A stretch of DNA of 64,000 bases, taken from assembly GCA_951812585.1 (NCBI GenBank), contig OX638318.1, positions 1,020,819-1,084,818 of the forward strand. Reading direction: 5' to 3'. A program made the translations under genes and the position numbers. This document shows, in pieces, positions 1-64,000 of the stretch. Numbering within the stretch: the stretch's first letter is position 1; each line of letters opens with the position of its first letter. The stretch comes from Rhodothermales bacterium (GTDB taxonomy: Bacteria > Bacteroidota > Rhodothermia > Rhodothermales > Bin80). Under the pieces are notes generated by a model, which ran no database searches, was not told the origin of the DNA, and saw only the letters and a program-made list of their open reading frames with translations.

Positions 1-374
1 TCATCGGGCACAGGCGGGTTGACCAGAACCACAATCATGTTGCCCAAGACCCCTTCCGTCTTGATCTGGGCCTGGGTGCTGCGACGAACAAGGTGTTGGG
101 CATTCTTGCTTATGCCCATCGCCACCTCAATCGGCGCACCGGGCGCAACGGGCAGAGAAACGCTGGAAACAGCGCCGACGCTTACGCCCTGGTATTGGAC
201 ATTTGCGCCGGCGCTCAGGCCCGCAACCTGATTGTATTCGGCCTTGACCTCGAAGCGGTCGCTGAAGGTGAACGAGCGGCTGGCGACAACATAGATGACC
301 AGCGTAAAAAGCACACCTCCAACCAGGATCAGAAGTCCAACGCGGGCCTTGCTGTTCGTTTGACTTGTGACCAT
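1..374 (-). CDS. MlaD-type MCE lipid-transport protein (3' end outside window)
   Basis: The gene starts at an ATG (374-372) and runs off the left edge, so only about the first 124 residues are visible. Residues about 12-32 form one hydrophobic membrane anchor (core GLLILVGGVLFTLVIYVV), followed by the start of an MCE domain (SDRFEVKAEYNQVAGLSAG..., then a KTEGVLGNMIVVLV strand). MCE proteins of the MlaD class form periplasmic hexamers anchored in the inner membrane that carry phospholipid between the MlaFE transporter and the outer membrane. It begins 9 nt after the stop of the ATPase gene and is the last visible gene of a tamA-tamB-mlaE-mlaF-mlaD run. The family call is firm; a longer tunnel-forming MCE variant cannot be excluded because the C-terminus is missing. 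Confidence 0.85.
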   Translation of the reverse strand, partial: MVTSQTNSKARVGLLILVGGVLFTLVIYVVASRSFTFSDRFEVKAEYNQVAGLSAGANVQYQGVSVGAVSSVSLPVAPGAPIEVAMGISKNAQHLVRRSTQAQIKTEGVLGNMIVVLVNPPVPD

Positions 375-383
375 AGTCCTGTG

Positions 384-1139
384 TTAAGCGTGGGCACCAA
401 AGAAGTTGCGCAGCTCAGGATGCGACGAGGCCTTGAGCATGGCCAGCGTACCCTCCTCAACGACGCGACCCTGGTGCAGGAAGCACGTCCGGTCGGCGGT
501 GATCTCTGCGCACAAGAGGTCATGGGTGATGGACACAATCGTGATGCCGAGCGCATCGCGCAGCCGTACCAGGAGCTCCGAAACCACGCGCACCGACACT
601 GGATCCAGACCAGTCGTCGGCTCATCGCACAACAGTATGTCAGGCTTCAGTATGATGGACCGCGCCAGCGCAATTCTTTTGCGCTGGCCACCCGACAGCG
701 CAGCCGGGAAATCTCCGGACTTATTTCCGAGATTGACCCACTCCAGCGCCTCCTGAACACGCTCGGCGCGCGCTGAAGCGCCAAGGGCGGAATGGCGCGA
801 AAGGATGAAGTCCAGATTCTCCGCAACCGTCATCGAATCAAAGAGCGCGCCCCCCTGAAACAGAAAGCCAACCCGTAGCCGAAGCTTGTCCAGCTCCGCC
901 TCCTTCAGTCGGTCCACGCGCTGCTTGTGCACCCACACCGCACCTTTGTCGGGTGCCATCAGGCCCACGATATGCTTGATGAGCACGCTCTTGCCTGTGC
1001 CAGAACCGCCCATTACCGCAGTGCATACGCCGCGCGGCACATCCAGCGAGACGCCGCGCAGCACGGCGACGGACCCGAAAGACTTGTGCAGGTTGCGCAC
1101 AGATATGGCAATATGATCGGGCGGCCTCTGGTCTTGCAA
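384..1139 (-). CDS. mlaF: MlaF-type ABC transporter ATPase
   Basis: This 251-residue protein is the ATP-hydrolysing subunit of a phospholipid/MCE ABC transporter at the cytoplasmic face of the inner membrane. It shows a Walker A motif GGSGTGKS (residues 44-51), a Q-loop (Q95), the signature LSGGQ (148-152), Walker B ILLCDEP (168-174) and the switch His in SITHD (about 206). Length is typical of MlaF. It lies 3 nt after the MlaE-type permease gene and 9 nt before the MCE gene. That E-F-D order is the core of Mla-type systems and separates it from generic ABC ATPases. Direction of lipid flow cannot be told from sequence. Confidence 0.9.
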   Translation of the reverse strand: MQDQRPPDHIAISVRNLHKSFGSVAVLRGVSLDVPRGVCTAVMGGSGTGKSVLIKHIVGLMAPDKGAVWVHKQRVDRLKEAELDKLRLRVGFLFQGGALFDSMTVAENLDFILSRHSALGASARAERVQEALEWVNLGNKSGDFPAALSGGQRKRIALARSIILKPDILLCDEPTTGLDPVSVRVVSELLVRLRDALGITIVSITHDLLCAEITADRTCFLHQGRVVEEGTLAMLKASSHPELRNFFGAHA

Positions 1140-1142
1140 ATC

Positions 1143-1907
1143 CTATCCTCCAAAAAGCGCCAGCGAGATGCGCACCAGGAAGACATCGGCCACCAATATC
1201 AAGAGCGACGACAGCACCACGGCCTGCATCGCGCTGCGTCCGACTTCACGCGTGCCGCCACGCACATGGTAACCCATCTCACAGCCGACGATGCCGACGA
1301 TGAGCCCGAAAACGCTGGTCTTCGCCGTGGAAAAGGTCACATCCGAGAGCCTAACATCTGCGAAGGCGCGATCGATGAAGAGCCTGTAGTCCGTGCCCGC
1401 AGCGATCACGGATTCGAGAAACCCGCCGGTCAGCGCTACCACATCGCAGCATATGGTCAGCACCGGAAACATCACCATGCACGCCAGCACCCGTGTCACT
1501 ACCAGGTAGTTGAACGGCTTCAGCGCGGCCACCTCCAGTGCGTCTATCTGCTCGGTCACGCGCATGGAGCCAATCTCCGCCGCGATGCCGGCACCAAGCC
1601 GGCCGGCTAGGACCAGCGAAGTCAACACGGGTCCGATTTCTTTTATGACCGACAACGCAAGCATGCTGGGCAGCACAGACTCCGCCCCGAAGCGCGCGAG
1701 GGTGCCCCGGCTCTGCATTGACAAGACAGCGCCAATGGAAAGCCCCGTAACGACAACCAGCAGCAGGCTTTTGGAGCCTGCTTCGTCCATCTGATTCAAT
1801 AGCTCACGCCCCTCGAACGGCCGTCGAAAGCACTTTTTGCAGAACTCCAGCGCAAAGAACGTCAGTCCCGCCGTGCGCTCCAGAGCACCGACAATGAGAT
1901 CGCGCAT
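1143..1907 (-). CDS. mlaE: MlaE-type ABC transporter permease
   Basis: This 254-residue polytopic inner-membrane protein belongs to the MlaE/YrbE permease family. It has an N-terminal amphipathic stretch, then hydrophobic segments around residues 45-70, 90-110, 145-180, 200-220 and 230-250. The conserved family core EIGPVLTSLVLAGRLGAG and following EIGSMRVTEQIDALEV is clearly present near residues 90-125. It pairs with the MlaF-type ATPase 3 nt downstream and follows the tamB gene by 12 nt, so all are probably on one transcript. Function is inferred to be phospholipid movement between membranes through the partner MCE protein. Confidence 0.92.
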   Translation of the reverse strand: MRDLIVGALERTAGLTFFALEFCKKCFRRPFEGRELLNQMDEAGSKSLLLVVVTGLSIGAVLSMQSRGTLARFGAESVLPSMLALSVIKEIGPVLTSLVLAGRLGAGIAAEIGSMRVTEQIDALEVAALKPFNYLVVTRVLACMVMFPVLTICCDVVALTGGFLESVIAAGTDYRLFIDRAFADVRLSDVTFSTAKTSVFGLIVGIVGCEMGYHVRGGTREVGRSAMQAVVLSSLLILVADVFLVRISLALFGG

Positions 1908-1919
1908 CCTTACAAGAAG

Positions 1920-4900
1920 TCAGTAAGCGTACTGTACGACCAGGCTCGCGCCAATAGACTCCGTGTCGCCTCGCAGCCGTGCAAGCAGCCACGCAAACAG
2001 CGCATACTCAATGTTCACCTGCTTGTTGTTCTTGAGCGACGATGTGGCCTGCGCCGTGGTACTATTGCCGATGGCAATAGGCCAGCTCACCGTCGCCAGG
2101 AAGTCTCGTGCAATCCGTTTGCCCGCCGTCAGCGTGACGCCGCGCGATCCCTCCACCTCAATCTTCACCATGTCCAAGCCCAGCTCTTCGCCTGCCGCGC
2201 CTGCGATGAGGTTGGTCAATCTGCCCAAAGCGATGTCGCTCCCCGCCTGGAGCGATCCCTCCGTTGCCATCTGAAAGGCCTCCGCCGCGGGCCGGCCCGT
2301 CGCAATATAGGATATGATGTCCGACTCCTCCAAGTTGGCGGGGTCGCTGCTGAGTCGCAGCGCCAGCGTGCCTTCGTCCAAGGCGCGGCCAAAGACATCC
2401 AGGTATATCGTTACCGGGCTGTCCTGACTGTTTTGTGCGGGCACTTCGTATGAAGCGCGCAGCTCCACCAGCGGATTGAGCGGCGGACCGGTGAACGTTA
2501 TGCGACCCGTTTCTATATCGAAGCGGCGCCCAAACTGCCGGACGTAACTCTGCGCCGGCTCGACCTGGACGGTGCCTTGGACCTCCGGCTCTTCACCGGG
2601 TGCTTTGCTCAGATCAAGCATCCCTTGCATCCGCACATTCATCTCTGGAAAGGTGCGGGAACGCAGCCAGACATCATCGGCCACCACCACGTTCAGGTCC
2701 ATCGCCAAGGCATCGTAGAACACAAATGTGGTGGTATCCTGGCTGGTGACGCGAATGTTGAAGTATCGTTCAAGCATCCGTACATCTTCCGGCGTGAACG
2801 CTACCGGCGCATATACCTGGTTGGCCGCTTCTGTAGGCCGAATGTCCGCATTGACCAGCCTGATGCGCCCTGAGAGCTCGGGACGGGCCGTGGTGCCACT
2901 CAGCCGGACGCCGCCCGTGACATGTGCCAGGTATCCTTCGTTGCCCATCACCCTGAATCGGTCCACGTCCACCCGCAGGTCATACGACCCCAGCGTGAGA
3001 TCCGTCATGCCGAGGTGCCCGCTCCCATTCAGCGTGCCGGGTCCACTCTGCGCCGACAGGTGGCTGACGAGTACCGAGTCTCCTTGAAAGGAGCTTCGCG
3101 CCTCAATGGCCTGCGCCGTGATGCCGAGCGCGGGCAGATCGAGCATCCCTGCATCCAGATCCGCCGTACCCGTGAGCTGCGGCCTGGCCATTGTACCTCC
3201 GATCATCACCGTGCCCGTGAGTCGCCCCTCGACATCGCCGTAGATCTCCGGGTCCAGAAACGGCTCGACCCACCCCACATTGAAGCGGTCGGATTCAATC
3301 CTCATCGCAACCTCGTCGGTGGTCGGCGGAGCGGGGCCGATCCTATTGAGCCGCAAGTCCGCAGGCAGATAGCCTGCCACCTGCAGCGTGCTCTTGTCGA
3401 CATGTTCTAGGCGGGCATCCACGCTGAGCCGCCCATCCGCGTAGGCTACCGCTCCATGCAGCGTCCCGACGGGCGTCTCGGACGACGCGACCGTCATGGC
3501 GATCATGCCTTCCATCAGCGGTGCTTCGGCCTCGCCCGTCAGCACGAACTCCCCATTGACGACACCGCCCAGCCCAGGGAATCCGAAGAGATCCGCTACC
3601 GATGCCGGCCGCACATCGAACAACGTCAGCACCAGGCTCTGCCGCCCGTCGGGATCTACAATGCCATCCAGAGCGATCTCCTGGTCGCGCTCTACCAGCA
3701 GCAGATTGCGCACGCGATACGCGTCCTGATAAGAGATGTGGGACTCCTGGTCCAAGTGCCATTGTTCGGAGCCCAGAGCCAGATTCAGCTGCTGCATGAC
3801 GATTTCCTTCTGGGCTACGTTCGCCAGACCCTTCATGTGCGCGCTTCGCTCTTCGTCAATCGTCACATGCGCTTCAAACGCCAGGGTATCGTCCCGAAGC
3901 GCCGCCTGCCCGGTCGCGCTGCGCGCCGACAGGCCGGGAACAGATACGCGGCGCAGATCCGCCCACAGGCTGTCCAGGCCGATCGTGCGGTGACCGCCGT
4001 CGCTTTGCGACAGCGTGCCACTCACGCCAGCCGCCGCATCCAGGACTCGGATCGCTTGCCCGGTGGTGCTGCTGAACTGCACATGCCCATCAAAGGCCAG
4101 CGTGTCACCTGCGCCGCGCGTTGCAATCCAAAGCGTATCGCCAGGGGCCCATTCGTTATGGATCAGGGCGTCGGAAAAAAGGCCTGCCAGCGGCTGCGCA
4201 TCCAACACCGCGCCGCCGACCGCAAACGTGTGCGCCGAAGGACTGCCACCAAAGATCGGCAGCTGGCCGCGCCCGCTGAGCCGCAATGCATTGGAGGCCA
4301 ACCGCACGGTGTCCACCGTGAGGAGTCCGTCTGCCAGGGTAAGTGCGGCGGCAAAGTCCTGGATGCTGACATCACGGTACTGCGACCGCTCCGCCGCAAC
4401 GCGCACACGCTGCAGCTTAAGCGACTCCCGACCCGTTCCTGCTCCGGCAATATCTACCGCACCGGAAAAGGTTGCTGGTAGGCCGGCCAGCGCATTCAAA
4501 TCCAGCGCCTGCGCAGTCGCGCGCAGCGCGTACGAGGGTGTCGCATCAAACCAGCGGCCCCGTATGCTGTCGATATGCAGCCCGCCCAGGTTCCAGGCAG
4601 CCCGGGCCGTTCCGCCGTAACGGCCGCTGTCGGCTTGCAGATGGAGCGCGAACTCATTGATCAGCTGCTCATTGATGCGGGACGCTTCCAGGTTCGCTGC
4701 GACTTCAAGAGACCACGCTGCGGGCTGCGCTCCCGTGATGCCGAGCGTGTCCACGGTGCCCGTGAGCTGCGTTGACAGGTTGTCCATGTCCAGGATCGCG
4801 CCCAGATCCAAGTTGCGAAACGACATTCTGGCCAAGGCAATGGACGCGTCTGGCGAGGTCGCTACGGCCGTGAAGTCCAGCGCCGCGCCGGCAGGCATGA

Positions 4901-6854
4901 ACAGCGCCACATCGGCTTCCTGGTGGCTCGCACCAAGGCGCAAGGCGACCCGACCGGAATCCACCGCCTGCGCATTGACCGTGGAGGGCTTAAGGAGCAG
5001 GTTGATGGCGACGTTGTCTCCTCCAAGCCCGGACACCGTGGTCGTGCCCTGTAACGCGCTTCTCCACCCGTCGGCCCACAGGCCAATATCGACGCTGTCG
5101 AAGACCAGTGCATCAATTGTGAATGCAGGCACCGCGTCAAAGGGGCGGCCCCGCCCTGCCCACTGGAAGGTGCCTAGGGCAAGCCTGGCATGCCCGCTGA
5201 AGACAGCGTCGGAGTCGCGCAGGGCTGCCTGGGCATGCATGCTGTCTATGGCATAACGGTCCCAGCGCGAATCCGTCAGTGCCACGAAGGCGGACGCCGA
5301 GTCTGGCCGCGCGAAGCCGCGCATGTGAGACACCGCGACGCCTGAGATTGCGCTGGACACGCCCATTCCCATGGCGCCCGCCACATCCAGCCGATCAGTC
5401 GAAATGCTGATGCGGATTTCGCCCTCGGGATCGCCCGGCACCCCGTGCGCCTTCGCCGTAAGGGACCCGGATTCTGCGGCGAGTACTGCGCCGATGTCCA
5501 GCATCCCGCCATGCAGGCTGGCGTCCAGCACGCCGTGTACGAGCGGGAGCGTGCCGATCAGCCCTTCGCCTGTGCGCACGGCAAGTGTAGCCTCTTGTGT
5601 TCCGCGGCCTTCCAAATTCAGCGTACCGCGCAAGTCACTTGTTGTGCTCGCACCCAGATGCGCAAGGTCAACGCGAGAAAAGCGGCCTTCGGCGACATAC
5701 GGCGGCGGCGACTCGCCAAGGTCTGCCTCACCCGTCATGGCCACGCGAAATCCATCCGCTTGAAAATCCAGCGCTGCAGTAGCTTTGCCATCCGCTATGG
5801 CGGCGTGCACATCACCGCGGCCTAGGCCCACGCCCGCCAAGCTGCCATCCAGCACCTGCAAATGGAGCCCGCCCGTCCATGCGCCCGCGTTCGCCAGCGT
5901 CGCCGTAAGATCAGCGCTGATGGTGCCTACCAGGCTCGTATCCAAAAGACTGAGATCGAGATCGCGTGCTGCAACAAGCCGCGCTTCATATGCACTGTCC
6001 GGCGCCGCCCGGACATCGAACATCACGGTACCGCGCGCTTCCACGGCACCCTCGCCGAAGAGCCGGTAGCCGCCTTTGTGGTCTGTGACGGTGGCCTGGA
6101 GCGCCAGGGGCCCCTCGACCCCGCGCAGGCCTGTCAGCAGCGCGACATCGCCCAGCGCCAGGGGCACAGCGTGCACCTCCAGCGTGTCGACACCCGGGAG
6201 GCCTTTACCCGGCAGGTTTGCGCGACCTGTCAGCATTACCGCTGTGCGGCTGCTTGTCACACGCACTGAGTCGAGCGAGAGCGTGTGCTCCTTAAGTTCG
6301 ATTGCGCCTCCGATGCGGAGCGGTTCGCCGCCTGCATGGATAGCCACACTCATGGTGTCTAGCCCCACAGCTGCTTCGCTGCCCAGCATCAGCGCGCCGC
6401 GCACGAAGTCGATGCCGACCACAAGGCTGGTGTCTTCTCCTAAAGGCATGGTGAGCTGCGAACGACGCACGACAGCCTCATCGATGTGCACCGCAGGCAT
6501 CGCTTGCGCATCCGTGGTGTCTGCGTCTGTGCGGCCCAGCGTCAGATCGACGCCAGATGCGACGATGCGACGGATGTGCACATTGCCGCGCGCCAAAGCC
6601 AGGGCGCTAAATCGTACGCGTACTGTGTCCACGGCCAGCGTCGTGCCGCCGCCTTCAAAGCGCAGCCCAAAGACATCAATGCGGCGGGCCCAGTTGCCTC
6701 GCGCGTCCTCAAAGGACATGCCCGATTCACCGAGGGTGACCTTCAGGGCGGTGCGCAGTCCCCATGGAGTCCTAAGCGCTCCCAGAAGCCCTAAGAGCAC
6801 GAGGGCGGGTGCTATCCACCACCATGTCCGACTCTGGCTTGCTCGCTGCTTCAT
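1920..6854 (-). CDS. tamB: TamB-like translocation/assembly or lipid-bridge protein
   Basis: A 1644-residue protein with one N-terminal membrane anchor (residues about 10-30, WWWIAPALVLLGLLGALRTP) followed by a very long, repetitive beta-rich region and a C-terminal DUF490/TamB domain (last about 330 residues, including RSRTFPEMNVRMQGMLDLSK, IETGRITFTG and the closing strand SIGASLVVQYAY). TamB proteins span the periplasm as a hydrophobic beta-groove. They act with the Omp85 protein TamA in outer-membrane protein assembly, and the wider AsmA-like family carries phospholipids to the outer membrane. The start ATG overlaps the TGA of the upstream Omp85 gene by one base (TGATG), a coupled TamA-TamB pair. 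Larger than E. coli TamB (1259 aa). Confidence 0.93.
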   Translation of the reverse strand: MKQRASQSRTWWWIAPALVLLGLLGALRTPWGLRTALKVTLGESGMSFEDARGNWARRIDVFGLRFEGGGTTLAVDTVRVRFSALALARGNVHIRRIVASGVDLTLGRTDADTTDAQAMPAVHIDEAVVRRSQLTMPLGEDTSLVVGIDFVRGALMLGSEAAVGLDTMSVAIHAGGEPLRIGGAIELKEHTLSLDSVRVTSSRTAVMLTGRANLPGKGLPGVDTLEVHAVPLALGDVALLTGLRGVEGPLALQATVTDHKGGYRLFGEGAVEARGTVMFDVRAAPDSAYEARLVAARDLDLSLLDTSLVGTISADLTATLANAGAWTGGLHLQVLDGSLAGVGLGRGDVHAAIADGKATAALDFQADGFRVAMTGEADLGESPPPYVAEGRFSRVDLAHLGASTTSDLRGTLNLEGRGTQEATLAVRTGEGLIGTLPLVHGVLDASLHGGMLDIGAVLAAESGSLTAKAHGVPGDPEGEIRISISTDRLDVAGAMGMGVSSAISGVAVSHMRGFARPDSASAFVALTDSRWDRYAIDSMHAQAALRDSDAVFSGHARLALGTFQWAGRGRPFDAVPAFTIDALVFDSVDIGLWADGWRSALQGTTTVSGLGGDNVAINLLLKPSTVNAQAVDSGRVALRLGASHQEADVALFMPAGAALDFTAVATSPDASIALARMSFRNLDLGAILDMDNLSTQLTGTVDTLGITGAQPAAWSLEVAANLEASRINEQLINEFALHLQADSGRYGGTARAAWNLGGLHIDSIRGRWFDATPSYALRATAQALDLNALAGLPATFSGAVDIAGAGTGRESLKLQRVRVAAERSQYRDVSIQDFAAALTLADGLLTVDTVRLASNALRLSGRGQLPIFGGSPSAHTFAVGGAVLDAQPLAGLFSDALIHNEWAPGDTLWIATRGAGDTLAFDGHVQFSSTTGQAIRVLDAAAGVSGTLSQSDGGHRTIGLDSLWADLRRVSVPGLSARSATGQAALRDDTLAFEAHVTIDEERSAHMKGLANVAQKEIVMQQLNLALGSEQWHLDQESHISYQDAYRVRNLLLVERDQEIALDGIVDPDGRQSLVLTLFDVRPASVADLFGFPGLGGVVNGEFVLTGEAEAPLMEGMIAMTVASSETPVGTLHGAVAYADGRLSVDARLEHVDKSTLQVAGYLPADLRLNRIGPAPPTTDEVAMRIESDRFNVGWVEPFLDPEIYGDVEGRLTGTVMIGGTMARPQLTGTADLDAGMLDLPALGITAQAIEARSSFQGDSVLVSHLSAQSGPGTLNGSGHLGMTDLTLGSYDLRVDVDRFRVMGNEGYLAHVTGGVRLSGTTARPELSGRIRLVNADIRPTEAANQVYAPVAFTPEDVRMLERYFNIRVTSQDTTTFVFYDALAMDLNVVVADDVWLRSRTFPEMNVRMQGMLDLSKAPGEEPEVQGTVQVEPAQSYVRQFGRRFDIETGRITFTGPPLNPLVELRASYEVPAQNSQDSPVTIYLDVFGRALDEGTLALRLSSDPANLEESDIISYIATGRPAAEAFQMATEGSLQAGSDIALGRLTNLIAGAAGEELGLDMVKIEVEGSRGVTLTAGKRIARDFLATVSWPIAIGNSTTAQATSSLKNNKQVNIEYALFAWLLARLRGDTESIGASLVVQYAY

Positions 6855-9133
6855 CAGAAAGCCTGTCCGATGCTTACATGCACAGCGAGACGATTAAGCT
6901 GCTGGCGTTTCGGCTCGATGAGGCCCAAGTCCGTCAGAAAGGCGTTTCGCGGGGACTGCAGATCCAGTGGTCCGGGATTGATCTTGGCAGCCACATCTAC
7001 GCGCACAAATCCGATCGGCGTGGCGTAGCGCACGCCGGCGCCAGTGCCGAAACGCATACCACCCCAGTCTATGCGACCGTCGTCGCGCAACCCGCACTGC
7101 ACCGGAACCGGCTGCGACTGCGCTCGGTCCCGGTACGCGATCGAGGTGCATCCTGGCGTCACAGTTTCGGCGGCCGATACTTGTCCCGCATCGGCAAACA
7201 GCGCCACGCGCCAGGGACCGCTCAGCCGGTACCATAGCTCAAGGCCTGCAGAGACGCGGGTCAGGCCGCCGACGGGCTCGTACCGGGCGCTGCTCGTAAG
7301 GGGCAGGTCTCCGTCGTAGACTGGAGTGCCTGTATCGTCGGTCACCAGTTTGGTGCGGTTGACTTTGGGCCCCACATGCCCTGAGCTCCATCCGCGCACA
7401 TCGTTGCCGCCCACATAGAAACGCACCGGGTCGAAACGGTTTTCGAGGGGAGCGGTGAACTGCGCATCAAAGGCCGCAGGAGCACCATGGGCCCACAGGG
7501 TAACGAACGCATCGTGTGCGGGCCACATGCGTCCCGCGGCTATGCGCAGGCCCACAAAGAGATCCTGCGTCATCGGCATGAACCCTGAAGCTTCCACGCT
7601 CACCTTGCTATACTTAAGCCCGACGCCTGCCAGTCCCAAGAGGCGCTGCACGCCGCCCGCGTGTTCCACCGACGACTGCACCGTATAGCCGCGCCGCGGA
7701 TTAAGCAGGTTGTCGGTCCATCCCCAGATGCTGCCCAGCGTCAGCACCCCTTTGCCGTATGTGTCTTTAAGGTCGGTAGTCAAGGTGCTCGAATAGGCTG
7801 TCGTTCGCCCGAGGTTGTACTGCAGGGTGACGGCGCGCGTGGTCAAAAGCCCGTAGAGCAAGGTACTGTTGACGCCGTACTCGCGCCGGTTGATGCTCCG
7901 CGAGCGCTCCGAGTTGAGCAGCAGCGGATCCCGCTCCAGCTGCACATAGGGCTCAACGACTGCGGCCAGCTTTCGGACCAAGAGATACGGCTGTGTCAGC
8001 GCCAACGAAGCGCGTGCGAGCCTGTGCGGGAGGGTGGGCGTGGTCGGCAGGAGGCCGGTCTGGATCTCCGCCGTTGCGCCCAGCACGCGCGCACCGCCCA
8101 AGAAGTTGCGGTGCGACCAGCGCCCTTCACCCCAAAATCCTGCGCGCTGGTCGTATCCAGTTTCTGCGGTGACGTAGCGAAGGCGCGCCTCTCGCAAGTC
8201 GACATGCACGGTTACGGTGGAATCGCGTACCTGGGGCGGCACATGAACCTGCGCAACCTGAAAGAGGTTCAGTGCAAAAAGCTCACGCTGGCCCTCAAGC
8301 AGCACCCGGTTGGAAAAGGCGTCGCCAACCTTGAAGGGCAGCTCGCGGTGCACCAGGCTTCGATGTACACGGCGGTTGCCTTCCACCCGTACTTCATCAA
8401 TGATGCCAGGGGGGCCGGGGTCGACCAAAAAGTCTATGTCCGCGGTGTTGTAGACAGAGTCTATGCTCGTTACGGTGTACAGCGTAGCGAAGGCGTAGGA
8501 CTGATTCTTAAGCCAGCCAAGAACCTCGTCTTCGATCTGCACCACCTTGAACGAGGTCAGGCGGTCGCCGGCGCGAAAGGTGGTGCGATCTCTGAACTCG
8601 ATCCATTGTGTGCGCATGTCGCCTTCAAAGGCGCTGGCGAGATATCCGCCCACAGTATAAAACCCCATATCCTGGATGATGACCGGTGGGCCGTGCCGGA
8701 TCGTGAAGCGGACGCGTATCGCGTCTTTCCGGGCGTCATAGGTGGAGGCCGCATAGTCCACATGGGCATGCAGAAATCCTTGGGCCTGCAGGTGATTGCG
8801 CAGCCGCACGACATCGCGCTGCAGCTCTATCGGGTCCAGAAGAAACAGGTCACCGGGGCGATTGAACGGCCACGGTAGGCGGTCTCGCAAACTGGGCGCG
8901 CGCGTGGCGATGAGCCCTTTTAGCGTCTCTACGGATTCGACCTGCCCGTCCTCAAAGGCGAAGGTGACCGCCCTGACACGCGTGGTGCTGCTTGCGCCCA
9001 GGAGATGCGTCTGCGCCCGCAGGGCGCCGCCTGGCGCAGCCAGACCGGCGGAGGCGAAGCAGAGAAGTCCCAGCGCTGCTCTGAAGGCGTTACGCGGACA
9101 TCCTACGCTGCTCATATACGGGCGGTACACCAT
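6854..9133 (-). CDS. Omp85 outer-membrane protein, TamA-like
   Basis: A 759-residue outer-membrane protein with an N-terminal signal sequence (hydrophobic stretch ALGLLCFASAGLA), POTRA-like repeats (residues about 45-300, e.g. IDEVRVEGNRRVHRSLVHRE) and a C-terminal 16-strand-type barrel ending in VHVSIGQAF, a terminal beta-signal with final Phe. The barrel has the Omp85 lid motif region VRGWSSGHVGP. It is directly coupled to tamB, so the TamA role is favoured over BamA. The start is uncertain: ATG 9133 overlaps the end of clpX by 44 nt, and a second ATG at 9115 (MSSVGC...) gives a more usual signal peptide. A second Omp85 gene lies at 55.7-58.2 kb. Confidence 0.9.
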   Translation of the reverse strand: MVYRPYMSSVGCPRNAFRAALGLLCFASAGLAAPGGALRAQTHLLGASSTTRVRAVTFAFEDGQVESVETLKGLIATRAPSLRDRLPWPFNRPGDLFLLDPIELQRDVVRLRNHLQAQGFLHAHVDYAASTYDARKDAIRVRFTIRHGPPVIIQDMGFYTVGGYLASAFEGDMRTQWIEFRDRTTFRAGDRLTSFKVVQIEDEVLGWLKNQSYAFATLYTVTSIDSVYNTADIDFLVDPGPPGIIDEVRVEGNRRVHRSLVHRELPFKVGDAFSNRVLLEGQRELFALNLFQVAQVHVPPQVRDSTVTVHVDLREARLRYVTAETGYDQRAGFWGEGRWSHRNFLGGARVLGATAEIQTGLLPTTPTLPHRLARASLALTQPYLLVRKLAAVVEPYVQLERDPLLLNSERSRSINRREYGVNSTLLYGLLTTRAVTLQYNLGRTTAYSSTLTTDLKDTYGKGVLTLGSIWGWTDNLLNPRRGYTVQSSVEHAGGVQRLLGLAGVGLKYSKVSVEASGFMPMTQDLFVGLRIAAGRMWPAHDAFVTLWAHGAPAAFDAQFTAPLENRFDPVRFYVGGNDVRGWSSGHVGPKVNRTKLVTDDTGTPVYDGDLPLTSSARYEPVGGLTRVSAGLELWYRLSGPWRVALFADAGQVSAAETVTPGCTSIAYRDRAQSQPVPVQCGLRDDGRIDWGGMRFGTGAGVRYATPIGFVRVDVAAKINPGPLDLQSPRNAFLTDLGLIEPKRQQLNRLAVHVSIGQAF

Positions 9134-10367
9134 GCAGTATCGTATCTGCAGTGATCCGACATCGTGTCACGCCCGTGTACGTATGAATTCGGTACATGAT
9201 GTCCAACATGCGTTCTTCTATCACGCTACGCAGGCCGCGTGCACCCGTGCCGTGTCCTTGGGCCTTCTTAACAATCGCATCCAGCGCTGCGCCCTCGAAG
9301 AGCAGTTCGATGCCATCCAGGGCGAACATCTTCTGGTACTGCTTGACGAGTGCGTTTTTCGGATCGACCAAAATGCTCTTCATGTCCTTGTCGCTCAGCG
9401 GGCTCAGTGCAGCCGTGACCGTGAGCCGCCCGATAAACTCGGGAATCAAGCCGTACTTGATCAGGTCATCCGGCTCGACATGATGCAGAATCTGCGGGTC
9501 ATGATGATCAATATGCTGTTGGTTGCCCATGACGAAGCCGATGACGTTGGCACTGATCCGGCGCGCGATGATTTCGGGAAGTCCAACAAAGGCACCGCCG
9601 CAGATGAACAGGATGTCCTGCGTGTTGATGTTGGTCAGGTTCTGCTCCGGGTGCTTGCGCCCGCCCTTGGGCGGCACATGTGCGATCGTACCTTCGAGGA
9701 CCTTCAAGAGGCCTTGCTGCACGCCTTCGCCCGATACGTCGCGCGTCAGCGAGGCATTATCGCTCTTGCGCGCCACCTTGTCGATCTCATCAATGAAGAT
9801 GATGCCCCGCTCTGCGAGCTTGACATCGTGGCCTGCTGCTGCCAAAAGCTGCGCAAGGATTGTTTCTACATCTTCGCCCACATACCCGGCCTCGGTGAGT
9901 ACAGTAGCGTCGCTGATCGAAAACGGCACATCTAGAATGCGCGCCAAAGTCCGTGCCAAGAGTGTCTTACCCGTCCCCGACGGACCCAGGAGCAGTATGT
10001 TGGACTTTTCCAGTTCTACGCCATCCGGCACGCCATCCTGCTCCCGTGCACGCACGCGCTTGTAGTGGTTGTAAACGGCCACTGAAAGGGCTTTTTTTGC
10101 GTGCTCCTGTCCGATGACGAACCTGTCCAGCTCCTGCTTGATCTCCATCGGGAAGAGCTTGTTGCGCCCCACATTGCGCGTTTTGACACGTGCAGGCTCT
10201 CCGATGCTCCAATCATCGTCGTCTTCCTGCACGATTTTGGAAGCGGCGTGGATGCAGTTTTCACAGATGAAGGCATCTTTGCGCCCGGCCACCATTGAGT
10301 TGACCTCTTCCGAAGTTCGGCCGCAGAACGAGCAGCGGATGTTTTCATTCATGAAATCTGAACTCAT
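9090..10367 (-). CDS. clpX: ClpX, ATP-dependent unfoldase subunit of ClpXP
   Basis: ClpX is a hexameric AAA+ unfoldase that delivers substrates to ClpP. The zinc-binding domain has Cys at 12, 15, 35 and 38 (CSFC ... CENC). The AAA+ module has Walker A GPSGTGKT (128-135), pore loop GYVG (161-164) and Walker B IIFIDEID (189-196), with [12 protein letters not shown] and [15 protein letters not shown] as further ClpX signatures. The start at 10367 is chosen because its ATG overlaps the sulfatase stop (ATGA) and gives the normal 425-residue length; upstream in-frame ATGs add non-homologous sequence. clpP and tig are not adjacent, unlike in many bacteria; instead clpX heads the Tam/Mla run. Confidence 0.97.
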
Positions 10368-11803
10368 AGTGCGTTCTGATGCTGTAGCGTATCTAACGCC
10401 GTGTTGTGGGAGGGCATCTGGGCATGCATGGCGGTAAGCCATGTATCAAGTCGTGCCTTGAGCGCTTGCGCGGTGTCTGCATTGACCACCGCCTGCGATT
10501 CTGACACATCCTGGTCCAGATTATACAGCTCCGTACGCCCATCCTCATAGAAGTGAATCAGCTTCCAGGGCCCCTGCCGAACGGCACTGCCGGGCGCGCC
10601 GCCCTGGTTGCCGTAGTGCGGATAGTGCCAGAAAAGCGCCGTCCTGTCAAGTGCACCTGCGCCGCCCAACAATGCTGCAAGGCTTGTGCCATCCACATTG
10701 CGCAGCGCTTGGCCCGCCAACTCGATCATCGTGGGAAAGAAGTCGATGCTGATAATGGGTATATCGCTAACAGTATTACCCTCCACCACTCTGGGATAAC
10801 GTACGATTGTCGGTTCGCGAATGCCGCCTTCGTAGAGCCATCCTTTGCCTGCGCGCAGCGGGAGGTTGCTGGTAGGATGGCCTTCGGAGGTGCTCAGTCC
10901 GCCGTTGTCGGAGGTGAAGATCACCACCGTGTTGTCTGCCAGATTCAGCGAGTCCAGCGCGCGCAGAACCACACCGATCGCCGTATCCATCGATTCCACC
11001 ATGCCGGCATACACGGCATGGTTTTGCACCTGGCGAACTCTACGAGCGCCTTCGATGCCCCAGGTGGATGCGGGCGCAGGCTTTGCCTGATATTTGGCTT
11101 CAAGCTCGGGCCGCGTCATCAGGGGCGTATGCACGGAATAGAAGGACAAGAATGCCAGGAACGGCACGCCTTGCGACTCCTGTATGAACCGGGCGGTCTC
11201 GTGTGCCAGCCGTGCCGGAAGGTGCTCCCCGGGAGGTCCATCTTCCAGGCGGGGGTTTCCGTACGGCACGAAGTAGCGGCCCGGCCCGTAGGGCCCGCCG
11301 CTCCGGTGGCCACCCTTGTTGATCTGGTAGCCGTGGTCTTCCGGCCACGATCCTTCCGGACCCAGGTGCCACTTGCCTGCAAAGAAGGTGCGGTAGCCCG
11401 AAGTCTGTAGTGCTTCGGCAATGGTCTCGGTGTCGTGGGGCAGCGCATCCATATAGGGAGCCGGCAGCAACGGCCGGGTCGCGCGCCACCGTTCTCCAAC
11501 CTCGTGCGGCTGCGGTCCTCCAAAGAAATCCGTAGTGCGCAGGCGCGCCGGATACAGTCCCGTCTGGATGCTTGCCCGGGTCGGACTACAGACCGGTGCT
11601 GCAGCATAGGCCGCGGTAAAGCGCATTCCCTCGCGCGCCAGCCGATCCAAGTTCGGTGTTTCGTAAAACGTATCCGGGTTGTAGGCCCCTACATCCATGT
11701 AGCCGAGGTCGTCGGCAAGGATGAAAACAAAGTTTGGTGGTGCCTTGGCGCACCCAGCCAGGAGCGCACCGAGCAGCACGCTCAGCGCAGCATACTTATG
11801 CAT
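10364..11803 (-). CDS. Sulfatase lipoprotein (formylglycine-dependent)
   Basis: A 479-residue type I sulfatase (alkaline phosphatase superfamily). The start ATG at 11803 gives a lipoprotein signal with lipobox LLAG|C (Cys18), so the enzyme is probably membrane-tethered outside the cytoplasm. Metal ligands DD (31-32) and the sulfatase signature with Cys72 (VCSPTRASIQTG, C-x-P-x-R) are present; Cys72 would be converted to formylglycine. It looks like the polysaccharide/arylsulfatase branch (LADDLGYMDVGAY, FFAGKWHLG, FTSDNGG). The substrate cannot be told. The stop overlaps the clpX start by 4 nt, and the start overlaps the upstream EcsC gene by 8 nt. A formylglycine-generating enzyme gene is not in the window. 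Confidence 0.93.
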   Translation of the reverse strand: MHKYAALSVLLGALLAGCAKAPPNFVFILADDLGYMDVGAYNPDTFYETPNLDRLAREGMRFTAAYAAAPVCSPTRASIQTGLYPARLRTTDFFGGPQPHEVGERWRATRPLLPAPYMDALPHDTETIAEALQTSGYRTFFAGKWHLGPEGSWPEDHGYQINKGGHRSGGPYGPGRYFVPYGNPRLEDGPPGEHLPARLAHETARFIQESQGVPFLAFLSFYSVHTPLMTRPELEAKYQAKPAPASTWGIEGARRVRQVQNHAVYAGMVESMDTAIGVVLRALDSLNLADNTVVIFTSDNGGLSTSEGHPTSNLPLRAGKGWLYEGGIREPTIVRYPRVVEGNTVSDIPIISIDFFPTMIELAGQALRNVDGTSLAALLGGAGALDRTALFWHYPHYGNQGGAPGSAVRQGPWKLIHFYEDGRTELYNLDQDVSESQAVVNADTAQALKARLDTWLTAMHAQMPSHNTALDTLQHQNAL

Positions 11804-12740
11804 GGTAGTAGGGTTGGAGCGTGCTGAGCGGGTAGGCCTCCAAGATGCGGCGTTCACGGTACAGATGCCATGCCGCCGTGCACACCTGCGTCGTGTACAA
11901 GGCATTGGCCCCGCCCCCTACGATGGCACCCGCCACCGGCACGATCTGCGCGAACTTCATGGAGGTGAGCCGTTGCCCCAAGGCCCGGGCCACGCCCTTG
12001 ACTGACGCAGACACCGCGAGCTGCTCCACGGTCTTTTTCGTATGGCTGTCGGCCAGTGATTGCGTCACCGCGCGCACCGGTATGAGGCCTTCGGTGCGTT
12101 CGTCTTCCACGGGCTGCGCCTCGGCGTGAAGAATCTGCAAGGCAAACAAGCGCTCATGTTCTGCCGTTATGTCGTAGCCGCAGTACGTAGCGTATTCGCC
12201 CACGGCCCTCAGGTTTAGTGCCACCAGCCCCACTACGTCGGGGATCACGCCCGCTGCGCCGGCCATGCCTGCGGCCACGCCCTGGGCTGCCGTGACAGAC
12301 CGGTACTTGATGCCTACGCCCTCGAGCGTAGCATCCAAAATGTTAAGATCCAGCGCACGGATGTCCTGGACGCAGCGCACTGCGTAGCCGCGTTTGCGGT
12401 ATTCTGCGTAGATGGATTCGCGCCAAACCGTATCTTGCGCCAGCTCGTTAACCACCTGGAGCAGTCCAGCGATTACGTTGTTCAGCGTCCATTGCACGCC
12501 GGGCATGCCAAAAGCCAGGTCGGTAACGTACCGTAGCCCCTTGTTGGCTTGCGCCACCGCGCAACCAACGAGGCCGGGCTTGCGTGTCCGCCATGAATGG
12601 ACATCGCGAAGAACCTGTTTTTCGAAAGCTGTCGGTTCGCCGCTTTCCACGACTTGGAGCGCCTGATTAGGCCATAGTACACAACCTTGGCGCCCTAATG
12701 ATCCGTTGGCGCCACAGCAGCCGCCAAAAGCCCGATGCAT
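11796..12740 (-). CDS. EcsC family protein
   Basis: Up to 314 residues. The C-terminal two thirds match the EcsC family: Gly/Ala-rich helices AAGVIPDVVGLVALNLRAVGEYA and KFAQIVPVAGAIVGGGANALYTT, ending with YRERRILEAY. EcsC proteins are found beside ABC transporters in Firmicutes, but their biochemical role is not settled; the two glycine-rich hydrophobic stretches may contact membrane. The start is unclear: ATG 12740 gives an odd N-terminus, and a GTG at 12650 (VESGEPTAFEKQVL) is the more natural one. The stop overlaps the sulfatase start by 8 nt. Confidence 0.8.
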   Translation of the reverse strand: MHRAFGGCCGANGSLGRQGCVLWPNQALQVVESGEPTAFEKQVLRDVHSWRTRKPGLVGCAVAQANKGLRYVTDLAFGMPGVQWTLNNVIAGLLQVVNELAQDTVWRESIYAEYRKRGYAVRCVQDIRALDLNILDATLEGVGIKYRSVTAAQGVAAGMAGAAGVIPDVVGLVALNLRAVGEYATYCGYDITAEHERLFALQILHAEAQPVEDERTEGLIPVRAVTQSLADSHTKKTVEQLAVSASVKGVARALGQRLTSMKFAQIVPVAGAIVGGGANALYTTQVCTAAWHLYRERRILEAYPLSTLQPYYHA

Positions 12741-12771
12741 GGCACGGGAGCGTTGCGCCCGTAAAGAGCGA

Positions 12772-14682
12772 TCAGTTTGCTATCGGCCAGAACACACCAA
12801 AGCGGAGCTGGAAAGCGGGCATCGGATAGATCGGCACGACCTGATTGCCTGCCATTAGCGCGGTTCCGCTCAGAATGTTTTCGTAAGCCACAAAAAGCAC
12901 AGCCGAACGCACGCCTGCCTCGGCCACGACATCCACGACAGCGGACGCAGGAAGTTTTTCGCCATCCGGGTACAGCATGGGATTCTCGGACAGCACCAGC
13001 AGGCCCGTCGGTGCGTGGAGCGTGCGGCTTGTCATCGCGGACCATAGCCGCGCGCGCACCGACAGATCGAGTCGCAAATCGCCCGTAAAGAGCTGATAAC
13101 GCGCGCCCAGGCGCGCCTGACCCGACAGCGTTGGCACGGCCTTTTCGCGACCCGAGGGCACATCACCGAGCAGCGTGAGGTAGAGCATATGCGCATGCAC
13201 ATAGAATCCGCGCGGCGCGCTGCGACGTAGCCCGACATCCACCGCTGCGCCGTAGAGGTGCAGCGGGCCGGGATGCACGCGCGCCACCATGCTGTCGCTG
13301 CGTGGACCATAGAATTCCACGAGGTCATTCTCCTGTCCTGCGAACACCGACAGGTCCACACGCAGCGCGCCGCGGGATGTCCGAAGTCCCAGTCTGACTT
13401 GCGCCGTGCGACCTATGGGTGCTGACGCGAGCGTCTTCGCAAAGGGCCCAAATCCAGCCGTAGCCATGTGCGCTGGCACAACACCCACGGTATATGCCAA
13501 CGCGTACAGGCTGCGATAAGCGGTAGACAGGGTTGCGCTGGCCAGCACGCTGCGCTGCACCAGCGTTATGCCCGTTTCGCCTGTCACGAGGAAGGCTCCG
13601 CGCTGCACCGAGTCCAGGACTGCGATATGTGCCTGCATTCTGCGCTCCTGCACAGACACCTCGGTCAGCATTCGAAAGCGGTGCAAGCCATATTGTATGC
13701 GCTGGTGCAGCTGCACCCCCAGGCGGCTGCTGCCCGCTTCGATGGCATCTGTGGCTCCGGGGATGTACCGCAGGCGCGCACTCGAAAGCCAGGCCTGCAG
13801 CGTCAGCGGTGTTGCCAGCGTTCGCATGCGCAGCACGGCCGTGGCGTCATGCCGCACTTCGCGCCGCACGGCCGTGGCGTTACGCGTCACCGCGATGAGC
13901 CGGTTATAGATGCTGTCATACAGAGCCATGGGCATCACGCCGCCGTGCGCGCCGAGGCGACGCTGGTTGTGCAGGTACAATGCCTCGAACGACCATCGCA
14001 ATTGCTGATACCGCACGCCCAGCATCAGTTGACGCATGCGTTGGAGCTTGCTGCCGGGGTATTCGCCCTTGGCCGCTGCACCTCCGTAGGCAAAGAGTCC
14101 CTGGGCCAGGCCTGGGCTGCCCAGCACAGCCGTTTGAATCTGTTGCGTGTGCAGGGCCGTCACGCGCTGCAGACCGTTATCGCCTGCCTGGTAATGCAAC
14201 TCAGTATGCGGCTTTGCAGAGCGGAAGGATCGGAGCCGTGTGAAGACCGACACGGGCATGGCACGCGTGCCCTGGCCCACGCCCGGCGTGCGGAGCAGCG
14301 CCGTAGGCAAGAGATCATAGCGCGGGCGTCCTGTGAGGAGATCGCCTAAGGGTATGCCTTGCCAGTATAGCGCGACATGATTCGGACTCGACCCCAGGTA
14401 GCTCCAGGCCGAAGGCCATCCAAAGGAGCCGAATTCGTAGGCCATCGAACCCGCGCGCCGGGCCAGCGTGGCGGTCACGTCGTGGTCAAAATGCAGGAGC
14501 GTGTCCTCGACTTCGGCGCGGACCTCCGTCGAAGCGAATCCCATAAAGGACGCCGGGTCCGGTGGCACTACCGGCTGTGCTAGTGAGTCAGGTCCTTCCT
14601 GCGCGAAGACCACACCCCCGGCCAGGCACCAAGGGGCCATCCACGCCACTACCGTCCTTTGCAGCGCAGTGGTCCTAGGCAC
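12772..14682 (-). CDS. Outer-membrane beta-barrel protein, TonB-receptor/porin-like
   Basis: A 636-residue protein with an N-terminal signal (VVAWMAPWCLAGGVVFAQ) and alternating aromatic/hydrophobic strands up to the C-terminal FQLRFGVFWPIAN. Residues about 95-150 (SPNHVALYWQGIPLGDLLTGRPRYDLLP) resemble the plug-like segment of TonB-dependent-receptor-type proteins, but no TonB box or carboxypeptidase-like domain is seen. Start taken as GTG 14682, overlapping the previous stop by 8 nt; ATG 14640 is an alternative with a shorter signal. The transported substrate is unknown. The gene has a partner of NDUFA9-like SDR type upstream and EcsC downstream. Confidence 0.7.
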   Translation of the reverse strand: MPRTTALQRTVVAWMAPWCLAGGVVFAQEGPDSLAQPVVPPDPASFMGFASTEVRAEVEDTLLHFDHDVTATLARRAGSMAYEFGSFGWPSAWSYLGSSPNHVALYWQGIPLGDLLTGRPRYDLLPTALLRTPGVGQGTRAMPVSVFTRLRSFRSAKPHTELHYQAGDNGLQRVTALHTQQIQTAVLGSPGLAQGLFAYGGAAAKGEYPGSKLQRMRQLMLGVRYQQLRWSFEALYLHNQRRLGAHGGVMPMALYDSIYNRLIAVTRNATAVRREVRHDATAVLRMRTLATPLTLQAWLSSARLRYIPGATDAIEAGSSRLGVQLHQRIQYGLHRFRMLTEVSVQERRMQAHIAVLDSVQRGAFLVTGETGITLVQRSVLASATLSTAYRSLYALAYTVGVVPAHMATAGFGPFAKTLASAPIGRTAQVRLGLRTSRGALRVDLSVFAGQENDLVEFYGPRSDSMVARVHPGPLHLYGAAVDVGLRRSAPRGFYVHAHMLYLTLLGDVPSGREKAVPTLSGQARLGARYQLFTGDLRLDLSVRARLWSAMTSRTLHAPTGLLVLSENPMLYPDGEKLPASAVVDVVAEAGVRSAVLFVAYENILSGTALMAGNQVVPIYPMPAFQLRFGVFWPIAN

Positions 14683-15577
14683 GCCGTTGAAGGTACGCCA
14701 GGTTGGCGGGCGAAAACGGCCGGGGCGTCAGGTCGAATAATTCGTAGAAATCGGTTGGGTCACCCGTATTGCCGGAAATGAGCATTTCCAGCTGATCCCG
14801 CGTGATGGGCACAATGCCCAACGGTCCCAGCCGCTTTATGGCTGTGCGTATCAGCGACAGTGGCAGCGCCACCTTGGGGCGCGGCTTGCGGCCTAAGCCC
14901 AAGGCAATCCGGTCAAGCACTTCCCGATACGGATACGATTGCTGCCCCACAGCGGTGATGCGTCGACCGTGTACAGCATCCCGCGTCAATGCTTGCACGA
15001 ACGCCTCGGCCAGCTCCTCTACGGACACGGGCTGCAGCCTGAAATCCTGCATACCGAAGAGCGGAATGATTGGCAGCGGCAGAATGAGCTCTCTCGCCAG
15101 GCGCGTACAGAACTCAATGGTGCCTGGCGCTGGCTCCCCGAAGACAATGCCGGCACGGAGTATCGCCCAATGCTTGAACCCCGCCGCGCAAACCAGTTCC
15201 TCCGCTTCCCACTTGGTGGTTTGATACCGGCTTGCGCCCTCTGGCGAAGCGCCGTTTGCACTTATGTGAATGAACCGCTGGATGCCGGCCTGACGCGCCG
15301 CTTGCAGAACGAAGCGCGTCGCTTCGACATGCAGCTTTTCAAAGGTTATGCACAGCTCTTTGCGCTCCTCAATGATGCCCACCAGGTGAATAACGGCCTC
15401 ACAGCCGTCCATAGCACCATTAAGTGTGGCCGGTACTGTGACATCTCCTCGCACGACCTCTACGCCGCTTGGCGAACGGCTTCTCACCAAACAGCGGACC
15501 GCATGTCCATGAGCCTTGAGCGCATCAACAACACGTGCCCCTATGAAACCGGTGGCCCCTGTGACAAATACATGCAT
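14675..15577 (-). CDS. NDUFA9-like atypical SDR / NAD(P)-binding protein
   Basis: A 300-residue extended short-chain dehydrogenase-like protein. The nucleotide motif VTGATGFIGARV (residues about 5-16) starts right at the N-terminus if the ATG at 15577 is used; an ATG at 15601 only adds eight unconserved residues. The segments DGCEAVIHLVGIIEE, FIHISANGA and RYQTTKWEAEELV, and the C-terminal LFDLTPRPF, are typical of the complex-I NDUFA9-like/NmrA-type group. That group binds NAD(P)H but often has no known enzymatic reaction. First gene of the leftward run; a weak promoter-like sequence lies between it and about 15630. Confidence 0.82.
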   Translation of the reverse strand: MHVFVTGATGFIGARVVDALKAHGHAVRCLVRSRSPSGVEVVRGDVTVPATLNGAMDGCEAVIHLVGIIEERKELCITFEKLHVEATRFVLQAARQAGIQRFIHISANGASPEGASRYQTTKWEAEELVCAAGFKHWAILRAGIVFGEPAPGTIEFCTRLARELILPLPIIPLFGMQDFRLQPVSVEELAEAFVQALTRDAVHGRRITAVGQQSYPYREVLDRIALGLGRKPRPKVALPLSLIRTAIKRLGPLGIVPITRDQLEMLISGNTGDPTDFYELFDLTPRPFSPANLAYLQRRA

Positions 15578-16030
15578 CTGCTTCGTGTGACTGGTGCACA
15601 CGCGTTATAATAGCAGATACGCAAGTACCAATCACCATAGGCTGCCTGTAGTCAAGCACCGGCCAATGGCGTGGATGGCCGCACCGGAGCCGCTTTCGCC
15701 CCAAGCGGCGAGCGCCAACGATTGGCTCAACGCAAGATATGCGCATCAACCGATGAACACGCGTGTTACCCGTCCTGTGTCCTTGGGACTGGGGCACCTG
15801 CATTCGTCTAACGGCGCGGCGCGAAAGGCGGAGTGCCCGCTGCGAAGAGTGACCTTCGTGCAAGAGATCCGGTCATGCCTTTTCCAGTGCCGCAGGCGGT
15901 TATCGCGTGAGCGCCGGCTCCGTACTGCCTGCTGACTGGTATCTTGTGACATGCTGCTTTGCGCTTGCCAGCGCAAAGCAGCACGAACAGCCGCTGTGGC
16001 GTACACTATGCACAGTGCAACCCTTCCGCT
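15578..16030. other. Intergenic region between divergent operons
   Basis: About 450 bases separate the leftward NDUFA9-like gene from the rightward rsmD gene. No coding sequence with a recognisable product is seen on either strand. The region must hold both operon promoters. A TATAAT hexamer occurs at 15606-15611 on the plus strand, but without a good -35 partner. The only strong structure is the perfect 14-bp inverted repeat at 15952-15983, listed separately. Confidence 0.5.
15952..15983. repeat. Perfect 14-bp inverted repeat (stem-loop) upstream of rsmD
   Basis: TGCTGCTTTGCGCT (15952-15965) pairs perfectly with AGCGCAAAGCAGCA (15970-15983) around a TGCC loop. No T-run follows on either strand, so a classic Rho-independent terminator is not supported. 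It sits 47 bases before the rsmD start and could act as an attenuator, an operator or a transcript-end structure. Confidence 0.8.
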
Positions 16031-16573
16031 ATGCGCATCATCGCTGGAACCCTGCGCCGACGGCCGCTAGCCGTACCCGAGGGACTAGGCGTACGGCCCA
16101 GTACGGATCGCGTTCGAGAGTCCATTTTCAATCTCTTGGCCCACCGCTTGCCGCTGCGTGGCATTACTGCGCTGGACCTTTTCGCAGGCACGGGCGCACT
16201 GGGCCTTGAAACGATAAGCAGAGGGGCGCGGCATGTCACTTTCGTAGAACATGACGCGCGCATTCTGGCCGCAGCACGCCTGAATGCCGCGGCACTCGGC
16301 GTGGTGCAGCAGTGCCTGTTCTTGCGTCTGGATGCGGTCCGCTACCTGCAGCGGCTGCAGTCTGGCGATTTCAGCGTCATCTTTGCCGATCCGCCGTATT
16401 CTTTGCCCTCTATGGATGCACTGCCCGACATGGCGCTGGTCCATCTTGCTCCCCGTGGGCTGTTTGTTCTTGAGCACGACAAGCGCATCAGGTTTGACGG
16501 CCATAGCCATCTGGATTGCAGCCGCCCCTATGGGCGCACCATCGTCAGCATTTTTACTTCGACACCCGATTGA
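16031..16573 (+). CDS. rsmD: RsmD, 16S rRNA (guanine966-N2)-methyltransferase
   Basis: A 180-residue class I SAM-dependent methyltransferase that methylates G966 of 16S rRNA. The start MRIIAGTLRRR at 16031 matches the family N-terminus; an upstream in-frame ATG (15959) adds only unconserved residues. SAM-binding motif LDLFAGTGALG lies around residues 48-58, the acidic VEHD at 72-75, and the catalytic DPPY at 120-123. It is followed after 4 nt by coaD, the common rsmD-coaD pairing in bacteria. Confidence 0.96.
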   Translation: MRIIAGTLRRRPLAVPEGLGVRPSTDRVRESIFNLLAHRLPLRGITALDLFAGTGALGLETISRGARHVTFVEHDARILAAARLNAAALGVVQQCLFLRLDAVRYLQRLQSGDFSVIFADPPYSLPSMDALPDMALVHLAPRGLFVLEHDKRIRFDGHSHLDCSRPYGRTIVSIFTSTPD

Positions 16574-16577
16574 TGCC

Positions 16578-17057
16578 ATGGCCCGCCTTGCTCTGTATCC
16601 TGGCTCGTTCGACCCCTTCACCCTAGGGCACTTGGATATCGCACAACGCGCACTGCGCCTTTTTGATGCCGTTGAAATCATCGTCGCCGCGAATCCTGAG
16701 AAGAAAGCATCCATGCCCGCCGATGTGCGGGCTGCACTGATTCAGGAGGCCACCGCCGATATCCAAAAACTGTCTGTGCGTACCTTTGAAGGCCTCGTTG
16801 CCGCTTATGCAGAAGCGCGGGGCGCAACTGCGCTCATACGCGGTGTGCGATCAGCGTGCGACATCACCTATGAAGCCAAGATGGCCATAGCCAACAGCCG
16901 CCTCTGCGCGGAGCTGGAAACCATCTTCCTGCTTACCGCACCCGCATACGCGCACACGAGCTCCAGCCTCGTGCGCGACATCGCCCGCTGGGGCGGCGAC
17001 CTGACGCCCTTCGTTCCACCCGCTGTCGCCGCGGCCTTGCGGCGACCTTATGCTTAA
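16578..17057 (+). CDS. coaD: CoaD, phosphopantetheine adenylyltransferase
   Basis: A 159-residue enzyme of coenzyme A synthesis that transfers AMP from ATP to 4'-phosphopantetheine. The nucleotidyltransferase motif is YPGSFDPFTLGH (residues 7-18, with the T-x-G-H signature), followed by LIRGVRSACDITYE and the TSSSLVR motif near residue 128. Length is normal. The start is 4 nt after the rsmD stop, and the end overlaps the following aminotransferase start by 8 nt. Confidence 0.97.
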   Translation: MARLALYPGSFDPFTLGHLDIAQRALRLFDAVEIIVAANPEKKASMPADVRAALIQEATADIQKLSVRTFEGLVAAYAEARGATALIRGVRSACDITYEAKMAIANSRLCAELETIFLLTAPAYAHTSSSLVRDIARWGGDLTPFVPPAVAAALRRPYA

Positions 17058-18273
17058 ACGCTTGACACCCGTTATGCCCACGCAGTTCAATCCACGCATT
17101 GCTTCCATGCGTCCCTCCGCCACGCTCGCCATGAGCGGACGCGCAAAAGAACTAAAGCGTCAAGGCGCTCCCGTGATTGCGCTCAGTGCCGGAGAGCCCG
17201 ACTTCGGCACGCCTGCGCCGATAGCCGAGGCGGGCATACAGGCCATCCGGGAAGGATTCACACGTTACACCCAGAATCCAGGCGTACCCGAATTGCGCGA
17301 AGCCATCTGCGCCAAGCTTCAGCACGACAACGGGCTATCCTACACCCCGGGCCAGATCCTCTGCTCCAACGGTGCCAAGCAGTCCATCGCCATGACTGTT
17401 GCGGTCCTCTGCGCTGAAGGCGATGAGGTGCTGATCCCCGCGCCGTACTGGGTAAGCTATCCCGAGATGACGCGATGCGCAGGGGCTCAGCCCGTGATAG
17501 TTCCCACGGGGGTCGACACCAATTACCGGCTGACGCCGGAAGCATTGGAAGCAGCCATCACGGAGCGGACACGGCTTCTCATCATGTGCTCTCCGTCCAA
17601 TCCGACCGGATCAGTCTATTCCAAGGCTCAACTGGAAGCGCTGGCTGACACGCTGCGACGGCATGAGCAGATCTTCGTGGTGTCCGATGAAATCTACGAG
17701 CATGTAGTCTACGAAGCCGAACATGTGGCGTTTGCTTCACTCCCCGGTATGCTGGACCGTACGATAACGGTAAACGGCTTTTCCAAGTGCTACGCGATGA
17801 CCGGTTGGCGCCTGGGCTATATGGCAGGCCCGCAGGAGGTCGTAAGGCAGGCCGCGAAGCTGCAAGGGCAGTTCACCTCGGCACCTTCTTCCATCAGTCA
17901 GCGCGCCGGGATCGCTGCGCTCGCAATGGATATGGGCCCTATTCGCGCAATGGTGGCGGCCTTCAGGGAGCGGCGCGACTACGCGCTGGCGCGGCTGGCC
18001 GCGTTCAGGGACTGTGAGTGTCCCAAGCCCGAGGGCGCATTCTACCTGTTCCCGCAGGTTCGTCCGTACTACGGACGCCGCGCACCCTCCGGACGCGTCA
18101 TTCATGACAGCCAGGACTTGTGCTTCTATCTCTTGGAAGAGTGCCATGTGGCACTGGTGCCCGGCGCAGCGTTTGGCGACCCGGATGGCATTCGCATCTC
18201 GTACGCTGCCTCCATGGAGGATCTAAGGACTGCGCTAGACCGCATGGAGGCAGGGCTGAACGCGCTTGAATAG
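17050..18273 (+). CDS. Class I PLP-dependent aminotransferase (aspartate aminotransferase type)
   Basis: A 407-residue fold-type I aminotransferase of the AspAT Ib subgroup. Key residues are visible: N184 in SNPTG, D213 in SDEIY, the Schiff-base Lys246 in NGFSKCYAMTGWR, and a C-terminal substrate-binding Arg in GIRISYA. It likely transfers amino groups between aspartate and 2-oxoglutarate; members of this subgroup can also use prephenate, so the exact substrate is not certain. The start at 17050 overlaps coaD; a second ATG at 17074 (MPTQFNPRI) is equally plausible. Confidence 0.92.
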   Translation: MLKRLTPVMPTQFNPRIASMRPSATLAMSGRAKELKRQGAPVIALSAGEPDFGTPAPIAEAGIQAIREGFTRYTQNPGVPELREAICAKLQHDNGLSYTPGQILCSNGAKQSIAMTVAVLCAEGDEVLIPAPYWVSYPEMTRCAGAQPVIVPTGVDTNYRLTPEALEAAITERTRLLIMCSPSNPTGSVYSKAQLEALADTLRRHEQIFVVSDEIYEHVVYEAEHVAFASLPGMLDRTITVNGFSKCYAMTGWRLGYMAGPQEVVRQAAKLQGQFTSAPSSISQRAGIAALAMDMGPIRAMVAAFRERRDYALARLAAFRDCECPKPEGAFYLFPQVRPYYGRRAPSGRVIHDSQDLCFYLLEECHVALVPGAAFGDPDGIRISYAASMEDLRTALDRMEAGLNALE

Positions 18274-18704
18274 GGAATTCATATACCAACACCACCCTTT
18301 TTATGCCTCGCTTGTTAACATCCATTAGTGCCGTTGGACATTCAGGCTAGGCCAGCACTGCCCCGGAATTACGGCGTAGCCGCAACACCGTGCTGGTAGC
18401 ACCGGAGAGTCCAGAGCCCGTGCCTTCACACTTCGATTCAGTGTTGCGCTACAAGTGCAGGAAGTGCTCCGGGGTAGAATTGACGGCTGCCCCTTCAGCG
18501 ATCTACAAGCTTGTTCATAAATCAGAGAGAAAAAGAGAGTCCCAGTGTCACCGATTTCCTCCTTGCAACCCGCCTAATGCCGAGCTCCCGCCTGGTTGTG
18601 GGGCTGAGGAAGTTACCCAAGCATCTTTGGGCTTCACCGGCAACGACCAACCCTATGTGCCACAAAAAGGCGGCAATCGTAACTTAGTGGAGGATCGAAC
18701 CAAG
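18274..18704. other. Intergenic region without a recognisable gene
   Basis: About 430 bases between the convergent aminotransferase and propeller genes. A plus-strand open frame here has two Cys pairs (YKCRKCSG) but no further resemblance to a zinc-ribbon transposase or other protein I recognise, so it is not called. Base composition is lower in GC than the flanking housekeeping genes, consistent with the transferred zone that follows. Confidence 0.4.
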
Positions 18705-19844
18705 CTACATCGTGATAGCGTAGCCAGCTACCAAAGGAATACCATCATCCGTCGTCAGCACACCATACGCTTTTTCATGTCGAATAGCTTCCAGCCGCAA
18801 CCCTGACGGCAAATCAACTGTATCAAGTACACTGCCGTCTGCATTCAGAATCAGACACGCAGCCGTAGATGCACCATGTTCGGCGCTGAGCTGTACCCAG
18901 AGGCGTCCATCGTCAGCCACCACGAATTGACGGTATGCGGGTTTTGTTTTGGGTAGCGTGGTCTCACGGAGAGTACGGCGACGGCCTTCAGATGCATTAT
19001 CAAACAATTCTGAAAGATCAGCTGAGGTTACGGGCAATGCCTCGTGCTCATGTTCAAGGATGCGCTGTGTAGCACCATCCATGGACTGCACCGTGATCTT
19101 GATGGCATCGTTCCAGCCTGAATACAGCAATTCGTCCGGGCCAAGAGTAAACTGCGGAATTCTCCCGAAAGGCATTACAGAGACAGACATGGTCGATGCA
19201 GTCGATTTGGTAATGGACTCCCTCTCGGGTAAGCTCGCCAGTGGCAAACCCTTTTTTCGCCTTCCATTCCTGTCCAGCAGGAATATGTCCACAGACCGTT
19301 CTAATTCCGGGGCCCATTCGGAAGTCATACCATAGGGAGTCCTGAAACTGACCAAAAAACCTTCACGAACGACACCGATGAGACGACTGGGGTGACTAGC
19401 CCCTGCCTCCGCCACCGAAATGGTTTCCGCTACGCGGTGTTCACTTGGAGTGAACACCGTCACGCGCCACTGACTACCATCCCAGACGATCACCGCATCT
19501 CCGTCGTCAACAAAGACATCGTCAACTCTATCGAATTCGCCCGGCCCCCTTCCTTCCCGGCCAATCTCACTCACCAATTGACCCGTTTGGGAAAGAACGT
19601 AGACCGATGCACTCCCCCAATTGGCTACATAGACCAGCCCTTCGGAATTCACCGCAATCCGACGGACGATCGAAAAGAGGGGTCCTTCCTCATCGGCATC
19701 GTGTCCTGTTCTGAAAATCTCCTCCAACTTTACGTCTACCGCACCCAAGACATCCGCCGCATCCGTGTGAACGGATGACAGCCCTGTAGCTGTGAACAGG
19801 CCAAGCGCAGCAGCAACTAGACTTCCAAGTACAAGGCTCTTCAT
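18705..19844 (-). CDS. 6-bladed beta-propeller protein (secreted/periplasmic)
   Basis: A 379-residue protein with an N-terminal signal (SLVAAALGLFTATGLS) and repeated blade motifs such as RIAVNSEGLVYVANWGSASVY, GREGRGPGEFDRVDDVFVDD and FVVADDGRLWVQLS. This is the DUF5128/NHL-like 6-bladed propeller type, common in large paralogous sets in Bacteroidota and relatives. Enzymatic activity is not indicated; ligand binding is the usual guess. A strong promoter lies about 210 bases upstream (20055-20084). It is a paralog-like neighbour of the gene at 21683-22762, and both flank IS debris. Codon use is less GC-rich than in the housekeeping genes, suggesting transfer. Confidence 0.78.
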   Translation of the reverse strand: MKSLVLGSLVAAALGLFTATGLSSVHTDAADVLGAVDVKLEEIFRTGHDADEEGPLFSIVRRIAVNSEGLVYVANWGSASVYVLSQTGQLVSEIGREGRGPGEFDRVDDVFVDDGDAVIVWDGSQWRVTVFTPSEHRVAETISVAEAGASHPSRLIGVVREGFLVSFRTPYGMTSEWAPELERSVDIFLLDRNGRRKKGLPLASLPERESITKSTASTMSVSVMPFGRIPQFTLGPDELLYSGWNDAIKITVQSMDGATQRILEHEHEALPVTSADLSELFDNASEGRRRTLRETTLPKTKPAYRQFVVADDGRLWVQLSAEHGASTAACLILNADGSVLDTVDLPSGLRLEAIRHEKAYGVLTTDDGIPLVAGYAITM

Positions 19845-20054
19845 AACTTAAGGGCTCTTCACCCTTTTCCTTGCGTGCATGCTAGGGAGTGCAGGTCTCC
19901 CCTTCGCTAGCGGTACAACACCCGTCCTTTGTTGACCTTGCATGTCTGTGAACTACGCGAGCGCATCCCGTGGCTCGACAACAAGACGCTCCGCGTACAG
20001 CTATCCAAACGACCCTGATTGTCACAGGGCTAAATTGCCACGGTAATTGAGGCT

Positions 20055-20084
20055 AGTATAGTTGATTCCAGTCGTTAATGTCAA
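20055..20084 (-). promoter_or_regulatory. sigma70-type promoter for the propeller gene
   Basis: On the minus strand TTGACA (20084-20079), an 18-nt spacer and TATACT (20060-20055) form a near-consensus promoter, predicting a start near 20048 and a 5' leader of about 200 nt before the ATG at 19844. It lies at the downstream edge of the IS remnant, so it may have been brought in or retained there. Confidence 0.65.
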
Positions 20085-20288
20085 CCCCAAAAGTCTTTTT
20101 GTGTAGCACAGTCGTTTCTGGGCACATGGCAGACACGGAAGCCCGCCCTGTGCCTTCTCGTACCTCCCCCTTAGAATCCAGCCTGCGCCCCTCGGGATGC
20201 CGCGCTAGCACTGCCTGCAGCGCCTTCCCCGCCTCGTCCACCGCGCGCTCCAAAACCGACCAGGAAGCGCGCGGCCACATGGCCTACC

Positions 20289-21070
20289 TCACCCCTCAAC
20301 GCCCGAGTCCGATCTCCGCCACCTCGCGCCCCCTACCCCGCCGAGTGCATAGGCGGCGAGCGCTGCACGTTGCTCCTTGGACAGTGCGCGCCTTCGCTCC
20401 GGCGTGGCCCGCTCTAGGGCATCGCGCGCCGCACGCAAAGTCTTCTCGCGCTCCTTTACGGCGTGCCGACACTCTGTGATACCACGCCCGGCAGAAGCCT
20501 TGGCCTGTGCTCTGGCATAGGCCCGCACCTCCGGCGCAAGGCGCGTGACAAGGGGGCTGTCCTTGGCGCGCTCCCCAGTTACCCGCTGCCGAAGGCGCTG
20601 CGATCGCGACGGGGTCGGCAGCCCCAGTCGCTCCGGACGCTGCCTCATAACAGCCATTGCACCCTCCAAGCTCAGCTGCGTGAGCGCCGCAGTAAGCGAA
20701 GCAAGGGCCACGGCAACATCCAATCCGGCATGTCCGCGCACCAGCGCCAGAAGGTATTTAACGGACATCGTATTGGTGGGTATTACGGTCCCACAAACCA
20801 CTGCTGGTACGCTATCGTCAATGCGGCTGGCGACGTTTCCGCCTTCGTCAGCTTGCGCTTCAGCCGCGCGTTCTCCTGTCACATTCGCTGGATCGTCTCC
20901 GCTTGCGACGAAGCAGGCTTGCGATCACGACCCGGCGCGCTGGCCAAAGCCTGCTGTTGCCCACACCATCTCGACAACGTAGAGCTATAGAGGCCCTCGC
21001 GGCGCAGCAGCGCACCGATCTGCCCTGGCACCGTACAAGCCTCGGCTTCCGCTACAATCCGCAGTGCATA
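20289..21070 (-). pseudogene. Degenerate transposase (IS3-like helix-turn-helix) remnant
   Basis: Read on the minus strand from 21070, the frame encodes an IS3-type transposase helix-turn-helix (core GQIGALLRREGLYSSTLSRW, then GRDRKPASS), runs into an in-frame TGA near 20880, and resumes with QENARLKRKLTKAE. That is the leucine-zipper/arginine-rich part expected next. The frame beyond shifts into an open stretch (20289-20882, 197 codons, LLALVRGHAGLDVAVALASL...) that I do not recognise but that is rich in Arg/Ala like a transposase tail. The nonsense codon and frame change show it is inactive. No clear terminal inverted repeats were found. Confidence 0.65.
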
Positions 21071-21448
21071 CTACGATGCGGACCGTAAGTCAGCGATCTT
21101 ACGAACAACGCCAGAACGGTCAGCAGCGTGATGAATCGATCTGATTGTATGACCCTGGATCAGTAAAGCCGGTTCTAACTGCTCAGAAAGAACGGCGTCC
21201 GTGAGAGAGCTCGCGTCATCAGCATACCATAGTTCGAAGCTGGGACGTACTGCCTTGCGAACAAGGAGAGTCTTGTATCGGACCGACTCTTCGTTACTGT
21301 CATTGGTTAACAGAACTACTCGTACGGGAACTTGCCCACCGATGGCTTCATGTAGAGCTTCGGCCCGCCTCAAATCACTGACTTGCTTTTGAATACAGGC
21401 GTTGCCGGAGACAGGAATAATCACACCTACGGAATCGAAGCTTACCAA
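21071..21448 (-). CDS. Hypothetical protein, possible thioredoxin-fold fragment
   Basis: A 125-residue open frame beginning MVSFDSVGVIIPVSGNACI. It has no signal peptide, and the segment VRVVLLTNDSNEE followed by a strand-rich tail vaguely resembles small thioredoxin-like proteins that accompany 6-bladed propellers in Bacteroidota. Those normally have a Cys-x2-Cys-type or single-Cys motif after the first strand; here one Cys follows PVSGNA. The stop codon (21073-21071) lies exactly where the transposase-like frame begins, so the 3' end may be truncated by the insertion, and the missing signal suggests 5' loss. Could be a decayed gene. Confidence 0.4.
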   Translation of the reverse strand: MVSFDSVGVIIPVSGNACIQKQVSDLRRAEALHEAIGGQVPVRVVLLTNDSNEESVRYKTLLVRKAVRPSFELWYADDASSLTDAVLSEQLEPALLIQGHTIRSIHHAADRSGVVRKIADLRSAS

Positions 21449-21608
21449 CTCTTGCCTGCCCGTGGAGGCCTCACGAGCAACGAGGCAGGCATGGCCTGAC
21501 CCGTAAAGTCGCGTTCAAGGACACCGAGATCACCTGGGGAAACCCCCAAGCTGAGGTCAAAAGGGAGCGCATTCCGTGCCCCAGTGTGTGTAACGTACAT
21601 CGCGCCTA

Positions 21609-21625
21609 ACCCTACTTAGTAGGGT
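21609..21625. other. Short perfect hairpin downstream of the second propeller gene
   Basis: ACCCTAC (21609-21615), TTA loop, GTAGGGT (21619-21625). It lies 58 bases past the stop of the leftward propeller gene. No T-run follows in that direction, so a termination role is only a possibility. Confidence 0.35.
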
Positions 21626-21682
21626 CAAGAGAGCGATTTTGATTACCTCTGCCCTTATGGATGATAGCATAGCTTTCATGCA

Positions 21683-22762
21683 CTATGGTGCAACGAACTG
21701 ACAAACCTCAATATAGGGATTGGGCAACTGGCCAGCGTCGTCCAGGTCGGGCTGTACCACACGGTAGACCAAGCCGTTCCCTCCGTGCTCGAATCGACGG
21801 CTTACGCCGAGTTCCTCCGCGAGGAGAACTCCGTCCTTGGTAAATACCTGGTAACCCCAACCTCTGGATCCATTGGCATACTGAACCAGTAAGGTCTGGT
21901 CAGTGAGCTCAAAAAGGTCCTGCGTAAGCGTGCTGCTCTTGTGCAGATCACCAGAGGCTTTCATATACGCTCTAAGCCCAACCGACTTAAGGTCTGGAAG
22001 ATCTTTCGAAACGTCACGGAACCAAGAAGAGCGGTCTGATATTTTGGCAACTATAGCACCGTCTCGCGTCATTTTCAATATCTGTGTCTCCACAGATCCG
22101 GCATAGAACATGTGGGTCCCATCCACAACTAGGCCTCCCATACCAAGCTTGTCGGTAGCAGTTGGGTAAGCACTGGAAGGCAAGACGATCTCATGCAAGG
22201 TCTTGCCGCTGGCGTTCATGTGCCTGATGACCTGTTTGTCCGGAAATCTATAGAGACCAAATAAATCACCTTGGGCGTCTACATCCTGGAATCCGCTGTG
22301 CACAACCATGGTATAGTCTGGGTCAACATTGCCCAAGCAACTCCCTTCGGACGTAAACCGGTATCCCCATGGACCGGCGTTATTAAGGAAGATGGACTGA
22401 TCTCCGACAAACTTGGCATTCACCGGCCGGACTTCAAAGCCTGGATGGCAAATGGAAGGATCAAGCAAGGCCAGAAGCTTTCCGTCCGGATCAAACAGAA
22501 ATGCTTGGCTTCCGATCCAATCGACGACAAGCATTCGTCCATCCGGAGCCACATCCAGACTTTTTATTCCTGCAATCAACAAGCCATCCGGGTGCACAGC
22601 ATCTGGATCGGAAAGTGTAATCGTCTTCACCTTCTGCAAGTGTGCCAGCTGAACGGAATCAGCGGGCTGTGCGCCTGTGGTGCCCAGTACAAGCGCTCCC
22701 ACGATGAACACTGCGATTGTCAGGGCGACCCTGATGTACTTCAGACTTTTTAAGAGAAACAT
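21683..22762 (-). CDS. 6-bladed beta-propeller protein (secreted/periplasmic)
   Basis: A 359-residue protein with N-terminal hydrophobic signal/anchor VALTIAVFIVGALVLGTTGA and blade-like repeats (IKSLDVAPDGRMLVVDWIGS, GGLVVDGTHMFYAGS, GYQVFTKDGVLLAEE). Similar architecture to the protein at 18705-19844, although the sequences have diverged. The ATG at 22762 is chosen because the predicted transcription start from the promoter at 22794-22822 is about 22787, which excludes the upstream in-frame ATG at 22849 and leaves a leader of about 25 nt. An ATG at 22786 would be almost leaderless. Function unknown; ligand or glycan binding is typical speculation for the family. Confidence 0.7.
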   Translation of the reverse strand: MFLLKSLKYIRVALTIAVFIVGALVLGTTGAQPADSVQLAHLQKVKTITLSDPDAVHPDGLLIAGIKSLDVAPDGRMLVVDWIGSQAFLFDPDGKLLALLDPSICHPGFEVRPVNAKFVGDQSIFLNNAGPWGYRFTSEGSCLGNVDPDYTMVVHSGFQDVDAQGDLFGLYRFPDKQVIRHMNASGKTLHEIVLPSSAYPTATDKLGMGGLVVDGTHMFYAGSVETQILKMTRDGAIVAKISDRSSWFRDVSKDLPDLKSVGLRAYMKASGDLHKSSTLTQDLFELTDQTLLVQYANGSRGWGYQVFTKDGVLLAEELGVSRRFEHGGNGLVYRVVQPDLDDAGQLPNPYIEVCQFVAP

Positions 22763-22793
22763 GGGTATCGTCGGCTGATGTGACATGGAGCGG

Positions 22794-22822
22794 AGGATAA
22801 TACGCGAAAGCAATTGTGTCAA
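22794..22822 (-). promoter_or_regulatory. sigma70-type promoter for the second propeller gene
   Basis: Minus strand TTGACA (22822-22817), 17-nt spacer, TATCCT (22799-22794). A TATTAT hexamer overlaps the spacer end but would leave only 14 nt. The promoter sits about 40 bases from the truncated IS1634-like transposase fragment. Confidence 0.6.
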
Positions 22823-22859
22823 CTCGACTTCGCCATTTTGGGAACCCACCGTGGCCCGA

Positions 22860-23417
22860 GGGGGGGGGGTAAAGCAGGTCCAGCGTTGTTGACCTGCTCT
22901 GCAGCCACTGAAGCGTAGCCCGTTCGCTGCTGGGGTGCAGCATGCGTGCGACCACCAGGGCTACGGCCAGGCGCGCGTCGCGCTCCTTGGCGCCGGCCTG
23001 GATCAGCGTGTCCTTCAGTCCCAGATCCTCGAGCGCCTGGAGGCAGACGCGCTCTGCACCCACGCTGCGGGCATGCTCCGGGTGCTCAAGGGAGTCCATG
23101 TCCACCGTCATGACGCTGTCAGGCTCACCCTCCGGCTTCGCGTGTGCACCTATGCCGCGTGCGCGCAGCTGCGCGACAATGGCTTCGGCCGTGTGCTGCA
23201 GGCCGGGATCGAACACGAGCGTCGGCTGCCCCTGCAACAAATTCTCTATGTGAAGCACCAAGGCGCCCCACTGGTCACGGGGCGTGTCAAAGTGGACGCC
23301 CAGGTTCAGCAGGGTCGACTGGTGCACCTTCCCGCCGATGCGGTCGCTGCGGACCAGGCGGTAGCTGTGTCGCGTCTCGCCCTGCTTTGCGTGGGTCTTG
23401 GTTGCCCGAATGTACAT
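22860..23417 (-). pseudogene. Truncated IS1634-family transposase (N-terminal part)
   Basis: From the ATG at 23417 about 187 residues match the N-terminus of IS1634/IS4-group transposases: MYIRATKTHAKQGETRHSYR, then LGVHFDTPRDQW and LAVALVVARMLHPSSERAT. The similarity stops at a run of ten C (minus strand; ten G at 22860-22869), after which the frame runs into unrelated upstream DNA of the propeller gene. The DDE catalytic core is therefore missing and the copy is dead. It marks one boundary of the IS-rich zone. Confidence 0.8.
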
Positions 23418-23529
23418 GGTGTCTGCCGGTCACTGCCGACGCCAAGATAGTGACGGCGCACCCCAAGCAAGTCCACAGCTAACATCCTGGCACTACAACA
23501 GCCTTTTTCAGACAAACATGTTCAACGGC

Positions 23530-24071
23530 ACATACGTGGATTCTACAGGAGGCATTCACGCGCTGCCCGACCAGTCCCAAGCGCGAATCAAGTACCTTCA
23601 GCGTCGATCAGCACACAGGCAGAAGGGCTCGTGCAGGTGCAGGACGCTGGCGAAGATCATCGCAAAACATCAACGCAAGCGCAAGCTTCAGGAACAATGG
23701 GATACGACACATCGTCAGGGACATCACCACGCTTTCCAATCTGGTGCTTCTCGAAGACCTGACAATCGAAAATTAAGAGGATGACGGGGAACGCCCGGGG
23801 ACCATGGAGACCCCAGGCAAGAACGTGACGCAAAAGGCTGGCCTGAATCGCTCGATCCTTTCCACAGGCTGGTACGTGTTCGAGCAGCACCTGAAGGAAC
23901 GAGCGATGATTTGCAAGGTGCCGGCTCCTTACACTTCACAGCGTTGCTTCCAGTGTGGTAACTGGAGGTCACTGGAAGCGGGCCACAGGCGCAGGTTGGT
24001 CGTTTCCGGTGTCGGCGCATGCGGATGTGAACACAGCAAAGAACCTCTGGGCGTCGGGGAGGCGTCCATAA
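23530..24071 (+). pseudogene. Frameshifted TnpB (IS200/IS605 OrfB, RNA-guided nuclease family) remnant
   Basis: Pieces of the C-terminal half of TnpB appear in order but in different frames. ARIKYLQRRSAHRQKGS is near 23583, LVLLEDLTIEN ends in an in-frame stop near 23775 (the RuvC-II Glu region), GKNVTQKAGLNRSILSTGW is from about 23818, and the zinc-finger part YTSQRCFQCGNW is at about 23930. In a further frame, AHADVNTAKNLWASG (the RuvC-III Asp motif) ends at the TAA 24069-24071. N-terminal TnpB and any TnpA are absent. At least two frameshifts and one stop show it is not functional. Confidence 0.85.
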
Positions 24072-24115
24072 AGGACGGAGAGGTGCTTCATTAGAGAGAC
24101 CTGTGACCCGTCAAC

Positions 24116-24142
24116 ACATACGATGATGTTGGTTTCGTATGT
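24116..24142 (+). repeat. Stem-loop at the probable right end of the TnpB element
   Basis: ACATACGA (24116-24123) pairs perfectly with TCGTATGT (24135-24142) around an 11-nt loop, about 45 bases past the tnpB stop. Sub-terminal hairpins of this kind mark the ends of IS200/IS605 elements, where the transposase cuts nearby single-stranded DNA. Assignment as the right end is by position and shape only. Confidence 0.55.
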
Positions 24143-24196
24143 AAATCCCCTTGAATAGGCTGAACCTGGCAACCAGCCAGGCATTGAAGCAGCGTC

Positions 24197-25456
24197 TTGG
24201 CCGCGCCGCGTGTGGATCCACCTGTCTCCTATTCTCGCCTGCTCCGACGCGGAATCGCGTCGCCGAAGGTGCACAAGGACCGCTACTGGCTCCATGTCTC
24301 GCTGTTTGTGGTGACCTTTGCATCGACCGCGCTAACCACGAGCTTGCTGTTCATCGGGCGCAGCGTGGCGTGGGCATCCAGCGATGCGCTATTCAACATC
24401 GGGGGGCTGCAAATTTCCGTGGGGATGGTGTCGGACGGGTGCCTTTTTGCCGGGTGCCTGTTGCTCTTCCTCACCGTCCATGAGTTTGGGCATTACTTTA
24501 CTGCCCTGCGGCACAACGTGCGGACTTCGCTCCCGTACTATATCCCGGCACCGCTGATCGGCATAGGCACCATGGGCGCGGTCATCAGCATCCGGGAGGT
24601 CGTGCCATCGGTGCGAAAGATTTTCGACATCGGGGTAGCCGGGCCTGTGGCGGGCTTTCTAGTAGCACTTCCCATGCTCCTCTATGCCATGATGGAAGCG
24701 CCGCCTCCGGAGTACATGTTCGGCGTGGGCGGCCATGAGCCGTTGCTTGCATACATCGGCGCTTACGGGTCTTTTCCGCCAGAGCCTCTCAGCGCACCTG
24801 ACGGCACGCGACTGACAATCGGCACGACCGCGCTGTATTGGGGCCTGCAGCAGCTGTTCGATGGTCTGCCGCCGATGTATGAGATGTACCACTATCCGAT
24901 CCTCTTTGCGGCGTGGCTCGGGCTTTTCTTCACGGCACTCAATCTGATGCCCGTAGGGCAGCTTGATGGCGGGCACATCATGTATGCGCTGGTAGGTCCG
25001 AAGTGGGCCCTGCGCGTTTCGCAGGGCTTCGTTGTACTGCTGCTTACGTCCGCTGCTATCGGTGCTGCGCGCGATGGGCCGGGCCTGATTGCCACGGCCC
25101 TGCCCCGCCTCGGCGCATGGCCGCTCGTGCAGGAGCTATGCACCTGGGTGGCCATTGCCGTGGTGCTGCGCATCTTGCTGCGCCGGGTCTTTCGCAGCGC
25201 TCCCCGCTGGGCGTTGCCGATGGCCGGCGGCATCCTGATGATTGCGGTCCTGGGACGCCTCGTCGACAGTCCAATAGCACAGATCGGCTATTCTGGATGG
25301 ATCGTCTGGTGTTTCCTGCTTGTGTTCCTGATCCGGGTCGAGCACCCGCCCGTCGCAACGTATGGCGTGCTTACACACGGTCGTCGCCTGCTGGGTATTA
25401 CAGCTATGGTGATCTTTTTGCTTTGTTTCAGCTTTAAACCTCTTTATCTCGTATAA
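24197..25456 (+). CDS. Site-2 protease family (M50) membrane metalloprotease
   Basis: A 419-residue polytopic inner-membrane protease. Zinc-binding HEFGH at residues 95-99 within a membrane helix, and the third ligand Asp in QLDGGH (255-260), define the M50/site-2 protease family. PYYIPAPLIGIGTMGA and FDIGVAGPVAGF are characteristic of the non-PDZ, EGY1-like branch. These enzymes cut transmembrane substrates in regulated proteolysis; its target is unknown. There is no ATG in a suitable place: the frame opens at 24188 and candidate starts are TTG 24197 or GTG 24212. The position only 50 bases after the IS605-like end suggests the insertion may have replaced the original 5' region. 52 nt separate it from the lipoprotein gene. 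Confidence 0.9.
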   Translation: MAAPRVDPPVSYSRLLRRGIASPKVHKDRYWLHVSLFVVTFASTALTTSLLFIGRSVAWASSDALFNIGGLQISVGMVSDGCLFAGCLLLFLTVHEFGHYFTALRHNVRTSLPYYIPAPLIGIGTMGAVISIREVVPSVRKIFDIGVAGPVAGFLVALPMLLYAMMEAPPPEYMFGVGGHEPLLAYIGAYGSFPPEPLSAPDGTRLTIGTTALYWGLQQLFDGLPPMYEMYHYPILFAAWLGLFFTALNLMPVGQLDGGHIMYALVGPKWALRVSQGFVVLLLTSAAIGAARDGPGLIATALPRLGAWPLVQELCTWVAIAVVLRILLRRVFRSAPRWALPMAGGILMIAVLGRLVDSPIAQIGYSGWIVWCFLLVFLIRVEHPPVATYGVLTHGRRLLGITAMVIFLLCFSFKPLYLV

Positions 25457-25508
25457 CCCAACGCGCGGCCTTTCCCCACAGACTGTTACTCCACCGGCTA
25501 CCCCCTTA

Positions 25509-26324
25509 ATGCGCGTTTACCTGGTTCTGGGAGTCGTCCTTGTTGCGGCGTGCGATACAGCTCCCGGGCCGGAACTGCTAGGGCAGCGGCCTCCAGTGCT
25601 GGAGGACTTCAGCTTTTTTCCGCAGCGCCTGGTCTATGCACTGTTGCCGCCGGACCAGGTCGTGGGAGACAGCATCCACATCCCGATCACCATCGGCGTC
25701 ACCGCCCGAGACCAGGGCACCCCGGTATCCGAGGTCTGGTACGTGATTCAGTCGCCATCCTCACTGACCGCGCCTGTGCGGTCGGGCCGCTTGGCCGCCG
25801 TCGGCAACAATCGGTACGAGCGGCAGGTCACCCTTACGCTCAATGCACTTGAAGTCCGTACGTATACACTGCTCGTCTACGCAGTAGATGAAGCGGCAAG
25901 GGTCAGCGGCGATGTTCGCGGCTCCCTGCATTACTACCGTTCGTTTGAGCCGGGCAGTCCGCCCGTCATTGATTCGCTGGCCGTGCCGGACACGCTGCAG
26001 CGTCCGGGCGCAGGGCAGCCGGCAGCCAGTCTGCTTCTGGTGGCTGCGGTCAGCGACCCTGATGGTCTCAGCGATGTCGCGCTGGTGGAGTTCTGGAATG
26101 AAACGGCGCCCGCGGTTCGCCTGCTGATGTGCGACGACGGGAACGCTGCACCCTGCGGTGCCAGCCAGGAAAGCGGCGACGCTGTGGCAGGCGATGGACT
26201 CTTCACGCTGCGCGTGTTCATCACCAGCGACAACGCTGCGGGCACGAATACGCTGCTGTTTCAGGCCACAGACCGCGCCGGACTCCAGAGCGTGGTGCAC
26301 AGCCGCGACATCGTGATTCAATAA
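25509..26324 (+). CDS. Lipoprotein with Ig-like/cadherin-like beta domains, unknown function
   Basis: A 271-residue protein with a short signal and lipobox LVAA|C at Cys15. The rest is beta-rich with two repeating Ig-like units (about 55-145 and 150-271), each with DPDG/DEAA-type turns: TYTLLVYAVDEAARVSGDV and VAAVSDPDGLSDVALVEF. No catalytic motif is seen. Its stop overlaps the start of the next gene by one base (TAATG), so translation is coupled to the secreted BNR-type protein. It may be a cell-surface anchor or chaperone for that product, but this is inference from context only. Confidence 0.75.
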   Translation: MRVYLVLGVVLVAACDTAPGPELLGQRPPVLEDFSFFPQRLVYALLPPDQVVGDSIHIPITIGVTARDQGTPVSEVWYVIQSPSSLTAPVRSGRLAAVGNNRYERQVTLTLNALEVRTYTLLVYAVDEAARVSGDVRGSLHYYRSFEPGSPPVIDSLAVPDTLQRPGAGQPAASLLLVAAVSDPDGLSDVALVEFWNETAPAVRLLMCDDGNAAPCGASQESGDAVAGDGLFTLRVFITSDNAAGTNTLLFQATDRAGLQSVVHSRDIVIQ

Positions 26325-27958
26325 TGCAGATGGCGCATTCCAACTTAGCCATGGTGCTTCGCCTTCGTGCGTGGACCCTCAATGCAGCGCCTTGGAGCGT
26401 GCTGCTCTGCCTTGTGTGCACAAGTGCTTTTGGACAACACCCCACGCAAAGCATCCTGTACAACAGCGTTACGAACCTGCATGCTGAAGGCGATGTGCTC
26501 TGGGTAGGGCCATTTCTGAATTTCACACGTGATGGCGGTGCGAGCTGGCAGGTGGCCCATGCGGATTCGCTGATGGGTCTGACAAATCGCGTGTACTCTC
26601 TGGATGTGGATGGCGATGTGATCTGGGTGGGGCTCGGTACTACGCGCACGATAGAATCCAGCGGGACGCAGCAGGCCGTCGACCTGGTGCGGGGGTTCAT
26701 CTTTTCTACGGATGGCGGGGCCACCTGGACGTACCGGTCGCCGGACGCGCCGGGAGACAACGACCCTGAGACTACGGGCATTCTGGACCTTCCCAGCGAC
26801 ACGGTCACAGTTTACGGCGGTGTGGCGCTGCCCACCTTGCCGATCACCGTGCCGGAGCAGAGTCCGCCGTGGGACATTGACTACGACCCCTTGTCAGGAG
26901 ATGTGTGGGCCGCCTGCCAACTGGCTGGGCTTCGCCGCTCAAAAGACGGGGGCCTCACCTGGCAGCGGATCGTGCTCCCTCCAGACACGACCGCGTACCT
27001 GTCGCCCGAACTCGGGTATCAGTTCCCATTCTTTGTGCAGCCCACCCGCGTGCCGGTAGACCAGTTCTTTGGGCTGAATTTCCAGCTGTTCAGCGTCCTG
27101 GCGGATGCCGCAGGCACCGTATGGGCAGGGTCTGCCGGCGGACTTAACCGCTCCGACGATGGCGGTGACAGCTGGCACCACTACACCACGGACGATGGCC
27201 TTACCGGCAACTGGATCCTATCCATAGAGGAGCAGCCACGCGCAGGCACCAGTCCGGCCATCTGGGTCGCCACGGGCCCGGGGCGCGGCGTGGGTGAGCA
27301 CTACGGGGCGGTGGTGTCCCGAGACCACGGAGAAACGTTTGAGCAGGTGCTCATCAACGAGACGGTATACGACTTCGCGTTCGATGGAAGCCGCGTCTAC
27401 ATCGCAGGTCTTGGAGGACTTTTTATTTCCGAAGATGACGGTCGGACGTTTCGCACCGAACGCGAATTCTACGACCCGACCCAGCCGGAGCGCACGACCT
27501 TGCCAGGCACCGCAGCCTACGCCGTAGCAGTAGCGCCCAGCGGCTTGTGGGTGGGCACCCAGGATGGACTTTTCAAGAGCCAGGATGGCGGCGATACGTG
27601 GCGCATCTACCGCGCCGATGTGCCCCTTTCGCCCGACGGACTGCCGCCCAACGTGCCGGCCTCGCGTGTCCCCAAGGTGGAGGCCTATGCGTATCCGAAT
27701 CCGTTCTCGCCTAGCTCAGACCGCCTGGTGCGGCTGCGCTATCGCCTGGAAGCCGAAGGTCAGGTCACCATTCGCATCCTGGACTATGGCATGAACCTCG
27801 TCCGCCGCCTTTACGACAGCGGCAGCGGACGCGGCGAGCGCGAGGTTTCATGGGACGGGATCTCCGACAGCGGCACCCGTGTGGCCAACGGCCCTTACTT
27901 CTACGCCATCCAGACCGGCGCGGACACTTTCTGGGGCAAGATTCTGGTGCTTGAATAG
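26324..27958 (+). CDS. Secreted BNR/sortilin-type propeller with FlgD-like C-terminal domain
   Basis: A 544-residue protein with an N-terminal signal (WSVLLCLVCTSAFGQ). Repeats of the BNR/Asp-box type, S-x-D-G-G-x-T-W, are clear: TRDGGASW, STDGGATW, SKDGGLTW, SDDGGDSW and SQDGGDTW. They form a propeller across residues about 40-440. The last about 90 residues (AYPNPFSPSSD...VTIRILDYGMN...GPYFYAIQ) are a FlgD Ig-like/type IX-secretion-like C-terminal domain. Such domains direct export and surface attachment through the type IX system with PorV. The next two genes encode PorV/PorQ-type proteins, which fits. The ATG at 26324 is preferred; upstream in-frame starts lie inside the preceding gene. 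Confidence 0.85.
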   Translation: MQMAHSNLAMVLRLRAWTLNAAPWSVLLCLVCTSAFGQHPTQSILYNSVTNLHAEGDVLWVGPFLNFTRDGGASWQVAHADSLMGLTNRVYSLDVDGDVIWVGLGTTRTIESSGTQQAVDLVRGFIFSTDGGATWTYRSPDAPGDNDPETTGILDLPSDTVTVYGGVALPTLPITVPEQSPPWDIDYDPLSGDVWAACQLAGLRRSKDGGLTWQRIVLPPDTTAYLSPELGYQFPFFVQPTRVPVDQFFGLNFQLFSVLADAAGTVWAGSAGGLNRSDDGGDSWHHYTTDDGLTGNWILSIEEQPRAGTSPAIWVATGPGRGVGEHYGAVVSRDHGETFEQVLINETVYDFAFDGSRVYIAGLGGLFISEDDGRTFRTEREFYDPTQPERTTLPGTAAYAVAVAPSGLWVGTQDGLFKSQDGGDTWRIYRADVPLSPDGLPPNVPASRVPKVEAYAYPNPFSPSSDRLVRLRYRLEAEGQVTIRILDYGMNLVRRLYDSGSGRGEREVSWDGISDSGTRVANGPYFYAIQTGADTFWGKILVLE

Positions 27959-28957
27959 ATGCGCGTCGCCCTTACCATCTCGCTCGTGCTTTTTGGGCCT
28001 TCGCTGGCCCATGCGCAACATGCCGGTGCATTCGCGCGCATGGGTTTCGGAGCCCGTGGCATGGGAATGGGCAATGCTATGATCGCGGATGCCTCCGGTT
28101 ATGCATCTCCGTACTACAACCCTGCACTGGCACCCTATCTGACTGGGCAGAGCCTGGATGTGTCGGCCGCGCTGATGACACTGGATCGACAGCTTCAGTT
28201 TCTCCAGCTGTCCACGCCGCTGCGTCCGCGCGCCGGGATCGCAGGGGGGCTGATCCATGCCGGTGTTGGGAACTTTGATGGGCGCGATGCGAGCGGATAC
28301 CACACGGGCACTTTTGCGACCGACGAGTTCGCGTTCTTTATCGCGTTCGGGTTGAAGGTAGGCAGCCGCGCCACGGTGGGCGCGGGGCTGGCGCTTTTTC
28401 GATCGGACCTTTTTGCGAATGTGGCTCCAGCGCGCAGCATCGGCGTAGACCTTGGCATGACCTTCCGGGTTACGGAGCAGCTGCGTCTGGGTGCGGTTGT
28501 GGACGACCTTCTTGCCAGTTATAGCTGGGACACTTCCAAGCATCACAGTGCGGGCGGCAACAACACGGACGTCTTCCCCAAGCGCATTCGGATAGGTGCA
28601 AGTTATCAGCTGCCGCAGGTAAGTTTTGCTGTAGAGTATGAGTCACGGTTCACTACGACCGAAGCCCGGCGGCGCAGCGTTGAACTGGTTGGCGGCGCAC
28701 TGCGCGAGTTAATCGTTTCAGAAGACCTGATGCTGCATGAGATCCGCTTCCGTGCGGGCGCAGAGTATCAGCTTGTCCCGGCGCTAGCCATCCGCGGCGG
28801 CGCGACCACGGTGGCCCAGGGTGCCCTGCGCCCAAGCGCCGGATTCTCCGTGCAGAAGCCTTTAGGCGGCGTCGCGGTACGTGCAGCGTATGCGTTTATT
28901 CTGGAGCCTTTCGCGCTCGGGACGATGCATCTTGTCACGCTTCGATTTTACTTGTAG
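27959..28957 (+). CDS. PorV/PorQ family outer-membrane protein
   Basis: A 332-residue FadL-like outer-membrane barrel with a signal peptide ending in AHAQ and the family-defining N-terminal GFGARGMGMGNAMIADA...SPYYNPALAPY segment. C-terminal strand TMHLVTLRFYL. PorV-type proteins bind type IX cargo C-terminal domains and pass them to the attachment complex; PorQ-type are related. Starts immediately after the stop of the BNR gene (TAGATG) and 3 nt before the next family member. Which of the two functions as shuttle cannot be judged. Confidence 0.85.
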   Translation: MRVALTISLVLFGPSLAHAQHAGAFARMGFGARGMGMGNAMIADASGYASPYYNPALAPYLTGQSLDVSAALMTLDRQLQFLQLSTPLRPRAGIAGGLIHAGVGNFDGRDASGYHTGTFATDEFAFFIAFGLKVGSRATVGAGLALFRSDLFANVAPARSIGVDLGMTFRVTEQLRLGAVVDDLLASYSWDTSKHHSAGGNNTDVFPKRIRIGASYQLPQVSFAVEYESRFTTTEARRRSVELVGGALRELIVSEDLMLHEIRFRAGAEYQLVPALAIRGGATTVAQGALRPSAGFSVQKPLGGVAVRAAYAFILEPFALGTMHLVTLRFYL

Positions 28958-28960
28958 GAT

Positions 28961-29872
28961 ATGCGATCCCTGAGCCTGCTCCTTTTGGCTTTACTCTGTA
29001 CGCACCTTGTCGCCGCACAGGACACGGGCCTGACGTTTCTGCGGATCGGTGTCAATGCTGCTGCCAGTGCCATGGGCGATGCTCAGGTCGCGGCTTCAGC
29101 GGATGCGTTTTCTACGTATTGGAATCCCGCCGGATTGGCGGCGGCATCGCGCGGAGTAGCCATCAGTCATCGCCTCTGGATCAGCGATGTTCGCGCATAC
29201 GATGTGGCAGCCCGCCTGCAGGCAGGCAGGCAGAGCGCGTGGGGACTTGCAGTTACCGCCACGGACAGCGGCGAGCTGGAAGCCCGCGAGGTTCCGGGCG
29301 ATGCGACCGGAACCTTCAACGCTCAGTTCCTGAGCGTAGGTGGCTCCTATGCCCGCATTGTGGGGCCGCTGCGCGCGGGTGCCACCTTGAAGTTCTTGCG
29401 TGAACGCATCTTCGAGGCCGATGCGTCTGGTTACGCTTTTGATGTCGGCATCCAACTGGATTGGCCTCGCCGACTGGTCACGGTAGGGGTGGCGCTGCGC
29501 AACGCAGGAAAGATGTCAGAGCTCCAGGGAGAAGCAACAGAACTGCCGCGGACGCTCGCCGCTGGCGCAGCGCTGCATCCGTTTCGGATCGTGGCGAATC
29601 GGGATGGCGCGTCGCTGTTGGATCTGGAGATCACCGCAGAAGTGTCTCATCTGTTGCCCAGCAGCACCACGCGGCTGCATACCGGCATTGGCGTGACTAT
29701 TCTGGATCTTGCGACGGTGCGCGCGGGATACATCAGCAACGATGCCCTGAGGACTTTCACCTTTGGCCTCGGGCTGTACTGGGAATACCTGGTGTTTGAC
29801 TACGCATACGTGCCGTTTGCGACGGGTTTTGAGGGGCCGGGCCACGTACTAAGCCTGTCGTACGTCTGGTGA
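28961..29872 (+). CDS. PorV/PorQ family outer-membrane protein (second copy)
   Basis: A 303-residue barrel protein with signal peptide (LLLLALLCTHLVAAQ) and the same family motif in the mature N-terminus: FLRIGVNAAASAMGDAQVAA...STYWNPAGLAA. Ends in GPGHVLSLSYVW with a terminal aromatic. It is a diverged paralog of the preceding gene. The tandem arrangement with a FlgD-domain cargo suggests a self-contained export cassette. No terminator is obvious after it. Confidence 0.87.
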   Translation: MRSLSLLLLALLCTHLVAAQDTGLTFLRIGVNAAASAMGDAQVAASADAFSTYWNPAGLAAASRGVAISHRLWISDVRAYDVAARLQAGRQSAWGLAVTATDSGELEAREVPGDATGTFNAQFLSVGGSYARIVGPLRAGATLKFLRERIFEADASGYAFDVGIQLDWPRRLVTVGVALRNAGKMSELQGEATELPRTLAAGAALHPFRIVANRDGASLLDLEITAEVSHLLPSSTTRLHTGIGVTILDLATVRAGYISNDALRTFTFGLGLYWEYLVFDYAYVPFATGFEGPGHVLSLSYVW

Positions 29873-29938
29873 TGGTGTAACCTATCGCTGCACCGGCTCG
29901 TAGTGCATGAATAACTGTCAATTTCAGGACACCGCGTT

Positions 29939-30187
29939 ATGGGACTTCTTAGCTGGATCGTGTTGGGGCTGATTGCTGGCATCATTGGCAAGTGGATCAT
30001 GCCGAACAAGCAGAACATCGGACTGTTGATGACCATCCTTATTGGTATTGCGGGTGCCGTGATCGGCGGCTTTGTCGGCACGCTGCTTGGGCTAGGACAC
30101 ATCAGCGGCCTGAGCATCAAGAGCATTCTGTTGGCCTCTGCCGGGGCAACATTGGTTCTGTGGTTGAAAGAACGCAAGCGCCGCTGA
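29939..30187 (+). CDS. GlsB/YeaQ/YmgE family small membrane protein
   Basis: An 82-residue inner-membrane protein with three hydrophobic segments (LLSWIVLGLIAGIIGKWI, GLLMTILIGIAGAVIGGFVG and SILLASAGATLVLWL) and the typical G-rich family pattern. Members are associated with stress responses, but their molecular role is unknown. It stands alone, 66 nt after the PorV/PorQ gene. Confidence 0.9.
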   Translation: MGLLSWIVLGLIAGIIGKWIMPNKQNIGLLMTILIGIAGAVIGGFVGTLLGLGHISGLSIKSILLASAGATLVLWLKERKRR

Positions 30188-30661
30188 TCGCGCGTTGCTT
30201 GCCATGCACAATAGCAAAGCACGCGTGGGTTCTACCATTTAATGACCCATGTTATTAGCTGTGACCCTGCGCGGCTGCCGCTGGATAATCCGCAGCGTCT
30301 AAACGCACGGTAGCGCGACGGCCGGGCTTTGCCTTGCGGGCGGGCCAGCGGGCGGGCAGACAGGCTTTTGTCCGATTTCCTTTTGCACTGCATTACTTGT
30401 CAGGGACCTGTCGTTCGTTCTTCCCGTGTTCCTGCCAACCTGGGAACCACTGTACGGCTCCAACGCCCTCTCGCCTGTCGAGCAGCAATCACGGCGCTCC
30501 TGCTTGGGTGTAGAACCTTACACCGCCAAGCCTGTAGACAGTGTCCCGTTGTGAAGTCGGCGCGCGGCGGTGCGCAGTACATCTGGATCGGACAAGTTAA
30601 TTTCTCCATTCACTGCTTGTAAAGCAGCCCCGAAGGGCATTAAGGACTAAACCACCGTGCT
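30188..30661. other. Intergenic region with a stable stem-loop, possible RNA element
   Basis: About 470 bases without a credible protein gene. At 30502-30531 GCTTGG-GTGTA and TACAC-cg-CCAAGC form an 11-bp stem with a two-base bulge and a GAACCT loop. Comparison by eye with SRP, tmRNA, RNase P and tRNA signatures gave no match. The stretch just before the AI-2E-family gene (30600-30661) is AT-richer and may carry its promoter. Confidence 0.4.
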
Positions 30662-31747
30662 ATGCCCTTTTCGCTCCTGAAGAACGCCATTGGCGATAGC
30701 AAGATGCTCCTGTTCCTGATCGGGATCATCGCGGCGTTCCTCACAGGCGTGACCCTGCTGGAGCTGCGCGTTGTGCTGGTACCGTTTGCAGTGGCGCTCT
30801 TCTTGTCGATAATGTTTCAGCCGCTGGTGCTCTTCTGCAAGAAGAAGCGCATTCCCATGGCTGTGTCGCTGACTTTCGTGCTCCTCTCTCTCGCGCTGGT
30901 GCTTGGACTCATCGGGCTGGTCGTCTATCAGAGTGCGCAATCGCTCACGAGCTCCATTGACCATTACGAGTCGCGCATAGACGAAATCGTGGAGCAGGCC
31001 GAAAGCGTCGCCGACCGCTATGCCGCACCCTTGGGCCTGGAAGTGCAGGACCTTGGTTCCAGCCGGGTCATCAATGTGTCCACACTTTCCCAGCTGGTTT
31101 CCACCGGCTTGGGCTCCTTCTTTACGTTTCTGGCCAACGCCTTCATGGTGCTGCTCTTCATGCTCTTCATTCTGACGAGCAGCGGCGGTTTCGAGGCCAA
31201 GGTAAGGGCGGCCTATCCCCCTGATATAGCCGCACGCGTAGCGCATGTCACCCAGAACATCGCCTCGGGCATTCGGCGTTATCTCGTTGCAAAGACTTTT
31301 GTAAGTGCACTAACGGGTATTCTTGTCGGTCTCGTGCTTTGGATCCTTGGCGTGGATTTCCCTGTGTTCTGGGGCTTCATCACGTTCGTGTTCAACTTTA
31401 TCCCCAACGTTGGATCCATTGCGGCCGTGGTTCTGGCTTTTCTTTCCGCCGCGCTGCAATTCCACACGCTGACCGTGCCCCTGATCGCGCTAGCGTGCAT
31501 GGCACTCATTCAGATGACCGTGGGCAACATCATTGATCCCTGGGTGATGGCATCCAATCTTGATCTGAGTCCGCTTTTGGTTATCCTCTCGCTGATCTTC
31601 TGGGGTTGGTTGTGGGGCATTGCCGGCGCGGTTCTGGCAGTGCCGATGACGGCGACCATCAAGATCATCTTTGAAAACGTCAGCGGCCTCAGCCGGATCG
31701 CGACCTTGATGGGATCGTCGCCCAAAGCACCTTCCCTGGAGGCATGA
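30662..31747 (+). CDS. AI-2E family transporter
   Basis: A 361-residue polytopic membrane protein of the AI-2E/PerM superfamily. Paired hydrophobic helices at the N-terminus, a central soluble segment (about 90-150) and C-terminal helices contain the family motifs FWGFITFVFNFIPNVGSIAAV and NIIDPWVMASNLDLSPLLVILSLIFWGWLWG. Family members include exporters of autoinducer-2, Na+/H+ antiporters and uncharacterised permeases, so the name does not establish quorum sensing here. Convergent with argH, 36 nt apart. Confidence 0.9.
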   Translation: MPFSLLKNAIGDSKMLLFLIGIIAAFLTGVTLLELRVVLVPFAVALFLSIMFQPLVLFCKKKRIPMAVSLTFVLLSLALVLGLIGLVVYQSAQSLTSSIDHYESRIDEIVEQAESVADRYAAPLGLEVQDLGSSRVINVSTLSQLVSTGLGSFFTFLANAFMVLLFMLFILTSSGGFEAKVRAAYPPDIAARVAHVTQNIASGIRRYLVAKTFVSALTGILVGLVLWILGVDFPVFWGFITFVFNFIPNVGSIAAVVLAFLSAALQFHTLTVPLIALACMALIQMTVGNIIDPWVMASNLDLSPLLVILSLIFWGWLWGIAGAVLAVPMTATIKIIFENVSGLSRIATLMGSSPKAPSLEA

Positions 31748-31783
31748 CGGGCACATCTATGCGCGACGCGCCATGCGCCAGCT

Positions 31784-33181
31784 TCAGCGGCACCATCGGT
31801 CCTTCAGGTCCGCACATGCGTGCCTGATCTGGAGCGCCACCTGCGAGCGCGCGGTGCCTCCAAAGCTTTGGCGCGCATCCACGACCTTGTCCACGGCCAG
31901 GTGATCGTAGACATCCGCCCCTATCGTTGGACACAATGCCTTCATGCGCGTGATCGGCAATGATTCCAGAGGCACGCCTTCTTTGAGGCACAGTGCAACG
32001 AGCTTTCCTGTGACCTCGTGCGCTTCGCGAAACGGCATCCCCTTGCGTGCCAGGTAATCCGCCAGGTCTGTCGCGTTGCTGTACGCCCGGCCCGCCGCCT
32101 CCCGCATGCGATGGGCATGGATCTGCACTTTCGGCAGCATGGTCGCATAGAGCCGCAACGACCGGAGCAGCGTCTGGTGCGCAGCAAACAGTCCCGCCTT
32201 GTCTTCCTGCATGTCCCTGTTGTATGCCAGCGGCAGGCCTTTCATCATCATAAGCTGGGCCATCAGGTGGCCGCACACGCTGCCCGTCTTGCCCCGCACG
32301 AGTTCGCATACATCGGGATTCTTTTTCTGTGGCATGATGCTGCTGCCAGTGGTGTGGCTGTCGGGGAGCGTTACAAAGCCGAATTCCTGGCTGGACCACA
32401 GGATGAGCTCCTCGCTGAGGCGTGACAGATGCACCATGGTGATCGCGCAATACGACAAGTGCTCCAGCACATGGTCGCGGCTTGCCACCGCATCGATGGA
32501 GTTGCGGGCCACATCCGCAAATCCCAGCATGCTGGCAGTTTGATGCCGATCTATCGGAAAGCTCGTCCCTGCGAGGGCACCTGCGCCCAGCGGAGATACG
32601 GAAATCCGCTCCAGCGACCCGCTAAAGCGCCGCGCATCACGCCTTAGCATTTCGTAGTACGCAAGCAGGTGGTGCGCCAGCAGCACGGGCTGCGCCACCT
32701 GGAGGTGGGTGTAGCCCGGCATGACCACATCCAAATGCGACTCCGCGGCATCCACCAAGGCTGCACACAGGTCCTTAAGCGCGCTAACGGTGCTGCGCAC
32801 CGCCTGTCCGAGCCACAGGCGCAGGGCCGTGGCTACCTGATCATTGCGGCTGCGCGCAGTGTGGAGCTTGCCGCCCAACGCACCGATGCGATCTGTTAAG
32901 GCCTGCTCTATGTTCATGTGCACATCCTCGAGCGCTGTGCGCCACTCAAATCGGCCTTCCTGGATGTCCACCGCAAGCGCCTCCAGTCCTTCCACAATGC
33001 GCCTGGCTTCTTCCGCTGTCAGGATCTTTTGTGCGCCCAGCATCTTTGCGTGGGCAATCGATCCTTGGATGTCCACCAGCGCGAGGGCTTGATCCACATC
33101 AACAGAGGCGGTGAACGCGGCTACCGCTTCGTCGGTGGTCTCCTCAAACCGCCCACCCCACATCCGCTTATCTTGCTCCAT
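31784..33181 (-). CDS. argH: ArgH, argininosuccinate lyase
   Basis: A 465-residue enzyme that cleaves argininosuccinate to arginine and fumarate, the last step of arginine synthesis. N-terminus WGGRFEE, the HTARSRNDQVATALRL region around residues 106-121, the TRLQ-like GYTHLQVAQPV, and the fumarase/aspartase superfamily signature GSSIMPQKKNPD at about residue 280 are all present. Length normal. It stands alone; other arginine genes are not nearby. The ATG at 33181 is the family start (MEQDKRMWGGRF). Confidence 0.98.
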   Translation of the reverse strand: MEQDKRMWGGRFEETTDEAVAAFTASVDVDQALALVDIQGSIAHAKMLGAQKILTAEEARRIVEGLEALAVDIQEGRFEWRTALEDVHMNIEQALTDRIGALGGKLHTARSRNDQVATALRLWLGQAVRSTVSALKDLCAALVDAAESHLDVVMPGYTHLQVAQPVLLAHHLLAYYEMLRRDARRFSGSLERISVSPLGAGALAGTSFPIDRHQTASMLGFADVARNSIDAVASRDHVLEHLSYCAITMVHLSRLSEELILWSSQEFGFVTLPDSHTTGSSIMPQKKNPDVCELVRGKTGSVCGHLMAQLMMMKGLPLAYNRDMQEDKAGLFAAHQTLLRSLRLYATMLPKVQIHAHRMREAAGRAYSNATDLADYLARKGMPFREAHEVTGKLVALCLKEGVPLESLPITRMKALCPTIGADVYDHLAVDKVVDARQSFGGTARSQVALQIRHACADLKDRWCR

Positions 33182-33414
33182 TGGCTCCCTGTGGCAGGGT
33201 TTTGCGATCAGAACAATATACTTGGGCCGACGCCAGAGTTCCTAGCCCGTATCGGCACCAGGGTTAAAGCCGATTCGAAGCGAAAGGCTTGGCTGAAGAC
33301 ACCTGCGCAAGCACATGGGCACCGTCGGTACGCCCCGCGCCAACCCAGCACCACAGGCATCACCCGAATGCCAATGGAATCCGTATTTTGAATTGCTTTG
33401 ACTGCCATGTGCCC

Positions 33415-35673
33415 ATGTTATTACGTTCGCTTGCGCTGATCGGCGCGCTCTTGCTTGCACTCTGCGCCGAGTCGCGCGGGCAGACTGCTTCAACGACACC
33501 GGATGAGGGAATTGACCGGCCGCATGTGCTCGCCTATCGTGTGGCGCAGGCACCCGTATTGGATGGCGAGGTGGTGCACGACGAGACCTATGCACTAAGT
33601 GCACCCATCACCGAGCTCTGGCAGACAACACCCAACAACGGCGCGCCCGCTTCTGAGCGAACAGAGATTCGGATCGTGTACACGGACCGCGCGCTCTATA
33701 TCGGCATCACCTGCTTCGACCGTGAACCGGACGCCATCATAGTGTCGGACAGTCGCCGCGATGCGCCGCTCGATGAGACGGACAGCTTCAGCTTCATCCT
33801 GGACACGTATCTGGATGGCCAGAACGGATTTGTTTTTGGCACGAATCCTGCCGGCATCGAGTACGACGCGCAGGTAAGCAAGGAGGGACAGGGCGGTTTC
33901 GGTGCGCGGCAGCAAAGCGGAAGCGGCGGTGGATTCAACATCAACTGGGATGGCTCCTGGAATGTGCGAACCTCGATCAACGAACATGGCTGGAGCGCAG
34001 AATTTGAGATCCCGTTCAAGACACTGCGCTTTCCGCGCGCTCAAGAGCAGGTTTGGGGGCTGAACTTCCAGCGCAACATTCGGCGGCGCAATGAGCGCGC
34101 CTTCTGGGCCCGCATGCCACGCCAGTACACACTCAGCCGCGTGTCGCAGGCTGGCCGCCTAGAGGGCCTGGTGGTGTCGCAGCCGCGCAACCTGCAGGCT
34201 ACGCCGTACGTGCTGGGCCAGTCAGCCCGCCAGTTTACCGTCGACCCTGCGTCTGTCGAAAACACCGCCGAATTTGGCGTGGACCTGAAGTACAGCATCA
34301 CACCAGCGCTGACCCTGGATGCAACCTACAACACGGACTTCGCGCAGGTTGAAGTCGATGAGCTGCAGATCAACCTGGATCGCTTCAACCTGTTCTTTCC
34401 GGAGAAGCGGCCGTTCTTCCTGGAGAATGCTGGCCTTTTTTCGGTGGGTGTTTCTGAATTCAGCGGCCAGGAGGTGGAGCTTTTCTTCAGTCGCCGCATC
34501 GGCATCGGCCCGTCGGGCGAGCCCATACCCATCCTTGGGGGCGGGCGCCTTTCCGGGCAGCTGGCGGGGCTCAACGTAGGACTGCTCAACATGCAGACAC
34601 AGCAGGTGGCGGACATCGCACCGGGGCACAACTTTTCAGTGGCGCGCCTTCGCAAAGACTTGCCGCGCCGCAGCAGCATTGGCATCATGGCCACCAACCG
34701 GACCGCCACGACGGGTTCCCGCAATCAGTTCGACAACGAAGACAACCAGACGCTAGCTGTAGATGGGCGCCTGGGCATTGGTCAGTACTTGCAGATATCG
34801 GGTTTGGCTGCGCGGTCCTATTCTCCGCACCTAAGCGGCGCGGAGTACGCGTATAACGGCAATATCAACTACGTGTCCAATGTATGGCGGATCAACGCGA
34901 CCATTACGGAAGTGGCCGACAACTTCAATCCCGCCATGGGCTTCTTGCGGCGCAACAGCGAGTACCGGAAGCTGACCGGGCTGGTGCTGTATGCGTGGCG
35001 TCCAGACGATCTGTTCGGGCTGCTGGAGCTGCGTCCCCACATCAGCTACCAGAGCTACTGGGACTTTGGCGGGTTTCAGGAAACCGCCCGCCTGCATATC
35101 GACAATCACTGGGAGTGGAAGTCGGGCTTTGAGATCCACACCGGCGTCAACTTCACCACCGAAGGCGTGGCACAGCCCTTCAACATAGCTGACGAGGTCG
35201 TCGTAGCTGCGGACTCGTACCATCATGCTGAAGCGCAGCTTGTGCTCATCACCAATCAGGGCAAGAAGATCAGCTTCAGCAGTCGTAACTACATTGGCGG
35301 ATTCTTCGGCGGCAGTCGCGCCAGTCTTTCCGGCACCTTGCGGGTGCGCGCCAACGAAGCACTCACGGCAGAATTTGTGCTCTACTACAACGATGTAAAT
35401 CTGCCCGGCGGAGACTTCAGGACAAACCTCTGGCGTGCACGTATTTCCTACTCCTTCACGCCGCGCATCTACGTCCAGAGCCTGTTGCAATACAACGACG
35501 ATGCCGATATCTGGTCGGCCAACCTGCGCTTCGGGTGGCTGCAGGCGGCGAATTCAGGATTCTTCCTCGTATTCAACGAGGTAAGCGACACTGCGGAGCA
35601 GTTTGGGTTTGACAGCCCGCTCAGCCGCAGTATCACATTGAAGTACAGCAGACTGTTCGATGTCTTGCGCTGA
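33415..35673 (+). CDS. DUF5916 protein: CBM9-like domain plus outer-membrane barrel
   Basis: A 752-residue secreted/outer-membrane protein. Signal peptide (SLALIGALLLALCAESRG); residues about 35-230 form a CBM9-like carbohydrate-binding beta-sandwich (APVLDGEVVHDETY, IRIVYTDRALYIGITCFDRE, EIPFKTLRFP). The rest is DUF5916 with barrel-like strands (FRLNFFPEKRPFFLENAG-type region LFFPEKRPFFLENAGLF, C-terminal SITLKYSRLFDVLR). Such proteins are common in Bacteroidota, Gemmatimonadota and related phyla; function unknown. The ATG at 33415 gives a correct signal peptide; the frame is open further upstream without a sensible N-terminus. 12 nt before an M20 hydrolase. Confidence 0.85.
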   Translation: MLLRSLALIGALLLALCAESRGQTASTTPDEGIDRPHVLAYRVAQAPVLDGEVVHDETYALSAPITELWQTTPNNGAPASERTEIRIVYTDRALYIGITCFDREPDAIIVSDSRRDAPLDETDSFSFILDTYLDGQNGFVFGTNPAGIEYDAQVSKEGQGGFGARQQSGSGGGFNINWDGSWNVRTSINEHGWSAEFEIPFKTLRFPRAQEQVWGLNFQRNIRRRNERAFWARMPRQYTLSRVSQAGRLEGLVVSQPRNLQATPYVLGQSARQFTVDPASVENTAEFGVDLKYSITPALTLDATYNTDFAQVEVDELQINLDRFNLFFPEKRPFFLENAGLFSVGVSEFSGQEVELFFSRRIGIGPSGEPIPILGGGRLSGQLAGLNVGLLNMQTQQVADIAPGHNFSVARLRKDLPRRSSIGIMATNRTATTGSRNQFDNEDNQTLAVDGRLGIGQYLQISGLAARSYSPHLSGAEYAYNGNINYVSNVWRINATITEVADNFNPAMGFLRRNSEYRKLTGLVLYAWRPDDLFGLLELRPHISYQSYWDFGGFQETARLHIDNHWEWKSGFEIHTGVNFTTEGVAQPFNIADEVVVAADSYHHAEAQLVLITNQGKKISFSSRNYIGGFFGGSRASLSGTLRVRANEALTAEFVLYYNDVNLPGGDFRTNLWRARISYSFTPRIYVQSLLQYNDDADIWSANLRFGWLQAANSGFFLVFNEVSDTAEQFGFDSPLSRSITLKYSRLFDVLR

Positions 35674-35685
35674 TGCGCGTTGATT

Positions 35686-36981
35686 ATGAAGCACGTTCTT
35701 TCCTTGATGATTCTGGTGCTGATCAGTGTTCCAGCGCTGGCGCAGCACACGCTCCACGGCTTGCTGGACCAATATGCCGACGATGTTGAAGAAGAAGTCA
35801 TCGCCTGGCGTCGTGACATTCATGCCAATCCTGAACTCAGCAACCGTGAGTTTCGCACGGCTGCGCTGGTGGCACAGCATCTGGAATCGCTGGGCCTGGA
35901 GGTGCGCACAGAAGTCGCCCACACGGGCGTAGTCGGACTCTTGCGCGGCAGTGCTGATGGCCCGGTCGTAGCCCTTCGTGCCGACATGGATGCCCTGCCG
36001 GTGACGGAACTGGTTGACGTGCCTTTTGCGTCCACGGTGCGGACTACGTATCTGGGCCAGGATGTCGGTGTCATGCATGCGTGCGGTCATGACAACCATG
36101 TGGCGATTCTGATGGGCGTCGCCACGGTCCTTTCCCGCGCACGGGATCAGCTCCCTGGCTCCGTGAAATTCATCTTCCAACCCGCGGAGGAGGGTGCACC
36201 GGCAGGCGAAGAAGGCGGTGCCGAGCTGATGTTGAAAGAAGGTGCCTTTCTGGACCCCAGGCCCGATGCAATCTTTGGGCTGCACGTTTGGCCCGAGCGT
36301 GTAGGGCAGATTGCTTACCGCCCCGGCAGCTTTATGGCTAGTGTGGATGAGCTGTACATCAAGGTCACCGGACGACAAACGCATGGAGCCATTCCGTGGG
36401 GTGGCATAGATCCGATCGTGGTCGCCTCCCAGATTATCTTAGGACTTCAGAGCATCGCAAGCCGTCAACTGCCCGTTACCGCGACACCGTCTATCATCAC
36501 CGTCGGCATGATCCGGGGTGGGGTACGCAACAACATCATACCGGACGAAGTGGAGATGCGTGGCACGATTCGCACCTTTTTGCCTGAAGTACGAAGCGAC
36601 ATTGAGGCGCGCATCAGACGCACGGCAGAAAACATCGCCGCCGCCAGCGGTGCGTCCGTCGAGGTGAATATCATCAATGGCTATCCGGTAACGGTCAATG
36701 ACGAGGCGCTGACCGAGGCTATGCTGCCGACGCTCCGCCGCGTTGTAGGCGACTCCATGGTGGTAAGTGCCGACTTGGTTACTGGAGCCGAGGACTTCTC
36801 CTACTTTGCCAATGAGGTGCCCGGACTTTTTGTCTTCCTGGGCATCACGCCGGAAGACCAGGATCCTGCCTCGGCACCGCGCAATCATTCGCCGTACTTC
36901 TACACGGATGAGAAAGCGCTGAAGGTGGGCGTGCGCACGCTGGCAAACCTGGCCGTGGACTACATGCAGGCTAACCAGTAA
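35686..36981 (+). CDS. M20-family amidohydrolase (secreted)
   Basis: A 431-residue metallo-amidohydrolase of the IAA-amino acid hydrolase/N-acyl-amino acid hydrolase subgroup. Signal peptide VLSLMILVLISVPALAQ. Metal-binding motifs: LRADMDALPVTE, HACGHDNHVAILMG and FQPAEEGAPAGEEGG (catalytic Glu pair); also GLHVWP, typical of the subgroup. Its export suggests it trims N-acylated amino acids or peptides outside the cytoplasm. The ATG at 35686 is used; an in-frame TTG six bases upstream adds only two residues. Its 3' end overlaps the converging CPBP gene by 11 nt. Confidence 0.92.
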   Translation: MKHVLSLMILVLISVPALAQHTLHGLLDQYADDVEEEVIAWRRDIHANPELSNREFRTAALVAQHLESLGLEVRTEVAHTGVVGLLRGSADGPVVALRADMDALPVTELVDVPFASTVRTTYLGQDVGVMHACGHDNHVAILMGVATVLSRARDQLPGSVKFIFQPAEEGAPAGEEGGAELMLKEGAFLDPRPDAIFGLHVWPERVGQIAYRPGSFMASVDELYIKVTGRQTHGAIPWGGIDPIVVASQIILGLQSIASRQLPVTATPSIITVGMIRGGVRNNIIPDEVEMRGTIRTFLPEVRSDIEARIRRTAENIAAASGASVEVNIINGYPVTVNDEALTEAMLPTLRRVVGDSMVVSADLVTGAEDFSYFANEVPGLFVFLGITPEDQDPASAPRNHSPYFYTDEKALKVGVRTLANLAVDYMQANQ

Positions 36982-37744
36982 GGATTTGCCAGAGTGCATC
37001 CAGACCGATGCCCTGCGTGTCGGTCCTGATGCGCAACACGCACCATAGGTCCAGAAGTAGCATCTGGATCGCGTGTATCGGTACGGCGATCCAGAAGGCA
37101 CGGCATCGCCAGACTAACGCGCCCAGCGCGATCCCGCCCACGATAGAGAGCAGGAACTCCGGCGTCGGCTTCTGCAGGTGCAAAAGGGCAAAGGGCACGG
37201 CCTGGATCAGGATGGCATAGGGCCCGAAGGTGCGCGCGGTACCGAAGAGCACAAAGCCGCGCCACAGATATTCCCAGCCGATCCAGTACAAGAGAAACAG
37301 CGCGTGGTACAAAGCCAAAAGGCGCCAGCTCCCTATGGCGGCCCGGTAGTGGGGGTACTCTGCCCAAAAGTCCGCGCCGTCGGACAGTATCCAGGTGCCG
37401 ATAGCCACCAGCGGCAGGTACAAGAGGGCTACCATTCCGGCCAAGCGCCAATCTCCACGTCCCAAGCCCATGGCCCGAATGGATTGCCTGAATCCCAGGC
37501 GCAGCACGAGCACCGGCACCACGAAGCCCGTAATGCACTGGACTGAGAACCACCACGCCCACGACAGCAGCTCCCCTTGCGCGCGCCATACGTCAGGAAT
37601 TACCGCGGCCAGAAAGAAGCGGCGGCTGCCCAGCTTGAACTGCACCGCCACCATCACCGCACAAAGAATCAGGACGCACGCGGTCTGTGCATCCAAGGCG
37701 CGCACCCCGCGTGTGAGCGCTTGCCACTCGTTGCGCAGCTTCAT
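36971..37744 (-). CDS. CPBP-family intramembrane metalloprotease-like protein
   Basis: A 257-residue protein with about seven hydrophobic segments. The abortive-infection/CPBP signature is recognisable: GWEYLWRGFVLFG (motif 1), VPFALLHLQKPTPEF (motif 2, with His) and IPVHAIQMLLLD-like PIHAIQMLLLDLW (motif 3, with His). Motif 1 usually reads EExxxR; here the first Glu is Trp (WEYLWR), so catalytic activity is uncertain. The ATG overlaps the S9 peptidase stop (ATGA), so the two are translationally coupled. Role unknown; family members process prenylated or signalling proteins or bacteriocins. Confidence 0.82.
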   Translation of the reverse strand: MKLRNEWQALTRGVRALDAQTACVLILCAVMVAVQFKLGSRRFFLAAVIPDVWRAQGELLSWAWWFSVQCITGFVVPVLVLRLGFRQSIRAMGLGRGDWRLAGMVALLYLPLVAIGTWILSDGADFWAEYPHYRAAIGSWRLLALYHALFLLYWIGWEYLWRGFVLFGTARTFGPYAILIQAVPFALLHLQKPTPEFLLSIVGGIALGALVWRCRAFWIAVPIHAIQMLLLDLWCVLRIRTDTQGIGLDALWQILTG

Positions 37745-39996
37745 CCACTGTCGCCTATGTAGCGCTCCATAAACTCCCAGATGCGAAGCAGCCTGTCGAT
37801 GCGCTGTTTGGGGTTACCGCTCCGCGACAGGTCATGGCTTGCGTTGGGATAGCGTACATATTCCACGGGGCGCTCCAGCGCCTTCAGGCTCTTGTACAGC
37901 ACTTCGCTCTGTATTACGCCGGTGCGCAGATCGTTGTCAGCATGTATGATCAGCAGCGGCGTGCGGATTTGGTCTACCCAAGTCTGCGGCGAGTTTTCCC
38001 GGAGCACATCCGGCACCTCCCAGGGATATCCCCCGAAGTGATTGGGAACCAGCCGCCACGCGCGCCCCTCCCCAAAAAAGGTCGCCAGGTCGTAGACGCC
38101 GCGCTGCGCCACAGCGGCCTGGAATCGATGATCCTGTGTGACGATATAGGCGGTGAGGTAGCCCGCGTACGAGCCGCCGGTTACAACTTGCCTGTTGGCA
38201 TCCACCCATCTATGTCGACGGGCTACTTCGGTAGCGGCCGCCAGCACATCCCCGCCCGGGCCATCTCCCCAATTCTGATAGTTGGCCGCCTTGAAATCAC
38301 GCCCGTAGCCGCCTGAGCCGCGCGGATTGCTGTAGACGATGCCGTACCCTTTGGAAGCCAAATACTGAAACTCGTGCCACATCGTCGCTTCGCCGGGCCC
38401 CCACATGGAAGCGGGACCGCCATGGATGGCCACAAGAAGCGGGTAGGTTCTATTCTGCTCCTGAAATGCAGGCGGCATCACCCAGTACTGCACACGCAGC
38501 GTGTCGCGCTGCACGTATCGCGTTGCCGGCAGGCTAAGGCGTTTGTTGTGCAGCCATGACTCGTTGTGCTCGCTCAGGCGCCGCTGCCCCTGAAAGTCCA
38601 TGGTGGACGAGTAAAGCTCATAGGGGTTGAGCACGCCCGTGCGCACGAGGTATGCAGAGGCCTGTGTCAGGTCATAGCTTCGAATACCGTGCTCCAGGCT
38701 GGTCATGCGCTCCACGCGCAATCCGCGGCGCACCAGCTCCCCGCGGAAGTACGAATCGCGTGCAGGGGTAGTGGCTTGTACCAGGCTGTCTGCGGCCGTA
38801 GTGTCCGGAGTGGGCACTGCAGGCTTGCCCTCATTGACCATGACCCTGTAGAGCGGAAAGCCACCTTCCGACGGCGCAGTGAAGAACAGAAACCATGCAT
38901 CATGCGACCATTGCACATTACTTACGCTCCGGTCAAAATCCAGGGTGACCATCTCGGGCGCCGAGCGGCCATCCAGCGCAAAGATGCCAAGTTCAGTCTG
39001 CGCATAGCCCGGGTCGTCCAGGTCGCGCGCCAGAAATGCAATGTAGTTGCCATCGGGTGACACCAGGGGCGACGACAGCCTGTACTTGCTGATGTCCAGA
39101 AGCCGCTTGAGCCGACGGTCGTCAATATCGATGAGGAACAGGTCCCTGTCGCGCTCCCGGTCGGGATGCGACGTGTCTTGGGGATAGCCGCTAAGTACCA
39201 GTTGCCTGCTGTCGGGCAGCCACGTAGCATCGCTGTACGAATAGAATCCGCGCGTAATCATCTTGACCTCTACATCTTCGGCGGCGACCTCTGCTACGAA
39301 GTAGTGATTGTAGTCTCCTTGGGGCTTAAGCCCCCGCTCGCCTTGCAGGTTCAAGCGTGTAAACACGCGCGGGTTGGCGTCCGCGGCGTTTTGTTGCAGC
39401 CACGCCCGGACCGATGCTAGCGACGCATCGGGATCCGGCTCCGCGGCATCGGCATCTCCACGCCGCCGCATAGGCCGTTCATCTTCCCAGCCTGGTTCAT
39501 CGCCGGTGGCTTTCGCGATTTCGTCCTCCGTCAGCGAGGCCGCGAACAGAATGCGCTGTCCATCGGGCGACCATTGCGGCTGCTTGGCCCCGTGGTCAAA
39601 GTCGGTAAGTTGCCGCGCTTCGCCGCCGAACACAGAGATTTCAAAGAGTTGCGGCACGTCCTTTACGGGTCTGACAAACACGATCCGGTCGCTTTCCGGG
39701 TGCCATGATGGCGCACTTGCTCCTGCGTCGCTGAAGGTCAGCTGCCGCGGTGCTTCCCGGCGCGATATTGGCACCACCCATATCTGGGACTGGTAGCGGT
39801 AGTCGTCGGCATCACCATCGACGATGCTGCGCACGGTGTAGGCTACGAAGCGCCCATCGGGGGACGCGGTGACGCCGCCCAATTGCTGAATCTTAAGCAG
39901 ATCAGTTGCCAGGACCGGTTCCGTCCCTGACTGAGAAAAGGCCGGCGCGCCAACAATCAGGCAGAGCACCCAGCACACGCAGTTCCTTATGAGCAT
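37741..39996 (-). CDS. S9-family prolyl oligopeptidase-type peptidase (secreted)
   Basis: A 751-residue serine peptidase of the dipeptidyl/acylaminoacyl-peptidase type. Signal peptide LCLIVGAPAFSQ; an N-terminal 7-bladed propeller (TolB-like repeats such as TASPDGRFVAYT, QPQWSPDGQRILFAAS, LVSPDGNYIAFLA); a C-terminal alpha/beta-hydrolase domain with nucleophile in GGSYAGY, Asp in HADNDLRTG and His in NASHDLSR. The ATG at 39996 is chosen because the signal peptide begins there; upstream in-frame sequence is not conserved-looking. Its stop overlaps the CPBP start. Likely peptide scavenging or protein turnover in the periplasm. Confidence 0.92.
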   Translation of the reverse strand: MLIRNCVCWVLCLIVGAPAFSQSGTEPVLATDLLKIQQLGGVTASPDGRFVAYTVRSIVDGDADDYRYQSQIWVVPISRREAPRQLTFSDAGASAPSWHPESDRIVFVRPVKDVPQLFEISVFGGEARQLTDFDHGAKQPQWSPDGQRILFAASLTEDEIAKATGDEPGWEDERPMRRRGDADAAEPDPDASLASVRAWLQQNAADANPRVFTRLNLQGERGLKPQGDYNHYFVAEVAAEDVEVKMITRGFYSYSDATWLPDSRQLVLSGYPQDTSHPDRERDRDLFLIDIDDRRLKRLLDISKYRLSSPLVSPDGNYIAFLARDLDDPGYAQTELGIFALDGRSAPEMVTLDFDRSVSNVQWSHDAWFLFFTAPSEGGFPLYRVMVNEGKPAVPTPDTTAADSLVQATTPARDSYFRGELVRRGLRVERMTSLEHGIRSYDLTQASAYLVRTGVLNPYELYSSTMDFQGQRRLSEHNESWLHNKRLSLPATRYVQRDTLRVQYWVMPPAFQEQNRTYPLLVAIHGGPASMWGPGEATMWHEFQYLASKGYGIVYSNPRGSGGYGRDFKAANYQNWGDGPGGDVLAAATEVARRHRWVDANRQVVTGGSYAGYLTAYIVTQDHRFQAAVAQRGVYDLATFFGEGRAWRLVPNHFGGYPWEVPDVLRENSPQTWVDQIRTPLLIIHADNDLRTGVIQSEVLYKSLKALERPVEYVRYPNASHDLSRSGNPKQRIDRLLRIWEFMERYIGDSG

Positions 39997-40208
39997 CGTA
40001 TCGCGATGATTATCCAAATCAGAGCTGTTTGTTGTACCACTGAGCATCAATATAGGCCCGCCGATTATGAACCTGCGCTGTACGGAGCTATTGGGCTTTG
40101 TGTTTACGACGACTTGCCACGGGCCTGTGGTGCAAGCGCGGGTCAAACGTCCAAGCGCGGACAGCGCCCTGTACACTCGCTGCCTTTAGCACGGATCTCC
40201 CATACGCT

Positions 40209-42641
40209 TCAACCCGATGGCAATACCGGTGGACTCCGCCAAGGCCTGCCGGAATGATTTCGGGCAGCCCCGTCGGACCGGCTCACGTCCACTACAACGA
40301 CGCCAATCCTTGCCCGAGCTTCTGGATCAAGAGCGCTGACGAGTCTCACCTTCAACTCGTCAGCGCTCTTAGGCTTACGCCCGCGGGGCGGCCCCGTCTT
40401 CGTGTACTGCTGACCGAACCACAAGACCAGGTATACGCCATAACCTGCGGCTTCTGGTGCCCGCGTGTACTTCGTCGCAAGTTGTTCGTTCGCTGCCCGC
40501 CAGAGTTTCCGGTGCGTGTTCTTCTTGATCTCCACCGGTATAGCTATATCCGCGCCGAACGCCACGCGAATGTCTGCTCTCTTTTCGTCCGCATAATACC
40601 CTTCCTTTTGCGCATGGATGCCATGACGCTTGAGCATCAGGTCCAAGTCTGACAGCAGCGCATCACGGCACTCGTTTTCGTGAAGTGGCGCCCAGCCCTC
40701 CCCATTGGACTGCCAGTACTGCCGCCAATCATTGGTCGAACTATTGCGGATGCGCTGCGCGAGTTGTCTCAAGGCATCGATAAGGAGAGCATGTAGGTCC
40801 GCAGCACTAGACGGAGGCCCGTCGCGAAGCGTCTCCTGGATCTGCTTGAGCGTGGGCACCGCATGCATGTCTCTGCGACATCTCTTGGCTTGCGACAGGA
40901 GGGCGCACTCCAAGCGTACCTTCCGCGATTCCAAGGCTGGATCGCGAGCCAGCGATTCCAGCGCGACACGCGCCTCATCGTTCGTACGACGGGCGAGCGC
41001 TTTGACCCACGATTCCATTAGGGGTTCGAAGTGATTTTCAGCCACCTCGGCATCACTAAGAAATCCGGCGCGCAGCTTCCATTTGGGCGGCTGTATTCGT
41101 GCACCGAGTACACGGATGAGCCTTGCCATATCTTCAGCCTTCCACTCCGAATAGTCTGGTCTGAACTTCTGTACCTCGCTGAAGACTTTCAGGCACCTGA
41201 CCACTTGCCAAATACGCTGTTCGCCTCCGCTCGCCAGATAGTCCACCAGTGCGGAAAGGCACGATTCCATGGCCACATACAGTCCTGTGCACAGCCAGTG
41301 AGCCCGTTGCGCTACATCCATACCCTTGCGCTGGAGCCGTCTTGTCACCAGATCACGGAGACGCCTGGTTGACATGCCGCCTTTGCAGAGTGCAGCCGCA
41401 AGCGTCAGGCGCAAGCTGTCAACCTGCGACGTCGTGCACCGTGACGGAAATGCGGTGAACATCCGGCCCACCGCCAGCGGTCTGACAGGGTCGAACTGTG
41501 CCTCGTGCAACATGCCATAAAGAACCTGATCCGGTGGGCTTTTGGCGCGGACACGAGCGTTGTGCACCACGACCACTGCATCTGCCACATCCTGCGGATG
41601 CTTCGCCAAGGCTCGCACGAACCATTCTGGACGCGCATTTTGAACGGCGATCTGTCCACGCACGTACTGCCGGCCGGGTAACGGCGTAAGCAGATAGAAT
41701 CCTAGCGCGCGCCCTCTCGCCTTCTTTCCAAGGCGAGCAAGTGCATCGCCGCCTGTGCGCTCCTCCTCTTCCATTCCTGCGAGAAATGGACGGGCGAAAA
41801 GCGACCACCTGTTGCGCTCATGCAACCTGGCGACCGCAGCCAGATCCGGCAAGTCATCACGATCTAGCAGGCTGCGAAACCCTGAAAGCGCCGCATCTAC
41901 CAGTGCCGTGTCTTTCTCGAGCGCCGAAGCCAGCTGCTTATGCGGATTGCTGCTAGGTGCCAAGCCTGATAGTCCGTCCATGTACGCCGCCGCAAGTTTA
42001 TGGAGCAACCCAGGCGCGCAGGTGCCGGCCTTGAGCGCTTCTATGTTGCTCCTGAGCCCTGCAAGCCACGCCCGTCTGCGTTCTTGGAAAGCAGTCATGC
42101 TCTCAGACAAACGCTTCCGGTCGTCCGCTGCTTTGCGCTTTTCCTGCTCTTCGTCCTTAAGCCGCTTATCGTTCCAACGCTCTAGTTTGGGGCATCCTAG
42201 TACCGCTTGGGCCACTTCGGCGTCCGATAGCGGCCTGCCCCAGCCATCGTCTTCGAAGGTAGACCACCCAGCAAGCTCTTCCGCAATCTTGCTCCGGCTG
42301 CCTGCCAGTGCTACGGCCCGATCAAGACACCAGCGCCGAAATCCCTTCGGGGCCTTTACGCCGATAAACTTGCGACCAATCGTTTGGCGGAGAGGCTTTT
42401 TGCCGATTTCGGACGCCCGCTGTTGAAGGCCGTATTCAACGAGTTTGTACTGAATCTCCCTGTGCGAATCAAGCCACGACCGGATCGCCTCGTCAGACTG
42501 GGCCCAGACGCTGGCATTCTTATCGTGGCCGTGGCCTCCAAGGACCAGTTGCGATGAGACAAGGTCAAATGTTACCAGGTCTAACCACCGGTATAGGTCG
42601 GCAATCTCCTTTCCTTCACCGAATCGCGCGAGTCCGCGCAC
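40209..42641 (-). CDS. Large defence-type protein with C-terminal PD-(D/E)xK-like domain, probably 5'-truncated
   Basis: The frame has 810 codons from a GTG at 42641 and is open back to 42752, without a good start. It is helical and charged throughout, with a coiled-coil-like stretch (residues about 170-215, DEEQEKRKAADDRKR). The C-terminus has a restriction-endonuclease-like core: ENECRDALL, then RADIRV (Asp690) and PVEIKKN (Glu704, Lys706), then GYGVYLVLWFG. From memory this layout resembles the C-terminal part of very large STAND/NACHT-type proteins in defence islands; no search was possible. The usual N-terminal NTPase is missing. Instead a short P-loop frame overlaps upstream in another frame, suggesting a frameshift or deletion fusion. 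Confidence 0.55.
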   Translation of the reverse strand: MRGLARFGEGKEIADLYRWLDLVTFDLVSSQLVLGGHGHDKNASVWAQSDEAIRSWLDSHREIQYKLVEYGLQQRASEIGKKPLRQTIGRKFIGVKAPKGFRRWCLDRAVALAGSRSKIAEELAGWSTFEDDGWGRPLSDAEVAQAVLGCPKLERWNDKRLKDEEQEKRKAADDRKRLSESMTAFQERRRAWLAGLRSNIEALKAGTCAPGLLHKLAAAYMDGLSGLAPSSNPHKQLASALEKDTALVDAALSGFRSLLDRDDLPDLAAVARLHERNRWSLFARPFLAGMEEEERTGGDALARLGKKARGRALGFYLLTPLPGRQYVRGQIAVQNARPEWFVRALAKHPQDVADAVVVVHNARVRAKSPPDQVLYGMLHEAQFDPVRPLAVGRMFTAFPSRCTTSQVDSLRLTLAAALCKGGMSTRRLRDLVTRRLQRKGMDVAQRAHWLCTGLYVAMESCLSALVDYLASGGEQRIWQVVRCLKVFSEVQKFRPDYSEWKAEDMARLIRVLGARIQPPKWKLRAGFLSDAEVAENHFEPLMESWVKALARRTNDEARVALESLARDPALESRKVRLECALLSQAKRCRRDMHAVPTLKQIQETLRDGPPSSAADLHALLIDALRQLAQRIRNSSTNDWRQYWQSNGEGWAPLHENECRDALLSDLDLMLKRHGIHAQKEGYYADEKRADIRVAFGADIAIPVEIKKNTHRKLWRAANEQLATKYTRAPEAAGYGVYLVLWFGQQYTKTGPPRGRKPKSADELKVRLVSALDPEARARIGVVVVDVSRSDGAARNHSGRPWRSPPVLPSG

Positions 42642-43006
42642 CAGAAGCGCCAGGACAAAATCGTCCAGCCTATGGCCGACCAGCTTCGGGAGCAGGGTGG
42701 ATGATTGATCACAAAGCGAGTCCAGCAGGGCCCTGATTTGCGTGTCGCTCGATCAGGGGTGCCGCCGGCGGGAACGACCTCAATCGTTGCCCCCTCGCTG
42801 GATGATCCAAGTGTATTTGCCGTTGGGTCGTCCATTACCACGTAATGGCATCGATGACCCAATGCGTGCAGCGCTCGGCACGCCTGAAGCGCCAGCGTGG
42901 TCTTACCGGTCTGGCGCGGGCCGGTAATTGCAATGATCCGCATGGTGGATCGGCTCTGAACAAGCTCCACCATACGCTGCACCTGCGAACGTTCGTATGC
43001 TTTCAT
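42581..43006 (-). pseudogene. P-loop ATPase N-terminal fragment, out of frame with the large gene downstream
   Basis: About the first 85 residues are a convincing nucleotide-binding start: MRIIAITGPRQTGKTTLALQ (Walker A GPRQTGKT), then HYVVMDDP, as in AAA_14-type ATPases. From about PAGGTPDR the sequence loses coherence (ATRKSGPCWTRF, CSRSWSAIGW). The coherent frame continues in the next register as SSDTQIRALLDSLCDQ, leading into the 810-codon gene. One base change near 42752 would join both. Either a recent single-base frameshift broke one long gene, or a deletion fused an AAA_14 N-terminus to an unrelated C-terminus. No Walker B motif is left. Confidence 0.6.
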
Positions 43007-43012
43007 ACGGAT

Positions 43013-43041
43013 ATAATACTGTATTGAGTAATTGTTGTCAG
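43013..43041 (-). promoter_or_regulatory. sigma70-type promoter giving a probably leaderless transcript
   Basis: Minus strand CTGACA (43041-43036), 17-nt spacer, TATTAT (43018-43013). The predicted start falls at about 43006, exactly the ATG of the P-loop frame, so the transcript would have essentially no 5' leader. The flanking DNA is AT-rich compared with the rest of the window. Confidence 0.55.
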
Positions 43042-43494
43042 ATACGTATCTTTTCGCATGTTAAACTTGCCCGCTCCTGGCTTCGAGCACGGAGTGTGCG
43101 GATCGGGAGCCAGCACTGTGGTCCTCACGGTCCGGCGGTCAGCCAGCGCAGTGACTTGCCTGCGCCTAGTGGAATAATCCTGAACCAGCGGTGCCCTGCC
43201 TTGCACCTATGGGCTTGCAGATGCGAACATTTCTGATAGATACTAAAGTGAGTAAATCTTCTCAAGTAGGTACTATTATTTCTACGATGCCCGTGCATAA
43301 GCGATTCCGTGTGCCGGGTGTGCAGATTCGACGCAGCGACGTTGCCGATCGAATTGGGCCTGATTTTGCGATTCAGCTATTTGCTTGACTTTCATGGCGG
43401 CCTGCACCCCCTTGGGATGCGAAGCCGGCGAGCCCCGGGGATCCGACGCTTAGGGCGTGCGCTCCTCCTTGGATTACGCTCGCGATGCGCAGGC
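43042..43494. other. Intergenic stretch in the decayed defence island
   Basis: About 450 bases without a convincing gene. A plus-strand frame at 43191-43388 (65 codons) has no recognisable features. The part at 43230-43400 is AT-rich, unlike the core genome. The stretch at 43390-43494 may include further decayed sequence of the helicase remnant on the minus strand but I cannot align it. Confidence 0.4.
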
Positions 43495-43740
43495 TGATGG
43501 CCGCTTCGGACCTTGGCGACCAGGTCTATGCCAGGTCTGTTTCAGGCAAGCCCCGCGCCCGGGCCCACTCCCCGTAACGCACGGGGGCTCATACTGGGTC
43601 TTCTGCATCGGATCATGCGTGAGAAAGGCCTTGCACAGCCGCTCAAATGCCGTGCCCTTGATTCGTTCTTTGCTATACCCTGCCGCAGCGGCTTCCTTGC
43701 ACCACTGATTCAGTATTATGTCAAGTTGGCGCGATCCTTG
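43495..43740 (-). pseudogene. Frameshifted N-terminus of a restriction-type predicted helicase
   Basis: On the minus strand three frames give successive pieces of one protein: RQLDIILNQWCKE followed by KGTAFERLCKAFLTHDP (about 43733-43611), then GEWARARGLPETD (about 43580-43540), then GIDLVAKVRSGH (about 43532-43497). This order (GTAFE..., W/LPETD, GIDLVA) is the N-terminal Mrr-like nuclease part of large DEAD/DEAH predicted helicases found in restriction/defence islands. At least two frameshifts, no start codon, and no remaining helicase domain: it is a remnant. Recognition is from memory of the family pattern. Confidence 0.6.
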
Positions 43741-43938
43741 GCGGGGGTATAATGGGCTTCATATCAGACAGGATTCCTGTGGTTGGCAGTTTCTTTGTGG
43801 AAGGGGAGCAAATATCCAGGTAATCTAATCAGGGAAACGTACATCTGTTGATGGCACAGGTTGTTTCTACGGCTGTGCACATTGATCTGCACCCACTGAT
43901 GCAGGCTTGATCCTGGCGGCGGTGGGGGCCTCGCGCAG

Positions 43939-45162
43939 CTACTCGCGTGACCCGTACGGGCGCGTCATGAAGCGCTGGGCCTGGGTGTGGGAACTGCCCC
44001 AGGCCTTCATGTCCAAAACCTGCGCGTAACGCTCGACTGCGCGCGTGCGCTGACCCAAACGGTCGTAGGCCATGCCCTGCTGCAGCCGACCCATCACCTT
44101 GAAATAGGTGTCTTCGTCCGACCGCGCTGAAAGCGCTTCAAGAGACAGCAAGTAGCTCAAGGCAACCGGGTAGTCCCGCGCTACCATGCGGCCACGCGCA
44201 AGAAAGTAAAGTGCCTGCTCTGCCACCGGGGCCGTGTAGCCAGAAGCACCCTGGCGATAGTGCTCCAATATGGATGCAAAAACAGTATCGGAACGGTTCC
44301 ACGCAGCCCAGCGGGCGTAAATGCGCCCTTCCAACGCGTGAAAGAATGAATTGCCTGGATGCCGGGTGCGCAGCAGCGTAGCGTAGCGTACACTCTGGCG
44401 GTAATCGTTCTCGTACAAGTAGTAGATCTGCAACAGGAAATAGATCGCTTCCGTCTGCATGAAGTAACCCTGCGTCGCAGTGCGCCCAATCTGGGCCAGA
44501 CCCAGGTCTCGATCGCCCTTGGGCAAAAACGCGGTGATCGGCCGCACAAATGGATAGCGCTCAGGAATCAGCGCCGCATAGTAGTTGTACAGACCGGGGC
44601 CCAGTACAAAGTCATGGTCTGTAGTGTCCGCACGCGCAACAGCCAGCACATAGTCCATCGCGCGCTTGCCATCGGCGGCCGCGCGGATCCAGTCCCGCCG
44701 GTTCGAACGCAAACGACCCCTGAAACCCAGCGCCATGCCCTTAAAGAACATCGCATCAAAATCGCCTTCGTTCGCCGCTAGCCGGGCGTCACATCGCGCA
44801 ATGACCCGGCCCATTGCTGCGTAAAACGCCTCGTCATGTTGCGTATCGGAAAGATCCATGAGAATCTCCCACCACAGTGTAAGCGCCGAAAGAAAAGGGC
44901 CGATGGGGTGGTCGTCAACTTGGCGGCTGATCGAATCAAAGCGTGCGGCAGCCTCGTCGAACTGCATGTCGTACAGGAGGTCGAGGCCTTCCTTCGCTGT
45001 CTGACGAAGCGCAGGATCCTCCAGAACGCTATCCGTAGGCTGCGCTGAGACAGCAGCAGGGTACGCTGCACTGGCCGCGAGCAGCGCCAAGCACCCTAGA
45101 ATCCTACCGAAAGCGGCGTACCAAATGGTACAAGAGGGCCACGCACAAAATCTTGGCTGCAT
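43939..45162 (-). CDS. TPR-like secreted or periplasmic protein
   Basis: A 407-residue protein with an N-terminal signal (GCLALLAASAAYPAAVSA) and helical repeat content throughout: LLYDMQFDEAAARFDSISRQ, VMGRLQQGMAYDRLGQRTRAVERYAQVL. TPR-type A/G spacing is visible at both ends. The central YAALIPERYPFVRPITAFLPKGDR segment recurs in Bacteroidota hypothetical proteins. No enzymatic motif. The start is uncertain: ATG 45162 overlaps the 3' end of bioY by 59 nt; a longer ATG at 45228 only adds odd sequence. The Bacteroidota context suggests a role in envelope assembly, but this is not shown. Confidence 0.7.
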   Translation of the reverse strand: MQPRFCAWPSCTIWYAAFGRILGCLALLAASAAYPAAVSAQPTDSVLEDPALRQTAKEGLDLLYDMQFDEAAARFDSISRQVDDHPIGPFLSALTLWWEILMDLSDTQHDEAFYAAMGRVIARCDARLAANEGDFDAMFFKGMALGFRGRLRSNRRDWIRAAADGKRAMDYVLAVARADTTDHDFVLGPGLYNYYAALIPERYPFVRPITAFLPKGDRDLGLAQIGRTATQGYFMQTEAIYFLLQIYYLYENDYRQSVRYATLLRTRHPGNSFFHALEGRIYARWAAWNRSDTVFASILEHYRQGASGYTAPVAEQALYFLARGRMVARDYPVALSYLLSLEALSARSDEDTYFKVMGRLQQGMAYDRLGQRTRAVERYAQVLDMKAWGSSHTQAQRFMTRPYGSRE

Positions 45163-45685
45163 CAAAAGCCACGAAACGCAAGAAACCCCTGTCCAGCGAC
45201 TCAAGCCACGAAGCATGCCCCGCTGCATAGTGCAACCAGATGACGCCGCATGTGAAGAGTATCAGCGAACCGCCCACGAGAGACAGCACGCTCCCCGTAA
45301 GCGAATTCCACCGCCGCGAAAGGCGACCGGCCACGAGGGCGGCCAGTGGCATGCCCAGAAGGTATCCCGCACTGGCCGCGGTGAGCCAGTACGCAATGCC
45401 GTGCCCGGCACCCGAATAGACGGGCAGCACGAGTCCCAACAGGAGGTAGAGAAGCATGGATAAGAAACCGTTGCGCGCGCCAAGGCAGAGCCCGCCCCCG
45501 TAGACGAAAATGGTCTGCAGCGTGATAGGCACCTCCCACAGGTAGATGCGCACCTGAGCACCTAATGCGGTAAGCGCGGCAAACAACATGATGGTGGCAA
45601 CCTGTGTCAGAGCATTTGCCCTGTGCGCACGGAGCGCATCAACGGCGGCGGCACGGGATGTGGTAAGCGCGAATGAGCTGGACAT
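45104..45685 (-). CDS. bioY: BioY, biotin transporter substrate-binding component
   Basis: A 193-residue membrane protein of the BioY family, the S-component of ECF-type biotin uptake, able to act alone or with an energising module. Motifs: VPITLQTIFVYGGGLCLG (compare the family PIPVTLQTL), FLSMLLYLLLGLVLPVYSG and GYLLGMPLAALVAG. About six membrane helices. No bioM/bioN-type energising genes are adjacent. It follows metH by 11 nt and overlaps the TPR gene, so it probably lies on the metH transcript. Confidence 0.92.
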   Translation of the reverse strand: MSSSFALTTSRAAAVDALRAHRANALTQVATIMLFAALTALGAQVRIYLWEVPITLQTIFVYGGGLCLGARNGFLSMLLYLLLGLVLPVYSGAGHGIAYWLTAASAGYLLGMPLAALVAGRLSRRWNSLTGSVLSLVGGSLILFTCGVIWLHYAAGHASWLESLDRGFLRFVAFDAAKILCVALLYHLVRRFR

Positions 45686-45696
45686 GCAAAATTATG

Positions 45697-48600
45697 CTAG
45701 GGTGCAGGCACGTAGTTCAGGCGCGTGCCAAGCCAGTATTCCACCTCCTCTGTCGTGATGTCCTTGCGTGCGGCGTAGTCCGCGACCTGATCGCGGCCGA
45801 TAAGGCCCAAATCGAAATAATCCGACTCCGGATGGGCCAGGTAAATGCCGCAAACAGCAGCCACAGGCACCATGGCAAGCGATTCGGTGAGCTGAATACC
45901 CGTGGCCTCCTCTACGTTCATAAGCTCCCACAAGGTACGCTTTTCCGTGTGATCTGGACAGGCGGGATAGCCAGGCGCGGGGCGGATGCCCCGATACCGC
46001 TCCTTGATCAGGTCGTCGTTAGACAACCGCTCGCTGGACGCATAGCCCCAGAATTCCTGGCGGACCCGCTCGTGCAGCCGCTCTGCAAAAGCCTCCGCCA
46101 ACCGATCGGCCAGCGCGCTCACCATGATCGCATTGTAGTCATCATGGTTCTTTCTGTACTCTGCGATTAGCGAACCGGTATGGATGCAGACAGCAAAGGC
46201 ACCTACATAGTCGTCCGATGCCACAAAGTCCGCCAGCGCCCGATTGGGGCGGCCAGCCATCTTCCTTGCCTGCTGCCTGAGCGTATGAAGCGTGGTGATG
46301 TGCACATCGCCATCATAGACCGCTATATCGTCTCCAACGCGCTTCGCACGCCAGATGCCGATCACGCCATGTCCCCGCAAGCGGCCGCTTGGCAGGAATG
46401 TGTCGAGCAGTGCATTGGCGTCCACATACAGGCTCCGCGCCTGCTCTCCCTTCCTTGGATCCTCCAGGATGTGGGGCATCTTGCCCTTGAGCTCCCAGGT
46501 CGTGAAGAACGGCGTCCAGTCAATGTAGTCGCGCAGCTCTGACAGCGAATAGTCACGAAACACTTGCACGCCGAGTTGGCGCGGCTGTACGATGACCGGG
46601 TCCTCGTCGGATGTGAACCTGTTGGCGCGTGCCGCCGAAAGCGACAGATACTCCTTGCGCCGACGGCGTGCGGCATGGCGTGCGCGCAGCGATGCCTGCA
46701 CCGACTGCGCCTCGGCGACAAACGCATCGCGCTGCGCCTCGGTGACGAGACTGCTGGTGACGGAAACACTCTTGGAAGCGTCCAGCACATGCACGACGGG
46801 CCCCGAATACGCCGGCGCCACCTTGACCGCCGTGTGCAGCGCCGAAGTCGTCGCGCCACCGATAAGAAGCGGCAACGCGAAATCCTGCCGCTCCATCTCC
46901 TTCGCCACATGCACCATCTCATCGAGCGATGGCGTGATGAGGCCGCTTAAGCCCACAGCATCGACTGCCTGCGCTTTGGCTGTTTCCAGAATCTTCTCCG
47001 CGGTTACCATCACGCCGAGATCGATAATGTCGTATCCGTTGCACTGCAGCACCACGCCCACAATATTCTTGCCGATGTCGTGGACATCACCCTTGACCGT
47101 GGCGAGTAGAATCTTCTTCTTGGCAAGCACGGCCTCCTGGCCTGTTTGCGCCGCAAGAATGAACGGCATGAGATAGGCCACCGCCCGCTTCATCACGCGT
47201 GCCGACTTGACCACCTGCGGCAGGAACATCTTTCCCTCCCCGAACAGGTCGCCAACCACATCCATGCCGTCCATCAAGGGGCCTTCTATCACCTCCAAGG
47301 GCGATGTATACTGCGTTCGAGCCTCTTCGACATCTGCTTCAATATATTCGGTGATACCCTTAAGGAGCGCATGGCGAAGACGTGCCTCCACCGGATCGTC
47401 GCGCCACGCAGACCGCACCGCCCGGCGCTCGGAAGGATGCTGGTGCATCCGCTCCGCAAGCGCAATAAGGCGGTCCGTCGCCTCGGCATCGCGATCAAAC
47501 AGGACATCTTCAATCGCCTGGAGCAGCTCAGGGTTGATCTCCTCGTAGACCTCGATCTGACCGGCATTGACAATGCCCATATCCATGCCGGCCTTGGCAG
47601 CGTGGTACAAGAAGGCGGTATGCATCGCCTCGCGTACCACATTGTTGCCGCGAAATGAAAAGGAAATGTTGCTGACGCCGCCAGAAACCCGTGCGCCCGG
47701 AAGATGCCGCTTGATCCACCGTGTGGCCTCAATAAAGTCGATCGCATACTGGTTGTGCGCCTCAATGCCCGTCGCCACCGCAAAAATGTTGGGGTCAAAG
47801 ATGATGTCCTGGGGCGGAAAACCCACCTCATCCGTCAGTATGCGCCAGGCACGCTGACATATGTCGATGCGCCGCTGAAACGTATCGGCCTGGCCGGCCT
47901 CGTCAAACGCCATCACGATCACCGCAGCACCGAAGCGGCGCGCCTCTTCGGCCTGCGCCCGAAAGATGTCCTCCCCCTCCTTGAGCGAAATCGAATTGAG
48001 TATCCCCTTGCCCTGCACACAGCGAAGTCCTGCCTGTAGTACCGTCCACTTAGACGAGTCAATGACAATCGGCACACGGGCGATCTCGGGCTCGGATGCC
48101 ACAAGGTTCAGAAACCGAACCATCGCCGCCTCCCCCTCCAGCATCGCATCGTCCATGTTGACATCGATCATCTGGGCCCCGTCCTCCACCTGCTGACGAG
48201 CCACCGAAAGCGCCTCATCGTACTTGTCCTGCCGGATAAGCCGCGCAAACTTGCGCGAACCACTGACGTTGGTGCGCTCCCCGATGTTGACGAAGTTCAG
48301 ATCGGACCGAAAGACGAGCGGCTCCAACCCACTCAGGCGGAGCATGCGCGTTGCCGATGGAACCTTGCGCGGCGCATGGGGACGTACCGCGTGCGCGATG
48401 GCGCGAATATGATCCGGCGTCGTGCCGCAACAGCCTCCCGCAAGATTGAGCCAACCCGCTTCAGCGTACGCACCCAGCTGCTCCGCCATGAATGCCGGCG
48501 TCTCGTCGTAGCCACCGAACTCGTTGGGAAGCCCGGCATTTGGATACAGGCTGGTGAACACCGTGGCCACCTTGGCAAGCTCCTGCAGATAGGAACGCAT

Positions 48601-49350
48601 CTGCGCGGAACCGAGCGCGCAGTTCAGCCCCACGGAAAGGAGCGCAGGCGCATGTGCGACGGAGATCCAGAAGGCCTCCACGCCTTGTCCGGAAAGCGTG
48701 CGCCCACTCATGTCCGCGATGGTGCCGCTGATCATCACAGGCAGCCGCACGTCCCGGCTGCGAAATGTCTCTGCGATCGCATACAGCGCGCTCTTTGCGT
48801 TGAGCGTATCAAAGACGGTTTCGACCAGCAGAATGTCCACGCCGCCATCCATAAGCCCACGCACCTGCTCGGCGTAGGCCGCCGCCGCTTCGTCAAAGGT
48901 TAACGCACGTTCGCTGGCATCGCCCGCCACAGGAGAAAGCGACAACGACTTGTTGAGCGGCCCCATGGAGCCGGCCACAAAGCGAGGCCTGGCATTGAAT
49001 TGACTGGCCGCTTCGCATGCCAGGCGCGCGGCTGCCACATTGAGCTCGTAGGAAAAGGCCTCCGTGCCGTAATCTGCCTGCGAAACGTTATTCGCCGTAA
49101 AGGTATTGGTGAGAATGATGTCGGCACCTGCATCAAGGTAAGCGGCATGAACCGACCGGATCACCTCCGGCTGCGTAAGCGACAAGAGATCGATGTTGCC
49201 TTGGAGCGGCTGCGGATGATCCGCAAACCGGGTTGCGCGAAAGTCGTCCTCCGACAGCTGATGCCCCTGTACCATCGTGCCCATCCCGCCATCAAGGATG
49301 AGGATGCGCTCGCGCAATAATGCTTGAAGGTCCGATAATGCCACGCGCAT
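45697..49350 (-). CDS. metH: MetH, cobalamin-dependent methionine synthase
   Basis: A 1217-residue four-module enzyme that methylates homocysteine with 5-methyl-THF through cobalamin. Modules in order: homocysteine-binding (about 1-325; zinc ligands in [11 protein letters not shown]), pterin-binding (about 345-610; [24 protein letters not shown]), cobalamin-binding (about 640-890; GDVHDIGKN with axial His757), and the AdoMet-dependent reactivation domain (about 910-1217; [15 protein letters not shown]). All modules are complete. The ATG at 49350 ([21 protein letters not shown]) matches the family; the frame is open upstream into the pgsA promoter region. No convincing B12 or SAM riboswitch was recognised in the 160-base leader. 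Confidence 0.97.
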
Positions 49351-49508
49351 GACTCGCCCAGTGCTATGGAGGCAGCAAGGAAACATCACCGCCCGCGGAT
49401 GGCACCGGGGCCGCAATCCCTTGAACCTGAAGATCGACCCAAAGATGCCGCAAACTATAGCCGGATCCCGTCGTATCACTGGCATAGGCGCAATAGGCAT
49501 CGGATCGG

Positions 49509-50057
49509 ATGCTTCCACAGCTCGGTACATTCTGGACGGTGCCCAACGCGCTTAGCCTGTCGCGCGTGGTGCTGGCGGTGCCTACCGCCGCGCTGATTGC
49601 CCTGGACGCCGACCCGTGGCTGCTTGTCAGTCTCTTGGTGCTCATCGGTGCCACAGACTGGCTCGATGGACAGGTGGCAAGGCGGCATGCCGCCGGAAGC
49701 GAGTGGGGCAAGGTGCTGGATCCGCTGGCGGACAAGATCGCCTTTCTGCTTATTGGCCTTGCGATCGTCTTCAAGGGGCTATTGCCGCTGTGGCTTGTGA
49801 GCTTAATTGTGTTGCGGGACATTCTGATCATAGCCGGTGCCGCCACGGTGGTGCGCGGCATGGGAAAGGTTATGGGAAGCATGTGGCTAGGCAAAGCCGC
49901 GACCACGGCGATGGCCCTGGCCATCCTGGCGGCTGTGCTACACGCCGATGGCCTTGTAATGGCAGTCTGCATCTGGGGCACAGCGGCGCTTACCGTGCTC
50001 TCCTTTGCGCAGTATGCCCGCCGGTTTTTGAATTTGCGCACTGCATCGAACGTGTAG
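49509..50057 (+). CDS. pgsA: CDP-alcohol phosphatidyltransferase, probably PgsA
   Basis: A 182-residue membrane enzyme that most likely joins CDP-diacylglycerol and glycerol-3-phosphate to make phosphatidylglycerophosphate. The defining motif DG-x2-AR-x8-G-x3-D-x3-D is complete: [20 protein letters not shown] and LAD. N-terminus [16 protein letters not shown] is typical of PgsA. Other CDP-alcohol transferases, such as phosphatidylserine synthase, share the motif, so substrate assignment is by overall similarity. Divergent from metH; 4 nt before ftsY. Confidence 0.88.
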
Positions 50058-50061
50058 GACC

Positions 50062-50997
50062 GTGTTTGGACGAAAGAACGAGCAGGATCAAGCGCGCCTG
50101 GAGCAGGGACTGGAAAAGACACGCACCAGCCTCTTCGGCAAGCTGAGTCGCCTTGTTCGCGGCAAAGCAACCGTAGACGACGCGGTGCTCGACGAACTGG
50201 AGGAAGTTCTGGTAAGCAGCGACATCGGCGTCAAGACGACCGTGACCATCATACGCCACATACAGGAACGCGTGGCGAAAGACCGGTATCTTAACACCAA
50301 AGAGCTGCATGCGCTGATACGTGATGAGATTGCCCGCCTGCTGCATCAGCGGCCGCGGGCGACGGCCGGTAACTCCTTTGAATCGACGCCACATGTGATT
50401 CTCGTTGTGGGCGTCAATGGCGTAGGAAAAACGACCACCGTCGGCAAGCTGGCCCACCGCTATCGACAAGCCGGGTGCAGTGTGGTGATCGGCGCCGCCG
50501 ATACGTTCCGGGCCGCCGCTATCGAACAGCTGGAAATCTGGGCCAGGCGCGCCGGCGCTTCGCTTATCAAACAGCGCCACGGATCAGACCCTGCCTCCGT
50601 AGCTTTCGACACCGTGCAGTCCGCCCTGGCGCGCAGTACCGATGTGGTGATCATCGACACGGCTGGCCGCCTGCACACGCGAACCAACCTCATGGATGAG
50701 CTCGCCAAGATCAAGCGTGTCATTGACAGGCAACTGAAAGGCGCGCCGCACGAAGTGCTCCTCGTCCTTGATGCGTCCATAGGCCAAAACGCCGTGCACC
50801 AAGCGGCGCAGTTTACACGCAGTGTGGATGTGACGGGTCTTGTCATCACAAAGCTGGACGGCACCGCCAAAGGGGGCATCATCATCGGCATCTCCAACGA
50901 CTTGGAGATTCCGGTGCAATACATCGGTGTGGGAGAACGGGTTGAGGATCTTCAAGTGTTTGATGCGCAGCGCTTTGTGGCCGCGCTCTCTATATGA
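50062..50997 (+). CDS. ftsY: FtsY, signal recognition particle receptor
   Basis: A 311-residue SRP-type GTPase, the membrane receptor that brings ribosome-SRP complexes to the translocon. N-domain helices (about 10-95), then G1 GVNGVGKTT (117-125), DTFRAAAIEQL (147-157), G3 DTAGR (199-203) and G4 TKLDGTAKGG (263-272). It lacks the long acidic A-domain of E. coli FtsY, as is usual in this part of the tree. The start is a GTG at 50062, 4 nt after pgsA; its stop overlaps the next start (ATGA). Confidence 0.97.
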   Translation: MFGRKNEQDQARLEQGLEKTRTSLFGKLSRLVRGKATVDDAVLDELEEVLVSSDIGVKTTVTIIRHIQERVAKDRYLNTKELHALIRDEIARLLHQRPRATAGNSFESTPHVILVVGVNGVGKTTTVGKLAHRYRQAGCSVVIGAADTFRAAAIEQLEIWARRAGASLIKQRHGSDPASVAFDTVQSALARSTDVVIIDTAGRLHTRTNLMDELAKIKRVIDRQLKGAPHEVLLVLDASIGQNAVHQAAQFTRSVDVTGLVITKLDGTAKGGIIIGISNDLEIPVQYIGVGERVEDLQVFDAQRFVAALSI

Positions 50998-52316
50998 ACA
51001 TTCCCAAAATGATACGGTACTCCATAATTGCGGCGGCGGGTTTGCAACTGATCGGGACTGTGCTCTTGCCGCCTTTGTGGGCGCAGCAGGACCACGCCAG
51101 CGTGGACGCGATCAGCGTGCGCACTCCGGGCGACGACTCGGGCCTTACGCAGCTGGACTTGTACACGGCCATCGCGTACAGCGCGCTTCGCTTTGAACCT
51201 GGCCCCCGGGGCTTCACCGCCACATATCAGGTGCAGGCCGAAATCACTGCACTGGACGCGCAGGGTCGGCCCACCTTCGTGCTGCAGTCCCCCATATGGG
51301 ACCGCAGCATCACCGTGCCGCTCTTTGCGGAAACAACCCCCGCCGACCAGTTCGACGTCACGACGCACTCGGTACACCTAGCGCCGGGGCCCTACCTGTT
51401 GACCTTCCAGATTACCGATCGCAGCACAAGCGAAACGCTGCTGCGGGAGCAAACCATCACCGTGCGGGATTTGGGCCTCCCGCTGGCGCTGAGCGACATC
51501 GTCCTGCTGGATTCGTACGACAGTGCCACGAACGCGGTGCATCCGCGCGTCAGCGGCATGCTGGGCGGGGAGCAGTTGTCCTTTGATGTCTTCTTTGAGC
51601 TCTACACGGACCGTCCACGCACCCTGACGATGATCAGAGAGCTGTTGCCGGTGTACCAGAGCACGAGCAGCCTGAGCCACACTGATCTGCTGGCCGAATT
51701 ACGGCCTGTGTTTGCGGACACCACCACCACGGAGATCGCCGCCGGCAGACATCAGATGGTGTCGCAGTTTTCCACATCCGATCTGGGCGTGGGCACCTTC
51801 AAGGTGCGTATCCGCGTATTGGACGATACGCACAGCGCCGCAGTAGAGCGCACCGTCGTATCGGAATGGTCGGGACTCGCGTCGTACCTGGACGACCTCG
51901 ACCAGGCGATTAAGCAAATGGTCTATGCTGGTTCACGGCGAGAGCTGCAGAGAATTCGTGGCGGGGCGACGGAAGCCGAGCGTCGCCGCCTCTTCAACGA
52001 ATTCTGGAAGAAACGCGATCCGACGCCGGAAACCACGCGCAACGAGCAGATGGAGCAGTACTTCTATCGCGTAAGCGTCGCGACCCGCAGGTATTCGTCT
52101 GTCAGACCGGGATGGCAAACGGATCGCGGGCATGTGCTCATCCTTCACGGCGATCCCGAGGACGTGAATCGACAGACCTACAGCTTCAACGCGGAGCCAT
52201 ATGAGGTCTGGTACTACTACCGCATCGGCCGCCGGTACGTTTTCGTGGACGCGACAGGATTCGGGGACTACGAGCTTCTGGTGCCAATCTGGGACGACCG
52301 AACACGCATCCGCTAA
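50994..52316 (+). CDS. GWxTD domain-containing protein
   Basis: A 440-residue secreted protein. Signal peptide (IIAAAGLQLIGTVLLPPLWAQ), a beta-rich N-terminal half, and the C-terminal GWxTD domain containing PGWQTDRGHVLILHGDP, after the connected helices RRLFNEFWKKRDPTPETTRNE. The GWxTD domain is known from Bacteroidota/Chlorobi/Rhodothermota-type bacteria; function unknown. Start overlaps the ftsY stop by 4 nt, and fmt begins 2 nt after its stop, so it is embedded in a housekeeping operon. Confidence 0.93.
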   Translation: MNIPKMIRYSIIAAAGLQLIGTVLLPPLWAQQDHASVDAISVRTPGDDSGLTQLDLYTAIAYSALRFEPGPRGFTATYQVQAEITALDAQGRPTFVLQSPIWDRSITVPLFAETTPADQFDVTTHSVHLAPGPYLLTFQITDRSTSETLLREQTITVRDLGLPLALSDIVLLDSYDSATNAVHPRVSGMLGGEQLSFDVFFELYTDRPRTLTMIRELLPVYQSTSSLSHTDLLAELRPVFADTTTTEIAAGRHQMVSQFSTSDLGVGTFKVRIRVLDDTHSAAVERTVVSEWSGLASYLDDLDQAIKQMVYAGSRRELQRIRGGATEAERRRLFNEFWKKRDPTPETTRNEQMEQYFYRVSVATRRYSSVRPGWQTDRGHVLILHGDPEDVNRQTYSFNAEPYEVWYYYRIGRRYVFVDATGFGDYELLVPIWDDRTRIR

Positions 52317-52318
52317 CG

Positions 52319-53239
52319 GTGAAGGTGCTATTCATGGGTACGCCCGCCTTTGCGGTGCCATCGCTAAAGGCGCTGGCCCGCGGCGGGTTTAGGCCAATGG
52401 CGGTAGCGACGGGGCCGGACAAGCGCCGCGGCCGCGGAGGACGCACCTCGCCGACGCCGGTGAAAGCCGCTGCCGAGGCGCTGGGTATCCGCACCATTGT
52501 GCAGCCGCCCCAGGTGAAGGCTCCTTCCTTCGCCGAAGCAGTGCAGGCGCTGCAGCCAGACATCATCGTGGTGGTCGCCTTCCGCATTTTGCCCCGCACC
52601 GTCTTCGGTGCTGCACGGCTGGGTGCGTTCAATCTGCATGCCTCACTTTTGCCGCGCTACCGCGGAGCCGCGCCCATCAACCGGGCCCTCATGGCTGGAG
52701 AGACCGAGACAGGCGTGACAACCTTCTTTCTGCAGGACCGCGTGGACACCGGTAATGTGATCCTGCGCTGGCCTACGCGGATCGACCCCGAGGAAACCGC
52801 CGGCATGCTGCACGACCGCCTGAAGGTGCTAGGCGCGCGGGCCGTCGTCGAAACCACGCGTCGCATCGCCGAAGGGAGAGCGCACACAGCGCCGCAAGAC
52901 GCGTGTCTGGCCACACCCGCACCCAAAATATTCGTGGACGACTGCTCTATCGCATGGGATCGGCCGGCGGCCGAAGTGCACAACCATTGCCGCGGGTTGT
53001 CCCCCACTCCAGGTGCCTGGACGTTGCACGGCACTCACCGCCTCAAGATTCTGCGGACGCGCACAACGCGTGGTGCGGGTCATCCGGGCACTGTGCTGGA
53101 AAACCGCTCGCAGCTGGTGGTCGCATGCCAGAGCGGTGCCATTGCGGTGCTACGCATACAGCAAGCAGGAAGACGGCCGATGGACGCAGAGAAATTCCTG
53201 CGGGGATACGCATTGCCAAAGGGCACACGTTTAGGGTAA
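52319..53239 (+). CDS. fmt: Fmt, methionyl-tRNA formyltransferase
   Basis: A 306-residue enzyme that formylates initiator Met-tRNA. Catalytic residues are present: Asn105 and His107 in FNLHASLLPRYRGAAPI, and Asp143 in QDRVDTGNVI. The N-terminus MGTPAFAVPSLKAL is the family start. The start codon is GTG at 52319; the ATG at 52334 would delete part of the first strand. A C-terminal tRNA-binding domain follows (about 210-306), somewhat short but complete. Confidence 0.96.
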   Translation: MKVLFMGTPAFAVPSLKALARGGFRPMAVATGPDKRRGRGGRTSPTPVKAAAEALGIRTIVQPPQVKAPSFAEAVQALQPDIIVVVAFRILPRTVFGAARLGAFNLHASLLPRYRGAAPINRALMAGETETGVTTFFLQDRVDTGNVILRWPTRIDPEETAGMLHDRLKVLGARAVVETTRRIAEGRAHTAPQDACLATPAPKIFVDDCSIAWDRPAAEVHNHCRGLSPTPGAWTLHGTHRLKILRTRTTRGAGHPGTVLENRSQLVVACQSGAIAVLRIQQAGRRPMDAEKFLRGYALPKGTRLG

Positions 53240-53300
53240 CGAACAAGGCGGACAGGCAGGCGTACGTACGCGATTTTGGAGCACAACGTGGCCAAGCAGC

Positions 53301-54296
<996 letters not shown>

Positions 54297-54364
54297 AAAA
54301 GTTGGGAACAAACCCGCAGCGGTTCAAGTAGTCGTTTAAGTTCGAACAAATACGCTTTATTGTG

Positions 54365-54393
54365 TTGACAGACACGAGCGCCGCGTTTATATT
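54365..54393 (+). promoter_or_regulatory. Near-consensus sigma70-type promoter for the M23 gene
   Basis: TTGACA (54365-54370), 17-nt spacer, TATATT (54388-54393). Predicted start at about 54400, giving a leader of about 95 nt before the ATG at 54495. It separates the M23 gene from the MoxR gene. Confidence 0.75.
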
Positions 54394-54400
54394 GCGCCGG

Positions 54401-54469
54401 CTCGGCATACGCCGAGGGCGAGGGTTTGTGGCGCGATCCCGCTGAGCGGGGTTGTGCGGAAGAGTCCGC
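54401..54469 (+). ncRNA. Structured 5' leader with three consecutive stem-loops
   Basis: Directly after the predicted transcription start come CTCGGC/GCCGAG around ATAC (54401-54416), CCCGC/GCGGG around TGA (54438-54450) and GCGGA/TCCGC around AGAG (54456-54469), all perfectly paired. Such an arrangement in a roughly 95-nt leader suggests a regulatory RNA element, attenuator or mRNA-stability structure. It matches no riboswitch class that I can recognise by eye. Confidence 0.5.
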
Positions 54470-54494
54470 TGTAGGGGCAGCACATAATGACATA

Positions 54495-55457
54495 ATGAAA
54501 CGAGAAGTATTTATCTGGGATCGCGAGCGGATGGAGTGGACTCCGTTAGTACTAACGCGCCGGCAGCGGTGGATCCGTCGGGCCTGGCTCGGCGTGATAG
54601 TGATGGGCTGCGCTACGCTTTTGCACTTGGGCGCGGATTTCCTGGTCACAACTCCAGAGGAGCTAGCCCTCCTCTATGAAAACCGCGCCTTGCAAGCACA
54701 GGTAGTCTCAGCCGACGCGCGCTTTGAAGTACTCGCTGAGCGTCTGGATGCGCTGGAGCTCCAAGATGCTGAGCTCTACCGCGTTATGCTTCAGGTGGAT
54801 GCCGTCCCGGAAGCGTTGCGCCAGGTGGGCACAGGCGGCACTAAACCCCACGAGGAGCTTAGCCGGTTCAGCCCTTCGACTGCGCGCCTGCTTGGCCAGC
54901 TTGAGCAGCAGATGGATCAGCTGGAACGGCGCCTGGACCTGCAGGCTGGCAGCACCCGGGAGCTTATGGCGCTTTCTGAAACGCATGTTGTGCGTAGCAA
55001 TGAGCTCCCAGCCATCATGCCTGCAATGGGCCGCTTGACCTCGTCCTTCGGTATGCGACGGCACCCGATCTACAAGACCCGTCGGCACCACGACGGGATC
55101 GATATCACCATTCCTAGCGGCTCTCCTGTATATGCGACCGCGGATGGCGTCGTATCAGAAGTTAATCGCGGGCGGACGGGCTATGGCATCCATATCGTCA
55201 TCCGGCACGAAACTTCCGGATTGCAGACACTTTATGCGCACCTGCAAGAAGTCATGCCGAGCATACAGCCAGGGCGGCGCGTCAAGCGCGGACAGCATAT
55301 TGCACTGAGCGGGAACACCGGCCTGTCTGTCGCGCCGCACCTTCACTATGAAGTACATACACTCGATGGTGTCAAGCTCAACCCGTTTCCCTATCTGGCA
55401 CCGCAGATGAGCGCCAGCGAATATGCAGCCATCCTGGACCTTTCGGCGCGCCCATAA
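54495..55457 (+). CDS. M23-family membrane-anchored peptidoglycan endopeptidase
   Basis: A 320-residue protein with a short cytoplasmic N-terminus, one membrane helix (about 30-50, WLGVIVMGCATLLHLGADFL), a coiled-coil stalk (about 55-165) and a C-terminal LytM/M23 domain. Zinc ligands: His in FGMRRHP, Asp203 in HHDGID, and His in HLHYEVH, with YAHLQEV. It would cleave peptide cross-links or activate amidases in the periplasm. The ATG at 54495 is preferred; an upstream in-frame ATG (54426) lies inside the leader hairpins. Own promoter at 54365-54393. Confidence 0.93.
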   Translation: MKREVFIWDRERMEWTPLVLTRRQRWIRRAWLGVIVMGCATLLHLGADFLVTTPEELALLYENRALQAQVVSADARFEVLAERLDALELQDAELYRVMLQVDAVPEALRQVGTGGTKPHEELSRFSPSTARLLGQLEQQMDQLERRLDLQAGSTRELMALSETHVVRSNELPAIMPAMGRLTSSFGMRRHPIYKTRRHHDGIDITIPSGSPVYATADGVVSEVNRGRTGYGIHIVIRHETSGLQTLYAHLQEVMPSIQPGRRVKRGQHIALSGNTGLSVAPHLHYEVHTLDGVKLNPFPYLAPQMSASEYAAILDLSARP

Positions 55458-55490
55458 GCTGCACGATGCGCGGCGGCATAGTGAACGGTA

Positions 55491-55519
55491 TTGCGTTTTA
55501 TTCATTGGATTCCTATTAA
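55491..55519 (+). promoter_or_regulatory. Probable sigma70-type promoter for the DUF2795 gene
   Basis: TTGCGT (55491-55496), 17-nt spacer, TATTAA (55514-55519). Predicted start near 55526, 30 bases before the ATG at 55556. The neighbourhood is AT-rich relative to the coding DNA. Confidence 0.5.
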
Positions 55520-55555
55520 GGGGCGCACGAAGCATGCGCGCCATACCCTGCCACA

Positions 55556-55795
55556 ATGATCGGCTTGAGTCCTATGGGATATTGGACACTTGAGTTGGCT
55601 TCTTATCTGGAAGACGCGCCGTGGCCGGCGACCCAGGATGAACTCATTGACTATGCTGAACGTACGGGCGCTCCCGTAGAGGTCATGGAGAACCTTTCGG
55701 ATTTGGAAGATGAGGGAGAGCCCTACGAAAGCATTGAGGAGATCTGGCCTGACTTCCCGACGGCCGACGACGATTTCTACTATTCGGACGAGTGA
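55556..55795 (+). CDS. DUF2795 domain small acidic protein
   Basis: A 79-residue cytoplasmic-type protein: WTLELASYLEDAPWPATQDELIDYAERTGAPVEVMENL is the DUF2795 core, a small helix-turn-helix-like fold, followed by an acidic tail (ESIEEIWPDFPTADDDF). Function unknown; small DUF2795 proteins are common in Bacteroidota and Actinobacteria. Its 3' end overlaps the frame of the following Omp85 gene. Confidence 0.85.
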   Translation: MIGLSPMGYWTLELASYLEDAPWPATQDELIDYAERTGAPVEVMENLSDLEDEGEPYESIEEIWPDFPTADDDFYYSDE

Positions 55796-58220
55796 CTGCT
55801 GCCACCGGGGGCGGTCCGTCGCGTGGAGGACCCTGATACTGTGTGCGCTGCTGACGGCCGCAGAAGCGAAGGCCCAGCAGCCTCCCATCGTCGATCGCGT
55901 ACTTTTTGTAGGCAGCGACCAGTTCTCCGACGCAGTCCTGGCCAGCCGCATTCGCACCACGTCCAACCGCGTGGCTCTGGGCATTCGCGGATTGACCTGG
56001 TGGCTGTGGCTGTATGAGCTCGGAGCCCGCCACACATTCGGGCGACGCGTGGGGCGCGCACTCATGGCCAGCGGCGAACCGCCCGCTTGGCTGGACAGTG
56101 CCACCGTCGCAGCCGATGTGGATCTCCTGCGCAACTTCTTTGCGCAGGAGGGATTTCGGGCGGCTGCGGTAGAAGCACAGATCAATACTTCGCGCAGCGG
56201 CAGGCGCGCGAAGGTGTCTTTCGTGATTACACCCGGTCCACCCGCATACTTTCGGCAAGTAGCATACGAAGGACTTGATAGCCTCAGCTCTTCGCTGCAG
56301 CGATCGCTGGCAGCCGCCTCGCTGCTCCAGCCGCAAGCCTTGGACGACAATTCTCCGTTAAAATACCGGGCGGCCTCCCTGCGCTTTTCTGAGCCGCTGC
56401 TCGTTGACGAGCGCCGCAGAATACTCGCCGCTTTGCGCGACGCAGGGTATGCGACCATCACGCGCGACTCCATAACTGCCTTTGTTACAATCAGCAGCAC
56501 CGATTCGCTAGATGTCGTGATGCGCGTACGGCCCGGGCCGCGCTTCGACTACGGCAGTATCCACTTTGATGTGGAGGGTCCGCTCAATCAGGCTGCACCC
56601 GCGGGCGCGTCGACGTTTGGGGGCGACTCGCTGATTTCGTACGAGATGGAGCCAGGCGTACGGGTGGCACCCAGACTGTTGATGCACGCCCTGCGGATGC
56701 GGCCGGGCACCCGCTATAGCCAGTCGGAACTGCGACAGACCAAAGAGCGCCTGGAATCGACCGGCATCTTTTCCTTCACCAACATCGCGCCGCAAACGCC
56801 GCTGGGCACTGCGTTGCCGCATCGCATCACACTGCGTACGCGCCCGCGCCATCAGTTCGGAATGCAAACCTTCGCCTTGCAGAGTAGCGGCGTCCTTGGC
56901 GGCGTCGGCAGCGAGCTCGGCGGCGGTTTGAGCCTTTCCTATGAAAACGTCAACCTCTTTGGCAGCGGCGAAACGATGCAGATTCGCAGCACTGCATCCA
57001 TTCAGGCGGATGTGGACTCCACGGTGTTTTCATCGAGCCAGGCCGAGGTCACAGCATCGCTCGCCTTGCCGTATCTCGCCGCGCCGTTTCACGATCTGGA
57101 AGCGCGGCTAGGCCTCCATCAAGCGAGAACACGGTTCACGCTGAGTCTGCTCACGGCCCGGCGCGAGGACCTCAGCCTGCTGCTGCGCGGACGCGGAACG
57201 GCCCGCATTCGCTTGGAGATGCGCCACGACCCCACGGTCACCTCGCTTGTGGATCTGCTGGACCTGAGCCTCAGCAATCCGGACACGCTGCGGGGATTCA
57301 AGGCCCGCTTCCTTGATCGGATTCTGGGCGGGGATGATGCGCTCGTGGATTCGGACCCTGTCCAGCGCGCGCAGGTGCTGGAAGACTATACGAATCCGCA
57401 AGTTAACAGCGCCTTTCGGTACATGATACGCAGCGAGCAGGTAAACCCGTTGCGCCGCGAAGAAGGCTATTCGTATGAGGCGGCCTTTGAGATCGGCGGC
57501 AACCTGCCCTATCTGCTGGATCGGTATGTGTTCACCGCGCGAACCGTGGAAGGCAGTCTGCCTGGACTGCCCTTCTTTCGGAACAGCGGCAGCCGCGACC
57601 GTCTGAACTACCGGCAGTACGTGCGGGTCGTAGCAGATGCGCGGCGGTACTTGAGGCTGAGCGGCACCAACGTGCTGGCACTCAAGGCCGTGGGGGGCTG
57701 GGCGCATCCGCTGGGGCACGCGGATGTGGTGCCGTTCTTCAGGCGCTTCTTCAGTGGCGGTGCCTCCAGCGTGCGCGGCTGGCATCTGAGGCAGCTCGGC
57801 CCGGGTGCTACCAGCTTCACCTCCAGCGTGGGCACCGGCGCGGATGCGACCAATATCCTTGGAGGCGACATCAAGCTGGAATTCAGCGCCGAGCTTCGAC
57901 ACACGATGCTGGAACACACGCTGGGTGCGGCATGGATTCTGGCGGCATTCACCGATGCCGGCAACGTTTGGTTCGGGCCGCGCAATCCTGGGTTTGCCAA
58001 TCTGCCGCCTGGCACGCCTGATGGGCATTTTGCGCTGGGTAGCTTCGTGGAGGAATTGGGCATCGGATCGGGCATAGGCCTTCGCCTGTCCTGGGCCTAC
58101 CTCATTGCGCGCTTCGACATCGCGTACCGCGCGTGGGACCCTGCGCGGCCGGGGCTTGGCTGGTGGCCAACGGGGCTGCGCGACCCGGTTGTGTACTTTA
58201 GATTTGGACACGCATTCTAG
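55710..58220 (+). CDS. Omp85-family outer-membrane protein (BamA/TamA-like)
   Basis: An 836-codon frame; the mature protein has POTRA-like repeats (residues about 55-350, e.g. FVITPGPPAYFRQVAYEGLD, VMRVRPGPRFDYGSIHFD and MRPGTRYSQSELRQTKERL) and a C-terminal barrel ending in DPVVYFRFGHAF with final Phe. The lid motif appears as SVRGWHLRQLGPG. Distinct from the TamA-like gene at 6.9-9.1 kb, so at least two Omp85 proteins exist. The start is problematic: ATG 55710 lies 86 bases inside the DUF2795 gene and adds about 38 residues before the signal peptide WRTLILCALLTAAEAKAQ; no better ATG/GTG/TTG is in frame after the DUF2795 stop. Confidence 0.88.
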   Translation: MRESPTKALRRSGLTSRRPTTISTIRTSDCCHRGRSVAWRTLILCALLTAAEAKAQQPPIVDRVLFVGSDQFSDAVLASRIRTTSNRVALGIRGLTWWLWLYELGARHTFGRRVGRALMASGEPPAWLDSATVAADVDLLRNFFAQEGFRAAAVEAQINTSRSGRRAKVSFVITPGPPAYFRQVAYEGLDSLSSSLQRSLAAASLLQPQALDDNSPLKYRAASLRFSEPLLVDERRRILAALRDAGYATITRDSITAFVTISSTDSLDVVMRVRPGPRFDYGSIHFDVEGPLNQAAPAGASTFGGDSLISYEMEPGVRVAPRLLMHALRMRPGTRYSQSELRQTKERLESTGIFSFTNIAPQTPLGTALPHRITLRTRPRHQFGMQTFALQSSGVLGGVGSELGGGLSLSYENVNLFGSGETMQIRSTASIQADVDSTVFSSSQAEVTASLALPYLAAPFHDLEARLGLHQARTRFTLSLLTARREDLSLLLRGRGTARIRLEMRHDPTVTSLVDLLDLSLSNPDTLRGFKARFLDRILGGDDALVDSDPVQRAQVLEDYTNPQVNSAFRYMIRSEQVNPLRREEGYSYEAAFEIGGNLPYLLDRYVFTARTVEGSLPGLPFFRNSGSRDRLNYRQYVRVVADARRYLRLSGTNVLALKAVGGWAHPLGHADVVPFFRRFFSGGASSVRGWHLRQLGPGATSFTSSVGTGADATNILGGDIKLEFSAELRHTMLEHTLGAAWILAAFTDAGNVWFGPRNPGFANLPPGTPDGHFALGSFVEELGIGSGIGLRLSWAYLIARFDIAYRAWDPARPGLGWWPTGLRDPVVYFRFGHAF

Positions 58221-58336
58221 GGCGTTCGCACGCATCGGACGGCAGCGCTGGCAGACAGCGCTGCCGCTTGGTACATAATTTGCGCGCGCAGGCGACGCAG
58301 GATGAACGGGCGGCCTGCGGCCGCCCAACGGAACCC

Positions 58337-59326
58337 ATGGGCAAGACGGCATTCGTAACCGGAGGCACCGGCTTCGTCGGCAGTCACTTGGCGCAAGTGC
58401 TTCTGGAGCACGGGTACAGCGAGGTACGATGCCTGGTACGCACCCGGCTCAAATGGCTTGAGAACATCCCGGTTGTTCCTGTGCGCGGCATCCTCAGCGA
58501 TCAGGCGCTCATAGCGGACGCAGTTCGGGGTGCGGACTTTGTTTACCACTTGGGCGGCGTAACCCGCGCCCGGACCTATGCGGACCTCGAAGCCGGTAAC
58601 GTTACCGCTACGCAGCACTTGCTCGATACGATCATGGCGGCCAATCCGGGGATCGCCAAGGTGCTGATCACCAGCACGCTGGCTGCTGTCGGACCGGCAC
58701 CAGATGGGCGGGCCGACGAATCCACGTCGCTAAGACCTGTCTCCCGCTACGGACGCAGCAAAGCAGCCATGGAAGCGGTTGTAAGGGACTATGCGTCGGC
58801 CTTGCCGATAGTAGTGGTACGACCGCCCTCCGTGTATGGACCGCGGGACAGAGATGTCTTCACGTTCTTCAAGGCGGTGCAGCAAGGCTTCTGCCCGGTG
58901 CTACGCGGCGATTCTGGCATCACGCTGGTCCACGCCCGAGACCTTGCACGCGGCATGAAGGAAGCTGCCGAGGCTGAGGCAACCCGGGGGGAGACCTATT
59001 TCATCGGCAACGACGAAGACGTCTCGTGGGCGTCACTGAGGCGCGCCGTTATGGCAGCGCTGGGCGTCCGAGCGATCACTGTTCCAGTTCCACGCATGCT
59101 CGTGATGCCTGCGGCGTATCTTGCCGAAGGACTGGGGAAACTTTTGGGCCAATACCCGCCCTTCAACCTGGACAAGGGACGTGAGCTGCTCTACACAGCA
59201 AAGAGGTGTTCGTCTGCCAAGGCGGCGAAGGACTTTGGGTATCGTCCACGGATACCGCTGGCCGAGGGACTGAGTCATACTATTGCATGGTACCAGGCAC
59301 AAGGCTGGCTGCGGCGCGCAGCGTAA
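58337..59326 (+). CDS. NAD-dependent epimerase/dehydratase (extended SDR)
   Basis: A 329-residue extended short-chain dehydrogenase. N-terminal VTGGTGFVGSHL (Gly-x2-Gly-x2-Gly), catalytic Tyr/Lys in RYGRSKAAME with the upstream STLAAVG Ser/Thr, and VVRPPSVYGPRD. It resembles epimerases and dihydroflavonol-4-reductase-like enzymes; the substrate is unknown. The ATG at 58337 (MGKTAFVTGG) is the natural start; an upstream in-frame ATG (58268) adds unconserved residues. 65 nt before the fused 2-oxoglutarate dehydrogenase. Confidence 0.9.
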   Translation: MGKTAFVTGGTGFVGSHLAQVLLEHGYSEVRCLVRTRLKWLENIPVVPVRGILSDQALIADAVRGADFVYHLGGVTRARTYADLEAGNVTATQHLLDTIMAANPGIAKVLITSTLAAVGPAPDGRADESTSLRPVSRYGRSKAAMEAVVRDYASALPIVVVRPPSVYGPRDRDVFTFFKAVQQGFCPVLRGDSGITLVHARDLARGMKEAAEAEATRGETYFIGNDEDVSWASLRRAVMAALGVRAITVPVPRMLVMPAAYLAEGLGKLLGQYPPFNLDKGRELLYTAKRCSSAKAAKDFGYRPRIPLAEGLSHTIAWYQAQGWLRRAA

Positions 59327-59391
59327 GCGGAATCCCTTGCAAATCCGTATGATGTATCGGTTACGTCTCTCATCACAAGAACCTGATTGAA

Positions 59392-62300
59392 GTGAGCGTA
59401 CTCGGATTCAACAGCGGCTATGTCGAGGAACTTTTTGCCCGCTACCGGGAGGACCCCGGTAGTGTCAGCGAAAGCTGGCGAGAATTCTTTGCTGACTTTC
59501 AGCCCGCCGAAACCTTTGTGGTTCCAGAGGCTCCACAGCTGAAGCCGACGCGGATCAGGACTGCACCGGAGACATCCGGAGACGGAGTCCCCACGACGCC
59601 CGTTCCCGTTGATGCGGATATCAAACCGCTCCGCGGCGCATCAGCGCGCATCGTGGAGAACATGGAGGCGAGCCTCGGCATGCCCACGGCGACCTCCGTG
59701 CGCACATTGTCCGTGAAGCTCCTTATCGAGAATCGCACGCTGATCAACCAGCACCAGCGCGGCATAGGCGGCGTGAAGGTTTCCTTTACGCATCTGATTG
59801 CGTACGCAGTGGTGAAGGCGCTCAAGGCGTTTCCAACGATGTATTCCACTTTTCGCTGGAACAACGGTACGCCGCAGCATGTGCGCCCGAAGCGCATCAA
59901 CCTAGGCCTTGCCATCGATGTGGAGCGGCGCGGTCGCCGCTCACTCATGGTGCCGAACATCAAAGCGGCCGACGGCATGCGCTTTGCGCAGCTGCTCGGC
60001 AACTACAACGAGGTGGTGCGAAGAACCCGGGCCAATCAGCTGCAAGTGGCCGACTTCCAGGATACGACGGCCACGCTGACCAATCCCGGCATGATCGGCA
60101 CCAGCCTTAGCGTACCGCGCCTGATGCCGCGCCAAGGCGTGATCATCGGGATTGGATCCATCGGCTTCCCGCCCGAATACCTGGCTATCCCGCCGGACGC
60201 TATCAGCAAGGTGGGATTGTCGCCTGTGATGACCATCACGTCCACATACGATCATCGCGTGATACAGGGCGCTGAAAGCGGCGCATTTCTGAAACATGTT
60301 GAAGAGCTGCTCTTGGGCAAGCAAGACTTCTACCAGGATGTGTTTCAGGACCTCAACATTCCTTATCCGCCGTATGTGCACTCCCCCGATTCCACGCCAC
60401 TGCTAGGTGGCTACAGCAAGGGGGCTGGAGAGCTCGACATGGTGGAAAAGGAAGCCCGCGTGATGATGCTGATTCGGGTGTTTCGGGTTTTGGGACATCT
60501 GCAGGCGGACACCAACCCGTTGGGCTTCACCTGGAAATATCATCCAGAGCTTGACCCCGCCCACTATGGACTGACCGTATGGGACCTGGACCGCGAATTT
60601 GTCACGGGCGGTCTCGGGGGCCGCGATGTGCTTCCGCTGCGCGAGATCCTCAACATTCTGCGCGAAACGTACACGCGCCGCATCGGAGTTGCGTACATGC
60701 ATATCACCAGCCCCATAGAGAAGCGGTGGCTGCAGGAACGCATTGAGCCCGAGCGCAACACGGATGAGCTGTCGCTGGAAGACAAGTGCCGCATACTGCA
60801 AAAGCTGAATTCTGCGGAAGCCTTTGAGCGCTTCCTGCACACACGGTACATCGGCCACAAGCGGTTCTCGCTCGAAGGCGGCGAAAGCGTGGTGCCGATG
60901 CTGGATGCTATCATCAGCGACGCTGCGGACCAGGAGGTTCATGAGGTTGTCATCGGCATGGCCCATCGCGGACGCCTCAACATCCTCGCGAACATCATGG
61001 GCAAGAGCTACGAGTCCATCTTCACGGAGTTCGAGGGGAGCATCAACCCGGACACGATCTACGGCTCTGGTGATGTCAAGTACCACCTAGGCACCACAGG
61101 CACGTACCAGAGCAAGAGCGGCGCCTCCATCAGGCTTTCCCTTGCGTCCAACCCGAGCCACTTGGAATCGGTGAGCCCGATTGTGGAAGGCATAGTGCGA
61201 GCCAAGCAGGACCTGCTGCGCGCGGAAGACGACCCGCACGCGCCGGGAGGCGATATCCACGATGCGGTAATTCCGCTTCTGATCCACGGAGATGCCGCCT
61301 TTGCCGGCCAGGGCGTGGTGGCGGAAACGCTCAATTTCAGTCAGCTGCGCGGCTATCATACCGGCGGCACGATACATATCGTCATCAACAACCAGATCGG
61401 TTTCACCACCGGACCCAGCGAAGCACGCAGTTCCACCTATGCCACGGATGTGGCCCGCCTGATTGAGGCGCCCATCTTCCACGTCAACGCAGACTATCCC
61501 GAAGCGTGCGTGCGTGTGGCGCGCCTGGCGCTGGACTTCCGGCAGGTGTTCAACAAGGATATCGTCATTGACATGCTGTGCTATCGGCAGCATGGCCACA
61601 ACGAGGGGGACGAGCCTTCCTACACCAACCCGCTGCTGTACCAGCAGATCGAGAAGAAGCGCTCCCCGCGCAATCTGTACACCGAGATGCTACTGCGGCG
61701 TGGCGAATTGTCGCCCGAAGAGGCCGAGGCGATGCTGGACAGCTTTCGGGGACAGCTCCAAGACGCTTTTGAGCGGACCAGCAATCTCAAGCAAAAGGAC
61801 GCGGCCGAACTCCTGGAGCGGTTTCATAACCGGTCGTACGAGACCCCGCCTCCTGTGGACACCCGGCCGCGCGCGGAGGATATGGAGCATGTTCTGGCCG
61901 CACTATTTCGCTTTCCCGAGGGGTTTGCCGTACATGACAAGCTCCTGCGGCAGTTTCAGCGACGTGACCAGCGAATGCGGACCGAAGGGCGCATCGACTG
62001 GGCCTTTGCAGAGGCACTAGCCTTTGGGACGCTCCTGGTGGAAGGCATTACGGTGCGCCTTAGCGGCCAGGATTCCCGGCGCGCTACCTTCAGTCAGCGC
62101 CATGCGGTTGTCTATGACCAGACTACGGGCGAGGAGTACATTCCGCTCAACAACATCACGGCGAACCAGGAGCGGCTGTTCATCTTTGACAGCTTGCTCA
62201 GCGAATACGCGGTCTGTGCATTCGAGTACGGTTACTCTGTCGCCAATACGGATGCGCTGGTGATGTGGGAGGCGCAATTTGGAGACTTCTCCAACGGAGC

Positions 62301-63036
62301 GCAGATTGTCTTTGACCAGTTCCTGAGTGCTGCAGAAGAAAAGTGGGGGCAGTGCAGCAGCCTGGTGGCCCTCTTGCCGCATGGCTACGAAGGCCAGGGC
62401 CCGGAGCACTCCTCTGCACGCCTGGAGCGCTTCTTGCAGCTGTGTGCTGAGGGCAACATGATCGTGTGCAACATGAGCACACCGGCCAATTACTTCCATG
62501 CACTGCGGCGGCAGGTCAAGCGCACGGTGAAGAAGCCGCTCATCCTGATGACGCCCAAAAGCTTGTTGCGCCACGCCCATGCCATCTCCACCCCGGAAGA
62601 ACTCCTCAATGGTCAGTTTCTACCCGTCATTCCCAGCCCGCAGGACCCTGCCCATGTCACGCGCGTGATTCTCACTAGCGGAAAGGTCTACTACGACCTC
62701 TTAGTCGCAATGGAAAAGCAATCCGAAAAAAGAGACAAGATCGCGCTAGTGCGCATCGAGCAGTACTACCCGTTCCCCTGGAAGGCATTGCAAGCCGAGC
62801 TGCGCCGATACCGCGCGGACTGCGACGTGTACTGGGTTCAGGAAGAGCCGGCCAACATGGGGGCTTGGACCTACATTCAGTCCTTTATCAACAGCACGCT
62901 GCGCTCCGTGTTCGGGGCAAATCCACCCCAGCTGGAGTACATCGGCCGCACGCCTAGTGCGAGCCCTGCGACGGGCAGCGCCATGGTGCACAAGCTGGAA
63001 CAGGAAGAGCTTGTGCAAGAAGCCATGATGATTTAG
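59392..63036 (+). CDS. kgd: Fused E2-E1 2-oxoglutarate dehydrogenase (Kgd/OdhA type)
   Basis: A 1214-residue multifunctional enzyme of the TCA cycle. Order: E1-like N-terminal peptide (about 1-35, NSGYVEELFARYREDPGSVS), a Pro/Thr-rich linker, an E2 succinyltransferase catalytic domain (about 75-320; active-site His288 in DHRVIQGAESG), and a full E1 thiamine-diphosphate domain (about 350-1214; GMAHRGRLNILANI, HGDAAFAGQGVVAE, NNQIGFTT). No lipoyl domain is present, as in mycobacterial Kgd and corynebacterial OdhA. Those enzymes use the lipoyl E2 of the pyruvate complex and can also release succinic semialdehyde or form hydroxy-oxoadipate. Start is GTG 59392. Convergent with rpsU. Confidence 0.95.
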   Translation: MSVLGFNSGYVEELFARYREDPGSVSESWREFFADFQPAETFVVPEAPQLKPTRIRTAPETSGDGVPTTPVPVDADIKPLRGASARIVENMEASLGMPTATSVRTLSVKLLIENRTLINQHQRGIGGVKVSFTHLIAYAVVKALKAFPTMYSTFRWNNGTPQHVRPKRINLGLAIDVERRGRRSLMVPNIKAADGMRFAQLLGNYNEVVRRTRANQLQVADFQDTTATLTNPGMIGTSLSVPRLMPRQGVIIGIGSIGFPPEYLAIPPDAISKVGLSPVMTITSTYDHRVIQGAESGAFLKHVEELLLGKQDFYQDVFQDLNIPYPPYVHSPDSTPLLGGYSKGAGELDMVEKEARVMMLIRVFRVLGHLQADTNPLGFTWKYHPELDPAHYGLTVWDLDREFVTGGLGGRDVLPLREILNILRETYTRRIGVAYMHITSPIEKRWLQERIEPERNTDELSLEDKCRILQKLNSAEAFERFLHTRYIGHKRFSLEGGESVVPMLDAIISDAADQEVHEVVIGMAHRGRLNILANIMGKSYESIFTEFEGSINPDTIYGSGDVKYHLGTTGTYQSKSGASIRLSLASNPSHLESVSPIVEGIVRAKQDLLRAEDDPHAPGGDIHDAVIPLLIHGDAAFAGQGVVAETLNFSQLRGYHTGGTIHIVINNQIGFTTGPSEARSSTYATDVARLIEAPIFHVNADYPEACVRVARLALDFRQVFNKDIVIDMLCYRQHGHNEGDEPSYTNPLLYQQIEKKRSPRNLYTEMLLRRGELSPEEAEAMLDSFRGQLQDAFERTSNLKQKDAAELLERFHNRSYETPPPVDTRPRAEDMEHVLAALFRFPEGFAVHDKLLRQFQRRDQRMRTEGRIDWAFAEALAFGTLLVEGITVRLSGQDSRRATFSQRHAVVYDQTTGEEYIPLNNITANQERLFIFDSLLSEYAVCAFEYGYSVANTDALVMWEAQFGDFSNGAQIVFDQFLSAAEEKWGQCSSLVALLPHGYEGQGPEHSSARLERFLQLCAEGNMIVCNMSTPANYFHALRRQVKRTVKKPLILMTPKSLLRHAHAISTPEELLNGQFLPVIPSPQDPAHVTRVILTSGKVYYDLLVAMEKQSEKRDKIALVRIEQYYPFPWKALQAELRRYRADCDVYWVQEEPANMGAWTYIQSFINSTLRSVFGANPPQLEYIGRTPSASPATGSAMVHKLEQEELVQEAMMI

Positions 63037-63042
63037 CGACGT

Positions 63043-63249
63043 CTAGTAGCGTCGATTGTGTTTGCGTGCGTTGCGCCTGGCTTTCTCATCAGCGATGCGC
63101 CGCTCTTCGGACGGCTTGGTGAACGACATGTTCGCGCGGTAATGCCGCAGAACGCGGCTGCGATTAACGGCCCGTTTGAACCGCCGCAACGCACGATCAA
63201 TGTTCTCCTTTTCGCGCACCTTGACGCCGATGCCTACGTGCTGTGGCAA
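63043..63249 (-). CDS. rpsU: RpsU, ribosomal protein S21
   Basis: A 68-residue basic protein; VKVREKENIDRALRRFKR and YRANMSFTKPSEERR are the S21 pattern, ending in KARRNARKHNRRY. S21 sits near the anti-Shine-Dalgarno region of the 30S subunit. The longer in-frame ATG (63468) is inside the opposing rdgB gene and not homologous. No ATG is found near the true N-terminus; TTG 63249 (giving LPQHVGIGVKVREK) is the best start, with the region before the first conserved residues uncertain. 6 nt from the end of kgd, convergent. Confidence 0.85.
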   Translation of the reverse strand: MPQHVGIGVKVREKENIDRALRRFKRAVNRSRVLRHYRANMSFTKPSEERRIADEKARRNARKHNRRY

Positions 63250-63319
63250 GAGGGTGTCCTCGTCTCGTGTGAAGTAGAAGGCTCCTGCAACGTCATAGCA
63301 GCGCAGCGGTTCCAGCCTG

Positions 63320-63910
63320 ATGCAGACCCTGGTGTTGGCGACACATAACAGCGGCAAGGTGCAGGAGCTGCGCGCCCTCCTCGTCGGCCTGCCGATCCGG
63401 GTTATCGCTGCCGCGGACATAAAGGGTGCTCCGGTTGCCAAAGAGGACGCGCTCACGCTCCGCGGCAACGCGCTGAAGAAGGCGATGGCGCTCTACGCGC
63501 ATTGTGGACACTGGGCACTAGCTGACGACACCGGGCTTAGGGTGGCGGCGCTGAGCGGTGCGCCCGGCGTGCATTCTGCGCGGTATGCCGGTCCCGGCTG
63601 CACGCCGCGGGACAACAGGCTGAAGCTGCTGGCGGCACTTGCGGGTGCTGCAACCCGTGCGGCGGAGTTCAGGACAGTCATCGCGCTGGTGACCGGACGA
63701 AACGAGGTCCGGTACTTCGAAGGCGTTTGCCCGGGCAGTATTGCACGGGAAGAGCGTGGCGATGGCGGGTTTGGATACGATGCGATCTTTGTGCCTGCGG
63801 GCTTCAGCCGAACCTTTGCTGAGCTCTGCGCCGCCGAAAAACATGCGATAAGCCACCGCGGCCAGGCCATGCGCGCCTGCCAGGCATACCTTCGGACACA
63901 GCTCCTGTGA
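63320..63910 (+). CDS. rdgB: RdgB/HAM1-type dITP/XTP pyrophosphatase
   Basis: A 196-residue enzyme that hydrolyses non-canonical purine triphosphates (dITP, XTP) and protects DNA from base misincorporation. Motifs: LATHNSGKVQELRALL at the N-terminus, LADDTGLRVAALSGAPGVHSARYAG-type core (LADDTGL, GVHSARYAG), GFGYDAIFVP and SHRGQAM. Length and ATG 63320 are normal. Divergent from rpsU with only 70 bases between starts, so the promoters must overlap the gene edges. Confidence 0.95.
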   Translation: MQTLVLATHNSGKVQELRALLVGLPIRVIAAADIKGAPVAKEDALTLRGNALKKAMALYAHCGHWALADDTGLRVAALSGAPGVHSARYAGPGCTPRDNRLKLLAALAGAATRAAEFRTVIALVTGRNEVRYFEGVCPGSIAREERGDGGFGYDAIFVPAGFSRTFAELCAAEKHAISHRGQAMRACQAYLRTQLL

Positions 63911-64000
63911 TGGGTCCGCAAGCGTGCGACCGCACCGGGTGCGTCCGTTCGCGGCGCATAGGTCCTGGGCATGCTGGGGGTCTGCCTGCCGCGGATCATC
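63911..64000. other. Right-edge stretch, no gene recognised
   Basis: Ninety bases after rdgB to the window edge. GC-rich, with no recognisable coding start or tRNA. It may belong to a gene that continues beyond the window. Confidence 0.3.

What the first reader, a model, noticed from the sequence alone, without database searches (positions are those of the whole stretch)
40209..43006. Probable frameshifted or fused large defence NTPase-nuclease
A P-loop start (GPRQTGKT) with its own promoter runs for about 85 residues and then continues, one frame over, into an 810-codon gene ending in a PD-(D/E)xK-like core (D690, E704, K706). Known large defence proteins of this C-terminal type normally carry an N-terminal NACHT-like NTPase. 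Here either one base is missing or a deletion joined an AAA_14 ATPase start to the nuclease part, a possible new architecture. Most likely candidate in the window for an undescribed defence protein.
Basis: partly seen in the sequence, partly recalled or inferred. Interest (0 to 1): 0.6.

Follow-up and report, generated by a model that had tools for sequence, protein, structure and literature searches.

The report
Deleted remnant of two-gene defence operon
The odd frameshifted gene is what is left after about 2.7 kb was deleted from a two-gene operon, an ATPase-nuclease gene followed by a large immune-receptor-like nuclease gene, that is intact in related bacteria and appears in many phyla, mostly in genomes that look sponge-associated.

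Summary
The 42581-43006 (-) ORF starts as an AAA_14 ATPase for about 85 codons, then joins, one frame over, the C-terminal 60% (847 codons) of an EruA-like NACHT antiphage protein. Related Rhodothermales genomes carry both genes whole and adjacent: A (about 425 aa, AAA_14-DUF4143) and E (about 1,400 aa, NACHT, variable helical middle, C-terminal PD-(D/E)xK nuclease).

Against the closest intact operon the window lacks 2,739 bp, including the whole NACHT. The join lies at an 8-base microhomology, and the missing parts occur nowhere else in the genome. So this is neither a one-base error nor a new fusion protein, but a deletion remnant; the nuclease motif survives and the remaining frame shows no decay.

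The intact pair is the interesting part. 78 of the 80 best A hits in species genomes have E directly downstream, usually with a 4-base stop/start overlap. A and E diverge together (r = 0.85). A 22-bp palindrome sits just upstream of A in 49 of 79 loci (0.15 expected). EruA is a catalogued antiphage family and A matches candidate PDC-S01. I found no report of the pair or palindrome in the papers searchable here. Defence function is inferred, not shown.

The parts
42752..43006 (-). Retained 5' part of gene A: AAA_14 ATPase start with Walker A GPRQTGKT, about 85 native codons
   Evidence: 67-68% identical to residues 3-88 of intact A in G005; aligned
42581..43006 (-). Whole truncated A ORF (141 aa); the last ~56 residues are read out of frame through E sequence
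42747..42754 (-). Deletion junction at GATCGAGC microhomology
   Evidence: Closest intact operon has CCCGATCGGGC in A and ACCGATCGAGCG in E, 2,739 bp apart
40209..42752 (-). Retained 3' part of gene E (EruA-like), 847 codons stop to stop, equal to residues ~575-1404 of intact E; NACHT lost
40209..42641 (-).
40419..40679 (-). C-terminal PD-(D/E)xK nuclease-like core; D at 40572-40574, E at 40530-40532, K at 40524-40526
   Evidence: conserved columns; predicted alpha-beta-beta-beta-alpha-beta core
43013..43041 (-). Sigma70-like promoter CTGACA-17-TATTAT upstream of A
   Evidence: 10 of 12 matches
43022..43030 (-). Half-site TACTCAATA of the palindrome found upstream of gene A in other phyla; left arm degenerate here
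39934..43945 (.). Approximate extent of the inserted block: the neighbouring S9 peptidase and TPR-like genes are adjacent in G001, G004 and G005

Best explanation
The feature is the remnant of a two-gene operon, A (AAA_14 ATPase with a DUF4143 PD-(D/E)xK-like end) followed by E (EruA-like: N-terminal NACHT, variable helical middle, C-terminal PD-(D/E)xK nuclease). SHOWN by comparison: the operon sits between two genes that are neighbours in relatives, so it was probably acquired there; one deletion of about 2.74 kb, probably between short direct repeats, then removed the 3' part of A and the 5' part of E and left the pieces out of frame. INFERRED for the intact system: E is a STAND-type sensor. 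Its variable middle detects an invader, the NACHT uses ATP to switch or oligomerise, and the C-terminal nuclease cuts nucleic acid. A is a co-translated partner (second ATPase/nuclease or regulator) whose expression is probably set through the palindrome at its start. In the window A has lost Walker B and its nuclease-like end, and E has lost the NACHT and its own start, so the system is most likely dead; a leftover nuclease activity is possible but unlikely.
For: Every good E match in related genomes that is not cut by a contig end or decayed reaches back to query residue ~1 inside a frame of about 1,370-1,490 aa, with A starting about 2.7-3.0 kb upstream. Intact operons were read directly. 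Junction and microhomology. No other copy of the missing segments in the one-contig 3.2 Mb genome. Empty site in G001, G004, G005. Pairing in 78 of 80 genome-contig loci of many phyla; 45 of 69 with exact 4-base overlap, Mantel r = 0.853, 0 of 2000 permutations. Intact E matches EruA end to end (726 bits); A matches PADLOC PDC-S01 (4e-130). In three close pairs of loci A and the two ends of E are mostly 65-98% identical while the E middle falls to 32-60%.
Against: The remnant frame has no stop or frameshift, and its lineage shows fewer amino-acid changes than the intact sister (50 v 88 or 77), so either the deletion is young or the fragment is still selected. Sequencing reads were not available, so an assembly artefact is not excluded. 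Flanking genes of five intact loci are mostly housekeeping or unknown, not defence genes. Two family copies have lost the nuclease motif (L049, L065). No antiphage test of this A+E pair is known to me.
Confidence: 0.93

Rival explanations
1. A functional minimal form: the NACHT-less E fragment (sensor plus nuclease), translated from an internal start after the short A ORF, still works as a nuclease effector or as a regulator.
For: The 847-codon frame is fully open and conserved, with fewer amino-acid changes than the intact sister lineage; catalytic residues intact; an independent locus (L110, Acidimicrobiaceae MAG) has full A fused in frame to E 609-1398 without the NACHT.
Against: Only one deletion-derived copy; L110 is a single case and could also be a deletion allele; other shortened copies in the family are broken (L062, L063, L066); the A ORF here lacks Walker B; no clear ribosome-binding site before the GTG (direct reading).
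Confidence: 0.06
2. Assembly or binning artefact: the real genome has the whole operon and the assembler collapsed about 2.7 kb.
For: The join lies at a short repeated sequence; reads cannot be inspected here.
Against: One-contig genome; neighbouring frames intact; no loose copy of the missing part elsewhere; a microhomology deletion is an ordinary biological event.
Confidence: 0.05
3. A one-base sequencing error in an otherwise intact fused AAA_14-nuclease gene.
For: The two frames differ by one base at the join.
Against: About 340 residues of A and about 570 of E are missing relative to every intact relative, and the separate genes are conserved in many phyla.
Confidence: 0.01

Closest known systems
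EruA, NACHT domain-containing antiphage protein (NCBIfam NF058535)
   Same: Intact E from relatives aligns over the whole model (17-1400 v 5-1318, 726 bits); the window fragment aligns to 606-1318. One paired E (L162, G204) exceeds the curated cut-off with 1145 bits.
   Different: Rhodothermales E scores below the cut-off of 1000; it is about 1,400 aa and preceded by A, whereas all ten plasmid EruA-like genes examined, including one above the cut-off (L170, 1190 bits), have no AAA_14 partner directly upstream. The window copy has no NACHT.
PDC-S01 (PADLOC candidate defence gene; AAA_14-DUF4143)
   Same: Intact A matches PDLC04791 over its full length at 4e-130 to 1e-152.
   Different: PDC-S01 is catalogued as a single gene and its validation is pending (PMC12988326); here A is tied to E.
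HyoA, NACHT antiphage protein (NCBIfam NF058534)
   Same: Weaker similarity, mainly to the C-terminal half (76 bits for the window fragment).
   Different: Much lower score than EruA; two distant E-like genes in the phylum (L163, L164) branch apart and have no A.

Membership tests
EruA (NF058535) | Score above the curated cut-off of 1000 bits over the whole protein | tested here: not met
   Window fragment 396 bits; nearest intact E 726 bits. Met only by L162 (1145) and the plasmid gene L170 (1190)
EruA (NF058535) | Full-length co-linear match to the model | tested here: not met
   Window covers 606-1318 of 1318 only; intact relatives do cover the whole model
EruA (NF058535) | N-terminal NACHT with Walker A and Walker B | tested here: not met
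   Absent in window; present in relatives (GEPGMGKTT, FIDGLDE)
EruA (NF058535) | Antiphage activity | not testable with these tools
   no experiment; the EruA paper is not in the library
PD-(D/E)xK nuclease superfamily | D ... (D/E)xK motif on an alpha-beta-beta-beta-alpha-beta core | tested here: met
   D727, E741, K743 conserved in most relatives; predicted H692-710 E713-716 E728-732 E736-744 H750-764 E772-778. No PDB fold match below 1e-3
AAA_14-DUF4143 / PDC-S01 | AAA_14 with Walker A and B plus DUF4143 domain | tested here: not met
   Window keeps only Walker A; intact A has both domains (PF13173, PF13635)
Two-gene A+E operon | A directly followed by E on the same strand, often with 4-base overlap | tested here: met
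   In relatives. In the window order and strand are kept but both genes are truncated

The most novel reading that the evidence does not exclude
The intact pair is a distinct two-component, NLR-like immune system, made of a NACHT receptor-nuclease with a rapidly changing sensor and an obligate second ATPase-nuclease partner. It would regulate itself through its own operator palindrome (TATTGAGTA-N4-TACTCAATA) and be shared across phyla living in sponges.
Probability: 0.45. Interest if true: 0.65.

Novelty: new variant of a known kind. Interest (0 to 1): 0.45.

Why it matters
The window copy itself is an ordinary inactivated defence gene and shows how such systems are lost. The comparison needed to show that exposes a little-noticed arrangement. 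A very common but uncharacterised candidate defence gene (PDC-S01 type) is locked to an EruA-like NACHT nuclease in bacteria of many phyla, with signs of a fast-changing sensor and of a cis-element carried with the system. That gives PDC-S01 a concrete testable partner, and EruA a second component.

Tried and rejected
Genome-contig scan with the single 847-aa query found nothing; the profile of gene A worked. The viral-contig scan with E gave no relative, and phage records gave one weak C-terminal match. EruA/HyoA name searches found no relevant paper; a DUF4143 plus defense search found none. Foldseek of the 847-aa model gave no significant match, only weak helical-repeat proteins. The model of A (pLDDT 66) supports only an AAA+ core. 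The plain frameshift idea was rejected because hundreds of residues are missing. A defence-island context was looked for and not seen. A promoter motif AAA[A/G][G/A]TAC upstream of A occurs in 10 of 23 family loci (0.3 expected) but appears to be a lineage version of the palindromic region rather than a separate feature. Near-identical copies L098/L099 in MAGs assigned to two phyla (99.7% over 7.9 kb) may be recent transfer or mis-binning; not pursued.

Full report
Observation. 42581-43006 (-) starts with an AAA_14 P-loop (PF13173, 5.4e-07, residues 23-66). The downstream frame is open for 847 codons, 40209-42752 (-), with the 810-codon ORF beginning at its first GTG. The large frame has no Pfam or PADLOC match. 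It matches NCBIfam NF058535, antiphage protein EruA, at 3.7e-118, but only to model positions 606-1318 of 1318; HyoA matches more weakly.

What relatives show. In 148 related genomes, 19 hold matches to the 847-aa frame. The good matches that are not cut by a contig end or decayed reach back to query residue ~1 and lie inside frames of about 1,370-1,490 aa. The first 97 residues of the P-loop ORF match the start of 420-450 aa ORFs that lie 2.7-3.0 kb upstream of the same E genes. Reading 22 such loci directly shows two intact genes, A then E, on one strand with overlapping ends. A carries AAA_14 and DUF4143 domains and matches PADLOC PDC-S01 over its length. E matches EruA end to end at 726-740 bits in the two best examples, below the family cut-off of 1000.

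The junction. Against the closest intact operon (G005, L042; 72% nucleotide identity over the E part, 78% over 168 bp of A) the window joins A codon ~85 to E residue ~575. The intact A reads CCCGATCGGGC and the intact E reads ACCGATCGAGCG. The window reads CCTGATCGAGCG, and the two sites are 2,739 bp apart in L042. The missing A 88-430 and E 1-574 are found nowhere else in the 3.2 Mb single-contig genome. The deletion size uses a relative as proxy, so the true ancestral length may differ somewhat.

History of the locus. The flanking TPR-like and S9 peptidase genes are next to each other in G001 (same genus), G004 and G005, 57-154 bp apart by their protein matches. The window has about 4 kb there. 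So the operon was most simply inserted at this site in the window's lineage and later cut by the deletion. The same-genus genome G001 keeps only broken E pieces at another place (L062). Other decayed copies exist in the family (L063, L066).

Is the remnant still used? Its frame has no stop or frameshift. Counting changes against two outgroups, the window lineage has 50 amino-acid changes against 88 or 77 in the intact sister. That excludes long neutral decay but cannot separate a young deletion from retained function. The short A ORF keeps Walker A only. No obvious ribosome-binding site precedes the GTG at 42641 (direct reading). I judge it dead with about 0.9 confidence.

Domain anatomy of the intact E. 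Invariant NACHT motifs lie at the N-terminus (GEPGMGKTT, FIDGLDE). AlphaFold2 of the window's 847 residues (pLDDT 83) gives a long helical stretch followed by an alpha-beta-beta-beta-alpha-beta unit carrying D727, E741 and K743; no PDB fold match reached 0.001. Two family members, L049 and L065, lack the motif. In three pairs of closely related loci (L094/L113, L107/L109, L105/L144), A and the two ends of E are mostly 65-98% identical, while stretches of the middle fall to 32-60%. Two other close pairs (L130/L139, L077/L078) do not show this. I read the variable middle as the sensor; this is inference.

Breadth of the pair. A profile of A found at least 583 related stretches in genome contigs; 80 were kept. 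78 of the 80 have E directly downstream. The exceptions are L110, where full A is fused in frame to E 609-1398, and L137, where only traces remain. This sample was drawn through A, so it shows that A of this type is nearly always paired, not that every EruA is. Independently, E-based searches found A upstream of nearly all family copies and of E in a distant family of the phylum (G204, L162). Ten EruA-like genes on plasmids have no such A upstream; one, L174, has a different DUF4143 gene downstream. On a tree the paired E form one group (support 83; 99 without L162) and the plasmid ones another (97). Across 69 loci A and E distances correlate at 0.853 (0 of 2000 permutations) and 45 have an exact 4-base stop/start overlap.

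Hosts. Record titles name at least nine phyla. About 36 of the 80 isolate names carry codes (RHO, CAR, COS, IRC, APA) that fit the sponge species of PMC8163846; that these are that study's genomes, and that most of the others are also sponge symbionts, is my inference. The window's close relatives are named Rhodothermales, so the window is very likely a Rhodothermales genome.

A cis-element. Within 200 bp of the A start, 49 of 79 loci carry TATTGAGTA-N4-TACTCAATA within 4 of 18 mismatches, against 0.15 expected by shuffling, and only 3 sites lie elsewhere in 1.12 Mb. In G060 and G029 whole-genome scans gave three sites each within 3 mismatches and none for the control pattern. The two best in each lie just upstream of A-type ATPase genes, one of them a solo AAA_14 ORF of about 415 aa. 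The window keeps only a half-site (43022-43030), and L042 lacks it. Because the hosts belong to different phyla, the site is probably read by the system itself, most likely by A; this is untested.

Known or new. EruA is a catalogued antiphage family, and PDC-S01 is a very common candidate still awaiting experimental validation (PMC12988326). I found no paper describing the pair in the library available, but the primary EruA report is not held there, so a published partner cannot be excluded. I therefore rate the intact system a new variant of a known kind, and the window copy an ordinary deletion remnant of it.

Noticed in passing
49 of 79 genome-contig loci upstream of gene A (e.g. L109, L133, L095); half-site at window 43022-43030: Conserved palindrome TATTGAGTA-N4-TACTCAATA, often extended to ACGCTATTGAGTA...TACTCAATAGCGT, just before the A start codon in many phyla (0.15 loci expected).
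   Followed up: partly
G060:C17:26802-26823 and G029:C25:44737-44758: The same palindrome also lies next to solo AAA_14 genes about 16-20 kb from the A+E operon, so the element seems tied to the ATPase gene rather than to E.
   Followed up: partly
L094/L113, L107/L109, L105/L144: Syntenic A+E loci in which the middle of E is 32-60% identical while A and the ends of E stay much closer: a mosaic or hypervariable sensor region.
   Followed up: partly
L110:7992-11597 (+): Full AAA_14-DUF4143 protein fused in frame to the NACHT-less C-terminal part of E (1202-aa ORF), in an Acidimicrobiaceae MAG.
   Followed up: partly
L049 and L065, C-terminal ends of E: Two family copies of E have lost the PD-(D/E)xK residues while the rest of the gene is intact.
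   Followed up: no
L098 and L099: 99.7% identical over 7.9 kb including the operon in MAGs labelled Gemmatimonadota and Gammaproteobacteria: recent transfer or mis-binning.
   Followed up: no
G008, G010, G013 (same family as window): Five to seven diverged matches to E in single genomes, i.e. a paralogous expansion.
   Followed up: partly
window 43007-43938: About 930 bp with no convincing gene between the A start and the next gene, part of the inserted block.
   Followed up: no
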